Shown here: positions 1-64,000 of the stretch, piece by piece | Layout: each line of letters begins with the position of its first letter | How positions within the stretch are numbered: position 1 is the first letter of the stretch | Source: Candidatus Phyllobacterium onerii | Lineage (GTDB): Bacteria > Pseudomonadota > Alphaproteobacteria > Rhizobiales > Rhizobiaceae | Assembly: GCF_028331445.1 (NCBI RefSeq) | Contig: NZ_JAQMHX010000006.1 | Location: 186,001-250,000, forward strand | Direction: 5' to 3' | Length of the DNA stretch: 64,000 bases | Program-made: the position numbers and the translations under genes | Notes under the pieces: generated by a model | Databases searched by the model: none | Told to the model about the DNA's origin: nothing | What the model saw: only the letters and a program-made list of their open reading frames with translations

Positions 1-88
1 ATACATTGTCGAGTGTCTGGATCGTATTGTACCGCTTGGATATGCCGGTCATGCGGACCCGGTAGGTTTCATTGCCAATATCGTTCAT
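1..88 (-). CDS. Sugar ABC transporter ATP-binding protein, N-terminal fragment
   Basis: Only the first 29 codons are present; the gene runs off the left edge. The reading starts MNDIGNETYRVRMTGISKRY and continues TIQTLDNV, which is the usual beginning of the first nucleotide-binding domain of RbsA/MglA-type sugar importers, just before the Walker A loop. The ATG at position 88 is the only ATG in this frame here. The gene follows the periplasmic binding protein on the same strand after a 73-base gap with a strong hairpin. It most likely energises uptake of the sugar that protein binds. Family assignment rests on this short stretch plus context. Confidence 0.65.
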   Translation of the reverse strand, partial: MNDIGNETYRVRMTGISKRYNTIQTLDNV

Positions 89-122
89 CGCAATACCATT
101 GGGTTAAAATGACGATAGGATT

Positions 123-147
123 GGGCGCGGCATGTGCGGCCGCGCCC
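123..147 (-). other. Intercistronic stem-loop between binding-protein and ATPase genes
   Basis: GGGCGCGGC and GCCGCGCCC form a perfect 9-bp stem with a 7-base loop. There is no T-run on the minus-strand side. In ABC operons such hairpins after the binding-protein gene commonly protect its mRNA 3' end or give partial termination, so more binding protein than ATPase is made. That role is inferred. Confidence 0.6.
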
Positions 148-161
148 TTGCAGCACTTGTT

Positions 162-1100
162 CTACTTGAACATGCCACGGAACTGATCGACGTTATCCTT
201 CGTAACAATTGTTACCGGCACATTGATGATGGGCTCGATTTTTTCGCCCTTCTTCAGCTTGGTCAATGCCTCGATGGCAGCCTTGCCCTCACCGGCAGGA
301 TCCTGCTGAACAACAGCTGTAACCCAGCCGGCGTCGATGCCTTCAACGGCCTGCTTGGTCAGGTCCCAACCGAATACCTTGACGTCTCCCGTGCGGCCCT
401 GGCTCGTGACGGCCGAAACGGCACCGACCAGCGCAGGCTCACCCGTCGCATAAAGCGTCGTCATGTCAGGATTGGCGGTCATCAGGTTTTCGGCGGCGGT
501 CAGAGCCACGTCCTGTACGTTCTGGCCATCGACGGTATCGAGGAAAGTGATCTTCTGGCCACTGTCCGCAACAGCCTTCTTGAAACCGTCCAGACGCTGG
601 TTCTGAATGAACGAATTGAGCGCGCCAATCACGCCGATCTTGGCAGTTCCCGACAAGTTGGACTTGACGTAGTCAGCATAGAACTTGCCGATGTCTTCGC
701 CCGCCTTGGTGTTGTCGACACCGACAAAGGCGATGTTGTCACCGTCGGGAATCTGCGCATCGATGGCAATGACCGGGATGCCGGCAGCTTTGGCAGCAGT
801 GATTGCGGGTTTGACGCCGTTCACATCGATCGCAACCAGGATGATGCCGTCGACCTTCTGGGTGATGTAATTCTCCATGGCGTCATTCTGGGCGCTTGGA
901 ACATTGTTGGCGTTGAAGATAACCAGTTTGGCGCCGGCCGCGTCGGCGGCTTTCTGTGCACCTTCGTTGATCTGGTTGAAGAAAAGCGCCTGCTGGTTGA
1001 TCGTGACCAGCGCAAAGGTATCGGCCCAGGCGGACGAGCCAACAACAAGAGACATGGCAATGGCCGCAGCGCAGCCCGAAAGTATTTTGGTAAGACGCAT
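162..1100 (-). CDS. Sugar ABC transporter periplasmic substrate-binding protein
   Basis: A 312-residue type 1 periplasmic binding protein (RbsB-like) that captures a sugar in the periplasm and delivers it to the importer whose ATPase begins downstream. It opens with a Sec signal peptide ending near SAWA-DTF. Hallmarks include NQINEGAQKAADAAGAKL, QKVDGIILVAID, AAGIPVIAIDAQI and VFGWDLTKQAVEGID. The ATG at 1100 is preferred over an in-frame start 33 bases upstream because it has an AGGGGAA ribosome site and gives a normal signal peptide. An XRE-cupin regulator and palindromic repeats lie directly upstream. The substrate cannot be read from sequence; ribose, xylose or a related sugar or polyol are the family's usual ligands. 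Confidence 0.88.
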   Translation of the reverse strand: MRLTKILSGCAAAIAMSLVVGSSAWADTFALVTINQQALFFNQINEGAQKAADAAGAKLVIFNANNVPSAQNDAMENYITQKVDGIILVAIDVNGVKPAITAAKAAGIPVIAIDAQIPDGDNIAFVGVDNTKAGEDIGKFYADYVKSNLSGTAKIGVIGALNSFIQNQRLDGFKKAVADSGQKITFLDTVDGQNVQDVALTAAENLMTANPDMTTLYATGEPALVGAVSAVTSQGRTGDVKVFGWDLTKQAVEGIDAGWVTAVVQQDPAGEGKAAIEALTKLKKGEKIEPIINVPVTIVTKDNVDQFRGMFK

Positions 1101-1170
1101 CCCGATTCCCCTTTTATTTGATGGAACGCCCATGTGAGGGCTTGCTTAAAAACTGAACGCGAGGGCATAA

Positions 1171-1227
1171 TTCAAGAGACTTGAATGCATGTCAAGTAGT
1201 TTGAACCGACATTGGAACAAGTTCAAA
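1171..1227. promoter_or_regulatory. Tandem palindromic operator candidates before the sugar ABC genes
   Basis: TTCAAG-AGA-CTTGAA (1171-1185) is a perfect palindrome. A second, imperfect copy, GTCAAG-TAG-TTTGAA, is at 1191-1205, and GAAC-AA-GTTC (1215-1224, followed by AAA) is the third. Centres lie near 1178, 1198 and 1219.5, about two helical turns apart. They sit between the XRE-cupin gene and the binding-protein start, where an operator would be expected. The identity of the binder is inferred. Confidence 0.5.
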
Positions 1228-1255
1228 TCTAATGCCAAACGGACGGCCGCCGCGC

Positions 1256-1864
1256 TTAGAACGTCGGTGGTGTATTGACCCAGAAGATACTTGCACGCTT
1301 GTTGCCCGTGTTCCGGTAGGAATGGGGCAGATCGGAGTTGAAGACGAATGCGTCGCCTTCCGTCAGCTGAAAGTGTTTTTCGCCGACGGTGAGTTCGACT
1401 TCGCCCGCCAGGATATAGCCCACTTCTTCGCCTGCGTGCTGGATCGGCCCGGCGCTGGCTCCGTCCTTTTCGATATGATGGATGTTGCACTGGAGAAGGT
1501 GTCCAGGTGAATAGGGTATGATGCGCTCCAGCGAGATGCCTTCACCGCGCCGCAAAGGATCGAGTGCAATCAGGGGCCTGGCGCCGGCGCGAAAGACGAT
1601 GCCTTCCTCGCCGTCCGACTCTTCGAACATCCAGCCAATATTGGTTTCGAGGACCTGGACCAATCGGTGTAGCATAGGCAGGGAAGGCGATGCCTTGCCG
1701 TTCTCGATCTTGGACAGGAGGCTTTCTGAACAGTTGGCGGCTTCGGAGAGGGCCTTCAGTGTGAGGCCGCGTGTCTGCCGTGCCAGTTTCAGCCGGATGC
1801 CAAGCCGGGCCGGATTGGTCTCAGTGATACCGTTGGGCTGTTTTTCGAGTTCAATCTTGTTCAT
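1256..1864 (-). CDS. XRE-family transcriptional regulator with C-terminal cupin domain
   Basis: A 202-residue cytoplasmic regulator. Residues about 20-75 form an XRE helix-turn-helix (LKLARQTRGLTLKALSEAAN, then SESLLSKIENGKASPS). Residues about 125-195 form a cupin_2 barrel (HHIEKDGASAGPIQHAGEEV, GYILAGEVELTVGEKHF, AFVFNSDLPHSYRN) that usually senses a small molecule. The architecture matches the HipB/PuuR-like family. It lies upstream of and on the same strand as the sugar ABC genes, separated by a 155-base gap with repeated palindromes, so local control of that transporter is likely. The effector is unknown. Confidence 0.85.
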   Translation of the reverse strand: MNKIELEKQPNGITETNPARLGIRLKLARQTRGLTLKALSEAANCSESLLSKIENGKASPSLPMLHRLVQVLETNIGWMFEESDGEEGIVFRAGARPLIALDPLRRGEGISLERIIPYSPGHLLQCNIHHIEKDGASAGPIQHAGEEVGYILAGEVELTVGEKHFQLTEGDAFVFNSDLPHSYRNTGNKRASIFWVNTPPTF

Positions 1865-1907
1865 GCCTTGCCTGACCTGTCATGCTGGTCATTGGGTTGT
1901 GAATTCG

Positions 1908-1928
1908 TAAATCTGGTCAGCAGATTTA
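1908..1928. promoter_or_regulatory. 21-bp palindrome upstream of the XRE-cupin gene
   Basis: TAAATCTG-N5-CAGATTTA has perfect 8-bp arms. It lies 44 bases before the regulator's start codon and is flanked by two looser TGACC...GGTCA pairs (1873-1891 and 1960-1980). The position suits autoregulation. Its arms differ from the TTCAAG repeats before the transporter, so either two factors act here or only one element is functional. Confidence 0.4.
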
Positions 1929-1977
1929 GAGTAGACGACCTCGCATACCTTGGCGCTCATGACCTGACAATGCAAGG

Positions 1978-2868
1978 TCAATCCCATTTCGTGTCGCCGA
2001 GTGCATTCAGGGGTATTTTCAGAAAGCGTTCGCCGTTCGCTTCTGGTTCAGGCAGCCGTCCACCATTGATGTTGACCTGCAGGGCTGCCAGAATAAGTCT
2101 GGGCATGGGCAGGGTCTTGTCGCGGGCTTGTCTCATTGCCACGAACTCTGCTTGAGAATTGCATTGGGAGATGTGGATATTCTGGCGCTTCTGGTCGCCT
2201 ACAGTGCTTTCCCATCGAGGTTCGCGCCCCCCGGGCTGATAGTCGTGGCCGACAAAGACCTTGGTCTCGTCCGGGAGCGCTAGAATGGATTCAATGGATT
2301 GCCATAGCTGACCGGCGCTCCCCCCGGGAAAGTCACAGCGGGCGGTCCCGCCATCCGGCATAAACATTGTATCGTGAATGAAGGCGGAATCGCCAATGAC
2401 ATAGGTGATCGACGCAAGCGTATGGCCTGGAGAGAACATCACTGTGCCGGTCAGCTGCCCGATATTGAAGCGGTCTCCGGCGTTAAACAGGTGGTCCCAT
2501 TGCGATCCGTTTGCGGGAAAATCCGGCCAGTTGTAAAATTGCTTCCATAAGGCCTGAACCTCGATGACATGGCCGCCGATTGCGGTCGTTGCGCCCGTTC
2601 TAGTTCGCAGGTAATCGGCTGCTGAAAAATGGTCGGCGTGCGGATGGGTCTCCAGTATCCACTCGACCTTCAAGCTATTGGCGTCAACGAACTCCAATAT
2701 TCGGTCGGCGTTGACGGTTGCAGTCGCGCCTGACTTTTCGTCGAAATCCAGAACCGAATCGATGATTGCACAATGCCGGGTCACGGGATCAGCAACGACG
2801 TATTGGACGGAATTCGTTCGTTTGTCGAAGAATGCTTGAACATCCGGTTTTATGGCGGCTTCCAACAT
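1978..2868 (-). CDS. MBL-fold metallo-hydrolase, persulfide dioxygenase-like
   Basis: A 296-residue metallo-beta-lactamase-fold protein of the ETHE1/Blh type, which oxidises glutathione persulfide to sulfite with a mononuclear iron. Family signs are KPDVQAFFDKRTNSVQYVV near the start, CAIIDSVLDFD, the metal motif THPHADH, SPGHT, IHDTMFMPDGGTARCDFPGG and VFVGHDY. The ATG at 2868 has a GGGGGA ribosome site; the longer TTG start at 2931 would add 21 residues foreign to the family. An EamA transporter lies 80 bases upstream on the same strand, so the two may be co-transcribed. No rhodanese or BigR-type regulator accompanies it. A different MBL thioesterase activity cannot be excluded. Confidence 0.78.
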   Translation of the reverse strand: MLEAAIKPDVQAFFDKRTNSVQYVVADPVTRHCAIIDSVLDFDEKSGATATVNADRILEFVDANSLKVEWILETHPHADHFSAADYLRTRTGATTAIGGHVIEVQALWKQFYNWPDFPANGSQWDHLFNAGDRFNIGQLTGTVMFSPGHTLASITYVIGDSAFIHDTMFMPDGGTARCDFPGGSAGQLWQSIESILALPDETKVFVGHDYQPGGREPRWESTVGDQKRQNIHISQCNSQAEFVAMRQARDKTLPMPRLILAALQVNINGGRLPEPEANGERFLKIPLNALGDTKWD

Positions 2869-2948
2869 TTTCGCGCGTCCCCCGAACTCGAACCAGACAT
2901 GATTCTCGCCGCTTTCGGTTCCGCTTGTCAATCAGCGTAAAGATTGGG

Positions 2949-3842
2949 TCACGATACATTATTCTGCTGAACCAGGCGCCGCGCTTTGGCTTTTCGCGAT
3001 GCACCGGAAATGACATGCACGATCACCGCCGCGAAAACGATCGATCCACCAAACACTGTACTCATGCTTGGCACCTCGTTGAACACGAGCCAGACCCAGA
3101 ATGGCGCCAAGGGGGCATCGAGGGAACCGATCAGCGCAGTTTCGATCGGCGGAAGGAGCTTGGCTCCAAGGGTGAAGAGGGCAAGGCCCACGGCTGAAAC
3201 CAATATGCCGAAAAGCGCGATCAGCATCAGATCATTGGCGGTCACGCCAAGCGGATTGCCAAGCGGCCAGCAGACGAGAGAACTGAAGAGAGCCGACAGG
3301 CAGGCCGCCGGCATGACAGAAACATCCGGCGAACGGCGGACAATGATCATCAGCACCGCCATGCACAGTGTCATGCCAAAAGCGAGAACATCACCAAAGA
3401 CAGTGCCTTCGACGCTGAAACCAACCATGAGTGACACCCCGATCGCAGCAGCGATGCTGGCGAGAACGGCGCTCCACGTCGATCTTTCACCCAGAACGAA
3501 CCAGCCAAGAATTGCGGCCACAAAAGGGATCGTGGCATAGATGACAGCAACATGGGCCACCGTGGTCTCCTTCAAGGCACTGATGAAAAACACCATGCCG
3601 AGCGCGGAAATTCCAACGAAAAGCCAGCCAGCCCGACCCATGTCGCGGAAGCTTGCCCAGAACCGACCATGCTCGGTAAAGGCCATCACCGTTGCAATGC
3701 CGAGCGAACCGAAAATCCCGCGCCATGCTAGAATGGTCCAATTGTCCTGCGGGATGACGCGCGTGAACAAACCCGCAAGGCTCCATGCAATTGCCGAGCC
3801 GGTCACGAAAATCAGTCCCAGTTGATAAGCCGATGGCCGCAT
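2949..3842 (-). CDS. EamA/DMT-family transporter
   Basis: A 297-residue inner-membrane protein with about ten hydrophobic segments in two EamA repeats. The first begins LGLIFVTGSAIAWSLAGLFT and includes AHVAVIYATIPFVAAILGWF with LGER; the second includes SAVGLALFTLGAKLLPPIET and LDAPLAPFWVWLVFNEVPS. Such proteins export amino acids, drugs or metabolites; the substrate cannot be predicted. The first residues, MRPSAYQLG, fit a cytoplasmic N terminus. It precedes the persulfide dioxygenase-like gene on the same strand and is divergent from the cytochrome c operon. Confidence 0.85.
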   Translation of the reverse strand: MRPSAYQLGLIFVTGSAIAWSLAGLFTRVIPQDNWTILAWRGIFGSLGIATVMAFTEHGRFWASFRDMGRAGWLFVGISALGMVFFISALKETTVAHVAVIYATIPFVAAILGWFVLGERSTWSAVLASIAAAIGVSLMVGFSVEGTVFGDVLAFGMTLCMAVLMIIVRRSPDVSVMPAACLSALFSSLVCWPLGNPLGVTANDLMLIALFGILVSAVGLALFTLGAKLLPPIETALIGSLDAPLAPFWVWLVFNEVPSMSTVFGGSIVFAAVIVHVISGASRKAKARRLVQQNNVS

Positions 3843-3937
3843 GATCGCCTTGACGGTTCGAGGATCGGATGCACGCGTGATCTAGCGCCGCTGTTGCGCG
3901 AGATGGCAAGGCTACGAAGGCCAAAATTGAGATGCTA

Positions 3938-3955
3938 CTGACATGGTGATGTCAG
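3938..3955. promoter_or_regulatory. Palindrome in the divergent intergenic region 3843-4144
   Basis: CTGACAT-GGTG-ATGTCAG is a perfect inverted repeat with 7-bp arms and a 4-base spacer. It sits between the EamA gene (leftward) and the cytochrome c / Mo hydroxylase operon (rightward). A TATAAC -10-like element is at 3987-3992. No other gene was seen in this 300-base gap. Operator function is inferred. Confidence 0.35.
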
Positions 3956-4144
3956 TTGTTGCGTAAGAAACGGCTTATGTAGTTTGTATAACGATCACAC
4001 AAACTTGATTGCATTGCGCTCCGGCTTAATTGACCCAAGTTGTTGATATATCTAACATTGGATTCGTTCTAAGTTCTCGCCAACTTTTGCACGCGCCAAG
4101 TATGCCGGCCCCGATGGTTGGACGTTTGATTCCAAGGATTGCCT

Positions 4145-5521
4145 GTGAAATTCGGACGTTTTCTTACCGGTCTTGGAGCCCTGATCGTTGTCGGTGTAGC
4201 GGGCGCTTTTGTTTACGCGTGGAAGCCGGAAATTGCTCCAATCAAACCACCAGAACGTGCATCCTTCGATCAGACCTTGATTGAGCATGGGGCGAAACTG
4301 GCCGCCGTCGGCAATTGCACGGCTTGCCATACCAATCCCGGCGGAAAATCCTTTGCCGGCGGGCTGACCATTCCAACACCGTTTGGGACGATCTATTCCA
4401 GCAACATCACGCCCGACGCTGAGACGGGTATAGGAACATGGTCGGAAGCGGCTTTTCAGCGGGCCATGCGCGACGGCGTCGGACGCAAGGGCGTGCATCT
4501 CTACCCTGCGTTTCCCTATGACCATTTCACCAATGTCTCGGATGACGACAACCGTGCCTTGTATGCCTTCCTGATGACACGTCAGCCGGTGACAGCCACG
4601 CCACCGCCGAACGAGCTGCCTTTCCCCTTGAACGTGCGTCTGGTTCTGGCTGGCTGGAAGATGCTGTTCTTCAGGGATGGCGCCTATCAGGCCGATGCAG
4701 GCCAAAACGAGGAATGGAACCGTGGTGCCTATCTCGTCAATGGCCTGGGCCATTGTGGTGCGTGCCACACACCGCGCAACTCACTCGGTGCCGAAAAAGC
4801 TTCACTGCACCTTGCCGGCGGCGAAGCCGAGGGTTGGAGTGCTTTCGCGCTCGATGGCTCGTCATCCGCACCCGTTGTTTGGGACAAGGATAGCCTCTAC
4901 ACCTATCTACGGCAGGGCTGGCATCCGGATCACGGCGTCGCTAACGGCCCTATGGGTGAAGTTACCGGAAATCTCGGACTGCTGCCGGACAGCGATATTC
5001 GTGCGATGGCGACTTACATCGCATCGATCATGGGCGAACCTTCGGCGGAACGTCGCGCTAACTCAGACAAACTCCTAGAAGAGATAAAATCGGGCCCGAT
5101 CACATCTGCGATAAGCAACGATCAATCGGCATCAGGCGGAAAAGGGGCTGCGATCTATCAAGCTGCTTGCGCAGTTTGCCATGAAAACGGTCGGCCGCAA
5201 CCGTTTGGCGGGCTTGATCTGCGGCTCAGCTCGACGGTGAATGCACCAGACGCGCAGAACGCCATCAACATGGTGCTCTATGGCCTTCCGGCTGCAAGTG
5301 GCCGGACGAGCGCTATCATGCCGGGTTTCGCCGATGTGCTGACCAATAATCAACTGAACGATCTGCTTGGCTATCTGCGCCAGCATTTTACTGACCAGGC
5401 CGCGTGGACCGATGTAGTCCAGCGTGCGGCCGATACCAGAACCGGTAAATACCATGTCAGCGTCCGGCCCTCCGACGGGATCGAGCGCGGCCCCAGCAAT
5501 ATAGGAGCGGAGGATCAGTGA
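4145..5521 (+). CDS. Membrane-anchored triheme cytochrome c, Mo hydroxylase electron acceptor
   Basis: A 458-residue periplasmic cytochrome c held by an N-terminal hydrophobic segment (about residues 5-26). Three CXXCH haem sites are visible: CTACH at 58-62, CGACH near 204 and CAVCH near 342. This three-haem layout is that of alcohol/aldehyde dehydrogenase cytochrome subunits. The GTG at 4145 is chosen because AAGGA lies 6 bases upstream; the TTG two codons earlier would have no spacing. The stop overlaps the next ATG (TGATG), so it is translationally coupled to the 2Fe-2S and Mo subunits. It probably passes electrons from the hydroxylase to a terminal oxidase, as in nicotinate and aldehyde dehydrogenase complexes. 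Confidence 0.88.
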   Translation: MKFGRFLTGLGALIVVGVAGAFVYAWKPEIAPIKPPERASFDQTLIEHGAKLAAVGNCTACHTNPGGKSFAGGLTIPTPFGTIYSSNITPDAETGIGTWSEAAFQRAMRDGVGRKGVHLYPAFPYDHFTNVSDDDNRALYAFLMTRQPVTATPPPNELPFPLNVRLVLAGWKMLFFRDGAYQADAGQNEEWNRGAYLVNGLGHCGACHTPRNSLGAEKASLHLAGGEAEGWSAFALDGSSSAPVVWDKDSLYTYLRQGWHPDHGVANGPMGEVTGNLGLLPDSDIRAMATYIASIMGEPSAERRANSDKLLEEIKSGPITSAISNDQSASGGKGAAIYQAACAVCHENGRPQPFGGLDLRLSSTVNAPDAQNAINMVLYGLPAASGRTSAIMPGFADVLTNNQLNDLLGYLRQHFTDQAAWTDVVQRAADTRTGKYHVSVRPSDGIERGPSNIGAEDQ

Positions 5522-6015
5522 TGAAACTCAACGTCAATGGCAGCACGCACGAAGTGGATGCCGATCCCGCGACGCCGCTGCTCTATGTCTTGCGCAACGA
5601 CCTCGAACTCAACGCTGCCAAGTTCGGTTGTGGACTGGGGCAGTGCGGCGCCTGCACGGTGATGGTGGACGGGAAGGCAATTTTTTCCTGCCTGACACCG
5701 ATCCTCTTGCTTGAGGGGCGCGAGATCAAGACTGTGGAGGGTCTTGGAACCATCGATAGTCCTGGCCCGATGCAACAGGCATTCATCGAAGAGCAGGCTG
5801 CGCAATGCGGCTATTGCATTCCCGGGATGATGATGCGGGCCCAGGCATTGTTGCAATCCAAGCCGGACGCGAGCGATGCGGAAATCCAAGTGACGCTTGA
5901 ACCCAATCTGTGCCGTTGCGGAACGCATATGCGTATTCTCAAAGCCGTGAAACGCGCTCGCGAGCTGATGAAAACAGCGGCCATGGCACCTGCAAGCGGC
6001 GAAAGGAAAGTCTGA
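5521..6015 (+). CDS. 2Fe-2S subunit of a molybdenum hydroxylase (IorA/CoxS type)
   Basis: A 164-residue xanthine-oxidase-family iron-sulfur subunit. The plant-type ferredoxin cluster site is GCGLGQCGACTVMVDGKAIF followed by Cys; the second, helical cluster uses CGYC and CRCGT. It relays electrons from the molybdenum centre to the cytochrome encoded upstream. The ATG at 5521 is used; it shares one base with the upstream stop and has a GGAGGA-like ribosome site. It overlaps the Mo subunit start by three bases (ATGA). It has no signal peptide, so it is probably carried to the periplasm with its Tat-exported partner, as known for related enzymes. Confidence 0.92.
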   Translation: MKLNVNGSTHEVDADPATPLLYVLRNDLELNAAKFGCGLGQCGACTVMVDGKAIFSCLTPILLLEGREIKTVEGLGTIDSPGPMQQAFIEEQAAQCGYCIPGMMMRAQALLQSKPDASDAEIQVTLEPNLCRCGTHMRILKAVKRARELMKTAAMAPASGERKV

Positions 6016-8276
6016 TGACCGCTCCTCGCTTCCCGAATGTTACGCGCCGCAATCTGTTGCTGGGTACCGGGGCGCTGGTCGTCAGTTTTTCGCTGAAAGA
6101 CCATGCCTTCGCCCAGGAGGGCGAACTCAATGTACCGGCGAAACCACCAGAACCGGTAGCGGCCGGTCCCAAACTGCCCGGTAGTCTGGCCGATACGCCT
6201 TCACTGGACGCATGGATCCGGATCGATGCGGATAGCTCGGTCACGGTCTACACCGGCAAGGCAGAACTCGGGCAGGGAACCAAGACGTCGCTGCGTCAGA
6301 TCGCGGCGGAAGAACTCGAAGTTCCCCCTGCGTCGATCAATCTGATTACTGCTGATACGGCAATTACCCCGGACGAGGGTTTTACTGCGGGGAGCCAGAC
6401 AGTCCAGAACAGTGGCACGGCAATCCGCAATGCCGCGGCGCAGGTACGCGAGATTCTGATCCAGCAGGCGAGCGGCAAGCTGCAAGTTCCTGCCGATCGG
6501 CTCAAAGCGCAAAATGGTCGCATTGTCGGACCTGACGGCAATTCGATCGGATATGGCGAAGTGGTCATGACCGATATGCTGCATGTGGACGCGCAGCCGA
6601 AGTCGAAGCTCAAGTCCCCGGACGCCTATGAATATATTGGCAAGCCTTTCGCGCGTGTGGATATCCCGGCTAAGGTTACCGGCGGTGCCGCATATGTACA
6701 GGATATGCGGCTGCCGGGGATGTTGCATGCTCGCGTTGTCCGCCCGCCAAGTTGGTTCGCGACGCTGAAGGATATCGATACAGCCACCATCAAGGCGATG
6801 CCGGGTGTGGTTGCTGTTATTCGTGATGGCAACTTTCTCGCAGTGGCTGCGGAGAAGGAGTTTCAGGCCGTACAGGCCATGCGGGCTCTGACGGGCCTTG
6901 CCGAGTGGGAGGAAAAACCCCGCCTGCCGAACGAGCAGGATCTTCCCGCCGTTCTGCAAAAGAGTGAAAGCGAGCAGGGCGTCGTCGCTGAGGCCGGCGG
7001 CGATTTTACTGGTGGCGTAAAGACATTCAGTGCTCAATTCATGCGACCATACCAGATGCACGCATCGATCGGACCCTCGTGCTCCGTGGCTCATCTCGAC
7101 AACGGCACGATGACGGTGTGGACCCATACCCAGGGTGTTTATCCGGACCGCAAGGCTATCGCGCAAATGCTCGGCATGCCGCTGGACAAGGTACGCTGCA
7201 TCCATACGGAGGGATCAGGCTGCTATGGACACAATGGCGCCGACGATGCAGCCGGCGACGCGGCATTGATTGCGCGAGCGCTTCCAGGCCGTCCTATCAA
7301 AGTACAGTGGATGCGCGACCAGGAGCATCTATGGGAGCCCTATGGTCCGGCAATGCTGACCAAGGTCAGCGCATCGCTGGATGCATCAGGCAAGGTCGTC
7401 AATTGGAAATATGACCTTTGGAGCAACACCCACTCGGCAAGGCCGGGCAGTGCGGGCGCACTGTTACCCGGGCAACTGATGGCATCGGGGTATCCACCAG
7501 ACAAACCCGTCATGAGCATCACGCCGCTTGGCAATGGCGATCGCAACGCCATACCGCTTTATTCCATCCCCAATATGCGGGTGCTTTGGCACTTCGTTGC
7601 CGATATGCCAGTGCGGGTTTCTTCGCTACGCGGGCTGGGCGCCTATGCAAACGTCTTTTCGATTGAAAGTTTCATGGATCAACTGGCGAAGGAAGCAGGA
7701 GCCGATCCGGTTGAGTTCCGCCTCAGGCACATGGAGGATCCAAGGGCACGCAAGGTGATCACGACGGCGGCCGAGGCTTCTAACTGGTCGAACGAGCCCA
7801 TGCCGGAGGGACGTGGCCGGGGATTTGCTTTTGCCAAATACAAGAACCATGCAGCCTATCTGGCACTGGCGATGGAGATCGATGTCGACAAGGAAACGGG
7901 CAAGATTCGCATACCGCGCATTGTTTCTGCTGTCGATTGCGGCGAGGCCGTGGCCCCCGACAGCATCCGCAACCAGACGGAGGGCGGCATCATCCAGTCC
8001 TTGAGCTGGACAATGTACGAAGAGGTCAACTTCGACAATACCCGGATCACGAGTTCGGATTGGTCAACCTATCCGATCCTGCGTTTTAGTGCGGTACCGG
8101 GTAGTCTCGACGTTCACATCGTTGACAATCCCGGTTCGCCCTATCTCGGCGTCGCCGAAGCTGCGCAGGGACCAACCTCCGCTGCACTTGCCAATGCGAT
8201 CGCCAATGCGACAGGCAAGCGTCTCTACAATCTGCCTTTTTCGCCGGCGCGGGTGAAAGCAACGCTCGGAGTTTGA
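6015..8276 (+). CDS. Molybdopterin-binding large subunit of xanthine dehydrogenase-family hydroxylase
   Basis: A 753-residue catalytic subunit of the IorB/aldehyde dehydrogenase type, hydroxylating an aldehyde or N-heterocycle in the periplasm. A twin-arginine signal (VTRRNLLLGTGALVVSFSL, ending near AFA-QEG) supports Tat export. Two homologous halves follow: GKAELGQGTKTSLRQIAAEE, GSQTVQNSGTAIRNAA, the hammerhead GKPFARVDIPAKVTGGAAYV, and RGLGAYANVFSIESFMDQLA. GVAEAAQGPTSAALANAIAN near the C terminus keeps the glutamate equivalent to the catalytic base of xanthine oxidase. No FAD subunit or XdhC-like maturation gene is adjacent. The triheme cytochrome upstream is the likely acceptor. The substrate is unknown. 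Confidence 0.9.
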   Translation: MTAPRFPNVTRRNLLLGTGALVVSFSLKDHAFAQEGELNVPAKPPEPVAAGPKLPGSLADTPSLDAWIRIDADSSVTVYTGKAELGQGTKTSLRQIAAEELEVPPASINLITADTAITPDEGFTAGSQTVQNSGTAIRNAAAQVREILIQQASGKLQVPADRLKAQNGRIVGPDGNSIGYGEVVMTDMLHVDAQPKSKLKSPDAYEYIGKPFARVDIPAKVTGGAAYVQDMRLPGMLHARVVRPPSWFATLKDIDTATIKAMPGVVAVIRDGNFLAVAAEKEFQAVQAMRALTGLAEWEEKPRLPNEQDLPAVLQKSESEQGVVAEAGGDFTGGVKTFSAQFMRPYQMHASIGPSCSVAHLDNGTMTVWTHTQGVYPDRKAIAQMLGMPLDKVRCIHTEGSGCYGHNGADDAAGDAALIARALPGRPIKVQWMRDQEHLWEPYGPAMLTKVSASLDASGKVVNWKYDLWSNTHSARPGSAGALLPGQLMASGYPPDKPVMSITPLGNGDRNAIPLYSIPNMRVLWHFVADMPVRVSSLRGLGAYANVFSIESFMDQLAKEAGADPVEFRLRHMEDPRARKVITTAAEASNWSNEPMPEGRGRGFAFAKYKNHAAYLALAMEIDVDKETGKIRIPRIVSAVDCGEAVAPDSIRNQTEGGIIQSLSWTMYEEVNFDNTRITSSDWSTYPILRFSAVPGSLDVHIVDNPGSPYLGVAEAAQGPTSAALANAIANATGKRLYNLPFSPARVKATLGV

Positions 8277-8432
8277 CACGACTTCAGCGTAAGGTGATTT
8301 GGCTGGAGCCTTTGCAGCATGCGGTCTTGATTGGTGGGGTGCCCTGTCGCATAACTGCGGCGCATTCATCCGCAGTCGGCATTCGCAGCTGGGCTGGAAG
8401 CGCGCCATGCCACAGATATCAGGAATCAGACT

Positions 8433-9587
8433 ATGCCAAATACAATCGTGCCCAGCTCCGGTGTTCTTCTCGGCCGCGCCAAAATTCCCGGTCATACCAC
8501 CCCGCGGATTGTTGCGGTTCGTGATGGTGCGGTTTTCGATATCACTGCCAAAGCCGCGCCAACCGTGCGTGATATTGCCGAACTCGACAATCCAGCCAGT
8601 TATGTTTCCGGAACTGCGGGGACCAAGCTTTGTGATGCAGACGCCATCATTGAGAACAGCTGGACGGAGAAATACGACCCGGCACTTCCTGCGCTGCTTT
8701 CCCCGATCGATCTGCAGGCTGTAAAAGCGTCAGGCGTGACCTTCGTCGCTTCCCTGCTCGAGCGGGTTATCGAGGAACAGGCGAAGGGCGACAAGGCCAA
8801 GGCCGACTCGCTGCGCGACGACGTTCTCAAGCTTATCGGCGCGGACCTCTCAAAGATCGTGCCCGGTTCCCCGGCGGCGATGCAGGTCAAGGAGGCGCTG
8901 ATCGCCCGTGGCGTCTGGAGTCAGTACCTCGAAGTCGGGATCGGTCCCGATGCGGAGATCTTCACCAAGGGTCAGCCCATGTCGACCGTTGGTTTCGGAG
9001 CCGATGTCGGGCTGCACCCGATTTCGAGCTGGAACAATCCGGAACCGGAAATTGTGCTGGTCGTATCCTCGGCCGGGCGCATCGTCGGTGCAACACTCGG
9101 TAACGACGTCAATCTGCGCGATGTTGAAGGACGCTCGGCGTTGCTGCTGGGCAAGGCGAAAGACAACAATGCCTCGGGCTCCGTCGGGCCGTTTATTCGC
9201 CTGTTCGATGGCGATTTCACAATCGAGACCGTCAAGGCGGCGGAACTCAGCATGCGCGTCGAGGGAGAGGACGGGTTTGTGCTTGATGGCCATTCCAGCA
9301 TGGCGAAAATATCACGCACGCCGGAATCGCTCGTTGAAGCTACGATCGGAAAGCACCATCAGTATCCGGACGGTCTTGTGCTCTACCTCGGCACCATGTT
9401 CGCGCCGGTCAAGGATCGCGATGGGCCGGGCAAGGGCTTCACCCACAAGATGAACGATGTCGTTTCGATCTCGACACCATCATTGGGAACATTGTCAAAC
9501 CGTGTACGGCTTTCAACCGAATGCGCCCCATGGACCTATGGTGCGAGCCATCTGCTGCGTGATCTCGCGCGGGCGGATTTGCTCTAA
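8433..9587 (+). CDS. Fumarylacetoacetate hydrolase-fold protein, sugar-acid dehydratase-like
   Basis: A 384-residue protein whose C-terminal half carries the FAH fold. Key stretches are YLEVGIGPDAEIFTKGQPMS, GADVGLHPISSWNNPEPEIV (metal-binding E-x-E), GNDVNLRDVEGRSALLLGKA and HSSMAKISR. The long form resembles 2-keto-3-deoxy-pentonate dehydratases of non-phosphorylated sugar-acid pathways, but FAH-fold enzymes also include hydrolases and decarboxylases, so only the family is firm. The ATG at 8433 has AGGA eight bases upstream. It follows the Mo hydroxylase operon after a 156-base gap in which nothing was seen. Its stop overlaps the cdsA stop by three bases on the other strand. Confidence 0.82.
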   Translation: MPNTIVPSSGVLLGRAKIPGHTTPRIVAVRDGAVFDITAKAAPTVRDIAELDNPASYVSGTAGTKLCDADAIIENSWTEKYDPALPALLSPIDLQAVKASGVTFVASLLERVIEEQAKGDKAKADSLRDDVLKLIGADLSKIVPGSPAAMQVKEALIARGVWSQYLEVGIGPDAEIFTKGQPMSTVGFGADVGLHPISSWNNPEPEIVLVVSSAGRIVGATLGNDVNLRDVEGRSALLLGKAKDNNASGSVGPFIRLFDGDFTIETVKAAELSMRVEGEDGFVLDGHSSMAKISRTPESLVEATIGKHHQYPDGLVLYLGTMFAPVKDRDGPGKGFTHKMNDVVSISTPSLGTLSNRVRLSTECAPWTYGASHLLRDLARADLL

Positions 9588-10522
9588 GTCCAGAAATAAC
9601 GGACGATGTGAAAGAAGATCGGGGCGGCAAAGACCAGACTGTCGGCCCGGTCAAGCATGCCGCCATGGCCCTCGATCATGTGGCCCCAATCCTTGACGCC
9701 GCGATCGCGTTTTATCGCCGAGGCGACCAATCCGCCGAAGAACCCCATGATGCAGGCGAGCGCGGCCATCAGGCCGGCTTGTGCCGGTGTGAAAGGCGTC
9801 AGCCAATAAAGCGCGGCTCCGAGGAGTGATGCGCTGATGACACCGCCTATCAGACCTTCCCAGGTTTTCGAGGGAGATATTTTTGGCGCTACCTTGTTTC
9901 TGCCAAAGAGCTTGCCGAACACGTACTGCAACACATCGCTGCCCTGCACCGTGGCGATCAGAAATGCGATAAGCAGGAGGCCTTTGCCCTCGAAACCAGG
10001 TATCGGAAGCGTCAGCAGCGCCGGTACGTGGCTGAGGCAATAGACCGAGAGCATGATACCCCATTGCTGCTCGCTGACGCGCTCGAGGAACCGCTCCGTG
10101 TCGCCGGAGATCGCTGTCAAAGCGGGCATCGCAAGGAAGCAATAGACCGGCACGAAGATCGAGAACATACCGTACCATTCGATCCAGAGCAGATAGTACT
10201 GAACCGGAATAATGACCAAAAACATACCGAGCAGTATCCAGTGGTCACCGCGGCGGGTGTGTGTCAACGTCACGTATTCGCGCAAGGCCGCAAAAGAAAC
10301 AAAGGCGAACAGTAGGATGACGCCTCCCTTGCCGAAAAGGAATGCAATGGAGATGGTGGCGATCATGATCCACCACGCCTTGATCCGTGAGTTCAAATTG
10401 GCGAGTGTTGAAGGCAGAACATCGCCTTTGCGTGTGCTCTTCCAGCTCAGTGCGGTCGCGACGGCGCTAGCGGTCGTCAAAGTGCCAAGGAGGCCAAGGA
10501 ACAGCCAGATCGTTTCAGCCAT
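9584..10522 (-). CDS. cdsA: Phosphatidate cytidylyltransferase
   Basis: A 312-residue inner-membrane enzyme that makes CDP-diacylglycerol from phosphatidate and CTP, the branch point to all phospholipids. The C-terminal CdsA signature is recognisable (ASAIKRDRGVKDWGHMIEGH, then GGMLDRADS), with EGHGG where most family members have PGHGG. About eight membrane segments are seen. Its start overlaps the end of the acyltransferase gene by eight bases, so plsC-cdsA forms an operon carrying out successive steps. This long form resembles accessory CdsA-like proteins found next to plsC, and a separate housekeeping cdsA may exist elsewhere. Confidence 0.85.
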   Translation of the reverse strand: MAETIWLFLGLLGTLTTASAVATALSWKSTRKGDVLPSTLANLNSRIKAWWIMIATISIAFLFGKGGVILLFAFVSFAALREYVTLTHTRRGDHWILLGMFLVIIPVQYYLLWIEWYGMFSIFVPVYCFLAMPALTAISGDTERFLERVSEQQWGIMLSVYCLSHVPALLTLPIPGFEGKGLLLIAFLIATVQGSDVLQYVFGKLFGRNKVAPKISPSKTWEGLIGGVISASLLGAALYWLTPFTPAQAGLMAALACIMGFFGGLVASAIKRDRGVKDWGHMIEGHGGMLDRADSLVFAAPIFFHIVRYFWT

Positions 10523-11174
10523 GGTTGAGTGACCTCTGGTACTCAGGATTTAGCTCAAGCAGAGCCTGCCGTGCCCTATCGAGAAAAGCATGACGATCTT
10601 CGGCGGGCGTAAGCTCGACAGGCGCGCCGAAGATGACGCGGCAAAGCAACGGCACCGGTAGAAACGCACCCTTGGGGAGAACGCGCGACATGTTTTCGAT
10701 CCAGCACGGGACAAGTTCGACATCGGGCCGGGCGAAGGCCAGGTTGTACAGGCCTGAGCGGAAACGTAGCAGTGGCTCGTCGGTCATGTTGCGCGTGCCT
10801 TCGGGGAAGATGATTAGCGAGTGACCATCTTCGAGTGCGTCCAGCATGATGACCATCGGATCTTGCTCGCGCTGCACCCAGTTGCGTTCGACAAGCACCG
10901 TATTGAGCAAGTCACGGGCCAAGACGTGCCGGATCCTGTTTTTCCTCCAGTAGTCAGCTCCGGCGACTGCCCGGGTGCGTTCGCGCTCTTCCGGGAGCAG
11001 GCATGTGGAAAGCAGAATGAAATCGCCGTGACTGGCGTGATTGGCGAAATAGATTCGCTGGCGCCTCGATGGCGCACAGCCCTGCCAAATCGGCCGCACG
11101 CCGGTTATTGCGCGCGCGACGCCGGCAAGCACCATGGCAGCCGCTCGCCGCAATATCGGTTTGTTTTCGATCAT
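10515..11174 (-). CDS. plsC: 1-acyl-sn-glycerol-3-phosphate acyltransferase
   Basis: A 219-residue PlsC-family acyltransferase that converts lysophosphatidate to phosphatidate at the inner membrane. The catalytic NHASHGD (H-x4-D), the acceptor-binding FPEGTRN and a C-terminal VIFGAPVELTP are present. The ATG at 11174 has a GGAGGGGG ribosome site five bases away and avoids overlap with the upstream membrane-protein gene; a longer in-frame start at 11213 is less likely. It feeds phosphatidate to the product of the overlapping cdsA gene. Confidence 0.87.
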   Translation of the reverse strand: MIENKPILRRAAAMVLAGVARAITGVRPIWQGCAPSRRQRIYFANHASHGDFILLSTCLLPEERERTRAVAGADYWRKNRIRHVLARDLLNTVLVERNWVQREQDPMVIMLDALEDGHSLIIFPEGTRNMTDEPLLRFRSGLYNLAFARPDVELVPCWIENMSRVLPKGAFLPVPLLCRVIFGAPVELTPAEDRHAFLDRARQALLELNPEYQRSLNHG

Positions 11175-11193
11175 ATGCCCCCTCCGGTTGTTT

Positions 11194-11625
11194 TTAACCG
11201 GTCCACAACCCATAGGCTGTTATCGCAGCGAATAAAGCAAGAAAAGCTGCAAAAGCAAGATGCAGTTTCATCAAGAGGCTGTTGGTTCGTGTCATGCGCG
11301 CTTGCAAGGGTCGGGTCCTGTCCGGCCGCTTTCGCAAATGCATGCGCGCGAGAATGTCGTCCACCGCGCGGCAGCCTTCGGTCTCGTCCTCATGGGAGGC
11401 TATAAAGCGAAACAGTGCGGCATCGAAACGAAGATAGACGGCCAAAAAAAGGGTCAACAACCCGCCGATGATCAATAGCGGCCACAGCCAGCTGAAAAGC
11501 GGACCTCCCGCGTCGCCAATGATCGACGATACGACCAGAAGGACACATGTAAAAAATCCATAAGTATGCGCCCGGTGCTTCAATCGGGCGGCGAAAGTTG
11601 CGGCGTCTTCCTCCATGGAAATCAC
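11194..11625 (-). CDS. Small membrane protein of unknown function
   Basis: A 143-residue protein with three predicted membrane segments: two close together (FFTCVLLVVSSIIGD, then LWPLLIIGGLLTLFLAVYLR) and one at the C terminus (LHLAFAAFLALFAAITAYGL). A charged stretch of about 50 residues separates them. I do not recognise a named family. It sits 19 bases upstream of plsC on the same strand and probably belongs to the plsC-cdsA operon. Starts at 11625 and 11616 are both possible. Confidence 0.68.
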   Translation of the reverse strand: MISMEEDAATFAARLKHRAHTYGFFTCVLLVVSSIIGDAGGPLFSWLWPLLIIGGLLTLFLAVYLRFDAALFRFIASHEDETEGCRAVDDILARMHLRKRPDRTRPLQARMTRTNSLLMKLHLAFAAFLALFAAITAYGLWTG

Positions 11626-11710
11626 CCTATTTGATTGTGCCGTATGGCTAGTTGTTACATATGATCCAGGACGGAACGGATTTCAAATCAGTTCGGAACG
11701 CACGAGACGC

Positions 11711-13261
11711 TCACGTGAGCGAATTCAGGCGTTCCCTGATTGTTGCTGCACTCGTAGGGCGGCCAAAGAGCCACCCCTGTCCGTCAACCTTGGGAACAAG
11801 AGCCGCAAAATAGTCCCGCTGGGCGGGCGTCTCGATGCCTTCGACGACGATATCCAGATGGTGGACATGGGCCATGCCGATGATCTGCGGTACGATTGAG
11901 ACCGAGACGGAACCGGTTCCGATCGTCTGGGTAAAAGACCGGTCGATCTTTATCCCGTCGACATTGAGTTCACCGAGATAGGCTAGGCTCGAATATCCCG
12001 TACCGAAATCATCGATGAATATCCGGTGTCCGCGGGATCGCAGGCGCTTGATCGCTTCTATGGCATCGGCAGCGTTGGCGGTGGAACGTTCTGTGATCTC
12101 AAGCACGATCTGGCTGCTGGTGACGTTCGCCTCCTCGAGACGTGACGCGAGCTGGGCACTGAAATCGCGGTTGAAAAGATCCGCAGCGGTTATGTTGATG
12201 CTGATGTGAAAATCGGGATTGGCATCGAGAACCGGCGCCATATCCTTAAGCACATTTTCGATTACACAGATAGTAAGCCGGTTAATTAACCCGGCTTTTT
12301 CAGCAACAGGGATAAATACGTCCGGGGGTATCGTCTCTCCATTTTCCTTCCAGCGCACAAGCGCCTCGGCTGCTACCGTGCGACCTGTCGCTATGTCGAC
12401 GATAGGTTGATACTCCATCGTCAGCCTGTTATGCCCAAGCGCCTGTTGCAACCTCGTTTTCATGCTCAGATTGTTACGCCGAAGCAGGATGATAATCGTG
12501 GCAAGAGCACCACCGAGCGTAGCACCAAAAATGGAAATTATCGTCGTGATCGGTTGCGCTGATGCTTCAAGTTGACTGACCTCGGCGTGAACTGTCACGC
12601 ATGCCATGTCCCGGCAAATATTACGATAGACAGTATCCCCGATCCTGCCAACGCCATCGGGCGGCTTCACGTCGAGCTTGCCGATATTCAATGACCCGAA
12701 CATCCCGACAGTGGAGGACGTCCCTTGCGGATTGTACATGACGACGTAGGCATAGGCGGAATTCTTGAGCGTTTCGAAAGAAGCTGGATCCAATACAACG
12801 TTTGCCTTGCCAATACCTATTATTGGGGCGCTGGAATTCGATATGGCCAAGCGCGAATTCGCATAGATCAGTTTCCCCGCGGGCGTTTCGAGATCATGCG
12901 CGACCAGGGGCATCGGCTTTTTTCCGTTACCGAACACGGCGGAGCAATGAAAAAAGCCGTCGCTCACTCTGCCCATGTCCTTGAGATATCTGGTGCCGAA
13001 CAGCACGTCTCGTAAATACGATATTTCCTTGTCCGAACAAAAAGGATAGGGCGACGTATTGATGACCGTCAGCATCAGGTCGGCTTCGGTAAAGACATCG
13101 ACCGCGCGATCAAGAAGTCGGTCAGAGAAGATTCGCATCTGCCCGCGGTCACTTGAGATGACTACAAGCCTGCTGAGCCACATGCCGCACAGGGCGCCGG
13201 CGGCAATCAACACAGCAATTAATATTGCCCTGTACCACAGCCGATCAAAATAGCGCGACAT
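11711..13261 (-). CDS. Membrane EAL-domain cyclic-di-GMP phosphodiesterase with CSS sensor
   Basis: A 516-residue inner-membrane protein. Two membrane segments (about residues 12-36 and 238-260) flank a periplasmic CSS-motif sensor domain with cysteines in SPYPFCSDKE and FFHCSAVFG, and CRDMAC further on. The cytoplasmic EAL domain (about 270-510) has EALVRW, NITAADL, EITER, DDFGTGYSSL, KIDRSF and EGIET, the residues that bind metals and c-di-GMP. The layout matches PdeC/YjcC-type phosphodiesterases, in which periplasmic disulfide state tunes activity. The variants EALVRW (usually EALLRW) and GWLFGRP are mild. It is a single gene with no obvious partner. Confidence 0.88.
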   Translation of the reverse strand: MSRYFDRLWYRAILIAVLIAAGALCGMWLSRLVVISSDRGQMRIFSDRLLDRAVDVFTEADLMLTVINTSPYPFCSDKEISYLRDVLFGTRYLKDMGRVSDGFFHCSAVFGNGKKPMPLVAHDLETPAGKLIYANSRLAISNSSAPIIGIGKANVVLDPASFETLKNSAYAYVVMYNPQGTSSTVGMFGSLNIGKLDVKPPDGVGRIGDTVYRNICRDMACVTVHAEVSQLEASAQPITTIISIFGATLGGALATIIILLRRNNLSMKTRLQQALGHNRLTMEYQPIVDIATGRTVAAEALVRWKENGETIPPDVFIPVAEKAGLINRLTICVIENVLKDMAPVLDANPDFHISINITAADLFNRDFSAQLASRLEEANVTSSQIVLEITERSTANAADAIEAIKRLRSRGHRIFIDDFGTGYSSLAYLGELNVDGIKIDRSFTQTIGTGSVSVSIVPQIIGMAHVHHLDIVVEGIETPAQRDYFAALVPKVDGQGWLFGRPTSAATIRERLNSLT

Positions 13262-13617
13262 TCGGAGAATCCACCAAGCCTTCCACCACGGATCGACACG
13301 CCAGTATGTTGACTCAAGCGCAGGCTTATCAATGACACTACGACCGTTAATATTTCTCTGATTTTTCCGGAGTTCTACAGAGAAACTAAGTAGTTTGATT
13401 TAATTCCGGCCGTCGGAACGAACGCGATGACTTCGACTATTGCGACAATATAGTTTTGGTTCCCGCAGGCGTGACAAAAATATGAGCGATATCACGGGCG
13501 CTATCTATACTGACATGAATGCGTCGACCCTCGTGCTACGATGGCACGCAGCCGGTCAGTGTTTACTACACCGATCTGGCTGACTGCGATGAAGTGAATA
13601 AGAGAGGAGAATTCACC

Positions 13618-14004
13618 ATGTCCAGGATTGATCGTCGAGCCTTGCTTCTCAGTTGCGGCAGTGCCGTAATCGCTGCGCCCGTTGCGGCAGCGGCTTTTGC
13701 TGTAGAGCCGCTACACCGGGACAGGGATCCATCCTTCGATCTGCTGGCGCTAATCAAGGCGCACGAGACAACGTACGAAGCGTTTGGCAAGGCAATCCAG
13801 GCAATGGATGGTAATAATCGCGATCATGACAAAGCCAGCCGGGCCGAGGAAAAAGCCCTTCTGGCGGTATGCGCCTATTCTGCGATCAGTGAAGGGGATC
13901 GCCGGACCAAGGCCCAATATCTTTTGAAGATTGCGGCGCGAGGCGAGCTCGACCTGGCCGAACAGATGCAGGCGCTTCTCCACTCGGCGTTGCCGATAGA
14001 ATAG
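13618..14004 (+). CDS. Small exported protein of unknown function
   Basis: A 128-residue protein. The start at 13618 is supported by an AGAGGAG ribosome site; the open frame extends upstream but without one. The N terminus, MSRIDRRALLLSCGSAVIAA followed by PVAAAAFA, is a Tat-like signal with adjacent arginines, cleaved near AFA-VEP. The mature part is short, charged and probably helical (EEKALLAVCAYSAISEGDRR, LDLAEQMQALLHSALP). No named family recognised. Flanked by the EAL gene (divergent) and the porin (convergent). Confidence 0.62.
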   Translation: MSRIDRRALLLSCGSAVIAAPVAAAAFAVEPLHRDRDPSFDLLALIKAHETTYEAFGKAIQAMDGNNRDHDKASRAEEKALLAVCAYSAISEGDRRTKAQYLLKIAARGELDLAEQMQALLHSALPIE

Positions 14005-14076
14005 GATCGATCGGTTGTCGCGAAAAGCAGGGTACGAGCGGAGCCGATCGTTCAGCCTGCAAATAGAAACAGTCAA

Positions 14077-14100
14077 GGCGGCGAGTTAGAACCCGCCGCC
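14077..14100 (-). terminator. Hairpin downstream of the porin gene
   Basis: GGCGGCG-AGTTAGAACC-CGCCGCC region: a GC-rich stem with one internal mismatch just after the porin stop codon, on the side where a terminator for the leftward porin mRNA is expected. The T-run is poor. Confidence 0.5.
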
Positions 14101-14122
14101 CCGATTTCATCTGGAAGCCTGA

Positions 14123-15223
14123 TTAGAAGTTGCGCTGGAAGCGAACGATGCCGCCGAAAGCATCATCGTCACCACCATTGGCGATCGAGTCATCCTTACG
14201 TGCGCCATCGAACTTGGTGTAGTTGATTTCAGGCGTGATGGTGAAGCCCGGCACCAGCTCATAGGCTACATTGAGAGCGAGAGCGTATGTGCCTTCGTCT
14301 TCGTATGCAGCCTGTGCATTGATGGTCGCCTTATCTGTAACCTTTGCAGCAACACCACCCCACGCAGCCCAGTCACCCTGGAACTGGGCGAACCAGTTGG
14401 TTTCACCGGTGTAGAAGGAATTCGCGTCGAAGTCGGACTGGTACGCGCCCAAAACCCAAACCGAGACCTTGTCGGTGACGTTAAAGTCAACACGCAGATT
14501 GGCGGCCATGTCTTCCTGCTTTGCATCGTAAGCGACGGTACCGGCAATCTTGCCCCAGGCCTGTTCCCATTTCGCGCCGGCCAGGACGTGCGGCATATAA
14601 TCGTCGATTACGTTATCGCCGAAATCATCGGAGCCCTGTTCGGCAGCGACGATAGCCGAAAAACCGTTGCCGCCTACAAAGGTATAACTGATCTGGTTCG
14701 ACTGGCCGGACTGGTAGTTGATCACATCGTCCTGAATGATGTCACCGGCATACCCGACCCAAGCACCGAAGATTTCGTCGTCCGTACCAATCTTGAAGCC
14801 GCCAAGCTCGATGTAGGCTGTTGGGACGGACCCGCCGCTGTCTTCACCGTCATCATACTGGAAACGGCCGACGATGTAGGAACGCAATGTGCCAAGTTCG
14901 GTCTCCGAACGGGCATCCATACGGATTTCCGCACGTGTGCGCTTGTGGTAGGTCTCGTCACGGGTGCCATCTGCCTTGAGACGGCCGAGGTTTGAACCAT
15001 CATACGGATCGTCACCAGCCTGTGCATCGTAACGGACCATGCCCCCGACCCTGAGACAGGTTTCGGTGCCTGGAATGTAGAAAAAGCCTGCGCCGTATGC
15101 GTCGCAAACGCGAACGTATTCGACGGGCTCCGGTTCAGCAACAACGACTGCATCCGCAGCGCGGGCTCCCGTTACTGCAACAAGTGCAGCAGCGGAGCCG
15201 AAGAGAAGACTTTTGATATTCAT
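14123..15223 (-). CDS. Outer membrane porin, Omp2b/RopA family
   Basis: A 366-residue general porin. A Sec signal peptide (MNIKSLLFGSAAALVAVTGA, cleaved after ARA) precedes the Porin_2 family N terminus PVEYVRVCDAYGAGFFYIPG then TETCLRVGG, with the conserved cysteine pair. Alternating beta-strands run to a C-terminal phenylalanine (GGIVRFQRNF), as outer membrane insertion requires. It forms a trimeric diffusion pore for small solutes in Brucella and rhizobia. It is monocistronic, with long non-coding flanks and a hairpin downstream. Rhizobial genomes often carry several paralogues, so a specific name is not given. Confidence 0.93.
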   Translation of the reverse strand: MNIKSLLFGSAAALVAVTGARAADAVVVAEPEPVEYVRVCDAYGAGFFYIPGTETCLRVGGMVRYDAQAGDDPYDGSNLGRLKADGTRDETYHKRTRAEIRMDARSETELGTLRSYIVGRFQYDDGEDSGGSVPTAYIELGGFKIGTDDEIFGAWVGYAGDIIQDDVINYQSGQSNQISYTFVGGNGFSAIVAAEQGSDDFGDNVIDDYMPHVLAGAKWEQAWGKIAGTVAYDAKQEDMAANLRVDFNVTDKVSVWVLGAYQSDFDANSFYTGETNWFAQFQGDWAAWGGVAAKVTDKATINAQAAYEDEGTYALALNVAYELVPGFTITPEINYTKFDGARKDDSIANGGDDDAFGGIVRFQRNF

Positions 15224-15812
15224 GCCGATCTCCAGTTATGGACGATGAGTTAAGTGAGAGCATACGAATGAATCCGGATGCCTGGGGCCTATGTCTTCCT
15301 GCAGGGTGGGCTAGGTCAAAGGACATATCCAATGGCATTTTGCGGCCCGTTGTGGTGTTGCTAGAATGTAACATTTGGATTTGTGGACACGAGCTTCGCA
15401 GAGGCTTTCTAGCCTGTTATCGAACCGCCGCAACCGACGGCAACGCCGGCGCTCCGAGCAACTTCACGCAGTGCTAGGTGGTATGACGTGCATGTGATTG
15501 ATCTTGCGGCAGAACACTATCTTTGCGGTTGGCTTTTGGCGAAACCAGTTAGAGGCTGGCCTTCACAGCCAAATTTCGAGCGGAATCTGATGCCGGAAAG
15601 CACCTGATTATGTCCTTTGACTGCCGAGGAGATCGGATGCAACCTCAATATGCGCCAACCCGTCGATGCGAAATTGGCATCGAAAGGAGGGTGTGTTGAT
15701 CTCCAGTCAATAGCCAAGACCCTGCCCCTCGGGGCGGGGTTATGGCTTGAGGTCAGAGAGCTTGAGGGCGCAACGCTGATTTTCACCGCCCTGCAAACAA
15801 ACGCAGAATTGC
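15224..15812. other. Long intergenic region between porin and regulator genes
   Basis: About 590 bases without a gene I can support. Part should hold the leftward porin promoter. A rightward open frame at 15617-15940 runs into the antisense of the regulator and lacks family resemblance. A GC-rich hairpin (CCCCTCGGGGCGGGG, about 15725-15739) lies 75-90 bases past the regulator's stop and might help end its mRNA, but it has no T-run. Confidence 0.4.
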
Positions 15813-16742
15813 CTATGCACAACGCCCCATGGGAAGGAGATCATAATCCTTGTTTGCAAGATGCATTCCGAATTGCGTTTTCGCCACATGGGCTGCGACC
15901 ATATTCTCAAAGACATCAACAAGAGGAGGAAGGATCTTGACCTTTCGACCGCCCGCCTCTAGCAGGCGTACCAGCCCTTCAGCCTCCGCTCTTCTCATGA
16001 GCCGGCGAATATGTGTTCGAGATACGCCGTAGAGGCTTCCAATCTCATCAAACGGAAAGCTCACAACGGTGTCTCCCGGCGAATTCTTTAACGACATCAG
16101 TTTGCAAAGAAGTATCTCGCCGCTGCCGCTAGAAGCAAACAACCGCGAACCCGGCTGATCGGATATCCACGCGCTGATATCAAGCAGCGACTGCAGGCTG
16201 GAGGCAAAGTATCGCTCCATGAAACCACCGGTATCGTCCAACAAATCCCGGTAATGCCTTAGCGGAAACAATCTATCGGCAGCCGCCACCGCCACTGCCA
16301 CGATTTTCTTCGCACAGCCCAACAAGTGATCGGTTGGCTGAATGAGATGAATTCTATGATCAGTTTGATCCTGTACACGTTTGACAAGGCCAATCTTCTC
16401 GAGGAGATCGATGCTCGCCGCCGTGGCACTGAGGCTGCACAATTTCGCGTCAGTGGTAATGCGTTGGATGCCCGATATGGTTGCTCCATTGCTGCCGTTG
16501 GTGCTGTCGAAATGCAACGCAAGAACCGCCATGCAAATCACCTGTCTGGCCATGGTCGCCATCACTTTGTTGGCCATGTAATGACCCTCGAACAAGTTGA
16601 CGACGCCTTGCGAAAATATCATCGCGGCGGGGGCAAAATGCGGATTGTTTCGAAGAATTGCTACCCGCTGTACCAACCATCGCGACCTGGTCTCATCGGC
16701 AATGCAAGGAAGAAAATCAACTACGTTGCCGTCCATGTGCAT
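15813..16742 (-). CDS. Putative transcriptional regulator with two DNA-binding modules
   Basis: A 309-residue protein with no clear named family. Residues about 60-140 look like a MarR-type winged helix (TISGIQRITTDAKLCSLSAT, IDLLEKIGLVKRVQDQTDHR). Residues about 231-265 match a Crp/Fnr-type recognition helix (FDEIGSLYGVSRTHIRRLMR, RAEAEGLVRLLEAGG). The stretch between (about 145-225) is helical and shows no cyclic-nucleotide fold. A 17-bp palindrome lies in the region upstream, suggesting autoregulation or control of the divergent glycosyltransferase. DNA binding is inferred from the helix-turn-helix patterns; signal and targets are unknown. Confidence 0.6.
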   Translation of the reverse strand: MHMDGNVVDFLPCIADETRSRWLVQRVAILRNNPHFAPAAMIFSQGVVNLFEGHYMANKVMATMARQVICMAVLALHFDSTNGSNGATISGIQRITTDAKLCSLSATAASIDLLEKIGLVKRVQDQTDHRIHLIQPTDHLLGCAKKIVAVAVAAADRLFPLRHYRDLLDDTGGFMERYFASSLQSLLDISAWISDQPGSRLFASSGSGEILLCKLMSLKNSPGDTVVSFPFDEIGSLYGVSRTHIRRLMRRAEAEGLVRLLEAGGRKVKILPPLVDVFENMVAAHVAKTQFGMHLANKDYDLLPMGRCA

Positions 16743-16889
16743 GATTCCTGTCGAACAAATATGCGGTCAGCGGCCGTGCAAAAAAGCCGGCCATGTGCTG
16801 CCGCCCACCCGTACTAGTCCGCCTGATTGACAACTTCGGTGATTCTGGCGCTGACATTTTATATGGTGGTTATAATGAATAAACAAGTA

Positions 16890-16906
16890 ATAATGATGGT
16901 CATTAT
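16890..16906. promoter_or_regulatory. Palindrome in the divergent region 16743-17171
   Basis: ATAATGA-TGG-TCATTAT is a perfect inverted repeat with 7-bp arms in an AT-rich stretch (about 16830-16925), between the leftward two-module regulator and the rightward glycosyltransferase. The rest of this 430-base gap shows no gene. It is a plausible operator. Confidence 0.4.
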
Positions 16907-17171
16907 ATATGACGGTACTACGAATCTTTGGAAAACGATGGCTTCAGTTCGTTCTTTGTCTGCAACGAGCTGCGTAAAATCCGAAACGGACATTCCTTCA
17001 AGAAAGCAGTCCGATTCGACGCATCGCCAAGGGCTATTCAGCCCTCGTCACAACTAGGACACAACCAGATGCAGACTAGCGGTAAGGGCCGTCTGCGCCT
17101 TATCAGCTTGATTCAGTGAACCCGAATCGCAGTTCGCCGCAAACCGAAACAGAACGCTGAGGCTCAATTCC

Positions 17172-18236
17172 ATGTATTCCGACGTTGACCGCACTCCGGT
17201 ATCGATCATTATTTCAAACTACAACTATGCACGCTTTCTGCGGCCGTGCATCGATAGCGCACTGGAGCAGGATTACAAAGACGTCGAGGTCATCATTGTC
17301 GACGACGAATCGACCGACAACTCCGTGGAGATCATCGAATCATATGGCGGCAAGGTGCGCCCGTGCCTCAGAGCACGAAATGGTGGGCATGCGGCGGCAT
17401 TCAACACGGGGTTCGCGGCGTCCTCGGGAGAAATCGTTCTTTTTCTGGACGCTGACGATTACCTTTACCCAAATGCGGTATCGGAGGCGGTCAGCGCCTG
17501 GGAGGCGACAATCGCCCAGATGCAATTCAGACTCCACATCGTTGATGAAGACGAACAAATCAAGGATATCTTTCCTCCGCCCGAACTACCGTTCGATTCC
17601 GGTGATGTTGTTCCGAAACTCTTGCGCAAGGGCCGCTACCAAACCACGGTGACAAGCGGTCTTGCCTTTGACCGGTCGACGCTGGAAACGATCATGCCGA
17701 TTCCTGAACCGGACTTCAGGCAAGGGGCTGACGGATATCTGGTTACGCTGGCACCCCTCTATGGGAAAGTGACTTCGATAGAGAGGTGTCTCGGAGCTTA
17801 CCGGATCCATGGGAGCAACCACTCGGTCTTTGCAGAGAAATTTGGCCAGCGAGCACGCTGGCGGGTAGAGCATGATTTCCGTCGCCTGGAGGCCCTGTCG
17901 GATCAAGCGGCGGAGATCGGTTTGACAGTGCCACCGGATGCCAATCTGCACGATCCGGTTCATTTGGAAGAGCGCTTGGCATCCTTGTGCGTGGACGAAC
18001 ACCAGCACCCTGTGGCCGATGATTCCAAGCTGGCTTTGGCCGTCGCAGGTGTAACGGCCAGTCTGGAAATGAATGCATCCTTGCGCCGTCGGGCGGTCCT
18101 TGCGGCGTGGTTTTTATCCATTGGAGTGCTGCCGCGGCAGATGGCAAAGACGGTCTTGTCATGGAAGCTTGTTGCATCGTCCAGGCCGGCATTCCTTTCA
18201 CGGATGTCAAAGATTATCCGGCATACGATGGAATAA
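17172..18236 (+). CDS. Family 2 glycosyltransferase
   Basis: A 354-residue GT-A-fold enzyme. The N-terminal domain has SIIISNYNYARFLRPCIDSA, VIIVDDESTDNS (nucleotide binding), NGGHAAAFNTGFAASSGEIV and LFLDADD, the metal-binding D-x-D. The C-terminal third, after GAYRIHGSNHSVF, is helical and could bind acceptor or membrane; no clear membrane spans are seen. It probably adds a sugar to a surface polysaccharide or glycolipid; donor and acceptor are unknown. It stands alone, convergent with the S10 peptidase, with only eight bases between the two stops. Confidence 0.85.
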   Translation: MYSDVDRTPVSIIISNYNYARFLRPCIDSALEQDYKDVEVIIVDDESTDNSVEIIESYGGKVRPCLRARNGGHAAAFNTGFAASSGEIVLFLDADDYLYPNAVSEAVSAWEATIAQMQFRLHIVDEDEQIKDIFPPPELPFDSGDVVPKLLRKGRYQTTVTSGLAFDRSTLETIMPIPEPDFRQGADGYLVTLAPLYGKVTSIERCLGAYRIHGSNHSVFAEKFGQRARWRVEHDFRRLEALSDQAAEIGLTVPPDANLHDPVHLEERLASLCVDEHQHPVADDSKLALAVAGVTASLEMNASLRRRAVLAAWFLSIGVLPRQMAKTVLSWKLVASSRPAFLSRMSKIIRHTME

Positions 18237-18244
18237 ATCCTCCA

Positions 18245-19855
18245 CTATTCCCCTTGGGGTTTTCCAGTCTGTCCAGAAAAGAAGGTTCTTGCATCTGCGG
18301 TCAGGTCACGCCGGGAGCTTGACCGCGTGTAGAACATATGGCCACCACGATAAAGCTTGAGGTCGACCCGGCCCGCTGCAAGCGACGACGGCAGATGGTC
18401 AATGACATATTTGCTGATCCCGTAGGGCGTTATGGCATCGCTGTAGCCCTGCGCGACCAACAAACGGAAAGACGGTATGACCGAGAGCAGATCGCGAATA
18501 TCGCCGGTCGCGCTAGCCTGGGCTCGCAAACCGCCGTTTTTTCCGCGACGGCCCCATTCCCATCGCTCGTTAACGTCGTTCGCGAGCAGTCTGTAGGTCA
18601 ATTCAGTGCGAAAACCCAGTTCATTGCGGGCGTAGCTGGCAAAGGCCGCCCCATATGAGCGCGTGAACCCATCAAGGATAGGGTCATTGCTTCGGTCAGC
18701 GTCGGACTCAGGATAGGGGTCTGAGACGGCAAAGGACGCATCGTAAGGACTGACAACCTCGAATTCATTGCCCTTCGAATGCTTGACATAGGTGTCGTCG
18801 AGAAAACCGCGCGTCCGACCCACAACTGCTTCGGGTATGCCCGTCAATTGTGAAATCCGCGCGTAGAAAGCTTCTGCCTTGTTCCCTGACGGTTCAGGTC
18901 CCGCAAGCGTCACAAGATAATCGGTCATGGCAAATTGCTCTGCGTCGCGGACCGCGATCGGATCGAAGGCGTCTCGGCGCTCCAACTCTGCAGCAGCAAG
19001 CGAAGGAAGTTGAAGGGCCGCTCCCAACGGATACTGCCTCTCCCCAAACAAAAGCTGTCCGTCGATGAGTGGAGACAGCATGATGATTCCCGAAACAAGA
19101 ATGCCTTGATCATCCTTGAGTGCAGAGGCAACTTTTGCAGCACGAAAACCACCGTAGCTCTCGCCAAGCAGATATTTCGGCGAAGCCATGCGCTCATTGT
19201 GATTGACGTAGAGCGCGATCGCCTTGGCAATGCTCTCCGCATCTTGGCCAACCCCATAGAAATTCGAAGCAACGCTGTCGCTCGCCGCACGACTCCAACC
19301 GGTACCGACAGGATCGATTAGCACAAGGTCAGTGAACTCCAGCCAACTATCCGGATTGTCCACAAGCGTCGGGCTGGTGCCATCCTGGCCGTTCGGGCCG
19401 AAATCGAGAATGCGTGGCCCGACCAGTCCAAGGTGGAGATAAGCCGACGCGGCTCCCGGTCCGCCGTTGAAAGCAAAGGTGAGCGGTCGGCCCGGTTGAC
19501 GGTTGCGGGCGACATAGGCGGTATAGAAAACCTTGGCGGTACGCTCTCCATTTTGCCCAAAGAGGCTGAGTGTGCCCGCAGTTGCGGTATAGGCGAGGTC
19601 CTGCGTTCTGGTTTTCAAGACGTGATCGGTAACTGAATCCGCGGCCAAAAGGCCCAGAATGCCGGTCGAAGTGTCGCCCTCCGTCTTCGAAGAGTCGGCC
19701 TTATCTTCACCACTCGACGGTGGCCGCGATTGCGTGACGTTCCCACTATGATCATCTGTGCCAACGTCTTGCTGCGCATTGTCTTGCGGAAACGCTGGCG
19801 AAGTTAGCAGTGCAAAGGCGACGGCGAGACGCAGAATGGTGCGATGGAAATACAA
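18245..19855 (-). CDS. Exported S10-family serine carboxypeptidase
   Basis: A 536-residue alpha/beta hydrolase of peptidase family S10. A signal peptide (MYFHRTILRLAVAFALLTSP, cleaved near AFP-QDN) precedes a low-complexity linker. The oxyanion region FAFNGGPGAAS, the nucleophile GESYGG, the acid in QGYSDAITPYG and the histidine in GGHMFYTR form the catalytic set. It should trim C-terminal residues of periplasmic peptides. The ATG at 19855 has GGAAGAG seven bases upstream. Nearby genes give no hint of a specific substrate. Confidence 0.87.
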   Translation of the reverse strand: MYFHRTILRLAVAFALLTSPAFPQDNAQQDVGTDDHSGNVTQSRPPSSGEDKADSSKTEGDTSTGILGLLAADSVTDHVLKTRTQDLAYTATAGTLSLFGQNGERTAKVFYTAYVARNRQPGRPLTFAFNGGPGAASAYLHLGLVGPRILDFGPNGQDGTSPTLVDNPDSWLEFTDLVLIDPVGTGWSRAASDSVASNFYGVGQDAESIAKAIALYVNHNERMASPKYLLGESYGGFRAAKVASALKDDQGILVSGIIMLSPLIDGQLLFGERQYPLGAALQLPSLAAAELERRDAFDPIAVRDAEQFAMTDYLVTLAGPEPSGNKAEAFYARISQLTGIPEAVVGRTRGFLDDTYVKHSKGNEFEVVSPYDASFAVSDPYPESDADRSNDPILDGFTRSYGAAFASYARNELGFRTELTYRLLANDVNERWEWGRRGKNGGLRAQASATGDIRDLLSVIPSFRLLVAQGYSDAITPYGISKYVIDHLPSSLAAGRVDLKLYRGGHMFYTRSSSRRDLTADARTFFSGQTGKPQGE

Positions 19856-20173
19856 ACTCTCTTCCTCCTTCGATGCGGTGGCGTCCGCACAGAGTGTATC
19901 CCTTCGCCCGGGAGAGGGAACTCAACACATATTGATATGCACCCAGATGGCGACGATTGGCCGGTAAATGGCATTGCGACGCCGTAAAAATTGCAAGCCT
20001 CGCTCCAAAGTATTTCCGGAGATCAACTTCACGCGACAAGCACATGTTCGTGATCGTGCATCTATACGAGCGTATCACACAGTTTCCACAAGCATTCAAC
20101 CTTGCCCGGTCTGCCTGTCCTGCCTATCGTAAAGAATAGGGCAATGATGTTTACCGATTCACGGGAGGAAGAT

Positions 20174-20641
20174 GTGGCTACAAAAGAAATCCAGCTTAAT
20201 GTTGATGGTAACAATCATGTAATTACAGCGGATCCAGAGATGCCGCTGCTCTACGCTCTGCGTGACGATCTCGGCCTGCGGAACCCTCGTTTTGGTTGTG
20301 GCTTGGCACAATGCGGTGCATGCACGGTGCAAATTGACGGACAAGCCGTCCGTTCATGCGTGACTCCGGTCGACTCAGTCGGCGTCGGTAAGGTTGTTAC
20401 TTTGGCCAATCTCGGCGGGGGAAATGGCAAGGCTCACAAGATCCAGACGGCATTTATCGAAGAGCAGGTTCCGCAGTGCGGCTATTGCCTCAACGGTTGG
20501 CTGATGACGGCGGCCGCATTCCTTGAGACAAATCCCAATCCCAGCGATGGTGAAATTCGTGATGCGTTGAGCGGACTGAAATGCCGCTGCGGCACACATT
20601 ACAGTATCATGCGTGCCGTCAAGCGCGCTGCACAGGCGTGA
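20174..20641 (+). CDS. 2Fe-2S subunit of a second molybdenum hydroxylase
   Basis: A 155-residue IorA-type iron-sulfur subunit and paralogue of the protein at 5521-6015. Cluster sites are CGLAQCGACTVQIDG with a following Cys, then CGYC and CRCGT. The GTG at 20174 is preferred because GGGAGGA lies five bases upstream and the length then fits the family; ATG starts at 20144 and 20147 would add extra residues. It ends 10 bases before the Mo subunit start, with AGGAGG between them. Unlike the first operon, no cytochrome c gene is adjacent. Confidence 0.9.
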   Translation: MATKEIQLNVDGNNHVITADPEMPLLYALRDDLGLRNPRFGCGLAQCGACTVQIDGQAVRSCVTPVDSVGVGKVVTLANLGGGNGKAHKIQTAFIEEQVPQCGYCLNGWLMTAAAFLETNPNPSDGEIRDALSGLKCRCGTHYSIMRAVKRAAQA

Positions 20642-20651
20642 GGAGGCAATC

Positions 20652-22916
20652 ATGACGACCAATGTCAACCGGCGCACGGTTCTCGGGGCCTTCGGCGCAC
20701 TCACCATTTCCGTCGTGCTGCCTGGCCACAAGGCGCGCGCGGACGTCTTCGGCGCTACGACACAGCCTCCGCTGAAACCCGAAAATCTGTCCTCCTATAT
20801 CCAGGTTAATGCAGACGGTACCGTTGTCGCCTTCTGGGGCAAGATGGACATGGGCCAGGGCACTGATCTTGGTGTTGCCCAGATGGTGGCTGAGGAGCTC
20901 GACCTCCCAATATCCAAAGTCTTCGTTCAGCAAGGCGATACGGCGACCAGCATCAACCAGGGCGGAGCTTCGGGCTCCACGGGCATTCAGCAGGGCGGCA
21001 CAGCGCTGCAGAGCGCCGCTGCGGAAGCGCGCTATCAGCTTGTCGACATGGCATCGAAACAACTCGGTGTACCCGTCTCGGGCTTAAAAGTGGACGATGG
21101 TGTCATCAGCTCCCTTGCTGATCCGGCTAAGACAGTGACCTATGCCGAACTGATTGGCGGCCGCTTCTTCGATACGCAGCTTGAGTGGAATCAAAAAATT
21201 GGCAACAGCCTTTTCGTCAAAGGCAAAGGCACGATAAAGCCTGTTGCCGACCACAAGGTTATCGGCAGTTCGCCGATGCGCCGTGACGTGCCATGGAAGG
21301 TCATGGGAACCGGCGACTATGTCGTGGACATCAAGGTGCCGGGCATGTTGCACGCACGAGTGATCCGGCCCGAAGTGGCAGGTGCCGTGCCTGTCGAGGT
21401 CGATGCAAATTCGGTCAAGGACATACCGGATGTGCAGATTATACGCGATAAAGGCTTCCTGGCTATCGTGGCGCCGCGGGAGTGGGATGCGATCAGGGCT
21501 GCCGATCAGCTCAAGGTGACATGGTCAGATTCGACACCCAATTTCCCGACACAGACCGGCATTTTCGATCACCTTCGGAATGCAAAATCGGTTCATCGTG
21601 AACCGGGCGAAGATGTCGGCGATGTTGATGCTGCTTTCGCAGGCGCCGCCAAAGTTATCGAGGCGGCCTATGAGTGGCCGTTCCAGAGCCATGCGAGCAT
21701 GGGCCCGGCCTGCGCCGTGGTCGAGATCAAAGGTGACAGCGCAACGTTGTGGACTGGGTCGCAGAAGCCGCATTTTGCCGCCGCGGGCGTTGCGGATATT
21801 CTGGGTATGCCATCGGAGAAAGTGCACGGCATCTGGGTTCCCGGCCCCGGCAGCTACGGCCGCAACGATGCCGGCGATGCTGCTGCCGATGCAGCGCTGA
21901 TCGCCAAGCTGACTGGCAAACCGATCAGGGTTCAGGGTATGCGGAAGGACGGCACAGGGTGGGACCCCAAGGGCCCAGCCTCTATCCACACGGCACGAGC
22001 CGCGCTCGACAAGGATAACAATATCCTTGCCTGGCACTTCGAGTCCAAGGGCTTCTCCCGGGTTGACGTCAACTCCAATGAGAGCGCGACGCGCGATACA
22101 CTGGCTGGTCAGCTTATCGATACACCGTTAAAGCCCGGCGTCGGCTTTGGCGTGCCGGAGGAGTCTTACGGTTTTCCGGCGAAGCGAAAGGCATGGGAAA
22201 CAGTCGCCCCGCTGCTGGACCGGGCATCGCCGCTTCGGACGACGCATCTGCGCGATCCCGTCGGGCCGCAAATCCACTTCGCCTCTGAATCATTCATGGA
22301 TGAGGTGGCCTATGCCATCCTCGTGGACCCGTTAGAATTCCGCCTCAAATACATTACCGACCCTCGTGACATCGCCGTCGTCAAGGCCGCAACGGAAAAG
22401 GCCGGCTGGCAAGCCCGCACTGCCGCGCGCCGGCAAAGCGCAGGTGACGGCAAGTTCAAGGGGCAGGGGATGTCCTATGCGCAGCGCAGTGGCACAAGGG
22501 TCGCGGTGGTCTGCGAGGTCGAAATCGAGAGCAAGACAGGCCGTATATGGGCGCGGAAATTCACTGTGGCCCACGACTGTGGCATGATCGTCAATCCACG
22601 GCAGCTGACGCATACAATCGAAGGCAATATCGTCCAGGCAATCAGCCGTTCAGTGCATGAGGAAGTGCAGTTCGACGACAAGAACGTCACCAGTATCGAT
22701 TGGGAGACCTATCCGATCCTCGACATTACGGAGACGCCGGAAACAATCGACGTGGTTCTGATCGATCACAAGGAACTACCGCCGAGCGGTGCTGGCGAAC
22801 CTTCTATGCGACCGGTTGCGGCGGCTATTGCCAATGCGATCTTCGATGCGACCGGCGTACGCATCCGCCAGGCACCATTCACGCCGGATAAGCTCAAAGC
22901 CGCCGGCCTGGCCTGA
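20652..22916 (+). CDS. Molybdopterin-binding large subunit, IorB/xanthine dehydrogenase family
   Basis: A 754-residue Mo subunit, paralogous to the one at 6015-8276. A Tat signal, NRRTVLGAFGALTISVVLPG, ends near ARA-DVF. Motifs are GKMDMGQGTDLGVAQMVAEE, GASGSTGIQQGGTALQSAAA, GPGSYGRNDAGDAAADAALI and SGAGEPSMRPVAAAIANAI, which keeps the catalytic glutamate. It hydroxylates an aldehyde or aromatic heterocycle in the periplasm. Only the 2Fe-2S partner is encoded with it, so its electron acceptor must be encoded elsewhere or shared with the first system. A strong hairpin follows the stop. Confidence 0.9.
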   Translation: MTTNVNRRTVLGAFGALTISVVLPGHKARADVFGATTQPPLKPENLSSYIQVNADGTVVAFWGKMDMGQGTDLGVAQMVAEELDLPISKVFVQQGDTATSINQGGASGSTGIQQGGTALQSAAAEARYQLVDMASKQLGVPVSGLKVDDGVISSLADPAKTVTYAELIGGRFFDTQLEWNQKIGNSLFVKGKGTIKPVADHKVIGSSPMRRDVPWKVMGTGDYVVDIKVPGMLHARVIRPEVAGAVPVEVDANSVKDIPDVQIIRDKGFLAIVAPREWDAIRAADQLKVTWSDSTPNFPTQTGIFDHLRNAKSVHREPGEDVGDVDAAFAGAAKVIEAAYEWPFQSHASMGPACAVVEIKGDSATLWTGSQKPHFAAAGVADILGMPSEKVHGIWVPGPGSYGRNDAGDAAADAALIAKLTGKPIRVQGMRKDGTGWDPKGPASIHTARAALDKDNNILAWHFESKGFSRVDVNSNESATRDTLAGQLIDTPLKPGVGFGVPEESYGFPAKRKAWETVAPLLDRASPLRTTHLRDPVGPQIHFASESFMDEVAYAILVDPLEFRLKYITDPRDIAVVKAATEKAGWQARTAARRQSAGDGKFKGQGMSYAQRSGTRVAVVCEVEIESKTGRIWARKFTVAHDCGMIVNPRQLTHTIEGNIVQAISRSVHEEVQFDDKNVTSIDWETYPILDITETPETIDVVLIDHKELPPSGAGEPSMRPVAAAIANAIFDATGVRIRQAPFTPDKLKAAGLA

Positions 22917-22935
22917 AATTGATCGCCTTGCTCAC

Positions 22936-22963
22936 GAGAAGCCGTATTGCGGTTCGGCTTCTC
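22936..22963 (+). terminator. Terminator-like hairpin after the second Mo hydroxylase operon
   Basis: GAGAAGCCG and CGGCTTCTC form a perfect 9-bp stem with a 10-base loop, 19 bases after the stop. No strong T-run follows. It lies between convergent genes and may serve both. Confidence 0.6.
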
Positions 22964-22974
22964 ACTTAGTTGCG

Positions 22975-23271
22975 CTAGTGTTCGGTCATCGATTCATGCG
23001 TCGAAGTCGCATTTTTGAACGGAAACGGTTTTTGGAAATGCCCGCGCCCCGCCATAAAGTTGAGCTCACGATTTGCTGCCATTGCCGCCAGCTCGTCCTC
23101 ATCACGAACGCCGCTCTCATAGATAGCCATGATGACACGAGCCAGATCGTTGCAGCGCTCATGGGTCCTGGGACACCGATCCAATAGCTGCGATGCTCTA
23201 TTGTGAGCCCGCTGCATGATTTCCCAATCCGTAGTCGCAAATATCCGTCGGTCTCTATCTGTGAATGTCAT
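22975..23271 (-). CDS. Hypothetical protein, 98 residues
   Basis: A small, soluble, charged protein starting MTFTDRDRRIFATTDWEIMQ and containing NDLARVIMAIYESGVRDEDE. The ATG at 23271 has GGGAGC seven bases upstream; an in-frame start ten codons earlier lacks one. Amino acid usage looks like a real protein, mostly helical. No family recognised. It lies downstream of the topoisomerase IB gene on the same strand, with about 250 bases between. Confidence 0.55.
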   Translation of the reverse strand: MTFTDRDRRIFATTDWEIMQRAHNRASQLLDRCPRTHERCNDLARVIMAIYESGVRDEDELAAMAANRELNFMAGRGHFQKPFPFKNATSTHESMTEH

Positions 23272-23520
23272 GACACGCTCCCATCTGTTCAGCGAGAACA
23301 CATCTCAATTTGCGGGCCGCCATTCCGCGAGATAATTGTGGCGGCGATATGGAAAAAGCTAAGCGCATTTTCTGTCCTGCAGCAAATCGAATTGGATTCG
23401 CTTGTCGAATGCACCACTTACCGCACTGCAAAAAGACAGTCCCGATGGGCAAATTTAGCAAGGGGGACATGCGCCAATCACGCCAATTGAGCACGGCCTT
23501 AAATGGGCTCTCTTGTGCGA

Positions 23521-24531
23521 TCATTCTATTGCCTGTTCGAGGAGCCTCATCAGCCCTGTTTCGGGGCCGGTTAGACCTTTCCGATGGGGTGCACGCAGAA
23601 GCGAACTATTGAGTTGGCCAGCATTGAAACATTCGGTCACAAGGGGATGAACATAACTCGATCGTGTAACCGCGGGTGTGTTCCGCAGGAACTCGCTAAC
23701 ATTGCGCATGGCCGCAGCAAGAGCCCGCTTCCGGGCGGAATCGGTGTTGGCATCGTTCTGCGCCAGGAATTCGAGTGCGCGGGCAGATCCATGAAAAGTC
23801 CTGAAATCCTTGGCGCTGACTTTTGAGCCAGAGATTTCTTGCAGATATTGGTTCAGTTCTCCCGCGTGCAGGCTGCGCCAGCGCTGCTTGTCTTTGTATT
23901 GGAATAGCCTTCCCCGCCGTTTCAGGGCCTTTAAGCGCCGGACGGCGGCGCGATCGCTGATCGCTATTTCGTTCTTCTTTTTCGATTTGCCGGCAAAGAC
24001 GAAGTTCGCGATATTGCCGTTGATCTTGAGATCGCTGTTTTTGAGTGAGGCGATGCCTCGACCACCATCCTTGGCATATTTTTCATGCCCGGCCCGGAAA
24101 GCCTTCTGATCGATCAGTTTCACTGCGAGCGCGACAAGCGGGCGACTTGACGTCGGGGGGCGCTTCATATCACGCAGAATGCGCTTGCGGATATGTGGAA
24201 GCGCCTTGCCAAAGGCAAGCAGCCTGTGCGTTTTGATACTGTTGCGCACGTCCTCCCATTTCGAGTGGTAGATATATTGTCGCCGTCCAAGCGTGTCCAA
24301 GCCTACGGCCTGAATATGGCCGTCGCATTCATCGCAGCAACAAACCTCGGTCCACGCAGGAGGAATTACCAGAGCAGTGATGCGCTCGATGTGCTTTTTT
24401 GAGACTGGACGTCCATTGGTGCGGACGTAATGGAATGTGTCTCCAAGTGGTTCACGCTTTAAAGTGAATGTTTCCGGATCGACCAGCTTAAGCCCAAGTA
24501 TCCCAGCATAATACGCATGGTCCGGTTGCAT
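23521..24531 (-). CDS. DNA topoisomerase IB (eukaryotic/poxvirus type)
   Basis: A 336-residue type IB topoisomerase that nicks one strand through a 3'-phosphotyrosine link and relaxes supercoils without ATP. Visible parts are the N-terminal beta-domain (VIPPAWTEVCCCDECDGHIQ, QYIYHSKWEDVRN), KDFRTFHGSARALEFLAQND with the catalytic arginine, and the active-site tyrosine in RSSYVHP. The open frame extends another 115 codons upstream, but the ATG at 24531 (ribosome site GGTGAAG) fits the family start YYAGILGLKLVDPE. The longer version would cross an EcfG-like promoter. Bacterial IB enzymes are accessory; grouping with Ku and LigD suggests a stress or repair role. Confidence 0.9.
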   Translation of the reverse strand: MQPDHAYYAGILGLKLVDPETFTLKREPLGDTFHYVRTNGRPVSKKHIERITALVIPPAWTEVCCCDECDGHIQAVGLDTLGRRQYIYHSKWEDVRNSIKTHRLLAFGKALPHIRKRILRDMKRPPTSSRPLVALAVKLIDQKAFRAGHEKYAKDGGRGIASLKNSDLKINGNIANFVFAGKSKKKNEIAISDRAAVRRLKALKRRGRLFQYKDKQRWRSLHAGELNQYLQEISGSKVSAKDFRTFHGSARALEFLAQNDANTDSARKRALAAAMRNVSEFLRNTPAVTRSSYVHPLVTECFNAGQLNSSLLRAPHRKGLTGPETGLMRLLEQAIE

Positions 24532-24558
24532 TTCTTCACCCTGTTGTTGCGGTTGAAG

Positions 24559-24584
24559 AACGTTTGTTGCGACGGGACAGTTCC
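24559..24584 (-). promoter_or_regulatory. EcfG-type general stress promoter for topoisomerase IB
   Basis: On the minus strand, GGAAC (24584-24580), 17 bases, then CGTT (24562-24559). This matches the alphaproteobacterial EcfG consensus GGAAC-N16/17-CGTT and ends 27 bases before the topoisomerase start codon. Assignment rests on sequence match and position. Confidence 0.6.
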
Positions 24585-24647
24585 CTGAGACGCAAAAAAG
24601 GTGCAAGCTCGTGAAGCAATCCTGTTCCAGTTCGATAAGGAACCACC

Positions 24648-24947
24648 ATGACCAAATTTGCTCTTTACGTGCCCCTCGAAGCAAAAGCCGGAAAAGAGGA
24701 AGACGTCGCGGCGTTTCTCCAGTCGGCTTTACCGCTGGTAAATGAGGAATCCGGAACCGTCGCATGGTTCGCGATACGTCTCGGCAAAAGTTCCTTTGCA
24801 ATCTTTGACGCATTTGCTGACGAGGGTGGTCGCAACGCGCATCTTTCGGGGAAAGTTGCCGCCGCTCTGATGGCACGAGCAGATGAGCTTTTCGCCAGCC
24901 CGCCGCAGATCAACAAGGCCGATGTCCTTGCCTCCAAACTACCGTGA
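24648..24947 (+). CDS. Antibiotic biosynthesis monooxygenase (ABM) domain protein
   Basis: A 99-residue single-domain ABM ferredoxin-like protein (MTKFALYVPLEAKAGKEEDV, GTVAWFAIRLGKSSFAIFDA, FADEGGRNAHLSGKVAAALM). Relatives are cofactor-free quinol monooxygenases or small-molecule binders. AAGGA lies eight bases before the ATG. It is divergent from topoisomerase IB and about 75 bases upstream of the first ku gene, which has its own stress promoter. Oxidative-stress protection is possible but unproven. Confidence 0.82.
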   Translation: MTKFALYVPLEAKAGKEEDVAAFLQSALPLVNEESGTVAWFAIRLGKSSFAIFDAFADEGGRNAHLSGKVAAALMARADELFASPPQINKADVLASKLP

Positions 24948-24967
24948 CGCTACATGATTGATTCTAT

Positions 24968-24992
24968 GGAACGAATTCTCTATCGGACCGTT
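24968..24992 (+). promoter_or_regulatory. EcfG-type general stress promoter for the first ku gene
   Basis: GGAAC (24968-24972), 16 bases, CGTT (24989-24992), 30 bases before the ku start codon. An exact match to the GGAAC-N16/17-CGTT consensus in non-coding DNA. Confidence 0.65.
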
Positions 24993-25022
24993 TTTGCCGG
25001 ACATATTGGGGGAGCATGAGTC

Positions 25023-25829
25023 ATGGCGCCGCGTTCATTCTGGAAAGGCTATTTGAAGCTCTCGCTCGTTACCTGCCCGGTGGCGATGGTCCCTGCAACG
25101 ACTGACAACGAGAAAGTCAAGTTCCATACGCTTAACCGGAAAACCGGAAATCGCGTCGTCAGCCAGTATGTCGATTCCGTAAGCGGCAAGGCGGTGGACG
25201 AAGACGACGAGGTCAAAGGCTATCAGCGTAGCGAAGACGAATATGTCATGCTCGAGGATGACGAGATTGAGGCGGTCGGGCTTGAAAGCACGCGAACGAT
25301 CGATATTTCGATGTTTGTGCCCCGCGATAGTATTGATTGGGTCTGGTACGACAAGCCACACTATCTGACGCCGGACGATCCGGTCGGTGAGGAAGCTTTT
25401 TCGGTCATCCGCGATGCGATGGAGGCAACCGGGCAGGTCGGGATTTCGCGGCTGGTTATGTACAGGCGGGAGCGCGCGGTGATGCTGGAGCCGCGAGGTC
25501 GTGGCATTGTCTTGTGGACATTGCGCTATGGCGATGAGGTGCGTGATCGCGATGCGTACTTCGGGGATATCAAAAATGACAAGGTTGACAGCAACCTCAT
25601 GCCGTTAGTGAAGACGCTGATCGATGAGCGGATGAAGCCGTGGGATCCCAAAATGGTCGATGATCCGGTTCAAGATCGCCTGCTGGAGATTATCGCGGCG
25701 AAGAAGAAGGGCAAGAAGCGTCCGGCAAAGGCAAAGGAAAGCACCTCGGAGCCTCCGAGCAATGTCGTCAATATCATGGACGCTTTGAAGAAGAGTATCG
25801 CCAGCGAAAGCAAATCGAAAAAACGCTAA
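25023..25829 (+). CDS. ku: Ku protein, non-homologous end joining (first copy)
   Basis: A 268-residue bacterial Ku homologue that forms a ring on DNA ends and recruits LigD. Family signatures are FWKGYLKLSLVTCPVAMVPA, VKFHTLNRKTGNRVVSQYVD, KGYQRSEDEYVMLEDDEIEA and FGDIKNDKVDSNLMPLVKTL. The lysine-rich tail ends NVVNIMDALKKSI, like the end of the second Ku. It is convergent with ligD; their stops overlap by three bases. Carrying two Ku genes is common in rhizobia, where the copies can respond to different stresses. An EcfG-like promoter lies directly upstream. Confidence 0.95.
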   Translation: MAPRSFWKGYLKLSLVTCPVAMVPATTDNEKVKFHTLNRKTGNRVVSQYVDSVSGKAVDEDDEVKGYQRSEDEYVMLEDDEIEAVGLESTRTIDISMFVPRDSIDWVWYDKPHYLTPDDPVGEEAFSVIRDAMEATGQVGISRLVMYRRERAVMLEPRGRGIVLWTLRYGDEVRDRDAYFGDIKNDKVDSNLMPLVKTLIDERMKPWDPKMVDDPVQDRLLEIIAAKKKGKKRPAKAKESTSEPPSNVVNIMDALKKSIASESKSKKR

Positions 25830-28384
25830 CTGCTCCTTTTTGTCTTGGGCTTTTCAATGGGAGCGGCTGCTGCGCGAAAATCGGTCCAGGGATCGCGTTT
25901 TATAGCGGCAAGACGCGTCGCCGTGTTCAAAACCGTGAAATAGGCCGGACCGATACCGGGAGTAAGTTCATCCCATTCGAGAGGCATCGAGACGGCGGCG
26001 CCTGGACGCGCCCGGGTAGAGTAGGGCGCCACTGCTGTCATACCGCGCTGGTTGCGCAGATAGTCGATGAGAATCTTGCCCGTGCGTTTCGACTTGGTGA
26101 TGGTCGAGACATAGGAGTCAGGACTGTCGGACGCCATGGAATCAGCAAGGGCTTTGGTGAAAGCCTTGACTTCCGGCCAGGTAGCTTTGGGTTTGACCGG
26201 GGCCACCACGTGGAGACCCTTGCCCCCGGACGTCTTGACGAAGGCGGCTAGACCCGCCTGTTCAAGTCGGTCCCGGGTTTCAAATGCGCCTGTTATGACC
26301 TGTTCCCAAGGAACATTCTCACCCGGATCGAGATCCATGATGATGATGTCCGGGCGCTCCCAATCTGCAATTGTCGAGCCCCAAGGATGAATTTCCAGCA
26401 CCGCCGACTGCACCAGACCAATCAGCCCATCCAAATCGTTGATACTGATCAACGGTTCGTCGTCTTTGTCTTTTGGATCGGTGACCAAGGCGATATTGGA
26501 ATTGAGGCCCTTCCAAGCATGTTTCTGAAAGAAAGTTTGGCCGGTAATGCCTTCCGGACCCCGCAGCAAGGCCAAGGGTCGCGCAACGACGAAGGGAGCA
26601 ATATACTTCCAGACCTCGGTATAGTAGTCCGCCAGACCTTGCTTGGTGACGCCTTCTTCGGGCCAATAGATGCGGTCAGGATGGGTAAGTTTCACTGTGG
26701 GCCTCTCCTGTTGTGGCGATGCCTTTGCCTTTGGCGTCTCGCGCACGACTTCGCTTGGATGTTTGTCCTCGCGTAGGCCGCGGAACGCTGCATGACGCAG
26801 ATTGTTATCTGCCGTCCAGGCGCGGAATTCCACCTCAGCGACAAGTTGTGGTTTCACATAGCGCACCTGCCGTGCTGCATCGGCGCTCAGCTTTTCGGCA
26901 AAGGGACTTTCCGGCGAGCGAATGCGTTCGAGCCTGCGAAACAAATCTTCCGCCACCGACGCGCTGTATCCTGTTCCGACGCGGCCAACGTGTTCAAGTT
27001 TCTTGCCGTTGTAAACGCCCATGACCAGCGAGCCGATCGCCCTGCGCGATGTGGTGGATGGTACGTAGCCTCCTATGACGAATTCCTGTCGTTGTGAGCA
27101 TTTGGCCTTGATCCAATCCTTGACGCGGCCGGAGCGGTATGGCGCGTCGCGAAGCTTCGACACGATACCTTCGAGGCTGAGCCTGCAGGCGTGATCGAGA
27201 ATAAGCGGCCCGTTTTCTTCGAAATGTCCACTATAGCGGATCAATCCGGGCGCATCGGCGGTCAGTTTTTCAAGCATGGTCTTGCGCTCGACCAAGGGCA
27301 AGTCTTGCAGGTTGAAGCCGTCAAGATAGAGGAGGTCGAAAACGTAGAAGACGAAACGATCCGTGCGGTTGTCGCTGAGATCAGCTTGCAGGGCGGAAAA
27401 GTTGGAGGCGCCTCCAACTGTTTCGACCACCAACTCGCCATCGATCAGAGCGGTGCCGATGGGCAAACTTTGAAATGCACCAACGATTTCTTTGCCGAAC
27501 CTCTTCGTCCAGTCGAGGCCGTTGCGCGTGAAAAGCTTGACCCGGCCCGCCTCGATGCGCACCTGCAGTCGATAGCCGTCAAACTTTATCTCGTGAATCC
27601 AGCGCTCGCCCGAAGGCGGCTTTGGCGCAAGTGTCGCCAGCGTTGGCTCGACAAAAGAGGGAAGGGGTGCCTTCCTGGCTCCGTCCATTTTCGAGGAATC
27701 AGGGACATTCGCCGCTTGGGTGTCAGAAGATCGTGCTTTGACAGCTTTGGCGGCGGCTTTGCCATTGGCTGCCTTCTTTTTATCGATCTTGCCGGTTTTT
27801 GAAGACCAGCCGGGGTCTTCGCCAGCGACATCGGCGATTTCCCGTCCGGTCTTTACGGATTCAGGGCGCTCTTCAAGGATATCAGGATCGCTTTCAGTAC
27901 GTGCGGCGTCATCTTCCGCTTTTATGAGCAACCAGTTCTCACGCTTTTCGCGCGGCTTGCCATGCATGCGAACCAGATGCCAACGCCCTGAAAGCTTTTC
28001 GCCGTGAAGTTCGAACTCCAGATGGCCCTTGGCATAGCCGTACTTCTGGTCAAAGACCGGGGTCCAGGTGCCGCGGTCCCAGACAATGACGGTACCACCA
28101 CCATATTCGCCCTTGGGTATCGTGCCCTCGAAACCGCCATACTCCAAAGGATGGTCTTCCACGTGGACCGCGAGCCGCTTCTCACTCGGTACCAGGCTTG
28201 GGCCGCGCGTAACGGCCCAACTCTTCAAAACGCCATCCATTTCAAGGCGCAGATCGTAATGAAGTCGCGTCGCATCGTGTTTCTGGATGACGAAACTATT
28301 ACCGGCCTTGCGCGACTTGCGTCCCTTTGGCTCTGACGTTGTCTTGAAATCGCGTTTTTTGCGGTATGTTTCAAGCGCAACCAT
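25826..28384 (-). CDS. ligD: Multifunctional DNA ligase D (phosphoesterase-ligase-polymerase)
   Basis: An 852-residue LigD with three domains. Residues about 30-160 form the 3'-phosphoesterase (QKHDATRLHYDLRLEMDGVL, EDHPLEYGGFEGTIPKGEYG). The ATP-dependent ligase spans about 245-555, with the adenylated lysine at 267 in EIKFDGYR. The primase-like polymerase spans about 565-835 (MDLDPGENVPWE with metal-binding aspartates, VKTSGGKGLHVVAPV). A charged linker separates the first two. It processes, fills and seals double-strand breaks held by Ku. It begins four bases after the second ku gene ends, so those two form an operon. Its phosphoesterase-ligase-polymerase order is typical of rhizobia and Pseudomonas. 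Confidence 0.96.
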   Translation of the reverse strand: MVALETYRKKRDFKTTSEPKGRKSRKAGNSFVIQKHDATRLHYDLRLEMDGVLKSWAVTRGPSLVPSEKRLAVHVEDHPLEYGGFEGTIPKGEYGGGTVIVWDRGTWTPVFDQKYGYAKGHLEFELHGEKLSGRWHLVRMHGKPREKRENWLLIKAEDDAARTESDPDILEERPESVKTGREIADVAGEDPGWSSKTGKIDKKKAANGKAAAKAVKARSSDTQAANVPDSSKMDGARKAPLPSFVEPTLATLAPKPPSGERWIHEIKFDGYRLQVRIEAGRVKLFTRNGLDWTKRFGKEIVGAFQSLPIGTALIDGELVVETVGGASNFSALQADLSDNRTDRFVFYVFDLLYLDGFNLQDLPLVERKTMLEKLTADAPGLIRYSGHFEENGPLILDHACRLSLEGIVSKLRDAPYRSGRVKDWIKAKCSQRQEFVIGGYVPSTTSRRAIGSLVMGVYNGKKLEHVGRVGTGYSASVAEDLFRRLERIRSPESPFAEKLSADAARQVRYVKPQLVAEVEFRAWTADNNLRHAAFRGLREDKHPSEVVRETPKAKASPQQERPTVKLTHPDRIYWPEEGVTKQGLADYYTEVWKYIAPFVVARPLALLRGPEGITGQTFFQKHAWKGLNSNIALVTDPKDKDDEPLISINDLDGLIGLVQSAVLEIHPWGSTIADWERPDIIIMDLDPGENVPWEQVITGAFETRDRLEQAGLAAFVKTSGGKGLHVVAPVKPKATWPEVKAFTKALADSMASDSPDSYVSTITKSKRTGKILIDYLRNQRGMTAVAPYSTRARPGAAVSMPLEWDELTPGIGPAYFTVLNTATRLAAIKRDPWTDFRAAAAPIEKPKTKRSS

Positions 28385-28387
28385 AAA

Positions 28388-29236
28388 TCAGCTCGCCTTC
28401 CTCCGTGCGGGTTCCGCCTTGGGTTTGCGGGCTTGCGTCTTTTTGGGTTTCGCTTCTTTCTTGCCCGCACCCGCGCTTTGCCGCAGCGCCTCCATAAGAT
28501 CGACGACCTTCTCGGACTTGGCGGGTTGCTTCTTGGAGATCGGCTTGCCTTCGAGTTTAGCCCGGACCAGTTCGGCAAGAGCGGCCTCGTATCGATCCTT
28601 GTACTCGGAAGGGTCGAAGCTGCCGCGTTTCGTTCCGATAATATGCTTCGCTAGGTCCAGCATCTCGCCCGTGATCTTCACCTCAGGGATGTCGCTGAAT
28701 GCATCCTTGGCTGAGCGTATCTCGTAATCGAAGTGCAACGTGTTGGCGACCAGTCCACCGCCTACGGCACGGATTAGAAGCGTGCGAGCACGGCGGAAAA
28801 GCACCGTTTGGGCAAGCGCCGCCACCTTCTTGTCTTTCATGCCCTCACAGATGAGGGCAAAGGCTTCCTGGCCGTGCTTGTCACTGGGTGCGAGATAATA
28901 TGGTTTGTCGAAATATATATCGTCCACATCGTCCGTCGCGACGAATGCTTCGACTGATAGCGTCTCGTCGCTGTCGGGAACCGCAGCAGCAACCTCTTCG
29001 GGCTCGAGTACGATGTAATCGTTGTCGCCAACCTCGTAGCCCTTGACCTGATCTTCCTTCTCGACTGGCTTGCCGCTGTCGGAATCAATGAACTGCCGCT
29101 GAACCCTATGGCCGGTCGCACGGTTCAACGTGTGAAAGGCGATGCGGTCGGTGGTCGAGGCTGCGGTGTAAAGCGCTACAGGGCACGAAAGCTCTGCAAC
29201 CTTCAGAAAGCCTTTCCAGTTTGCTCTTGGCGCCAA
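28388..29236 (-). CDS. ku: Ku protein, non-homologous end joining (second copy)
   Basis: A 282-residue Ku paralogue beginning MAPRANWKGFLKVAELSCPV, with IAFHTLNRATGHRVQRQFID, KGYEVGDNDYIVLEPEEV and PYYLAPSDKHGQEAFALICE. The tail is long and very basic (KKEAKPKKTQARKPKAEPAR), suited to extra DNA binding, and carries KVVDLMEALRQSA as in the first copy. The start codon is TTG at 29236 with GGGAG seven bases upstream; no ATG fits the frame. It is co-transcribed with ligD. The divergence between the two Ku proteins allows homodimers or heterodimers. Confidence 0.95.
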   Translation of the reverse strand: MAPRANWKGFLKVAELSCPVALYTAASTTDRIAFHTLNRATGHRVQRQFIDSDSGKPVEKEDQVKGYEVGDNDYIVLEPEEVAAAVPDSDETLSVEAFVATDDVDDIYFDKPYYLAPSDKHGQEAFALICEGMKDKKVAALAQTVLFRRARTLLIRAVGGGLVANTLHFDYEIRSAKDAFSDIPEVKITGEMLDLAKHIIGTKRGSFDPSEYKDRYEAALAELVRAKLEGKPISKKQPAKSEKVVDLMEALRQSAGAGKKEAKPKKTQARKPKAEPARRKAS

Positions 29237-29264
29237 CGCTCAACTCCCATGGCTCGTATTGCGA

Positions 29265-29289
29265 AATGCACTTGAGGTGGATTAGTTCC
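29265..29289 (-). promoter_or_regulatory. Near-consensus EcfG-like promoter for ku-ligD
   Basis: On the minus strand, GGAAC (29289-29285), 16 bases, CATT (29268-29265), one base off CGTT, 28 bases before the TTG start of the second ku gene. The single mismatch makes this weaker than the other two. Confidence 0.35.
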
Positions 29290-29430
29290 GAAACCCTTGT
29301 TGGTCCGTATGTTCGACGGCTTGATGAATGGACGGGACGGTAACAATCTTGGCAGAAGAATACAACTTGAACGGGAATTAGCAGGGTTGGCAAACAACGG
29401 CGGCCCGTATGATTAGAGCGCGCCGGAGGC

Positions 29431-29877
29431 TCAAACCATTTTCACATACTTGATGAAAGGTGTTACTTTCGCGATCCTGTCATAGAGTTGGCGTGCCGTC
29501 CTGTTGTCCTGGTTGGTTGTCCAATAGACCGAGTGGGCGCCAGCCTTGGCGGCCTCGGCATGGACGGCTTCGATCAATGCGCGACCGATACCTTTGCCGC
29601 GCACGTCGGGGTCGGCATAGAGATCCTGAAGATAGCAAACATCCTCTATGCTCCAGTTGTGCCGATGAAACAGGTAGTGCGTTAGCCCGACAGATTGGCC
29701 TTCAAACTCGGCGATGAAGCCGCGATACTCGTGACTGGCACCGGAAGTCAGCCTTGCGAATGTTGTTTGGTAGACTTCTTCAGGCACTGTGGTCTCGTAA
29801 AAGGCTAGATAAGCAGTCCAAAGCCGACGCCACTGGGCCTCGTCGGATTTTTGCAAGGGGCGGATTTGAACGCTCAT
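29431..29877 (-). CDS. GNAT-family N-acetyltransferase
   Basis: A 148-residue acetyl-CoA-dependent acetyltransferase. The acetyl-CoA loop is LYADPDVRGKGIGRALIEAV, preceded by GFIAEFEGQSVGLTHYLFHR and followed by VYWTTNQDNRTARQLYDRIA. The acceptor is unknown; close relatives acetylate small amines or protein N termini. It is divergent from the 6S RNA gene. Confidence 0.86.
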   Translation of the reverse strand: MSVQIRPLQKSDEAQWRRLWTAYLAFYETTVPEEVYQTTFARLTSGASHEYRGFIAEFEGQSVGLTHYLFHRHNWSIEDVCYLQDLYADPDVRGKGIGRALIEAVHAEAAKAGAHSVYWTTNQDNRTARQLYDRIAKVTPFIKYVKMV

Positions 29878-29996
29878 CTATATTTTTCTCCTGATCTGCC
29901 AGGCGAGATTAGGGTTGCGAATTAATGAGCGCAAGAGGTTGAAATTAGCCGACAACCCTACTGGTGCAATCCAACCAACCGTCCTATATTTGGGTT

Positions 29997-30153
29997 GGCG
30001 TTCTGCGCTTCTCGACAGGAGAGACATATTCCCCGGGGCCTTAATGATCCCTTAGGGAGCTGTCCCTGAGGAGGCCCGTGGGCTTCTTCACACGGCACCC
30101 ACCTACTTTGTAGGTTCCCGGGATCGACTTCTCCATCGGTTGTGTGGACGCCG
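29997..30153 (+). ncRNA. ssrS: 6S RNA
   Basis: About 157 bases with the hallmarks of alphaproteobacterial 6S RNA. The ends pair (GGCGT at 29997 with ACGCC near 30149-30153). The central region contains CCCCGGGGCCTTAATGATCC, CTTAGGGAGCTGTCCCTGAG and CCTACTTTGTAGGTTCCCGG, which fold into the large bulge mimicking an open promoter for the sigma-70 holoenzyme. A TATATT -10 at 29985-29990 predicts the start near 29997. The next gene encodes 5-formyltetrahydrofolate cyclo-ligase, the conserved ssrS neighbour in many proteobacteria. Exact ends are approximate. Confidence 0.82.
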
Positions 30154-30165
30154 CTTTGAATTTTT

Positions 30166-30804
30166 GTGCTCATCCGAGCTGGACTCCAGCTTCCAGCCCC
30201 TCATGAAGTCACCCGCTTGAAGCACCTTTCCTCCATCAAAGACCTGAAGAAGAATTTGAGGCTCGAAGCTCTGGGCCGCCGCGATGCGCTTTCCACGGAG
30301 TATCGGATCGAAGCATCAATGCGCATCGCCGACGCCGGCGTCGCGACCCTTGTTGTAGATCCGGGGACCAACGTCTCCGGTTTCTGGCCGATCCGGTCGG
30401 AAGTGGATTTGCGCCCTCTGCTTTTCCATATGCGCGAAAAAGGTGCGCGGTTGTGCCTTCCGGTTATCATCGACAAGCAGACGATTCTTTTTCGCGAACT
30501 CGTGCGCGGTACGCCGATGGTCGAGACGGGCTTCGGCACGGTAGGGCCGCCCGAGGATGCGGCGGTTCTCGATCCTTCGTTCATGCTGGTCCCCCTTGCC
30601 GCTTTCGATGAGCGCGGTCATCGTATCGGCTATGGTGCTGGCTACTATGACCGGGCAATCGCGCGACTGAAGGAGATTGGCGTCAATCCACGGTTGATCG
30701 GCGTGGCTTTTGACTGTCAGCAGGTAGAAATCGTGCCTGATGAACCGCATGATGTGCCGCTGGAGGCCGTCCTGACGGAAAGCGGGTTGCGCAGCTTTGG
30801 CTAG
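30166..30804 (+). CDS. 5-formyltetrahydrofolate cyclo-ligase
   Basis: A protein of up to 212 residues that converts 5-formyl-THF to 5,10-methenyl-THF with ATP. Signatures are KKNLRLEALGRRDALS at the N terminus, VSGFWPIRSEVDLRPLLFHM, FDERGHRIGYGAGYYDRAIA (the G-x-G-x-G-Y-Y-D phosphate loop) and GVAFDCQQVEIVPDEPHDVP. The frame opens with GTG at 30166; a TTG at 30217 would give 195 residues, closer to the family, and neither has a clear ribosome site. It follows 6S RNA and may be expressed by read-through. Confidence 0.9.
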   Translation: MLIRAGLQLPAPHEVTRLKHLSSIKDLKKNLRLEALGRRDALSTEYRIEASMRIADAGVATLVVDPGTNVSGFWPIRSEVDLRPLLFHMREKGARLCLPVIIDKQTILFRELVRGTPMVETGFGTVGPPEDAAVLDPSFMLVPLAAFDERGHRIGYGAGYYDRAIARLKEIGVNPRLIGVAFDCQQVEIVPDEPHDVPLEAVLTESGLRSFG

Positions 30805-30869
30805 ATCGATAAAGCCAATCAACAATTACGAGCCCCGAAGGAACGGGCGCTCTCACTCAGGATGTGCGC

Positions 30870-31694
30870 GTGAGATTACTTTTTCTTGGTGATATGGTGG
30901 GCCGCTCTGGCCGTACAGCCGTCTATGAACAATTGCCGGGCCTTATCTCCGATCTGAAACTCGACTTTACAATCGTCAACGGTGAAAATGCGGCCGGAGG
31001 CTTTGGCATCACCGAAGAGATTTTCCACGACACGATCAATGCTGGTGCGGACGTCGTCACCACCGGCAATCATGTTTGGGATCAGCGTGAGGCGCTGGTC
31101 TTCGCCGCGCGCGAGCAGCGCTTCCTGCGGCCTGCCAATTTCCCGCTGGGGACGGCGGGAAAAGGTTCAGGCATATTCCTTGCCAAAAATGGTGCCCGCG
31201 TACTCGTCGCCAACATCATGGGACGGGTTTTCATGCATCCGGATTTGCATGATCCCTTCACGATAGCCGAAGAAATCCTGGCGGCATGTCCGCTCGGTGA
31301 ACAGGCGGATGCGGTGGTCTTTGATTTTCACGCGGAAGCGACGAGCGAGAAACAGTGTTTCGGCCATTTTGTCGATGGTCGTGCCAGTTTCGTGGTGGGC
31401 ACTCATACACATGTGCCGACGGCAGACGCGCAGATACTCAATGGGGGAACCGCCTATATGTCCGATGCCGGAATGTGCGGAGACTATGATTCCTCGCTCG
31501 GAATGGACAAGGAAGAACCGCTCAACAGGTTCCTCTCTAAAGTGCCGAAAGGCCGGTTCGAGGCTGCAAATGGGAAAGCCACCATCTGCGGCGTCGGGGT
31601 CGAGATTTCCGACCGCACCGGCCTCGCCGAAAAGATCGCTCCCTTGCGTCTCGGTCCAAGGCTTGAAGAAACTATCCCCTCTTTCTGGAAATGA
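30870..31694 (+). CDS. YmdB-type metallophosphoesterase
   Basis: A 274-residue TIGR00282-family phosphodiesterase. Metal ligands appear in LLFLGDMVGRSGR, NGENAAGGFG, TTGNHVWDQRE, FDFHAEATSEK and VGTHTHVPTAD. The Bacillus homologue YmdB cleaves 2',3'-cyclic nucleotides and influences RNA decay and development. The GTG at 30870 has AGGA seven bases upstream and is preferred to a GTG two codons earlier. It lies 65 bases after the folate gene on the same strand. Confidence 0.9.
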   Translation: MRLLFLGDMVGRSGRTAVYEQLPGLISDLKLDFTIVNGENAAGGFGITEEIFHDTINAGADVVTTGNHVWDQREALVFAAREQRFLRPANFPLGTAGKGSGIFLAKNGARVLVANIMGRVFMHPDLHDPFTIAEEILAACPLGEQADAVVFDFHAEATSEKQCFGHFVDGRASFVVGTHTHVPTADAQILNGGTAYMSDAGMCGDYDSSLGMDKEEPLNRFLSKVPKGRFEAANGKATICGVGVEISDRTGLAEKIAPLRLGPRLEETIPSFWK

Positions 31695-31775
31695 GTTGAC
31701 CGAACGGCGCACGCTCACCTAAGTCGTGTCATCAATTTGCACCATCCGGGCCACAGCAACACAGGAACGACCCCC

Positions 31776-32513
31776 ATGGAAGCGCTACTCTCCTATTTCG
31801 ATTTCATCTACACGCCGTCAGGCTTTATAGCCCTCGTCACGCTTGTCGTGATGGAGGTTGTGCTCGGTATCGACAATCTCATCTTCATTTCAATTCTCAC
31901 CAACAAGCTGCCGAAGGAACAGCAGGCGCGCGCCCGCCGACTCGGTATCAGCGCGGCGCTGATCCTCAGGCTCGTTTTGCTGTTCACAATTTCGATCATC
32001 GTACAGCTGACAGAACCAGTCTTCGAGGCTTTCGGGCACGGTTTCTCTTGGCGCGACCTTATCCTTATCGCAGGTGGTCTGTTTCTGGTGTGGAAGGCCA
32101 CGAAGGAAATCCATCACACGGTCGACCACGAGGATGCCAAGGAAGATGTCATCGGCAAAACAGTCACGCTGTCCATGGGTGCCGCCATCGTCCAGATACT
32201 CGTGCTCGATTTGGTATTTTCTGTCGATTCCATCATTACCGCTGTCGGCATGACTGATGAAATCGCCATCATGGTTATCGCCGTGCTCGCTGCCGTGACT
32301 GTTATGATGCTGGCAGCCGAGCCCTTGTCGAAATTTATCGCCGACAATCCGACTATAGTCATGCTTGCGCTTGGCTTCCTTTTGATGATTGGTATGACGC
32401 TGATCGCCGACGGGTTTGGTTACCATGTTCCCAAAGGCTACATCTATGCGGCCATGGGCTTTTCCGCTCTTGTCGAGGCGCTGAACATGCTGGCGCGTCG
32501 CAGAAAAAAGTAA
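31776..32513 (+). CDS. TerC-family membrane protein
   Basis: A 245-residue integral membrane protein with seven or more hydrophobic segments. The two signature acidic motifs are [13 protein letters not shown] and [16 protein letters not shown], which are thought to bind metal. TerC proteins export manganese or other cations and help load metal on exported proteins. The ATG at 31776 follows AGGA; an earlier in-frame start adds 13 hydrophilic residues. No metal-sensing riboswitch fits in the short upstream gap. Confidence 0.88.
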
Positions 32514-32562
32514 TGTTGACTACAGTTCGACTACCTTAACGCGTGCTAGAGGATTTGCATCA

Positions 32563-33138
32563 ATGACCCAGACCACTTTTGCCGAGGCTTTCGTTCCACT
32601 TAAACTCGCTAACCGATCGCTCGCATACAAAGCGCTAGCAGTGGTGATCGGCACTGCTTTTCTTGCGGTGAGTTCGTGGATTTCGGTTCCGATGATTCCA
32701 GTGCCAGTCACCATGCAGACCTTCGCGGTCACCATGGTAGGCGCTCTCTATGGCTGGCGGCTCGGTGGCATCACCGTCATCGCATGGCTTCTCCAATCTT
32801 TCGTCGGATTGCCTGTTTTGGCCGAGGGCATGCCGGGCCAGATTGCCTTTGCAGGCCCAACAGCTGGATATCTGTTTTCCTTTCCCGTTGTTGCGGTATT
32901 CGTTGGTCTTCTCGCGGAACGTGGGCTGACGCGTAATCCATTCGCGGCTTTCGGTGTCATGCTTCTCGGCAATGCGCTATGCCTTGTGCTCGGTGGGGCG
33001 TGGCTGGCAAATCTGATCGGCCTCGAGAAGGCATGGATTTTCGGTGTTGCACCATTCATCATCGGCGGCGTCCTCAAATCGGCGCTGGCTGCCGCAACGA
33101 TCGAAATGTTCCGCCGCTCAGGTATCCGCATCTCTTGA
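32563..33138 (+). CDS. bioY: Biotin transporter BioY
   Basis: A 191-residue S-component of an ECF-type biotin importer with six membrane spans. Family signatures include SWISVPMIPVPVTMQTFAVT, GWRLGGITVIAWLLQSFVGL, AGPTAGYLFSFPVVAVFVGL and the C-terminal PFIIGGVLKSALAAATIEMF. GAGGA precedes the ATG. No BioM/BioN genes are adjacent, so it either works alone, as reported for solitary BioY proteins, or uses distant energising subunits. The DUF1284 gene starts inside its stop codon. Confidence 0.93.
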   Translation: MTQTTFAEAFVPLKLANRSLAYKALAVVIGTAFLAVSSWISVPMIPVPVTMQTFAVTMVGALYGWRLGGITVIAWLLQSFVGLPVLAEGMPGQIAFAGPTAGYLFSFPVVAVFVGLLAERGLTRNPFAAFGVMLLGNALCLVLGGAWLANLIGLEKAWIFGVAPFIIGGVLKSALAAATIEMFRRSGIRIS

Positions 33139-33560
33139 CGGTCAAGCTTCGCGCACACCATCTCCTTTGTATGCTGACCTATATCGGTAGAGGCTACAGC
33201 CCGGCCTTTACCGCAAACTACGACAGGGTTATTGCTAGATTGGTGGCGGGCGAAGATATCCTGATTGAGGAGGGGCCGGACGATATCTGTCAGCCCCTTC
33301 TTGCGACGACCGAACCGCATTGCTTGCGCGACAGCGTTGTTGAGCGCGATACCAAGGCGATGCATGACGTTGCTGATCTGCTTGGCAGGCCGCTTCAGGT
33401 CGGCGCTACTATAAATCTTGAGGCTATGACGGTCCGAAAATTCCGCGATGCCTTCGCGAAGGGCCAAACCCGTCGCGCTTGTATCGGTTGTGAATGGTTT
33501 GAACTGTGTTCCGCGATATCGAAAGCCAACTACCAAGGCACCAAACTGAAGTTTGAGTGA
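33135..33560 (+). CDS. DUF1284 family protein, cysteine-rich
   Basis: A 141-residue protein matching DUF1284: RAHHLLCMLTYIGRGYSPAF, EEGPDDICQPLL, EPHCLRD and RRACIGCEWFELC. The conserved cysteines and histidines suggest a bound iron-sulfur cluster or zinc, which is inference. The TTG start at 33135 overlaps the bioY stop (TTGA), implying translational coupling; no later ATG would keep the conserved N terminus. Function is unknown. Coupling to bioY points to biotin use or a linked cofactor step, but that is guilt by association. Confidence 0.8.
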   Translation: MTVKLRAHHLLCMLTYIGRGYSPAFTANYDRVIARLVAGEDILIEEGPDDICQPLLATTEPHCLRDSVVERDTKAMHDVADLLGRPLQVGATINLEAMTVRKFRDAFAKGQTRRACIGCEWFELCSAISKANYQGTKLKFE

Positions 33561-33711
33561 ACGGCGAAGCGACTGGCGCTGGACGAAGCGCCGCTTTTTA
33601 CCTATAAGAGCGCCATTCCAGAAGCATGTTTCCGCTCGGTGCAGCCCGCAACTTCATTGCAGGGCCCTGAAGTGAAACATCAACAACCGCAAGAAAGCAC
33701 GCAGGGGTGCC

Positions 33712-34461
33712 ATGGCAGGCCATTCACAATTCAAGAACATCATGCACCGCAAAGGGCGCCAGGATGCCGTTCGGTCAAAGATCTTTTCCAAGCTCGGGCG
33801 CGAAATCACGGTTGCTGCCAAGCAGGGTCTCCCTGACCCGTTGATGAACCCGCGCTTGCGCCTGGCCGTACAGAACGCCAGGGCGCAGTCGATGCCAAAG
33901 GACAATATCGAGCGCGCCATCAAGAAGGCGTCCGGTGGCGACGCCGACAACTACGAGGAAGTCCGCTATGAGGGCTATGGCCCAGGCGGCGTTGCCGTCA
34001 TCGTCGAGGCATTGACGGACAATCGAAACCGCACGGCCTCTAACGTGCGTGCGGCCTTCACCAAGGCTGGTGGCGCCTTGGGCGAAACCGGCTCCGTCGG
34101 CTTCATGTTCAATCGCGTTGGTGAAATCACCTACAAGCCCGAGGCAGGCAGCGCTGACAAGGTTATGGAAGCTGCGATCGAGGCTGGAGCCGACGATGTA
34201 GCGAGTGACGAAGAGGGCCATGTGATCCTGTGCGCTTTCGAAGACATCGGCGACGTTTCAAAGGCGCTGGAGGCCGCACTCGGTGAAGCGGAATCAATCA
34301 AGGCGATCTGGAAACCGGCGACGACCGCTCCGGTTGATGAAGAAAAGGCGCAGTCGGTTCTTCGTTTGATTTCAACGTTGGACGATGATGACGACGTGCA
34401 GAACGTTTACGCGAACTTTGAAGTGAGCGACGAAGTTCTGGCCAAGCTCAGCGCAGCTTAG
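33712..34461 (+). CDS. YebC/PmpR-family regulatory protein
   Basis: A 249-residue YebC/TACO1 protein: [53 protein letters not shown] and [20 protein letters not shown], followed by the acidic C-terminal domain ending [11 protein letters not shown]. Members act as transcription regulators or, as shown more recently, help ribosomes through difficult stretches such as polyprolines. In many bacteria yebC lies by ruvC; here it is separate. An excellent terminator follows. Confidence 0.94.
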
Positions 34462-34480
34462 TCCCATTTGAAAATAATGA

Positions 34481-34511
34481 CCCGCCAGGAATGTCCTGGC
34501 GGGTTTTGTTT
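34481..34511 (+). terminator. Rho-independent terminator after the YebC-family gene
   Basis: CCCGCCAGGA-ATG-TCCTGGCGGG is a perfect 10-bp stem with a 3-base loop, followed by TTTTGTTT. It lies between convergent genes and may also stop the permease transcript. Confidence 0.92.
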
Positions 34512-34515
34512 GAGC

Positions 34516-35937
34516 TTAGTTGACCGGCCCGTCACCGCCAAGAGCTTCCATGTGCACGTCAGCCGGCTTCACGCCGGTGGCGCGATTGACCAGAATGGTA
34601 ACAACCCATAGCACCACACCGATCCCGATGAGTATCCCGGCGATCTTGTATTGCACTGGGTCGCGGCCCGTCCAGGGGCCCGCGAAGAAGGCGCAGCAGA
34701 TTGCACCGACGATTGGCAGAAACGTCGGAGTGCGGAAGTGATCGTGATCGACACTTTCTTTTCGCAAGACCAGAACGGCAATGTTCACGATCGTGAAAAC
34801 GAAAAGAAGCAATAGCGCTGTCGTGCCACCAAGTGCCGGAACCTCACCAACAAACAGGATGAGGGCAAATGCCAGCAATGTCGTAAAGGCGATCGCCAGA
34901 TATGGCGTGCGGCGTCTGGCGTGTACCTTGCCGAAAATCGGCGGCAACACGTGTTCGCGGCTCATGCCGTAGACGAGGCGGCTCGCCATCAACATGTTGA
35001 TCAGGGCGCTGTTGGCAACGGCGAACATGGTGATAAAGCCGAAAATCCATAGCGGGAAATTCGGCGCTCCAGCCTGGACGACCTTGAGCAGCGGGGTTTC
35101 GCCCTCGCCGAGATCGGCAGGCGTAACGAGGGTGATGGCGGAAATAGAGACCAGCACATAGATGATGCCGGTAATGAAGAGACCCGCCAGCAGCACTTTT
35201 GGAAAAATTCCCGACGGATTCTTGCATTCCTCAGCCATGTTGACCGAGTCCTCGAAGCCGACCATGGCGAAAAAGGCGAGGGTGGTCGCGGCCATAACCG
35301 ACCAGAAGACGCTGGTATCCGGAGATGTCGCAAATTGCGTGATGCGGGAGACGTCGCCCTGACCGGCGGCAATGGCCCATAAGCCGATGAAGATGATGAT
35401 CAGAAGGCCTGTCAGCTCGACCATGGTCAGAACCACATTGGCCTTGACGCTCTCACCAACACCCCGGAAATTCACGGCCGCGACGATGGCCATGAAGGCA
35501 AGTGCGACGAGCGAGATACCGATCCCGGTTTCCAGATTGAGCTGAAACGCCCCCGAAAGGTTAGCGGCGAATGCACGCGATGCAGTCGACGCGGAGGTGA
35601 TGCCTGAACACATGACAGTGAAAGCGACGATGAAAGTTATGAAGTGGATGCCGAAGGCCTTGTGCGTATAAAGCGCGGCACCCGCTGCTTTCGGATATTT
35701 CGTCACGAGCTCAAGATAGCTGAAGGCGGTAACGACGGCGACGATGAAAGCCACGAGGAACGGCAGCCAGACGACACCGCCAACCTGCTTGGCAACTTGT
35801 CCAGTCAGCGCGTAGATGCCGGTGCCTAGAATATCGCCGACGATGAAGAGGAGCAGGAGCCAGGGGCCCATGACCCGATGAAGACTTGGCTCGATCGCCG
35901 CTCCTGAAGCGTTGCTACCTGAAGTCATGTCCGTCAT
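34516..35937 (-). CDS. APC-family amino acid permease
   Basis: A 473-residue inner-membrane transporter with about 12 hydrophobic segments. The APC-family unwound first helix is LLLLFIVGDILGTGIYALTG; other marks are ELVTKYPKAAGAALYTHKAF, FFAMVGFEDSVNMAEECKNP and YGMSREHVLPPIFGKVHARR. It most likely moves cationic or neutral amino acids by proton symport or exchange. The first ATG (35937) has GGGAGGGAG six bases upstream; a second is three codons later. No metabolic partner is adjacent. Confidence 0.88.
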   Translation of the reverse strand: MTDMTSGSNASGAAIEPSLHRVMGPWLLLLFIVGDILGTGIYALTGQVAKQVGGVVWLPFLVAFIVAVVTAFSYLELVTKYPKAAGAALYTHKAFGIHFITFIVAFTVMCSGITSASTASRAFAANLSGAFQLNLETGIGISLVALAFMAIVAAVNFRGVGESVKANVVLTMVELTGLLIIIFIGLWAIAAGQGDVSRITQFATSPDTSVFWSVMAATTLAFFAMVGFEDSVNMAEECKNPSGIFPKVLLAGLFITGIIYVLVSISAITLVTPADLGEGETPLLKVVQAGAPNFPLWIFGFITMFAVANSALINMLMASRLVYGMSREHVLPPIFGKVHARRRTPYLAIAFTTLLAFALILFVGEVPALGGTTALLLLFVFTIVNIAVLVLRKESVDHDHFRTPTFLPIVGAICCAFFAGPWTGRDPVQYKIAGILIGIGVVLWVVTILVNRATGVKPADVHMEALGGDGPVN

Positions 35938-36019
35938 CGGGTACTCCCTCCCTTGTACATGCAGATACGCGTTTGAAAAAACTATTGGCGAAACAGTAGC
36001 TTGTCAAACGAGAGGGGCG

Positions 36020-36052
36020 AACAACAAAAACGGCCCCGAAAATTCGGGGCCG
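36020..36052 (-). terminator. Rho-independent terminator of rpmE
   Basis: CGGCCCCGAA-AA-TTCGGGGCCG is a 10-bp stem. In the minus-strand direction it is followed by TTTTTGTTGTT, 28 bases after the rpmE stop. Confidence 0.88.
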
Positions 36053-36080
36053 TTTTCAAAATCCGGTGTGCTGGAAAAAC

Positions 36081-36302
36081 TTATATGCCGAGATTGGCGA
36101 AACGGCTCTTGAACTTCGATACGCGGCCGCCACGGTCTGTCAGCTGCTGCGAACCACCGGTCCATGCCGGATGCGTGGAGGGGTCGATATCGAGGTTCAT
36201 CGTATCGCCTTCCTTGCCCCAGGTGGAGCGGGTCAGGTATTCTGTGCCATCGGTCATGACGACCTTGATGGTGTGGTAATCTGGATGAATCTTGGCTTGC
36301 AT
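36081..36302 (-). CDS. rpmE: 50S ribosomal protein L31
   Basis: A 73-residue L31 of the form lacking the zinc-binding C-x-x-C pairs ([40 protein letters not shown]). It bridges the two ribosomal subunits. AGGA precedes the start codon. It is monocistronic, with a strong terminator, and divergent from the ABC exporter gene. The absence of cysteines is normal in this group. Confidence 0.95.
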
Positions 36303-36505
36303 CTGTATCGTCCTAAACTAGAGGGCACAAAACCAGCGCCACTGCCTAAGTGGGGTTCCGGTCGGAGCCGATTGGTAGAGATGAAGCCAAACGTCACAGG
36401 GGCGTGGGCTTCCAAAACTGTTGGCGAGCCTATACATCAGCCTTTAAGCAATAACAAGGCCGTCTGGCCGCAAAGTCGCAAAGCGATGTGAGGAAGACCT
36501 GAGAC

Positions 36506-38320
36506 ATGGCCGATAGGGATCCATCTCACCTTCAAGAGACGGAAAGAAAGCGTCGCTCCTTGAAACCGCTGCGGCGCATCTACCCATATATGTCTCGCTA
36601 TCGGGGCATGATAGCTGGCGCGCTTGTCTCCCTGGTGCTGGCGGCGGTAACGACGTTGACACTTCCGCTGGCTGTCCGGCGCATGATCGATCATGGCTTT
36701 ACCGGCGCAAATGGTGCTTTTATCAATAACTATTTTGGTATGCTGGTGGTGCTTGCAGCGCTTCTGGCACTCGCTTCGGGGGGGCGATACTATTTCGTTA
36801 TAACACTTGGTGAGCGCATCGTTTCGGATTTGCGTCGTGATGTATTCGATCACCTGACGCGGCTTTCTCCGGCTTTCTTCGATGGTACGCAATCGGGAGA
36901 AATTGTCTCGCGCCTTACCGCAGACACGACACAGATCAAATCGGCGGTCGGTGCGACGGCGTCGGTCGCGCTTCGCAATCTCATCCTTGCCTTAGGCGCA
37001 ATCGTGATGATGGTCATTACGAGCGCCAAGCTGTCGGGACTTGTTATTGCGGCAATTCCGTTGATCATCATTCCGTTGGTTGCTTTCGGGCGATCCGTGC
37101 GTCGCCGTTCACGCGCCGCCCAGGATACTCTGGCCAATGCCACGGCCTATGCCAGCGAATCCATTGTCTCGGTGCGCACGCTGCAGGCATTCACCAACGA
37201 GAAACTAGCAACAACGCGCTTTGGCGCATCCGTAGAAGATGCGTTTTCGGCAGCGCGTTCATCGGTCAAGGCTAGGGCTATCTTGACTGCCTTTGCCATC
37301 TTCATGATCTTTTCCAGTGTCGTCGCCGTGCTTTGGTTTGGCTCGCGTGATGTACTTTCCGGTGCGATGACTCCTGGAACACTTGGCCAGTTTCTGCTCT
37401 ATGCGGTGTTTGCCGCAGGGGCGCTGGGAGCGCTTTCCGAGGTTTGGGGCGAGCTGTCACAGGCATCGGGTGCAGCCGAGCGGCTGATGGAAATCCTGGC
37501 AGAGAAACCGGCAATAGAAGCACCGGCCAATCCTGTCCCTCTGCCGCACCCGGCCATAGGTTCGGTGAACTTCGACGATGTCTACTTCAACTACCCGTCG
37601 CGCCCGGATGCTCCGGCCCTGAAAGGTCTCGAATTCAACATCCAACCAGGCGAGACGGTCGCTATTGTAGGCCCGTCGGGCGCCGGCAAGAGTACCGTGT
37701 TTTCACTCTTGCTTCGCTACTACGATCCGGTTTCGGGGAGTGTCCGCGTCGATGGGCTCGATCTGCGCGAAGTCGATCCTTCGGATCTGCGTTCACGCAT
37801 CGCGATTGTTCCACAGGATACAACAATTTTTGCCGCGACCGCCCGCGAGAACATTGGCTTTGGTCGACCTGGAGCTACAAACGCGGAGATAGAAGCCGCG
37901 GCCAAGGCGGCGTTGGCGCACGACTTCATCAAAGCATTCGGCGACGGTTATGATACGCAGGTCGGCGAGCGCGGCATCACACTGTCCGGCGGTCAACGCC
38001 AGCGCATGGCCATCGCGCGCGCCATCTTGCGCGACGCGCCTATCCTATTGCTCGACGAAGCAACGTCCGCGCTCGATGCGGAGAGCGAAATGCTGGTGCA
38101 GAGGGCTCTCGACCATTTGATGCAAGGCCGCACAACGCTGGTTATCGCGCATCGGCTCGCGACCGTGCTGAAGGCCGACCGTATTCTCGTCATGGAGAAC
38201 GGACGCATTGTCGAGGAAGGCACGCATCAGACTTTGGTCAAGAAGAACGGCATCTATGCCAGCCTTGCCAAGCTGCAATTCGAAGCGGGCGCCGATGCCT
38301 TCAGGGGCGCCGCGGAATAA
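36506..38320 (+). CDS. ABC exporter, fused permease and ATPase (MsbA-like)
   Basis: A 604-residue half-transporter that works as a homodimer. The membrane domain (about residues 25-320) has six spans. The ATPase domain has Walker A GPSGAGKST, the Q-loop IAIVPQDTTIFAA, signature LSGGQRQR, Walker B ILLLDEATSALD and the switch histidine in VIAHRLATV. Relatives flip lipids, including lipid A, or export drugs; the start MADRDPSHLQETERKRRSLK is typical of a rhizobial MsbA-like subgroup whose substrate is unsettled. It is monocistronic, divergent from rpmE and followed by the hairpin-rich non-coding region. Confidence 0.9.
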   Translation: MADRDPSHLQETERKRRSLKPLRRIYPYMSRYRGMIAGALVSLVLAAVTTLTLPLAVRRMIDHGFTGANGAFINNYFGMLVVLAALLALASGGRYYFVITLGERIVSDLRRDVFDHLTRLSPAFFDGTQSGEIVSRLTADTTQIKSAVGATASVALRNLILALGAIVMMVITSAKLSGLVIAAIPLIIIPLVAFGRSVRRRSRAAQDTLANATAYASESIVSVRTLQAFTNEKLATTRFGASVEDAFSAARSSVKARAILTAFAIFMIFSSVVAVLWFGSRDVLSGAMTPGTLGQFLLYAVFAAGALGALSEVWGELSQASGAAERLMEILAEKPAIEAPANPVPLPHPAIGSVNFDDVYFNYPSRPDAPALKGLEFNIQPGETVAIVGPSGAGKSTVFSLLLRYYDPVSGSVRVDGLDLREVDPSDLRSRIAIVPQDTTIFAATARENIGFGRPGATNAEIEAAAKAALAHDFIKAFGDGYDTQVGERGITLSGGQRQRMAIARAILRDAPILLLDEATSALDAESEMLVQRALDHLMQGRTTLVIAHRLATVLKADRILVMENGRIVEEGTHQTLVKKNGIYASLAKLQFEAGADAFRGAAE

Positions 38321-38403
38321 CGGCGTGCTTGCCGTTTCGTGGATAGAGTAAAAATTAGAACGTTTTGACGGGTACTGTAAGTGCTCGGAATCGGCACAGG
38401 CAA

Positions 38404-38565
38404 GGTGCGTGGTTCGTTCTTCGACAAGCTCAGAATGAGGCGCACCATGAGGGAGGTGGGTTGATTGCAGGGAGCCAGGAACGGCAACGTTGATGCCTAT
38501 CGCGGCGTCGCCGGTTATCGTGCAGCCACCCAACTCCCTCATGGTGAGCTTGTCGAACCACGCAC
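38404..38565. repeat. Imperfect long inverted repeat (REP-like intergenic element)
   Basis: The left arm (38404-38460) contains GTGCGTGGTTCG, TCGACAAGCTCA and CCATGAGGGAG with short insertions between them. The right arm (about 38525-38565), read in reverse complement, has the same blocks contiguously. About 64 bases separate the arms. The words around TTCGACAAGCTCA recur in intergenic palindromic elements of many alphaproteobacteria. No transposase is present. Confidence 0.7.
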
Positions 38566-38663
38566 AGCAGTTTTGCCCATCCGGCTGATCAGCACTCTTG
38601 AAGCGTCCAATCTCAAAATAATCGTGGCTGTTTATCCACGCCCCCAAAACCTCGCTTATTCTA

Positions 38664-38963
38664 TTCCCGTCCTCTTCACGGGAACTGCTTCCGGAGCCGT
38701 TCGAAGTGGGGAGAGGATCGGCGCCTCCGATGGCGGGTAACGGACCCGCTGTCCGGGGAAGTTCTGTCCAAGGGTTCCCCTGCCGGTACTACGACTGGCG
38801 TGTGCTGGACGAGCACTTCGAAAGGGGCTTTCGGCAGCGGGTGACGCAATTCAGCCAACGCGGAAGGCCTCCCAAGCGGAACGGACGGGATCAAAAGTCG
38901 CCGGACGGGCGGTCTTCGGATCGCATTATTATTCTACAAAGACGCGCTTCGACGACCGCCCGT
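38664..38963. other. Hairpin-rich non-coding block
   Basis: Within 300 bases at least six short perfect stems occur: TTCCCGT/ACGGGAA (38664-38684), GCGGGT/ACCCGC (38733-38749), GGGGAA/TTCCCC (38755-38780), GTGCT/AGCAC (38802-38816), CGAAAG/CTTTCG (38819-38833) and ACGGGCGGTC/GACCGCCCGT (38905-38963). No reading frame resembles a protein. It does not match tmRNA, RNase P RNA or SRP RNA motifs that I know. It could be a structured RNA or stacked repeat remnants. Confidence 0.45.
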
Positions 38964-39051
38964 CTTCCCACAATGAAAGCAATGGCCAGACTCAGGATGA
39001 GGGCGTGGCAAGGGGGAAGCACACCCTGTTCTTTGACAAGATGGGAGCGCT

Positions 39052-40083
39052 CTAGCGTTCAGTCAATTTCAGCTCAATACGACGGTTACGGGCTCGTACT
39101 TCCGGTGTGCCACCAGGCTCCAGCGGTTGGAACTCGCCGAAGCCCGCGGCGACGAGACGGTTTGCTGGAACACCGTTGGCAATCAGGAACTTCACGACGG
39201 AAATGGCGCGTGCGGAGGAAAGCTCCCAATTGTCCTTGAACTGGCCAGTTCCGGAAAGAGCGACGTCGTCTGTATGGCCATCGACGCGCAGAACCCAATT
39301 GATATCATCGGGGATTTCCTTCTGCAGATCGATCAAGGCAGTCGCAAGCTTCTTCATCTCTTCCGAACCGGCCGGATTAAGGATCGCAGTTCCTGATGGA
39401 AACAGCACTTCCGACTGGAAGACGAAACGGTCGCCGACAATGCGGATGTTCTCCCTGTCGGAAAGAATTTCCCGCAGACGGCCGAAAAAGTCTGAGCGGT
39501 AGCGATTGAGCTCCTGCACGCGTTGCGCGAGAGCGACGTTAAGCCGCTTGCCGAGGTCGGCAATCTTGGCGTTCGATTCCTTGTCACGCGACTCCGATGC
39601 GTTGAGCGCCTCCTCGAGGGCACCGATCTGTTTGCGTAACGCCATGATCTGTTGATTAAGAATCTCGACCTGCGAAAGTGCGCGAGCGCTGATTTGTTTT
39701 TCGTTCTCAAGCCCGGTCGAAAGCTCGGTGATCTTGCCTTCGGCCGCCGCTCCGGCGCCGGCACCTTGAGAGAGCAGAGACTGAAGCCGCGATTGCTCGT
39801 TCTGCGCACTGGTGAGCGATGCCTGCAAGTTGGCGATCGTATCCTCCAGGTCCTGCTTGTTGCCCTGTTCCAGCGACAATAGCTGTGTGAGCTCGTTGAT
39901 CTGCGAATTAAGGCGATTGAGAACCGCGTCCTTGCCGGTGATTTCCTGGCTCAAGAGAAACTGCGCAAGAACGAATACCGAGAGCAGAAACATGATCGAC
40001 AGGAGTAGCGTCGACAGCGCGTCGACAAAACCCGGCCAATAGTCAATATGGCGAACGGCTTTGCGGTTACGACCGAGGGCCAT
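39052..40083 (-). CDS. MotB/OmpA-like peptidoglycan-binding protein with coiled coil
   Basis: A 343-residue inner-membrane protein. One membrane span (about residues 18-46, YWPGFVDALSTLLLSIMFLL) carries an aspartate at 21 where MotB has its proton-carrying residue. A coiled coil follows (about 48-195, rich in Glu, Gln, Lys, Leu), then an OmpA domain (VLRVDGHTDD, WELSSARAISVVKFLIANGV, RARNRRIELKL) that grips peptidoglycan. Its start overlaps the stop of the MotA-like gene by one base (TGATG). The pair should form an ion-driven envelope complex. The long coiled coil and lack of flagellar neighbours separate it from flagellar MotB. Confidence 0.85.
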   Translation of the reverse strand: MALGRNRKAVRHIDYWPGFVDALSTLLLSIMFLLSVFVLAQFLLSQEITGKDAVLNRLNSQINELTQLLSLEQGNKQDLEDTIANLQASLTSAQNEQSRLQSLLSQGAGAGAAAEGKITELSTGLENEKQISARALSQVEILNQQIMALRKQIGALEEALNASESRDKESNAKIADLGKRLNVALAQRVQELNRYRSDFFGRLREILSDRENIRIVGDRFVFQSEVLFPSGTAILNPAGSEEMKKLATALIDLQKEIPDDINWVLRVDGHTDDVALSGTGQFKDNWELSSARAISVVKFLIANGVPANRLVAAGFGEFQPLEPGGTPEVRARNRRIELKLTER

Positions 40084-41105
40084 CAGTTTGCCTTGTCACG
40101 AGCGATAGCATCGCCCAATTTGGCAAGGGTCTGACGAATGGCCTTTTGTTCGTCCGACTGTTTCTCCACCCAATCGCGCATCATCTGCTGCTCGGACCGC
40201 ATGTTCTTCACAAGCCCCTGAATACCTTCGGCAAGGCTTGCCAGAGCGGCCGTTGTGCGCTGGCTCGATCCGCCGGTCTCCTGAATGTTTTGCAGGCGTT
40301 CCGACAATGCGCGCAGTTCATCGGAGGCACCACTACTCGCGGCATCGAGCGCGTGCAGGTCGGAGCCAAGATCCGTGACGCTTGATAGCCAGTTTTCCAA
40401 CTCTGTGTAGAAGCGGTTTTGAGCACGACCCGCCTGCAAATCGAGAAAACCAAGTATGAGTGATCCGGAAAGGCCAAAGAGCGAGGAGGAGAACGCCGTG
40501 CCCATACCACGGAGCGGAGACTGAAGACCGGCCTTCAGCGAGTCGAGGACGCTATTTGCATCGCCCGCTCGCGGGTCGAGCGACTGAATGGTCTGGCCGA
40601 TGGAGCCGATCGTTTCGAGAAGTCCCCAAAAGGTTCCCAGAAGACCGAGAAATACCAGGAGACCGATGAGATAACGGGAGATATCACGGGTTTCATCAAG
40701 CCGTGCAGCGATGGAATCAAGCATGGAACGCATCGCGCTGGTTGAAAGCGCCATGGATTGGCGTCGTCCGATGAGGGCGCGCATCGGCGCGAGCATGATT
40801 GGCTTGGCGTTCGGATCATTGTTGCCCTTCCGGAAAGAATTGACCCAGCGAACCTCAGGAAACAACCGAATTACCTGGCCAAACCCAAGGAGGATACCCA
40901 CGACAAGAACGCCGACGATCAAGCCATTGAGACCGGGATTGGTGGTAAAGAAGACCGATATCTGGCGAAACAGAATGGCGGCAAGAAAGGCAACGATTGC
41001 CAGAAAGATCGCCATCGATAAAAGCACGAACCGCGGGCTGGAGAGCCGGTAAGGATCAAAATCATCGCCGTCCATACCCTGGCGGGTCGAACTGAAATCA
41101 GCCAT
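40083..41105 (-). CDS. MotA/TolQ/ExbB-like proton channel subunit
   Basis: A 340-residue inner-membrane protein with about four membrane segments: LLSMAIFLAIVAFLAAILFR, GLIVGVLVVGILLGFGQVIR, YLIGLLVFLGLLGTFWGLLE and GMGTAFSSSLFGLSGSLILG. The last two are the conserved MotA_ExbB part that surrounds the partner's transmembrane helix. A helical tail with repeated heptads (ELRALSERLQNIQETGGSSQ onwards) may contact the partner's coiled coil. The ATG at 41105 has GGAG upstream; a start seven codons earlier is possible. Known relatives occur widely in rhizobia without an assigned function. Confidence 0.85.
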   Translation of the reverse strand: MADFSSTRQGMDGDDFDPYRLSSPRFVLLSMAIFLAIVAFLAAILFRQISVFFTTNPGLNGLIVGVLVVGILLGFGQVIRLFPEVRWVNSFRKGNNDPNAKPIMLAPMRALIGRRQSMALSTSAMRSMLDSIAARLDETRDISRYLIGLLVFLGLLGTFWGLLETIGSIGQTIQSLDPRAGDANSVLDSLKAGLQSPLRGMGTAFSSSLFGLSGSLILGFLDLQAGRAQNRFYTELENWLSSVTDLGSDLHALDAASSGASDELRALSERLQNIQETGGSSQRTTAALASLAEGIQGLVKNMRSEQQMMRDWVEKQSDEQKAIRQTLAKLGDAIARDKAN

Positions 41106-41313
41106 CGTGTCGTCTCCGCATCGCAATCCGGTGCACCTAACCGATGCACAATGAACATAAAATCACTTTGCCTGCATGCTTTTCGCGCAAGTCAAATCGA
41201 TTTCTGCGACCCTAACCGAAATTATGGTGAAATTGAAAGGTGCCCGAAAGGCTGAATTGCTCTTGTTTGAGCAAAACTTCGTTGTTGTTCCGGACATGCA
41301 ACAAATGCAGCGA

Positions 41314-42105
41314 TTAGATTGGTTTTTTCAAGGTCTTTAGAAGCGCGCGTTGAATTGCCTCATTACCCGCAATGATAGCTTTACTTTCGATCACATCTTG
41401 CTCGCCATCGAAATTTGTGACGAAGCCTCCAGCCTCACGGATCATGATGATACCGGCGCCAATATCCCACGGTGAAAGACCTTCTTCCCAGAAACCGTCG
41501 AGGCGGCCTGCTGCTACATAGGCCAGATCGAGCGCCGCCGCGCCCATGCGGCGGATACCGGATACTTCGGCCATGACATTGCGCATCTGCAAAAGATAGT
41601 TGCCGTGATCGCCGCGACCGAGGTGGGGAACGCCGGTACCTATGACGGAGTCGACCAGCTTGCTGCGACCTGAAACGCGTAGCCGGCGGTCGTTGAGAAA
41701 TGCCCCACCGCCGCGCTCCGCTGTGTAGAGCTCGTCCATGGCCGGATTGAAAATGACGCCGGCCACGATCTGGCCTTGACGCTCAAGTGCAATCGAAACG
41801 GCAAAAATCGGAATGCCATGCAGGAAATTGGTGGTGCCGTCGAGCGGATCGACCAGCCATCTGTGTTGGCCGTCAGTGCCCTCGACAACGCCCGATTCTT
41901 CCATCAGGAAGCTGTAGTCGGGACGGGCCCGGCGCAGTTCGGTGTAGACGATTTCCTCGGCCTTCTTGTCGGCTTGGCTGACATAGTCACCAGGTCCTTT
42001 CAACGAGACCTGCAGGTTTTGTACTTCGCCAAAATCGCGAGCGAGCGAGCGGCCGGCTTTCATAGCAGCCTGCACCATTACATTGAGAATCGCTGAGCGC
42101 GCCAT
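41314..42105 (-). CDS. suhB: Inositol-1-monophosphatase family protein
   Basis: A 263-residue magnesium-dependent phosphatase: FLMEESG, WLVDPLDGTTNFLHGIP (metal ligands D-P-L-D-G-T), and WDIGAGIIMIREAGGFVTNF with the third metal aspartate. It hydrolyses inositol phosphates; in enterobacteria SuhB also joins rRNA antitermination complexes, which may or may not hold here. The N-terminal SAILNVMVQAAMKAGRSLAR is the usual start. It follows efp on the same strand, 34 bases apart. Confidence 0.93.
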   Translation of the reverse strand: MARSAILNVMVQAAMKAGRSLARDFGEVQNLQVSLKGPGDYVSQADKKAEEIVYTELRRARPDYSFLMEESGVVEGTDGQHRWLVDPLDGTTNFLHGIPIFAVSIALERQGQIVAGVIFNPAMDELYTAERGGGAFLNDRRLRVSGRSKLVDSVIGTGVPHLGRGDHGNYLLQMRNVMAEVSGIRRMGAAALDLAYVAAGRLDGFWEEGLSPWDIGAGIIMIREAGGFVTNFDGEQDVIESKAIIAGNEAIQRALLKTLKKPI

Positions 42106-42139
42106 TTCGGGTTATTTCTCCGTCAAAATCAAAATTAGC

Positions 42140-42703
42140 TTAATCGGCGCGGCGAACATAAGTCAGTTCGTTTGTATCAACGACGATACGTTCGCCCGAC
42201 GAGATAAAGGGGGGCACAAGAACGCGAATGCCGTTTTCCAGGACTGCCGGTTTATAGGAAGACGCCGCTGTCTGACCCTTGACGACCGGATCGGCCTCGG
42301 TGATTGCCAGCGTTACATAGTCCGGAAGCGAAATGCCGATCGGGCGCTCATCATAGAGCTCGACCGTCACCATCATACCGTCCTGAAGGAAGGCGGCGCG
42401 GTCACCAACAAAATCTTTTTGCAGTTCGAGCTGTTCGTAACTATCGGTGTCCATGAAAATCAACGCTTCGCCCTGCTCATAGAGGAAGGAGAAATCCTTC
42501 TGCTCAAGACGAACCTTCTCAACGGTCTCCGCAGAGCGGAAACGCTCATTCAGCTTCGTACCATTGATGAGGTTTTTCAGTTCCACTTGATTATAAGCAC
42601 CACCCTTGCCGGGTTTGACATGATTGGTCCTGACAGCAACCCAAAGGCCGCCATCATGTTCAATCACGTTGCCGGTGCGGATTTCATTGCCGTTGATTTT
42701 CAT
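42140..42703 (-). CDS. efp: Elongation factor P
   Basis: A 187-residue EF-P that relieves ribosome stalling at consecutive prolines. The N-terminal KOW-like domain shows the tip loop [11 protein letters not shown], whose lysine (residue 33) is the site modified by EpmA in lysine-type EF-P; later domains include [17 protein letters not shown] and [20 protein letters not shown]. The ATG at 42703 fits the family start [16 protein letters not shown]; the longer frame adds 18 unrelated residues. It probably shares an mRNA with suhB. The modifying enzymes are not in this window. Confidence 0.96.
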
Positions 42704-42848
42704 TTGTCTACTCGGATTTGTGTTGGATATCCGCGCCAGTCCTGCGGCGGCGGTCAAGAATGGCGCTCCAAGACCACAAATTCGTCAAATAGGCAAGAGT
42801 GGGCACGAAAACAGCCACAAGGCGTTCTTCCGATTTTTACCCACGAGC

Positions 42849-44012
42849 TCAGGCGGCCAACGCCGTTTCCGCCAATGAGACCCAGTAACTGATGCCATAA
42901 GGAATCGCATCATCATTAAAGTCATACGCTGAATTGTGCAGGCTCGCAGTATCGCCATTGCCGATAAAAACAAAGGCGCCGGGCCGTTTCTCCAGCATAT
43001 AGGAGAAATCCTCGGCGCCCATCACGGGCGGCATGTCCGTCGTCACTGCTGCGCTGCCAACAATCGTCTGGGCGACGCTGACAGCGAACTCGGTTTCCCG
43101 CGCATGGTTGAACGTTACGGGATAACCTTGATGATATTTGACCTCTGCCTTGCCGCCAAAGACCGCAGCAGTCAATTCAGCGACTTGGGTCAGCCGTTGT
43201 TGCGCGAACGCTCGAACGGCCGGCGAAAGTGTCCTTACTGTACCGCCAAGCTTGATGATATCCGGGATGACATTGGATGCGTCACCACCGTTGAGCTGCG
43301 TTACGGATATGACCAGTGAATTCAGAGGATCAGTCTCACGTGAGATGATTGACTGCAAGGCAAGAATGATATGGGCGGAAATCACCACGGGGTCGATCGC
43401 CGATTGAGGCTTTGCCGCATGACCGCCCCGCCCTGTTACCGTTATCTCGAACTCGTTGGTCGCCGCCATGATCGAACCCTTGCGAGTAGCGAATTGACCA
43501 ATTGGCAGGCCGGGTGCGTTATGCATGCCATAAACTTCGCTGATCCCGAAACGCTCCATCAAACCATCGTCGATCATGGCAAGCGCGCCGGCACCGCCTT
43601 CTTCGGCAGGCTGAAAAATGACAGCGATCGTACCTTTGAAGTTACGGGTTTCGGCAAGATACTGTGCTGCACCAAGTAGCATTGCGGTGTGGCCATCATG
43701 GCCGCACGCGTGCATCTTTCCGGGTATATTGGACGTCCAGGATTTCCCGCTCGCTTCGGTTATCGGCAAAGCGTCCATGTCCGCGCGAAACCCGATCACT
43801 GGCCCATCGCCATGCCGCCCTCGAATAATGCCGACCAGGCCGGTCTTGCCAATGCCGGTCTCGACGCTGTCGCAGCCAAAGTCGCGCAGTTTCTCGGCGG
43901 CAAACCGCGACGTTTCATGCACGTCGTACATGAGCTCCGGATTTTCGTGCAGGTGCCTGCGCCATTCGGCGACGTGTTGCTGCATCTCGTGAGCGCGGTT
44001 GATCAACGGCAT
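42849..44012 (-). CDS. M20-family amidohydrolase (hippurate hydrolase-like)
   Basis: A 387-residue zinc peptidase-like amidohydrolase. Visible are RRHLHENPELMYDVHETSRF, GFRADMDALPI, MHACGHDGHTAMLLGAA with metal ligands, IFQPAEEGGAGALAMIDDGL with the catalytic glutamates, and MGAEDFSYMLEKRPGAFVFI. It removes the acyl group from N-acylated amino acids; the exact substrate is unknown. GGGA lies eight bases before the ATG. It is followed after 92 bases by the suhB-linked efp frame on the same strand. Confidence 0.9.
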   Translation of the reverse strand: MPLINRAHEMQQHVAEWRRHLHENPELMYDVHETSRFAAEKLRDFGCDSVETGIGKTGLVGIIRGRHGDGPVIGFRADMDALPITEASGKSWTSNIPGKMHACGHDGHTAMLLGAAQYLAETRNFKGTIAVIFQPAEEGGAGALAMIDDGLMERFGISEVYGMHNAPGLPIGQFATRKGSIMAATNEFEITVTGRGGHAAKPQSAIDPVVISAHIILALQSIISRETDPLNSLVISVTQLNGGDASNVIPDIIKLGGTVRTLSPAVRAFAQQRLTQVAELTAAVFGGKAEVKYHQGYPVTFNHARETEFAVSVAQTIVGSAAVTTDMPPVMGAEDFSYMLEKRPGAFVFIGNGDTASLHNSAYDFNDDAIPYGISYWVSLAETALAA

Positions 44013-44105
44013 TTTTGGATTCCCATCGACTGGTTGCGGTATCGGTACGTTCCGAAATCTATTGCGCCGATAATCAGCGCGTCAACGTTTTGGATCAAGA
44101 CGAGT

Positions 44106-45164
44106 TCACTGCAATTTATTTGCTTCCGTGATTGCGGCTTGGGTCTGGCTATCATCAAGGCCGGCCATGAATGATTCAAGCTCGGGATCATTCAGCCCTG
44201 CACGTTTGGCCACGATGTACCATGCAGCAGCCTTGATGAAATCGCCCTCGACGCCAATACCGTCGCGGTAAAGTTTGGCGAGACGCGCTTGCGCTGCGAC
44301 ATTGCCGCCCGTTGCCGCACGCAACATCCAGCCGAACCCAGCTTTATAGTTTTTTGCTCCGCCACGGCCCGTAACGAGCCAGCTCCCCAGATCGAGTTGA
44401 GCCGTGTCGTATCCCTTCACAGCGGCTTTCGCCAAATACTGCCGCGCCTTTGCGTCATCGCGCGGAATAGTCAGTGTGCCGTTCGCGAGAATCTGGCTCA
44501 GCGCATATTCCCCATCGGGAAGACCCTTGTCTGCAGCTTTCTGGAACCAGGGATAAGCATTTTCGACACCTGTGGCGCCCGGTCGTTCTTGCAGCAGGAT
44601 TTGACCAAAATTGAACTCTGCCGGAGCATTTCCAGCGTCTGCGGCGGCTTTCATCAATTCCTTGGCCCTCTTGGGGTCCTTTGGAGCATATTTCCCCTGG
44701 AGCAGAATCACAGCGTAGCGGAATTGTGCTTCCGGTAATCCCTGATCGGCAGCTTTGCCGTACCAGTTTGCGGATTCCTGCATATTAATCGGGACGCCAA
44801 GACCACGCGCCAAAATTTCTGCAAGCAAGACCTGGGCATTTGGATCGCCGGCCTCCGCCCGCGGCAAAGCCAGGTTGTAAGCCGTTTTGTAGAGACCGCG
44901 TTGGTAGGCGCCAAAGGCGTCATCTTCCGGACCTTTGCCAAACCGCGTCGGGTTGATGGTATCGAGAGCCGGATCATTGGGTGATTTAGGCTTGGCTTGC
45001 TTGGGAGTCGTTTCGGGCGAGGCCGGCATGGCGGGTGCAGGAGTCGTCGTCGGTTCCGCCGCAGGTGTTTGAGCGGTTTGGGCAAGGCCTTCCGCGACAA
45101 AAACCGGCATGGCCATCAGTGCGGCCGCAATAGAACAGACGAGCTTTCCTGATCTTGCTCCCAT
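44106..45164 (-). CDS. Exported Sel1-repeat protein
   Basis: A 352-residue protein with a signal peptide (GKLVCSIAAALMAMPVFVAE, cleaved near LAQ-TAQ), a proline- and threonine-rich linker and about six Sel1/TPR repeats such as QVLLAEILARGLGVPINMQE, PEAQFRYAVILLQGKYAPKD and AQARLAKLYRDGIGVEGDFI. Such repeats build protein-binding solenoids in the periplasm, sometimes affecting exopolysaccharide or envelope stress pathways; the partner is unknown. The ATG at 45164 with GAGGA is chosen over an upstream start that lacks a signal-like N terminus. It begins five bases after the ThiE-like gene ends, so they are co-transcribed. Confidence 0.85.
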   Translation of the reverse strand: MGARSGKLVCSIAAALMAMPVFVAEGLAQTAQTPAAEPTTTPAPAMPASPETTPKQAKPKSPNDPALDTINPTRFGKGPEDDAFGAYQRGLYKTAYNLALPRAEAGDPNAQVLLAEILARGLGVPINMQESANWYGKAADQGLPEAQFRYAVILLQGKYAPKDPKRAKELMKAAADAGNAPAEFNFGQILLQERPGATGVENAYPWFQKAADKGLPDGEYALSQILANGTLTIPRDDAKARQYLAKAAVKGYDTAQLDLGSWLVTGRGGAKNYKAGFGWMLRAATGGNVAAQARLAKLYRDGIGVEGDFIKAAAWYIVAKRAGLNDPELESFMAGLDDSQTQAAITEANKLQ

Positions 45165-45168
45165 AGAA

Positions 45169-45825
45169 TTATTCCTCAAATTTAGGCGCGTGCTCGTCAA
45201 GAAGCCGGTTGGCCTCCCGGACAGCCCCTGCAGGATCTGTTCCATCAAAAACAGCCGAACCAAGAGCGATGAATTCCGCACCCGTTGCTACGGCCTCGGG
45301 GATGCTGTCGAGGGTGTTGCCCGCCTGAATGATGCAAGGAATTTCAACCATGGAAGCCCACCAGTCGGCAAGATCGATGTTGCGCGGGTGCGCTCCCGGC
45401 TTGTTGTCAGCGCCAATTTTGCCGAACAGAACATAATCCGGTTGAGCTTCACCAATTTCCAGCGCGGTGTGACGATTCTTGATATTGCCGGTCCCGACGA
45501 TCATTTTGGGCGAAAAGCGCGTCACATTGGCTGCAATATCAGCTGCCGGACCCTCGATATGCAGACCATCTGCCTTGACCCGGCCAGCGATCTGGGTGTT
45601 GCCGACGATAATTGCTGCTACACCGGCGTGCTGGATGATCGGAACGGCAATTTCAGCCAGGGTCTGGAACAGAGCCTCATCCGCTTCATAGGCGGGCAAT
45701 AATACCGAAGCAACATCTCCGCCGGAAAGCGCATCGCTAAGCAGCTTGGCAAGTTCATCTCGGTTTGCAGTCGGAGGGGCGATCAAAACGATACGGCAGC
45801 GTTGAGGCGTCGGTTCGATGTTCAT
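45169..45825 (-). CDS. Thiamine phosphate synthase-like protein (TMP-TENI family)
   Basis: A 218-residue TIM-barrel protein of the ThiE/TenI family: CRIVLIAPPTANRDELAKLL, VGNTQIAGRVKADGLHIEG, ALEIGEAQPDYVLFGKIGAD and AEFIALGSAVFDG. ThiE couples pyrimidine and thiazole phosphates. The usual catalytic loops are only partly recognisable, and no thiC, thiG or thiD is adjacent, so it may be a divergent paralogue rather than the main ThiE. It is co-transcribed with the Sel1-repeat gene. Confidence 0.78.
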   Translation of the reverse strand: MNIEPTPQRCRIVLIAPPTANRDELAKLLSDALSGGDVASVLLPAYEADEALFQTLAEIAVPIIQHAGVAAIIVGNTQIAGRVKADGLHIEGPAADIAANVTRFSPKMIVGTGNIKNRHTALEIGEAQPDYVLFGKIGADNKPGAHPRNIDLADWWASMVEIPCIIQAGNTLDSIPEAVATGAEFIALGSAVFDGTDPAGAVREANRLLDEHAPKFEE

Positions 45826-45931
45826 GGGTTGCGACCTTACAATCGTTCTTCATAGACCGGGCAATCGTGATGGAATTCGGGCATAGAGGATGGCGGATGG
45901 TTTGAACAGACCCAAAGGTTTCGATTTGCCT

Positions 45932-45947
45932 TGTTGAAAATTCAACA
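45932..45947. promoter_or_regulatory. Palindrome between the ThiE-like and TauE-like genes
   Basis: TGTTGAA-AA-TTCAACA is a perfect 16-base inverted repeat in the 219-base divergent gap. It lies 107 bases before the leftward start and about 98 before the rightward start. Operator role is inferred. Confidence 0.4.
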
Positions 45948-46044
45948 TCTTATGTACCAAATCGGAGCATATTTCCAAAAAAGCATTTTTCAATCGTAAT
46001 GAGCAGGGTTAAAGGGAGAAGTACTTCCTGCCGGATTCCCCGCC

Positions 46045-46818
46045 ATGCCCGATCTTCTGATGAACCCATGGTTCTATGCCGCAGCTGTCCCGGCCACGAT
46101 TCTGATTGGGCTTTCCAAGGGCGGGCTTGGTGGTGCTATGGGACAGGTCGGTGTCCCGCTCATGGCGCTGGTTATGCCGCCGGTTCAGGCGGCGGCGATC
46201 ATGCTGCCCATTCTGATCATTATGGACGTCGCAAGCCTTTGGTCGTGGCGTGGCTATCGTGATATGACGACCCTGAAGCTGATGTTGCCCGGCGGTTTGC
46301 TCGGCGTCGGCATTGGCTGGCTCACCGCCTCCGTCGTAACTGATGACATGGTGAAACTGATCGTTGGACTTGTTGCGATCATTTTTTTTGCGCGATACGT
46401 CTTCGCAAGCGCAGCGAAGCGTACGACCGCACAATCCCATAACGGTGCTTCGGCCACGCTTTGGTCTACGATTGCCGGTTTCACGAGTTTCGTCGCCCAT
46501 GCTGGTGGCCCGCCCTACCAGGTTTACACCCTTCCGCTGCGGCAGGATCCGAAGATTTATAATGGCACGAGTGTTATTTTCTTTGCCGTTATCAATGCGA
46601 TCAAGGTCATTCCCTACTTTGCTCTCGGACAATTCGATGCGACGAATTTAAAAGCGTCCGCTGTGCTCGTACCCCTTGCGCCCCTTGCGACATTCGCCGG
46701 CGCCTGGATCGTCAAGCGGATGCGACCGGAAGTATTTTATCCATTCATGTATGCAATGATTTTGCTGATGGGCCTGAAGCTCACCTACGACGGAATTGCC
46801 AACTTGTCATATTTTTGA
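46045..46818 (+). CDS. TauE/SafE-family membrane transporter
   Basis: A 257-residue membrane protein with about eight spans and two TauE repeats: VPATILIGLSKGGLGGAMGQ, VPLMALVMPPVQAAAIMLPI, then IAGFTSFVAHAGGPPYQVYT and ALLGQFD-like SALGQFDATNLKA region, ending AMILLMGLKLTYDGI. Members export sulfite, sulfoacetate or other organic anions. Substrate is unknown. The ribosome site is weak. The frame ends 98 bases before the OpgC start. Confidence 0.86.
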   Translation: MPDLLMNPWFYAAAVPATILIGLSKGGLGGAMGQVGVPLMALVMPPVQAAAIMLPILIIMDVASLWSWRGYRDMTTLKLMLPGGLLGVGIGWLTASVVTDDMVKLIVGLVAIIFFARYVFASAAKRTTAQSHNGASATLWSTIAGFTSFVAHAGGPPYQVYTLPLRQDPKIYNGTSVIFFAVINAIKVIPYFALGQFDATNLKASAVLVPLAPLATFAGAWIVKRMRPEVFYPFMYAMILLMGLKLTYDGIANLSYF

Positions 46819-46915
46819 ACGAAAGTTGATCGGCGCAACCGCAACTTTTGCCCTATGTCAACATTATCAATCACAGCCTCCCAGGCGAGTCGCTTCCATC
46901 GAGGCCGGAAGCGGA

Positions 46916-48145
46916 ATGACCGTGCATGACAGGATATTGGTGAACGCTATGACACAGAACCAGCTCAAACAGCGGGACACCCGTATCGACGTTTTCAGGG
47001 CTTTGGCTCTTCTGACGATCTTCATCAATCATATTCCGGGGACGGTCTATGAGAACCTCACTCACAAGAATTTTGGATTTTCCGACTCCGCCGAGGCGTT
47101 CGTATTGATCTCCGGTATAGCGGTCGGTCTCGCCTATGGTTCCAAGTTCGAATCGGGCAGTCGTCTTTTGACAACGCTCAAGGCCTGGCGGCGGGCTACG
47201 ACCCTCTACTGCGCTCACATTCTCACTACAATCGCTACACTGGCGATTTTCTGTGCCGCAGGCATTTACCTGAAACGTCCCGACTTCATGTCGTTCATCA
47301 ACATCGGTCCGCTGATGGATCAGCCGGCAAAGGCACTCATCGGCATTGCGACGATGGGCCATCAGATTGGCTACAACAATATCCTGTCAATGTATGGCGT
47401 ATTGTTGTTGATGCTCCCAATATTCCTGATGATCGCAAGAATCAGCATTTCTGCCATGGTTGTTCTCTCAGGTATGCTGTGGCTGGTTTCGGGCGTATAC
47501 CAAATCGCCCCGCCAAACTATCCAACCAATGGCGTGTGGTTTCTCAATCCGCTGTCTTGGCAGTTCCTGTTCGTTATCGGGATAGCCGGAATCATGCATG
47601 TGCGCCGAGGCGGTACCATTGGGTTCAACAAGTATTTATTCGGGCTTTCAGTGGCCTATATCCTGATTGCACTGGTTTGGGTGCGTTGGCCATTATGGGG
47701 TGTCGATACGTCCCTGGGCCTGCCGGCGGTCTTAACGGGCTTCGACAAAACGTTCCTGTCGTTGACCCGATTGGCCCATGTCCTATCACTCGCCTATGTG
47801 ATTGTCTCTGTGCCGGCGATCTCCAATCTGGCCCGTCGTGCCCCAGATCATCCGCTGGCCATTCTAGGTAAACATTCGCTGCCGGTTTTTGTTGCCGGTA
47901 CGATCCTTGCTATGGTGGCGCAGGTCGTCAAAGTCTTGAATCCAGGTGGTTTGCTCGACGATACGCTATTGATCGCGAGCGGGATCATGGCGCAATTTGC
48001 CTTGGCCTATTATCTCGAATGGCTGCCGCGCATCGGTTGGGGCGGGCGTCCGGTGCAAAAGCCGGTCAAGCCTCAAATAGCGGTTGCCGGCAAGGTGAGG
48101 GATGGGACAATGAAGCCGGCGACGAGAGCAGTTGCCTCGCGATAA
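46916..48145 (+). CDS. opgC: OpgC-family membrane acyltransferase
   Basis: A 409-residue membrane protein with about ten spans and the OpgC N-terminal pattern DTRIDVFRALALLTIFINHI, then KNFGFSDSAEAFVLISGIAV and GLAYGSKF. OpgC adds succinyl groups to periplasmic cyclic glucans, giving them negative charge for osmoadaptation and host interaction in Brucella and rhizobia. Starts at 46916 and 46949 are both plausible; 46916 has GGAAG close by. The C terminus is a short basic cytoplasmic tail. No glucan synthase gene is adjacent. Confidence 0.9.
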   Translation: MTVHDRILVNAMTQNQLKQRDTRIDVFRALALLTIFINHIPGTVYENLTHKNFGFSDSAEAFVLISGIAVGLAYGSKFESGSRLLTTLKAWRRATTLYCAHILTTIATLAIFCAAGIYLKRPDFMSFINIGPLMDQPAKALIGIATMGHQIGYNNILSMYGVLLLMLPIFLMIARISISAMVVLSGMLWLVSGVYQIAPPNYPTNGVWFLNPLSWQFLFVIGIAGIMHVRRGGTIGFNKYLFGLSVAYILIALVWVRWPLWGVDTSLGLPAVLTGFDKTFLSLTRLAHVLSLAYVIVSVPAISNLARRAPDHPLAILGKHSLPVFVAGTILAMVAQVVKVLNPGGLLDDTLLIASGIMAQFALAYYLEWLPRIGWGGRPVQKPVKPQIAVAGKVRDGTMKPATRAVASR

Positions 48146-48202
48146 ACTCAACTTTCTTGTTGTTGTTAACCAGTCGTTAAGCATTACAATCTATAAATTG
48201 AT

Positions 48203-48303
48203 CATCCAGTTTTCTGGATTCTTACCAAGTGGTTTGGCCACTTTGTTTGACGCCTCCCTGTTAGACTCCTGAGAGCCGCCTCGTTTTTGCGGCTCTTTTT
48301 TTA
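48203..48303 (+). ncRNA. Candidate trans-acting small RNA with anti-Shine-Dalgarno motifs
   Basis: Three hairpins lie in a row: ATCCAG-TTTT-CTGGAT (48204-48219), AAGTGG-TTTGG-CCACTT (48227-48243), and the terminator AGAGCCGC/GCGGCTCT (48272-48296) with a T7 run. Between hairpins two and three is an unpaired stretch with CCTCCC (48253-48258) and ACTCCT (48265-48270), complementary to ribosome sites. A TATAAA -10-like element is at 48192-48197. The layout resembles rhizobial alpha-r type small RNAs. It could instead be just the 3' end of the opgC mRNA. Confidence 0.5.
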
Positions 48304-48331
48304 TGTTCATATCTAAAGTTTAACCCTGCCG

Positions 48332-48346
48332 TTAACCCTTTATTAA
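48332..48346. promoter_or_regulatory. CtrA-like box upstream of rcdA
   Basis: TTAA-CCCTTTA-TTAA matches the CtrA consensus TTAA-N7-TTAA, 150 bases before the rcdA start, with a further TTAA-N8-TTAA pair overlapping to the left. In Caulobacter rcdA belongs to the cell-cycle regulated genes, which agrees with this placement. Confidence 0.55.
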
Positions 48347-48496
48347 GGATAAACTTGCGCTCCTGTGAGGATGCAGGCAGGTTGCTGGGGACTACCGCTA
48401 GCCGACCGTTGTGATACCTCGCTTGCTGTTCCAGTAAGGGAGCACTGCTTTGGAAAAATCGCGGATCGTGGCAGCGCATTTTAGGTAACAGGGCAT

Positions 48497-49030
48497 ATGA
48501 TGACCGAACAGGAATTCCACGTAGACAACACGATAAGGCTTGCAGAGCGCATGGTCCGCTCGGAGAGTTTCAATCATCTCTACGATGAAGGCATGAGCCT
48601 TGTGGAAGAAGCCGCTTTCTACCTTGATGGCGAGGGCCGCGAGGAGGCCAAACGCCTGTCGCGCATAGCGGCGACGCTTTATGCAGCTGAATCAATGCGA
48701 TTGACGACACGTCTGATGCAGGTGGCATCGTGGCTGCTTTTGCAACGCGCATCGCGTAGCGGTGAGATGACACTAGAACAAGTGCTTTCAGAAAAAGCCA
48801 AAGTTCGGCTTGATACGGACTCGGCGCCTGAAACGGTTGTTGGCTGGGACGAAATCCCACTGTCCTATTGCGATATCGTGCACCGCTCATTGCGCCTGCA
48901 GGCGCGCGTTCGCCAGATGGACGATGAAATTTACAATGATGGTGCCGGTACCGAGCAAAAGCGGGTCCTCTCAATCAATCCTGTATCCGATCAGATCAGT
49001 TTGTTGGCGACCGCGTTCGGCCATCGCTAA
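48497..49030 (+). CDS. rcdA: DUF1465 protein, RcdA-type adaptor for CtrA degradation
   Basis: A 177-residue soluble helical protein: TIRLAERMVRSESFNHLYDE, GMSLVEEAAFYLDGEGREEA, YAAESMRLTTRLMQVASWLL. This is the DUF1465 family, whose Caulobacter member RcdA forms a three-helix bundle and helps CpdR and PopA hand CtrA to ClpXP at the cell pole. A second ATG directly follows the first. The disordered C terminus (NPVSDQISLLATAFGHR) is where Caulobacter RcdA contacts partners. A CtrA-like box upstream suggests that CtrA controls its own adaptor. It precedes ruvC by 74 bases. Confidence 0.82.
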   Translation: MMTEQEFHVDNTIRLAERMVRSESFNHLYDEGMSLVEEAAFYLDGEGREEAKRLSRIAATLYAAESMRLTTRLMQVASWLLLQRASRSGEMTLEQVLSEKAKVRLDTDSAPETVVGWDEIPLSYCDIVHRSLRLQARVRQMDDEIYNDGAGTEQKRVLSINPVSDQISLLATAFGHR

Positions 49031-49104
49031 CAACGCACAGATTTGTTTCTCTTTTGTTCACCTTTCTGCTGTCAAGATGTGTGACACGTGGATAAGGTTC
49101 GAGC

Positions 49105-49632
49105 ATGAAAGAAGCGATTCGTATTCTAGGAATTGACCCAGGTCTTCGGCGGACAGGCTGGGGTATCATCGAGACGCTGGGAAATTCGCTGCGTTTTGTT
49201 GCAGCAGGCACCGTTCTTTCAGACGCCAAACTCGACCTTGCCTCCCGGCTCTGTCAACTACACGATGGACTTGCCGGTGTTATTCACGAGATGGTGCCGC
49301 ATGAATCGGCTGTCGAACATACCTTCGTCAACAAGGACGCCACAGCGACGCTCAAGCTCGGTCAAGCTCGCGGGATCGCATTGCTGGTACCCGCGCTGGC
49401 CGGGCTCCATGTTGCCGAGTATGCACCTAATGCAGTCAAGAAAGCTGTTATCGGTGTCGGGCACGGGGAGAAAAAACAGATTCATATGATGGTGAAAGTG
49501 CTGATGCCGAAGGCTATATTCGACACCGACGATGCCGCAGATGCACTGGCAGTTGCCATTTGCCACGCACATCATAGGCAAAGCGCAATCGGGCGTATTG
49601 CCATCGAACAGAAACTGGCGGCACTCGGATGA
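49105..49632 (+). CDS. ruvC: Holliday junction endonuclease RuvC
   Basis: A 175-residue resolvase of the RNase H fold. The catalytic acidic residues lie in [35 protein letters not shown] and [19 protein letters not shown]. It cuts four-way junctions symmetrically with RuvAB. Its stop overlaps the ruvA start (ATGA), so translation is coupled. Confidence 0.96.
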
Positions 49633-50246
49633 TCGGAAAGCTCAAAGGTACTGTCGACGAAATCGGCGAGGATCATGTGATCGTCGATGTGCACGGCGTC
49701 GGCTACGTCGCCTTCTGCTCGGCTCGGACACTTTCCAACATGCCGGGGCAAGGCGAGGCGGTTGTCTTGCTCATTGAAACGTATGTGCGCGAAGATTTGA
49801 TCCGTCTGTTCGGGTTTGGCACTGCGCTTGAGCGTGAGTGGTTCCGCTTGCTGCAAAGCGTCCAGGGTATTGGTGCGAAGGTTGCGTTGAGCGTTCTCGG
49901 AACATTGACACCGTCTGATCTGGGCAATGCCATTGCGCTGCGCGATATCGCCATGGTCAGCCGGGCGCCAGGGGTTGGCAAGCGGGTCGCGGAACGCATC
50001 GTAACGGAATTGAAGAACAAGGCGCCAGCCTTTGCCGGTGAGGCGATGGGGACGATCGGGCTCAAACAGGAATTGGGCGAGGGCGTTGCTCCGGCTCCAG
50101 TGACGGATGCAGTCTCGGCTTTGACCAATCTCGGTTATTCGCGCGATCAGGCGGCCAATGCCATTGCCGCTGCCATGAAGGATGCCGGAGAGGGGGCCGA
50201 TTCCACCAAGTTGATCCGACTTGGCCTGAAGGAGTTGTCACGCTAA
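49629..50246 (+). CDS. ruvA: Holliday junction branch migration protein RuvA
   Basis: A 205-residue junction-binding protein. The OB-fold N terminus is [20 protein letters not shown] with [11 protein letters not shown]; helix-hairpin-helix motifs are [20 protein letters not shown] and [20 protein letters not shown]; the C-terminal domain that loads RuvB has [20 protein letters not shown]. It forms tetramers on the junction. It overlaps ruvC and ends 40 bases before ruvB. Confidence 0.96.
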
Positions 50247-50286
50247 TGCGGTTGTTTGAACAAGCTGCTTATGCCAAGACACGCAA

Positions 50287-51327
50287 ATGAGTGATGCCAG
50301 CCGCCTGATTTCGCCGGATAAGCGTGGCGAGGATCTCGACACCTCTCTGCGGCCGCAGACCCTTGCCGATTTTGTTGGCCAGGCGGCGGCACGCGCCAAT
50401 CTGAAGGTCTTCATTGAAGCGGCAAAGTCGCGTGGGGAAGCACTCGACCATGTCTTGTTCGTCGGGCCGCCTGGACTTGGCAAAACCACCTTGGCGCAGA
50501 TCATGGCTAAGGAACTAGGCGTCAACTTTCGCTCGACCTCGGGACCGGTTATTGCAAAGGCTGGGGATCTCGCCGCGCTTTTGACCAATCTCGAAGAGAA
50601 CGATGTTCTCTTTATCGATGAAATCCACCGTCTCAATCCGGCAATCGAAGAGATTCTCTATCCGGCAATGGAAGACTACCAGCTCGATCTGATCATCGGT
50701 GAGGGACCTGCTGCTCGTTCGGTAAAAATTGATCTCGCCAAATTTACGCTGGTCGCAGCGACAACAAGGCTGGGGCTTTTGACCACGCCGTTGCGGGATC
50801 GCTTCGGTATCCCTATCCGGCTCAATTTCTATACGGTCGAAGAACTGGAACATATCGTGCGGCGCGGGGCGCGGATCATGGGTATTGGCGTCACCGATGA
50901 CGGAGCGCTGGAAGTCGCTCGCCGTGCACGCGGCACACCGCGTATCGCTGGACGTCTTCTACGCCGGGTGCGGGATTTCGCTATTGTCGACGGCAAGGAC
51001 AAGATCGACCGCGAAACGGCGGACTCCGCGCTGTTGCGCCTTGAGGTCGATTCGCTCGGGCTGGACCAGCTCGACCGGCGTTATCTTGCGATGATAGCGC
51101 ACAATTTCGGCGGCGGGCCGGTTGGCATCGAAACGATTGCCGCCGGGCTTTCGGAACCTCGTGATGCGATCGAAGACATCATCGAGCCGTATCTGATCCA
51201 GCAGGGATTTATTCAGCGTACTCCACGCGGGCGGGTTCTGACCGCCAATGCCTGGAAACACCTCGGTCTCAACGCTCCGGCGGATATTATCCAGCAGCAG
51301 ATCAACCTTTTCCAGGAAGACAGCTGA
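50287..51327 (+). CDS. ruvB: Holliday junction branch migration ATPase RuvB
   Basis: A 346-residue AAA+ motor: [20 protein letters not shown], Walker [14 protein letters not shown], Walker [11 protein letters not shown], sensor [20 protein letters not shown] and the winged helix [20 protein letters not shown]. It pumps DNA through RuvA. The ribosome site is weak, so translation probably follows ruvA. Its stop codon abuts the end of the opposite GH5 gene. Confidence 0.96.
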
Positions 51328-52569
51328 TTACTGGGCCTTTAGCCCGAGACCTTTCAGAATGACTGGATCGAGCACTCGCTGCTTGTCATCGAGTGTAATG
51401 CCGAAAGCACCGCCCCATGACCACACTGACCAGGGGAAGCCGCGTTTGTGCGCAGCTTCGGTCATATCTTTCATATAAGAAGCGCGCCAGTCTGACGGCA
51501 TGCGAAACTTTTTTTGATACTCCCTGCGTATCATGCCGAACTCACCCAGGAAAATGCGCTCGGGGGGGATGTTGTTGTTCTTTCCCCACGCTGCCGCCTT
51601 TTCGAATGGTTCATCCAAGGCGGCGAGAACTTCTTTATAGGTAGTCACGCCGCCAGCCATTTCATTGAACCCGACGAGCAGTTCCTCCCGACGCTCCTTG
51701 GGAGCTTTGGTCTCGATTGTTTTCCGAATCGCCGCAAGTCGCTCCTCAAATGCTTTTTCGCCCATCAGATCCGGCGGATAGGGCAGGCCTTCGACATAGC
51801 TCATGGAATCGCCTGTCCAGTCGGCACCCTGATGTGTCAAGACATAAGGTTCATAGGAATGAAAGGTCCAGATGACATTGTCGTCGCCGATGGGGGCGGG
51901 ATCAACCTTTTCCAGCCCGTAAGCACTCGACCAGCAGCCGCCAGACAAAATCAATGTATGGTTTGGCGCCGCGCTACGAGCAGCCGCATGCAATTGCATC
52001 AACATCGCGGGCCATTTAGGGAAAAGTGTCGGGTCGCAGTCGATCACCGGCTCATTGAACGGTTCAAACGCAGTGGTTGCCGCATCCGTTTCGGAAAGCG
52101 CTCTGCCCAGCCGGCCGACCATCTTCAGGTATCGCGTGAAGAGTGTTTCGTCGGCCTGGATGTGGTTTGTATCGACCTTGCGATCGTCGCTTGGAATTGA
52201 ATGGAAATCGACGATCACCTTCAGTCCTGCCTTGTGCAGCATGTCGACTGTTTTGAGCGTTTCCGCGATCAGTTTTTTAACGCGATCCTCCGACGCGTCC
52301 TCCAGAAAGATTGCAGGATCGACTGGCATGCGAACGAAATCAAAACCCGCGGTTCTGATGTGCTCTAGATCGCTGACGGTGGTTCCCTGTCGCCATTCGG
52401 GAAAATTGTCGAGGACAGCCGGTTCGTCCCAGCGATCAGGCTTGGGCCATGTGGTCCAGAGCTCGAGATTGAGACCGCGTTCCATGGTGAAAGTTGTGGC
52501 TGACCCCGCCGTTGAACTCGCAACCAAACAGAAGAGACAGAGAAGGACGCGCAAAAATGTGAAAATCAA
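51328..52569 (-). CDS. Exported glycoside hydrolase family 5 (cellulase-like)
   Basis: A 413-residue GH5 protein. The TTG at 52569 gives an ideal signal peptide (IFTFLRVLLCLFCLVASSTA) with AGGA upstream; the frame extends 34 codons further but then overlaps ybgC. GH5 marks are GFDFVRMPVDPAIFL, KVIVDFHSIPSD, the acid/base glutamate in AFEPFNEPVIDCDPTLF, WTFHSYEPYVLTHQ and the nucleophile in IFLGEFGMIRR. It hydrolyses a beta-glucan in the periplasm or outside; rhizobial enzymes of this type trim cellulose or exopolysaccharide. It interrupts the usual ruvB-ybgC spacing on the opposite strand. Confidence 0.87.
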   Translation of the reverse strand: MIFTFLRVLLCLFCLVASSTAGSATTFTMERGLNLELWTTWPKPDRWDEPAVLDNFPEWRQGTTVSDLEHIRTAGFDFVRMPVDPAIFLEDASEDRVKKLIAETLKTVDMLHKAGLKVIVDFHSIPSDDRKVDTNHIQADETLFTRYLKMVGRLGRALSETDAATTAFEPFNEPVIDCDPTLFPKWPAMLMQLHAAARSAAPNHTLILSGGCWSSAYGLEKVDPAPIGDDNVIWTFHSYEPYVLTHQGADWTGDSMSYVEGLPYPPDLMGEKAFEERLAAIRKTIETKAPKERREELLVGFNEMAGGVTTYKEVLAALDEPFEKAAAWGKNNNIPPERIFLGEFGMIRREYQKKFRMPSDWRASYMKDMTEAAHKRGFPWSVWSWGGAFGITLDDKQRVLDPVILKGLGLKAQ

Positions 52570-52636
52570 TTCTTCGCATCCTATTTCGTGGGGGCTATGG
52601 ACAAAATGCCTACCAAGCCTGCAAAAAGGAAGGGCC

Positions 52637-53110
52637 ATGGTCGAAAACAATTCTTCATCATTAATAGCCACTGGACTCGCCGGGGAAATTACGGATACCG
52701 GCCACCGCTTGCTCGCGCGCGTTTACTACGCTGACACGGATTTTTCCGGCGTTGTGTATCACGCACGTTATCTTGAATTTCTGGAACGGGGCCGTACCGA
52801 TTACCTGCGCCTTCTTGGCGTTCACCACTCAGAGCTTGTTGACGGGAAACTCGGCGAAAGCATCGTTTGGGTAGTCCGGCGCATGGAAATAGACTTCAAA
52901 TCTGCGGCAAGGATCGATGATGTGTTGACGATCGAGACGCGAACAGCGGAAATATCTGGCGCAAGGGTGCGAATGGCGCAGGCCATAAAACGGGGAGACG
53001 ATCTCCTTATTTCGGCAATGGTAGAGGCGGCGATGATTAACGGTGCCGGCCGGCCACGACGATTCCCGCCGGAGTGGATCAAACTTTTTCAGCCAGCTTC
53101 GAAGAAATAA
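52637..53110 (+). CDS. ybgC: YbgC-family acyl-CoA thioesterase, tol-pal associated
   Basis: A 157-residue hotdog-fold thioesterase: RVYYADTDFSGVVYHARYLE (the catalytic aspartate in Y-x-D-T-D), FLERGRTDYLRLLG and VVRRMEIDFKSAARIDDVLT. It hydrolyses short or medium acyl-CoA and is linked to phospholipid and Tol-Pal functions. AAGGAAGG precedes the ATG at 52637; the open frame extends upstream without support. It leads the tol cluster, 235 bases before tolQ, which probably has its own promoter. Confidence 0.92.
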   Translation: MVENNSSSLIATGLAGEITDTGHRLLARVYYADTDFSGVVYHARYLEFLERGRTDYLRLLGVHHSELVDGKLGESIVWVVRRMEIDFKSAARIDDVLTIETRTAEISGARVRMAQAIKRGDDLLISAMVEAAMINGAGRPRRFPPEWIKLFQPASKK

Positions 53111-53345
53111 GCGCTGATAATTGCCCGCTGCCCTTAAAACATAAACTCATCCTTAACCATAACAAATCATGAATAAGACGTGCAGACGACAGGTTTCACG
53201 TTAACGCCTTCGTTTTACCAAAATTAACGTAAAGAAGCCGCGTTATGGTTACTGGAAAATTCCGGTTTTAAGCGTGGCTCATCTGGATTGAGACGATTGC
53301 GCCCCCGGTCGACACGCCGGGTTTTCGGATTCGAGGATTGTAGAT

Positions 53346-54053
53346 ATGGAAAATTTAGCGGTTGCCGTTCAGACATCGGACATGTCCTTGTGGGGGTTGT
53401 TCTGGCAAGCTGGGTTTGTCGTCAAGCTTGTGATGGTGGGTCTGCTCGGTGCATCGATCTGGACCTGGGCGATCATCATCGACAAGATTCTTGGGTTTGG
53501 CCGGGCAAAGCGCGCCTTCGACCGTTTTGAGCAGATATTCTGGTCAGGGCAATCCCTTGAAGAGCTCTACCGAAACCTCGGTGATAAACGCACCACGGGC
53601 ATGGGTTCAATTTTCATTGCTGCGATGCGGGAATGGAAGAAATCGTTCGAAAAGGGTGCGCGTTCGCCAATCGCACTGCAAATGCGCATCGACAAGGCGA
53701 TGGATGTGGCGCTGGCCCGAGAAAGCGACTACCTCGCAGCGCGACTGACGTTCCTCGCAACCATCGGCTCGGCTGGACCATTTATCGGCCTGTTCGGCAC
53801 GGTCATCGGTATCATGACCTCATTCATGGGCATTGCTGGTTCCAAGTCCACAAGCCTTGCCGTAGTCGCGCCGGGTATCGCCGAGGCACTGCTGGCAACG
53901 GCTATCGGCCTGGTCGCCGCCATTCCGGCGGTTATCGCCTATAACAAGCTTTCGAGCGACGCGGGAAAACTGACCGCGCGCATGGAAGGCTTTGCCGACG
54001 AGTTCTCCGCCATACTCTCGCGGCAAATCGATGAGAAGCTGCCGCGGGCTTGA
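53346..54053 (+). CDS. tolQ: Tol-Pal system proton channel TolQ
   Basis: A 235-residue inner-membrane protein with three spans (FWQAGFVVKLVMVGLLGASI, LTFLATIGSAGPFIGLFGTV and LATAIGLVAAIPAVIAYNKL). With TolR it makes the proton-driven motor that energises TolA and draws the outer membrane in at division. GAGGA is eight bases before the ATG. The 235-base gap upstream holds several TTAA words with no exact CtrA spacing. Confidence 0.96.
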   Translation: MENLAVAVQTSDMSLWGLFWQAGFVVKLVMVGLLGASIWTWAIIIDKILGFGRAKRAFDRFEQIFWSGQSLEELYRNLGDKRTTGMGSIFIAAMREWKKSFEKGARSPIALQMRIDKAMDVALARESDYLAARLTFLATIGSAGPFIGLFGTVIGIMTSFMGIAGSKSTSLAVVAPGIAEALLATAIGLVAAIPAVIAYNKLSSDAGKLTARMEGFADEFSAILSRQIDEKLPRA

Positions 54054-54098
54054 GGATGCATTTGAGAAACCGATACGTTAATTGCAGGATTTAATGCC

Positions 54099-54548
54099 AT
54101 GGGCATGTCGATAGGTAACAACGGTTCTTCGGGTGGACGGCGGCGACGCGGACGTTCCAGCAAGGGCGTGATGAGCGAGATCAACGTCACGCCTCTCGTC
54201 GATGTGATGCTCGTGCTTCTGATCATCTTCATGGTAACAGCGCCTATGATGACGGTCGGCGTTCCAATCGATATGCCGGAAACATCGGCGCAGACCCTGA
54301 ACAGCGAAGCTGACCCGATCTACGTCACGATCAATCAGCAGGGGCAGATCTACCTGCAGGAAACCGAGATTCCGCTGGAGGAGATCGTTCCGAAACTTCA
54401 GGCAATCGCCAAGACAGGCTATAACGAGCGCATTTTCGTGAAGGGTGACAAATCAGCCGACTACGGCACGATCATGAAGGTCATGGCACAGATTTCTGGT
54501 TCGGGTTTCAAGAATATCGGTCTCGTCAGTCTGCCGGAGGTTAACTGA
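54099..54548 (+). CDS. tolR: Tol-Pal system protein TolR
   Basis: A 149-residue ExbD/TolR protein. One membrane span (MSEINVTPLVDVMLVLLIIF, then MVTAPMM) carries the proton-path aspartate in P-L-V-D-V. The periplasmic domain ends FKNIGLVSLPEVN. The glycine- and arginine-rich N-terminal tail (about 25 residues) is longer than in Escherichia. It ends six bases before tolA. Confidence 0.96.
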   Translation: MGMSIGNNGSSGGRRRRGRSSKGVMSEINVTPLVDVMLVLLIIFMVTAPMMTVGVPIDMPETSAQTLNSEADPIYVTINQQGQIYLQETEIPLEEIVPKLQAIAKTGYNERIFVKGDKSADYGTIMKVMAQISGSGFKNIGLVSLPEVN

Positions 54549-54554
54549 TCAACC

Positions 54555-55664
54555 ATGCGGGCTAGCGTCACATCCTCCGCAATTATCCACGCTGTGGTCA
54601 TCGGCTGGGGGCTTTTGTCGTTCTCCTCGCCGACGCCAATGGATATGGCGAATTCGGAGTCGATGCCGATCGATATCGTTTCAGATATAAGCCAACTGCA
54701 GAAGGGCGATAAAAAGGCACCCAAGGCCGAAAAGCCTGCACCCAAGCCCACTCAAGAACCACAGACAATTCCGGACGCTCAGAACGTCGGCGACAGTGAA
54801 GTCGACGCAGACATCAAACCTGCCCCAGAGACGAAACCAAAACCGATCGAAGCTGCCCAAGCGCCGAGGCCTTCGGATGCACCAGTCGCTAAGCCAGATC
54901 CGCTGCCGGAACCGAAGCCCGAAGTCAAGCCAGAGCCCAAACCAATCCCCGTACCGGCAACGGAGGTAAAGACCGAGCCCGCTCCGAAGGAAGAGGTAAA
55001 GCCGGATCCAGTGGCCGAGGCGATCAATGAGACCAAATCCGAGCCAGCGCCGAAAGAGGAAGCGAAGCCTACGCCGACACCTCCGGTAGACAAGCCCGCG
55101 GAAGAGGCATTCAAGCTACCCGATACGGTCGCCAAGCCTGAAGCCAAACCCACGCCACCAGCACAGACAGCCAAGACGCCGGATCGCAAGGAAGTACAGG
55201 AGAAGCCCAAGCCGACGCAGACGGCCGCGGCACCCTCAAAGGACAAAGACGGTATCGCTGATCAAGTCGCAGAACTGCTGAACAAACAGAAGCCATCAGC
55301 TGGCGGGGCCAAACGATCGAGTGATCAAGCTTCTCTTGGAGCGAACAAGGCTACAGGCGGGTCAAAGCTCAGCCAAAGCGAGATGGATGCCTTGAAGGGG
55401 CTCATTGAAGGAAATTGGAACAAGCCAGTGGGAGCCGAAGAGACCCCTGAAATGATCATCGTTGTGAAATTCAGGCTAACACAGAATGGCGAGATCGACG
55501 GCCGCCCCGAGGTCAGCGGCAGCGGTGGTGACTCCGGATTGTTGAATGCCGTAAAGAGCAGCGCCTTACGGGCGGTGATGAAATCGGCACCGTTTAACCT
55601 GCCTCAAGATAAATACGACACCTGGTCGAGCGTTGAACTGACGTTCCATCCTGGTGCTACCTGA
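54555..55664 (+). CDS. tolA: Tol-Pal system protein TolA
   Basis: A 369-residue protein anchored by one N-terminal helix ([20 protein letters not shown]). A long proline-, lysine- and glutamate-rich arm (about residues 50-220) takes the place of the alanine-rich helix of Escherichia and should span the periplasm. The C-terminal domain ([36 protein letters not shown]) is the TonB-like part that meets TolB and Pal. GGAGG lies 15 bases upstream, within the tolR end. The repetitive arm invites copy-number variation. Confidence 0.94.
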
Positions 55665-55702
55665 TGTTGATTATAGGCCAGCCAAAAGAGGGCCCTGAAC
55701 TA

Positions 55703-57019
55703 ATGCTAAAAATACTCCGGACTTTATGTGCAGCTTTCGCGATGGTCATGGCGACCTTGATCGTGGCGACGCTACCTGCGAAAGCCCAGCTGAAACTCGA
55801 TATCACCAAGGGTGTTGTCGAGCCTATGCCAATTGCAATTACGGATTTTCTTTCCGGTGATCAATTGGGTACGAATATTTCTAATGTGATTGCTGCAGAT
55901 CTGGAGCGATCCGGATTGTTCGCACCTGTCGATAAAGGGGCTTTCATCGAGAAGATCTCGAATCCCGATGCAGCACCCCGCTTTGAGGACTGGAAGGTTA
56001 TCAATGCTCAGGCCCTTGTAACGGGTCGTGTTACCAAGCAAGGCGATGGCCGTCTGAAGGCCGAATTCCGCCTTTGGGATACATTCGCCGGCCAACAGCT
56101 TGATGGCCAACAGTTCTTTACTTCACCCGAAAGCTGGCGCCGTGTCGCCCATATTATTGCAGATGCAATCTATGAGAAGCTTACCGGTGAAAAAGGCTAT
56201 TTCGACACACGCGTTGTCTTTGTCGATGAATCCGGTACCAAGGAAAAGCGCATCAAGCGCCTCGCGATCATGGACCAGGACGGCGCCAATGTGCGCTATC
56301 TGACCAATGGCAAGGACCTTGTCCTGACGCCTCGGTTTTCGCCAAGCCGTCAGGAAATCACTTACATGTCGTTCGAGGGTGGCAAGCCGCAGATCTACCT
56401 TTTGCAACTTGAAACCGGTCAGCGCGAGCTTGTTGGCAACTTCCCTGGTATGACCATTGCGCCTCGCTTCTCACCAGACGGTCAGAAGGTCGTCATGAGC
56501 CTGTTGCAGGAAGATGGAAGCGCGAACGTCTACACGATGGATTTGCGTAGCAGGACCACGACGCGCCTCACGAGCACATCAGCTATCGACACGGGCGCAT
56601 CCTATTCTCCCGATGGGAGCCAGGTTGTGTTCGAGTCGGATCGCGGCGGCCGTCCGCAGATCTACAAGATGGGTGCCGACGGCTCAAACCCGCAACGCAT
56701 TTCTTTCGGAGATGGCTCTTACTCGACGCCGGTATGGTCTCCCCGCGGGGATCTTATCGCCTTCACCAAACAATCTGGTGGGGAGTTCTCCATCGGTGTG
56801 ATGAAGACCGATGGATCGGGTGAGCGAATTCTGACTAGCGGCTACCATGACGAGGGTCCGACCTGGGCTCCGAACGGCCGTGTGCTGATGTTCTTCCGCC
56901 TGCCGCCCGGCTCCAACAGCCCCAAGCTGTCGACCGTCGATCTGACTGGTCGAAATCTGCGCCAGATTCAAACGCCAAACCTCGCGTCGGATCCTGCCTG
57001 GTCGCCGCTGCTTGAATAA
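55703..57019 (+). CDS. tolB: Periplasmic Tol-Pal system protein TolB
   Basis: A 438-residue periplasmic protein. The start at 55703 gives a normal signal peptide ([20 protein letters not shown], cleaved after AKA); a start at 55664, overlapping the tolA stop, would bury it. The N-terminal domain ([20 protein letters not shown]) is followed by a six-bladed propeller with repeats such as [36 protein letters not shown] and [20 protein letters not shown]. It shuttles between TolA and Pal. Confidence 0.96.
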
Positions 57020-57151
57020 TCGGTGGATAAACCAGCAACAACTGACAATCGCGTCCGTGTTTCAAGACATTGCCGCGAATGTCGTCTTTCCGCCTCAATT
57101 TGTGCCTTTAGGGTGCAGAACACATTCTGAAATTCGCCGTTAATCCTGGTG

Positions 57152-57167
57152 TTAAGAGTGGATTAAC
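57152..57167. promoter_or_regulatory. CtrA-like box upstream of pal
   Basis: TTAA-GAGTGGA-TTAAC is an exact match to the full CtrA consensus TTAA-N7-TTAAC, 82 bases before the pal start. A TTAA-N8-TTAA pair overlaps it to the left. The 229-base tolB-pal gap otherwise holds no gene. Confidence 0.6.
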
Positions 57168-57248
57168 CCTGTTTCTGAACCGGCCCTTAACCTCGATATG
57201 GTTACTGCTTGTTCACCGAAACAATTCAATTCTTAAGGAGTCCAGGCT

Positions 57249-57752
57249 ATGCGCCGCTTCGAAATGATCGCCCGCAGTCCAGTTTTCGTTGCACTCTTCC
57301 TGTCTCTCGCCATTGCGGGTTGTGCTTCGAAGAAAAACATGCCCAACAGTGCCGGTGATCTCGGTCTTGCCGGCAGCGCAAAACCTGGTTCCACTCAAGA
57401 TTTCACAGTCAACGTTGGCGATCGTATCTTCTTCGACGTTGACTCCTCCGTCATTCGCGCCGATGCGCAGCAGACTTTGGCTAAGCAGGCACAGTGGCTC
57501 CAGCGCTATCCAAACTATGCGATCACGGTCGAAGGTCATGCGGACGAACGCGGCACGCGTGAATATAATCTGGCCCTTGGCCAACGGCGTGCAGCTGCGA
57601 CGCGCAACTACCTCGCATCGCAGGGTGTACCCGCAGCGCGTATCAAGACACTTTCTTACGGCAATGAGCGTCCGGTCGCCGTTTGCGATAGCGAATCGTG
57701 CTGGTCGCAGAATCGTCGCGCCATCACAGTTCTTGGCGGCGCTGGTAGCTAA
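57249..57752 (+). CDS. pal: Peptidoglycan-associated lipoprotein Pal
   Basis: A 167-residue outer-membrane lipoprotein. The lipobox is LAIAGC, with the cysteine lipidated after signal cleavage. The OmpA-like domain (FFDVDSSVIRADAQQTLAKQ, ITVEGHADERGTREYNLALG, QRRAAATRNYLASQGVPAAR) binds diaminopimelate in peptidoglycan. AAGGAG lies nine bases upstream. It has its own upstream region with a CtrA-like box and its own terminator, so it can be expressed apart from tolQRAB. Confidence 0.97.
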   Translation: MRRFEMIARSPVFVALFLSLAIAGCASKKNMPNSAGDLGLAGSAKPGSTQDFTVNVGDRIFFDVDSSVIRADAQQTLAKQAQWLQRYPNYAITVEGHADERGTREYNLALGQRRAAATRNYLASQGVPAARIKTLSYGNERPVAVCDSESCWSQNRRAITVLGGAGS

Positions 57753-57775
57753 AAGCCGGTTGGCTCTATCAGGGA

Positions 57776-57801
57776 AAAGCGGCTTTCGGGCCGCTTTTTT
57801 T
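57776..57801 (+). terminator. Rho-independent terminator after pal
   Basis: AAAGCGGC-TTTCGG-GCCGCTTT with a continuing T-run, 23 bases after the stop. Confidence 0.92.
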
Positions 57802-57912
57802 GTTTGGTCTCCGGTCAAAACAAAATTTGGCCGAAGTCACGTTGCTCGTGTTAGATAAGCTGCCGCAAATCCCAGCGGTGTTTCTATTTCCCACATCAGG
57901 GCGGTAAAAGGA

Positions 57913-58920
57913 ATGAATAAACGACTGAAGAGAATGGTGCTGGCAATGACGGTGCTGCCATTTCTGGCGACCGGCGTGGGCCATGCTTCAAGCGTTGAGG
58001 ATGGTTTCCCCTCGCTGACGCCAAAGGCAGCCATTGTGACAAACGATGCGCCCGTGCTCATGGCGCAGGCAGGCGACCCACGTGTCAGCCAGCTGGAGGA
58101 GCAGATCAGGCAGCTTACCGGCAAGATCGAGGAACTGAACTTCCAGATTCTGCAAATGCAAGAGCAGATGCGGAAGGTACAGGAGGACAATGAATTCCGG
58201 TTCCAGGAATTGGAAAAGGGCAAGCGGTCGGATGCTGGGGGCAAGAGCGACCGCAGCGTTGCCTCTGTAACGCCCTCGCGGAAAGCCGGGGAGGCATCGA
58301 GCGATGCCTCCACCAACTCAGCAGCGCCCACTATAAGCTCGTTGCCCGACACCACTGATTCCGCTGCCATTGACCCACAAACCGATGCTTCCGGCTCACC
58401 ACAGCTTGGCGAGCCGCCACGTCCGCTTGGACAAATCGAGTTTGATGCCAATGGCAACGTAATTGGTGGTTCCAGAAATGATACCCCAGCTGGTCCGTCT
58501 TCAGATAACACGACGGTAGCAGCTCTACCGGACACCGATGATCCAAAGGTGCTCTACAGCCAAGCCTATCAGTTGTTCCTGTCTGGAGACTACAAAAGCG
58601 CTGAAGCGGCGTTTCGCAGCCACGTGGATCGTTTCCCGAAAGATCCGGCGGATCCTGATGCGCGATATTGGCTCGGTGAATCGCTTTACAGCCAAGGGCG
58701 TTTCCAGGACGCCGCCTCGGTCTTCCTCGATAATCACAAGCAATTTCCTGACGCCAAGAAAAGCCCCGAAAATCTTCTGAAGCTTGGCATGACTCTGGCA
58801 AAAATGCAGGATCATGAGGTTGCGTGCGCAACGTTTGCCTCGGTCAATTCCCGTTACCCAAATATTTCTGCAGCGATCAAAGAGCGCGTGAAGAATGAAC
58901 GTGCCGCCAACAAATGCTGA
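57913..58920 (+). CDS. cpoB: Cell division coordinator CpoB (YbgF)
   Basis: A 335-residue periplasmic protein. A signal peptide (MNKRLKRMVLAMTVLPFLAT) is followed by a coiled coil (about residues 55-100, SQLEEQIRQLTGKIEELNFQ), a disordered Ser/Thr/Pro-rich middle, and C-terminal TPRs (YSQAYQLFLSGDYKSAEAAF, PDARYWLGESLYSQGRFQDA). CpoB ties Tol energy to peptidoglycan synthesis during constriction. The tilS start lies inside its end, overlapping by 26 bases. Confidence 0.93.
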   Translation: MNKRLKRMVLAMTVLPFLATGVGHASSVEDGFPSLTPKAAIVTNDAPVLMAQAGDPRVSQLEEQIRQLTGKIEELNFQILQMQEQMRKVQEDNEFRFQELEKGKRSDAGGKSDRSVASVTPSRKAGEASSDASTNSAAPTISSLPDTTDSAAIDPQTDASGSPQLGEPPRPLGQIEFDANGNVIGGSRNDTPAGPSSDNTTVAALPDTDDPKVLYSQAYQLFLSGDYKSAEAAFRSHVDRFPKDPADPDARYWLGESLYSQGRFQDAASVFLDNHKQFPDAKKSPENLLKLGMTLAKMQDHEVACATFASVNSRYPNISAAIKERVKNERAANKC

Positions 58921-60274
58921 CCAGGATATTGATCCTGCCAGCGTTTTCGATGCGATTGATTTCGGGGAGCTGAGATCTGTCATAGTTGCTGTGTCGGGCG
59001 GAAGTGACTCCTTGGCCTTGTTGTGCCTTCTGATCAGCTATCGCGCGGCACAAAGCACCTTTCCAAAAATCATCGCCGTTACGATTGACCATGGACTTCG
59101 ACCTGAATCTGCTGATGAAGCGCATTTTGTCGCAGGACTCTGTAAAACAGCAGGAATTGAACACCGGATCTTGAACTGGGACGGACCCAAACCGGATACG
59201 GGCCTGTCCGCCAAGGCGCGCGATGTCCGCTATAAGCTCCTGTGTCGCGCAGCGCGCGATGCAGGTACCGACGTGATCCTTGCAGGCCATACACTTGACG
59301 ATCAGATCGAGACCTTCGTCATGCGCTCAGCACGAACGGGAGAGGGAGGGAGCGATCGGGGATTGGCCGGTATGGCATTGGCGACCTTACTTGATCGCGA
59401 GGTTTGGCTCGTGCGCCCTTTGCTCGATGCCTCGCGAGAAAAGTTGCGCGACTATCTCCGCGCCAGAGGGATTGCCTGGCGAGACGACCCTTCCAATGAA
59501 AATCCAAAATACGAGCGCGTTCGAATTCGCAAGGCTCTCCGGCTCGTGGATTCCCGGGAAATGGTCTGCGAGATCGTTGAAAAAGCAAACAAAAGACGCG
59601 CGCTGAACGATAAGGTTGCGGAGTTTCTACCGGATTGCGTGACTATTCACCATGGAATCCGCGCTGAGGTGAGCCGCGCAGACTTGGTTTTGCAAGAGGA
59701 GGGCGTCCAACAACTTGTCGTGGCCATACTAATGGCAACGATGGGCGGGCAATCATATCTGCCGCCGGTCGAAAATTGCGAGAAGGCCCTCGAGCATATC
59801 TGTTCGCAACGGTTGTCGGGGCGTATCACAATGAACCGTTGTGTTCTTCAACTCAGCAAGAATAAAGCCGTCATCTATCGTGAAATGCGCTCTTTGCCGA
59901 ACATTGCTGTTGAACCGGGCGAAATTGCCATCTGGGATGGTCGATACCGGATCGGCAATCATACCAACAAATCAATCAAGATCAGAGCGACTGGTATATT
60001 AGGGCTGGAATTTTTGGGCGATGTCCGCCCATCCAATTTTCACCGACCATCGACTTTGTCGAGCCCCGCTGTGCTTCTCGACGGCGACATTGTCGACGTT
60101 CCGGCTTTCGGTAATCACGGGAAATTGGCTGAAGGAATTTCTGTGACGCGGCACCTTGCCCTGTTCGACCATATTCTTTCGGGCTATGATGAAATGCTTG
60201 CTCAATCCGTTGCAGAAACCTTTCAACTACAGGGGTACAAGCGGTCTCCTGTAAACCAGATTAATAAGAATTGA
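58895..60274 (+). CDS. tilS: tRNA(Ile)-lysidine synthase
   Basis: A 459-residue N-type ATP pyrophosphatase that changes C34 of the minor isoleucine tRNA to lysidine so that AUA is read as Ile. The PP-loop VAVSGGSDSLALLCLL (S34-S39 region), TIDHGLRPESADEAHFVAGL and AGHTLDDQIETFVMR are clear; the C-terminal half is divergent. The ATG at 58895 overlaps cpoB by 26 bases, implying coupled translation. It is essential wherever AUA is used. Confidence 0.94.
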   Translation: MNVPPTNADQDIDPASVFDAIDFGELRSVIVAVSGGSDSLALLCLLISYRAAQSTFPKIIAVTIDHGLRPESADEAHFVAGLCKTAGIEHRILNWDGPKPDTGLSAKARDVRYKLLCRAARDAGTDVILAGHTLDDQIETFVMRSARTGEGGSDRGLAGMALATLLDREVWLVRPLLDASREKLRDYLRARGIAWRDDPSNENPKYERVRIRKALRLVDSREMVCEIVEKANKRRALNDKVAEFLPDCVTIHHGIRAEVSRADLVLQEEGVQQLVVAILMATMGGQSYLPPVENCEKALEHICSQRLSGRITMNRCVLQLSKNKAVIYREMRSLPNIAVEPGEIAIWDGRYRIGNHTNKSIKIRATGILGLEFLGDVRPSNFHRPSTLSSPAVLLDGDIVDVPAFGNHGKLAEGISVTRHLALFDHILSGYDEMLAQSVAETFQLQGYKRSPVNQINKN

Positions 60275-60370
60275 CGTGAGTTTGAACGCCAGCCTTGGCA
60301 ATGGCATGCTTCGAACCTATGTTACGTATAAATTCCGCGTCCTTGCGGTTATGTTTTGATGGGACCCGAT

Positions 60371-62302
<1,932 letters not shown>

Positions 62303-62320
62303 ATGGGGTACCCAACATAT

Positions 62321-62350
62321 ACAAACGGCCGGTGAAAACCGGCCGTTTGT
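62321..62350 (+). terminator. Terminator-like hairpin after ftsH
   Basis: ACAAACGGCCGG-TGAAAA-CCGGCCGTTTGT is a perfect 12-bp stem, 18 bases after the stop. The T-run lies mostly inside the stem. Confidence 0.8.
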
Positions 62351-62509
62351 ACGAATTGTTCATTCATTTGCGTCAAGTATAATCCCCACACAAATTGTGA
62401 GATGCGAAATCGACGGTCTTCTGCAATAAGCGGAGATCGAGCACGAGCAAACGAGGGCTACTCTTGGCTATACGATAGAGCCAGAGTCCCCAAGCGTTGG
62501 ATAATAAAA

Positions 62510-63853
62510 ATGGTTCGCAAATATTTTGGGACAGATGGTATTCGCGGGCAGGCAAACGCCTATCCGATGACGCCCGATATCGCGATGAAGGTAGGCATGG
62601 CTGTAGGCCTTGCGTTCAAGCGCGGCCAACATCGCAACCGCGTCGTGATCGGAAAGGACACACGGCTTTCCGGCTATATGATCGAGACGGCGCTTGTGGC
62701 CGGGTTTACCTCGACAGGCATGGATGTATTTCTCCTTGGTCCGATTCCAACGCCGGCTGTCGCCATGCTCTGCAGGTCCTTGCGTGCCGACATTGGCGTC
62801 ATGATTTCAGCGTCGCACAATCCTTACCATGACAATGGTATCAAACTGTTCGGCCCGGATGGCTTCAAACTCTCCGATGAGATCGAGCTCGAAATTGAGC
62901 GATTGATGGAAGAGAATTTGACAGATCGGCTGTCCAGTTTCGATGCGCTTGGTCGGGCGAAGCGTGTTGACGGCGATATCTATCGCTATATCGAATTCGC
63001 CAAGCGGACGATGCCAAAGAACATCTCGCTGGCGGGGTTGCGGATTGTTGTCGATTGCGCCAACGGAGCGGCATACAAGGTTGCGCCCGCAGCATTGTGG
63101 GAGCTTGGGGCTGACGTCGTTACCATCAATAACGAGCCCAATGGTACGAACATCAACGAAGATTGCGGCTCAACTCATCCGTTAGGCTTGATTAAGAAAG
63201 TGCATGAAGTCAGAGCCGATATCGGCATTGCGCTCGATGGCGATGCGGACCGCGTGCTGATAGTAGATGAGAATGGCGCCATCATCGACGGGGACCAGCT
63301 CATGGCCGTCATCGCCCAATCCTGGCAGGAGTCAAATCGCCTCGTCGGCGGCGGTGTCGTTGCGACAATCATGTCCAATCTCGGCTTTGAGCGCTTCCTG
63401 GTCGATCGTGGATTGACACTAGCACGCACGCAGGTTGGTGACCGATATGTAGTTGAGCACATGCGCAGCCATGGTTTCAATATTGGCGGCGAGCAGTCCG
63501 GCCATATCGTGCTGTCCGATTTTTCCACAACTGGCGATGGCCTGGTGTCGGCCCTACAGATTCTTGCGGTAGTCCAAGAACAGAACAGGCCGGTGAGCGA
63601 GGTTTGCCGTAAATTTGATCCTGTGCCGCAATTGTTGAAAAACGTTCGTACATCTGGCACGAAGCCGCTGGAAAACAAGAAGGTAAAGAGCGCCATTGAT
63701 GAGGCTCGTGATCGCCTGGGCAATGCCGGTCGTCTTGTAATTCGGCCGTCCGGAACGGAACCTTTAATACGCGTCATGGCAGAAGGCGACGACCGCAAAC
63801 TTGTCGAGACCGTCGTCAACGATATCATTTCGGTGATTTCTTCGGCCGCATAG
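62510..63853 (+). CDS. glmM: Phosphoglucosamine mutase
   Basis: A 447-residue alpha-D-phosphohexomutase that turns glucosamine-6-phosphate into glucosamine-1-phosphate for peptidoglycan and lipopolysaccharide. The active serine is residue 102 in [14 protein letters not shown]; the metal loop is [16 protein letters not shown]; substrate loops are [20 protein letters not shown] and [15 protein letters not shown]. The ATG at 62510 gives the standard start [13 protein letters not shown]; the frame opens 36 codons earlier without family support. The ftsH-glmM order is conserved in proteobacteria. Confidence 0.97.
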
Positions 63854-63877
63854 AACAATACTACTACGTATTAATGC

Positions 63878-63908
63878 AAATGGGCCCGCTGGGCCCATTT
63901 TGTATTTT
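63878..63908 (+). terminator. Rho-independent terminator after glmM
   Basis: AAATGGGCCC-GCT-GGGCCCATTT, a perfect 10-bp stem, followed by TGTATTTT, 24 bases after the stop. Confidence 0.92.
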
Positions 63909-63934
63909 GCCAGCAAACAGCGTTGTTTCCGATT

Positions 63935-63948
63935 CATTAACGTTAATG
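63935..63948. promoter_or_regulatory. 14-bp perfect palindrome near the right edge
   Basis: CATTAACGTTAATG is self-complementary throughout and contains TTAACGTTAA. It lies 20 bases before a CtrA-like box, in the presumed promoter of a gene outside the window. Confidence 0.35.
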
Positions 63949-63968
63949 GATATGGTGAAGAAACACGG

Positions 63969-63984
63969 TTAAGCGAGATTTAAC
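63969..63984. promoter_or_regulatory. CtrA-like box at the right edge
   Basis: TTAA-GCGAGAT-TTAAC is an exact TTAA-N7-TTAAC match in non-coding DNA after the glmM terminator. The gene it would control lies beyond position 64000. Confidence 0.55.
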
Positions 63985-64000
63985 TTTTCCCCCTCATATT

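Follow-up and report, generated by a model that had tools for sequence, protein, structure and literature searches.

The window, a stretch of 64,000 nucleotides from Candidatus Phyllobacterium onerii, contains an island in which a type IB DNA topoisomerase gene (topoIB) lies beside a set of ku and ligD genes, the order being topoIB (minus strand), a 99-aa ORF (plus), ku1 (plus), ligD (minus) and ku2 (minus). The genes and the promoter-like boxes ahead of them are as follows:

23521..24531, minus strand: topoIB, type IB DNA topoisomerase of 336 aa (Pfam Topoisom_I and Top1B_N_bact over cut-off)
24559..24584, minus strand: EcfG-type box GGAAC-N17-CGTT ahead of topoIB (exact pattern match and family conservation)
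24648..24947, plus strand: 99-aa ORF between topoIB and ku1 (82% identical counterpart at the equivalent place in locus L063)
24968..24992, plus strand: EcfG-type box GGAAC-N16-CGTT ahead of ku1 (exact pattern match and the ku1 boxes of relatives)
25023..25829, plus strand: ku1 (NCBIfam TIGR02772 Ku_bact at 300.5 bits, cut-off 150; Pfam Ku)
25826..28384, minus strand: ligD, ligase D, which carries phosphoesterase, ligase and primase-polymerase domains (four Pfam domains, each over cut-off)
28388..29236, minus strand: ku2, with a TTG start (NCBIfam TIGR02772 at 282.8 bits)
29265..29289, minus strand: third EcfG-like box, GGAAC-N16-CATT, ahead of ku2

Residues R146, K182, R244, N284 and Y293 of TopIB, which we take to be the active-site residues (the Arg-Lys-Arg-Asn-Tyr set) of a type IB topoisomerase, are invariant across 16 aligned sequences and align with like residues of the Deinococcus structure 2f4q. 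The product of the island's topoIB thus combines both domains and the residue set of bacterial type IB topoisomerases, and shares domains and aligned active-site residues with the Pseudomonas aeruginosa TopIB as well, an enzyme that relaxes DNA without ATP (PMC2666729). The closest named topoIB loci belong to two Rhizobiales isolates (78-79%) and to Phyllobacterium sp. 628 (67%). Ku-LigD NHEJ is likewise represented in full, by Ku equivalogs and by a LigD with ligase, polymerase and phosphoesterase domains. Because ku2 stops 3 bases short of ligD, the two genes probably form one operon.

The earlier note had placed GGAAC-N17-CGTT before topoIB and GGAAC-N16-CGTT before ku1, each about 30 bases from the start codon. 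Both were recovered by our pattern scan, the gap from the end of CGTT to the ATG measuring 27 bases at topoIB (ATG at 24531) and 30 bases at ku1 (ATG at 25023). Its further description of the two boxes as framing the island has to be amended, as both lie within the island and point outward. The box ahead of ku2, which the note had overlooked, ends 28 bases before the gene, and a CATT box occupies the equivalent ku2 site in genomes G063 and G149 and in Phyllobacterium sp. 628. All three boxes therefore face their own gene close to its start codon, and all three combine a GGAAC -35 element with a spacer of 16-17 bases and a CGTT or near-CGTT -10 element (two exact, one CATT).

Bare motif counts were dropped as evidence since exact matches do not exceed chance in either the window or the genome. 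Each pattern occurs once in the window against 0.68 and 0.47 expected from shuffled windows (about 1.15 summed), and genome-wide the two patterns give 73 + 77 = 150 exact matches against 103 + 87 = 190 for the backwards-read pattern. A further match at 26782-26806 (plus strand), within ligD and on the strand opposite to it, was taken as chance. These numbers are what would be expected if the boxes matched a short consensus by accident and the genes were run from ordinary sigma-70 promoters. The case for the boxes accordingly relies on their placement and conservation and not on the number of matches, conservation being the stronger of the two; as to placement, an exact box has a chance of about 5e-4 of falling into the 40-base slot before a given gene at the genome's match density.

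To assess conservation, the stretch from -150 to +60 around the estimated topoIB start was scanned for GGAAC-N[GA]TT, spacers of 15-18 being permitted, in a family set of 151 genomes, 85 of which have topoIB. A related box precedes 60 of these 85 genes against 1.60 in shuffles, and the strict CGTT form precedes 32/85 against 0.14. Although spacers of 15-18 were allowed, the 60 boxed genes show only 16 or 17, 30 each; spacer length differs between close relatives while the boxes are kept, and spacer positions carry at most 0.5 bit, except the first spacer base of the N17 set (0.56). As a control, neighbouring ORFs of 200 aa or more from these loci were examined, and 10/70 of them have a box (strict 6/70). 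Matches on the reverse strand of the same topoIB stretches (14/85, strict 10) also lie above shuffles, which divergent ku genes explain only partly. Among 12 named alphaproteobacterial loci, at least two of which apparently overlap the family set, a box precedes topoIB in 11, those of Aurantimonas, Fulvimarina, Aureimonas, Faunimonas, Phenylobacterium and Caulobacter included. This sets them apart from bacterial TopIB genes outside the alphaproteobacteria, where a box was found ahead of topoIB in 0/68 loci, many of them from Pseudomonas.

The ku genes give a similar picture. Boxes are present in 21/37 ku1-type and 7/18 ku2-type upstream stretches (strict 18 and 2) against 0.24 and 0.26 in shuffles, the stretches being distinct and representing a subset made up of the best-scoring ku loci and those near topoIB, with the ku2 of the window not among the 18. 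Conservation so far above shuffles and, at topoIB, above neighbouring ORFs, together with its complete absence from the non-alphaproteobacterial topoIB loci, leaves hardly any room for chance matches as an explanation. The earlier note had made its reading depend on the boxes being conserved in relatives, and conserved they are at topoIB and at ku1-type genes alike, if not universally: no box was seen at 16/37 ku1-type and 11/18 ku2-type loci examined. Many rhizobial genomes carry several ku genes, up to seven in one genome among the matches listed (L032-L061, L142-L201).

At topoIB, 25 of the 85 family genes have no box in the stretch from -150 to +60. One of them is the gene of G149, which belongs to the genus of the window; the topoIB of Phyllobacterium sp. 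628 is boxless too. The ku genes of both do have boxes. The simple reading that boxless topoIB genes stand outside the regulon was partly rejected, since 5/25 lie directly behind glgX and 4/25 have a box farther upstream, at -152 to -226. We collected seven glgX-topoIB loci, namely those of the five boxless family genomes and of S. meliloti GR4 and R. etli CFN42, and in 7/7 found an exact GGAAC-N16-CGTT ahead of glgX, at a distance of 57-164 bases from its start. The same layout is present in S. meliloti 1021, whose topoIB, unlike that of the window, lies behind glgX on pSymB (about 1373656-1374520, by its position SMb21445) and not beside ku1, with an exact box ahead of glgX (the glgX-topoIB loci carry the labels L232, L234, L236-L240 and L253). 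As the gaps are short, glgX and topoIB would be expected to share a single transcript.

EcfG is the alphaproteobacterial general stress sigma factor, and the PhyR-NepR-EcfG switch that governs it is established. A single nepR was detected in the genome of the window, beside ecfG and facing phyR, with a GGAAC-N16-AATT box on the nepR side and a GGAAC-N16-TGTT box on the phyR side; a DUF1328 gene near this locus has GGAAC-N16-CGTT ahead of it. GGAAC-type -35 elements are common to several ECF groups, so that the boxes could be genuine ECF promoters read by another ECF sigma factor or by an EcfG paralogue with the same type of -35 element. We regard this as improbable: a complete nepR-ecfG/phyR locus, itself provided with like boxes, is present in the genome, and the CGTT -10 element is the EcfG form given for Sphingopyxis granuli in PMC7083833.

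Class-level distribution bears on the same alternative from both sides. A class set of 290 genomes contains 31 with a match to the topoIB N-terminal family (E <= 0.001), and removal of two under the curated cut-off leaves 29. A NepR match is present in 24 of these 29 against 35/261 of the others (Fisher 1.7e-14, kinship ignored), so topoIB tracks NepR across the class, which argues for EcfG over another factor. Beyond the family, a box precedes topoIB in 11/28 genomes (own genome excluded), comprising 9/23 with NepR and 2/5 without. The two boxed genomes without a NepR match would suit a different sigma factor, and at class depth the topoIB box occurs patchily, without regard to whether NepR is detected.

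Taken on the DNA sequence, it is highly probable that the boxes are EcfG promoters and that EcfG drives topoIB, ku1 and ku2-ligD. This was the central proposal of the earlier note for the first two boxes, and both the conservation in relatives and the nepR-ecfG/phyR locus of the genome speak well for it. In P. onerii, EcfG would then transcribe the genes of the island in the following manner. Stress would activate PhyR, which would take up NepR and release EcfG, and RNA polymerase carrying EcfG would start topoIB leftward, ku1 rightward and, from the third promoter, ku2-ligD leftward. A stressed, non-growing cell would thereby make an ATP-independent topoisomerase together with its end-joining set; TopIB might relieve torsion in energy-poor or drying cells, and Ku and LigD might seal breaks.

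Parts of this arrangement are familiar from other alphaproteobacteria. The ku and ligD genes of Sinorhizobium meliloti are under the EcfG-type sigma factor RpoE2, in likeness to the control proposed here, and Dupuy is said to have described stress-inducible NHEJ in this species in 2019. For M. loti, PMC3989490 describes induction by heat of three of the four ku homologues and of one of the three ligD homologues. The ku-ligD genes of Sphingopyxis granuli TFA are directly GSR-regulated from a GGAAC-N16-CGTT promoter, as at ku1 of the window, whereas a topoisomerase does not figure in the main text of that report (PMC7083833). The closest precedent is S. melonis Fr1, where Topoisomerase IB (#1831) and Ku (#1102) are among the top EcfG-regulated genes, with log2 values of -3.5 and -3.2 when compared with the ecfG mutant (PMC6599016). 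Both genes are thus EcfG-dependent there, and their GGAAC motifs lie 24 and 30 bases away from the start, but their gene numbers are distant from each other and the motif of Topoisomerase IB has CATT at its end, whereas topoIB, ku1 and ku2-ligD form one island with three boxes here, two of them exact CGTT. A regulon shared by topoIB and ku is therefore already known from a published precedent (PMC6599016), and the suggestion of the earlier note that topoIB belongs to the same regulon as ku is well borne out by this case and by the conservation described above.

The present analysis adds the wide occurrence of the topoIB box across the family, the exact EcfG-type box that also stands ahead of topoIB through glgX, and the recurrence of topoIB and ku as neighbours. 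In main texts we found no account of RpoE2 controlling topoIB in rhizobia; PMC3616915, PMC3188799 and PMC6180224 do not contain the word 'topoisomerase' there. PMC8877191 mentions a topoisomerase solely for a cloning vector, the sole mention in PMC3073932 is the DNA topoisomerase I CC_2451 in a table of CtrA targets, and PMC7719229, on NHEJ gene neighbourhoods, does not contain the word. In the main texts of an open-access library we found no report of the breadth of topoIB-box conservation or of topoIB-ku linkage.

At the level of gene content, topoIB and ku co-occur strongly. Both genes occur together in 76/151 family genomes, their single totals being 85 and 95 (Fisher 6.6e-15, kinship ignored), and for at least 11 of the 85 topoIB genes one of the ku matches listed is no more than 5 kb away. 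The arrangements vary: topoIB faces ku1 in some loci and ku2 in others, or lies on the strand of its ku neighbour. On plasmid p_2 of Phyllobacterium sp. 628 (L233), topoIB faces ku2, boxes are present at both ku genes and none at topoIB, and genes for catalase and exodeoxyribonuclease III follow further along.

That TopIB and end joining are functionally tied, as the earlier note suggested in connecting supercoil relaxation with stationary-phase end joining, would go one step beyond a shared promoter type. The promoters may well be EcfG promoters while TopIB has no working link to end joining and the neighbourhood merely gathers stress genes, a reading that is compatible with EcfG control of the island and opposed only to the functional tie. 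We lean moderately towards it. The position of topoIB behind glgX in other genomes points this way, as do the few topoIB genes counted near ku and the catalase and exodeoxyribonuclease III genes in the Phyllobacterium sp. 628 island; against it stand the strong co-occurrence of topoIB and ku and their closeness in several different arrangements. It is correspondingly doubtful, if conceivable, that alphaproteobacterial TopIB is a dedicated member of an end-joining set induced by stress. Cells that are energy-poor and not growing would then make it alongside Ku and LigD, and near broken or drying DNA it would relieve torsion without ATP or even join in strand rejoining. Such a dedicated membership, if true, would give bacterial TopIB its in vivo role.

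The role of type IB topoisomerases in living bacteria is, to our knowledge, little settled. The conserved boxes of the family, the repeated closeness of topoIB to ku-ligD and the glgX route together place topoIB in the general stress response, and they suggest that it belongs to a stress programme caring for resting DNA. With EcfG control of the island as the preferred reading, this place makes the cellular role of topoIB directly testable.

Two further elements of the window deserve mention. The 99-aa ORF, also overlooked in the earlier note, matched no Pfam or NCBIfam family, so that a by-eye guess of a monooxygenase-like protein found no support. It has relatives in 19/151 family genomes, in some of them as close pairs (G042, G062, G081). 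As an EcfG target it was rejected, with a box in 2/13 loci (own copy counted) and none at the window copy or in L063. Finally, two aerobic CO-dehydrogenase/aldehyde-oxidase-like gene sets (2Fe-2S and large subunits) were recognized by eye on the plus strand at 4139-8276 and 20102-22916; the first has a cytochrome c gene and the second adjoins topoIB. Cox-like genes are present in the EcfG table of S. melonis (PMC6599016).
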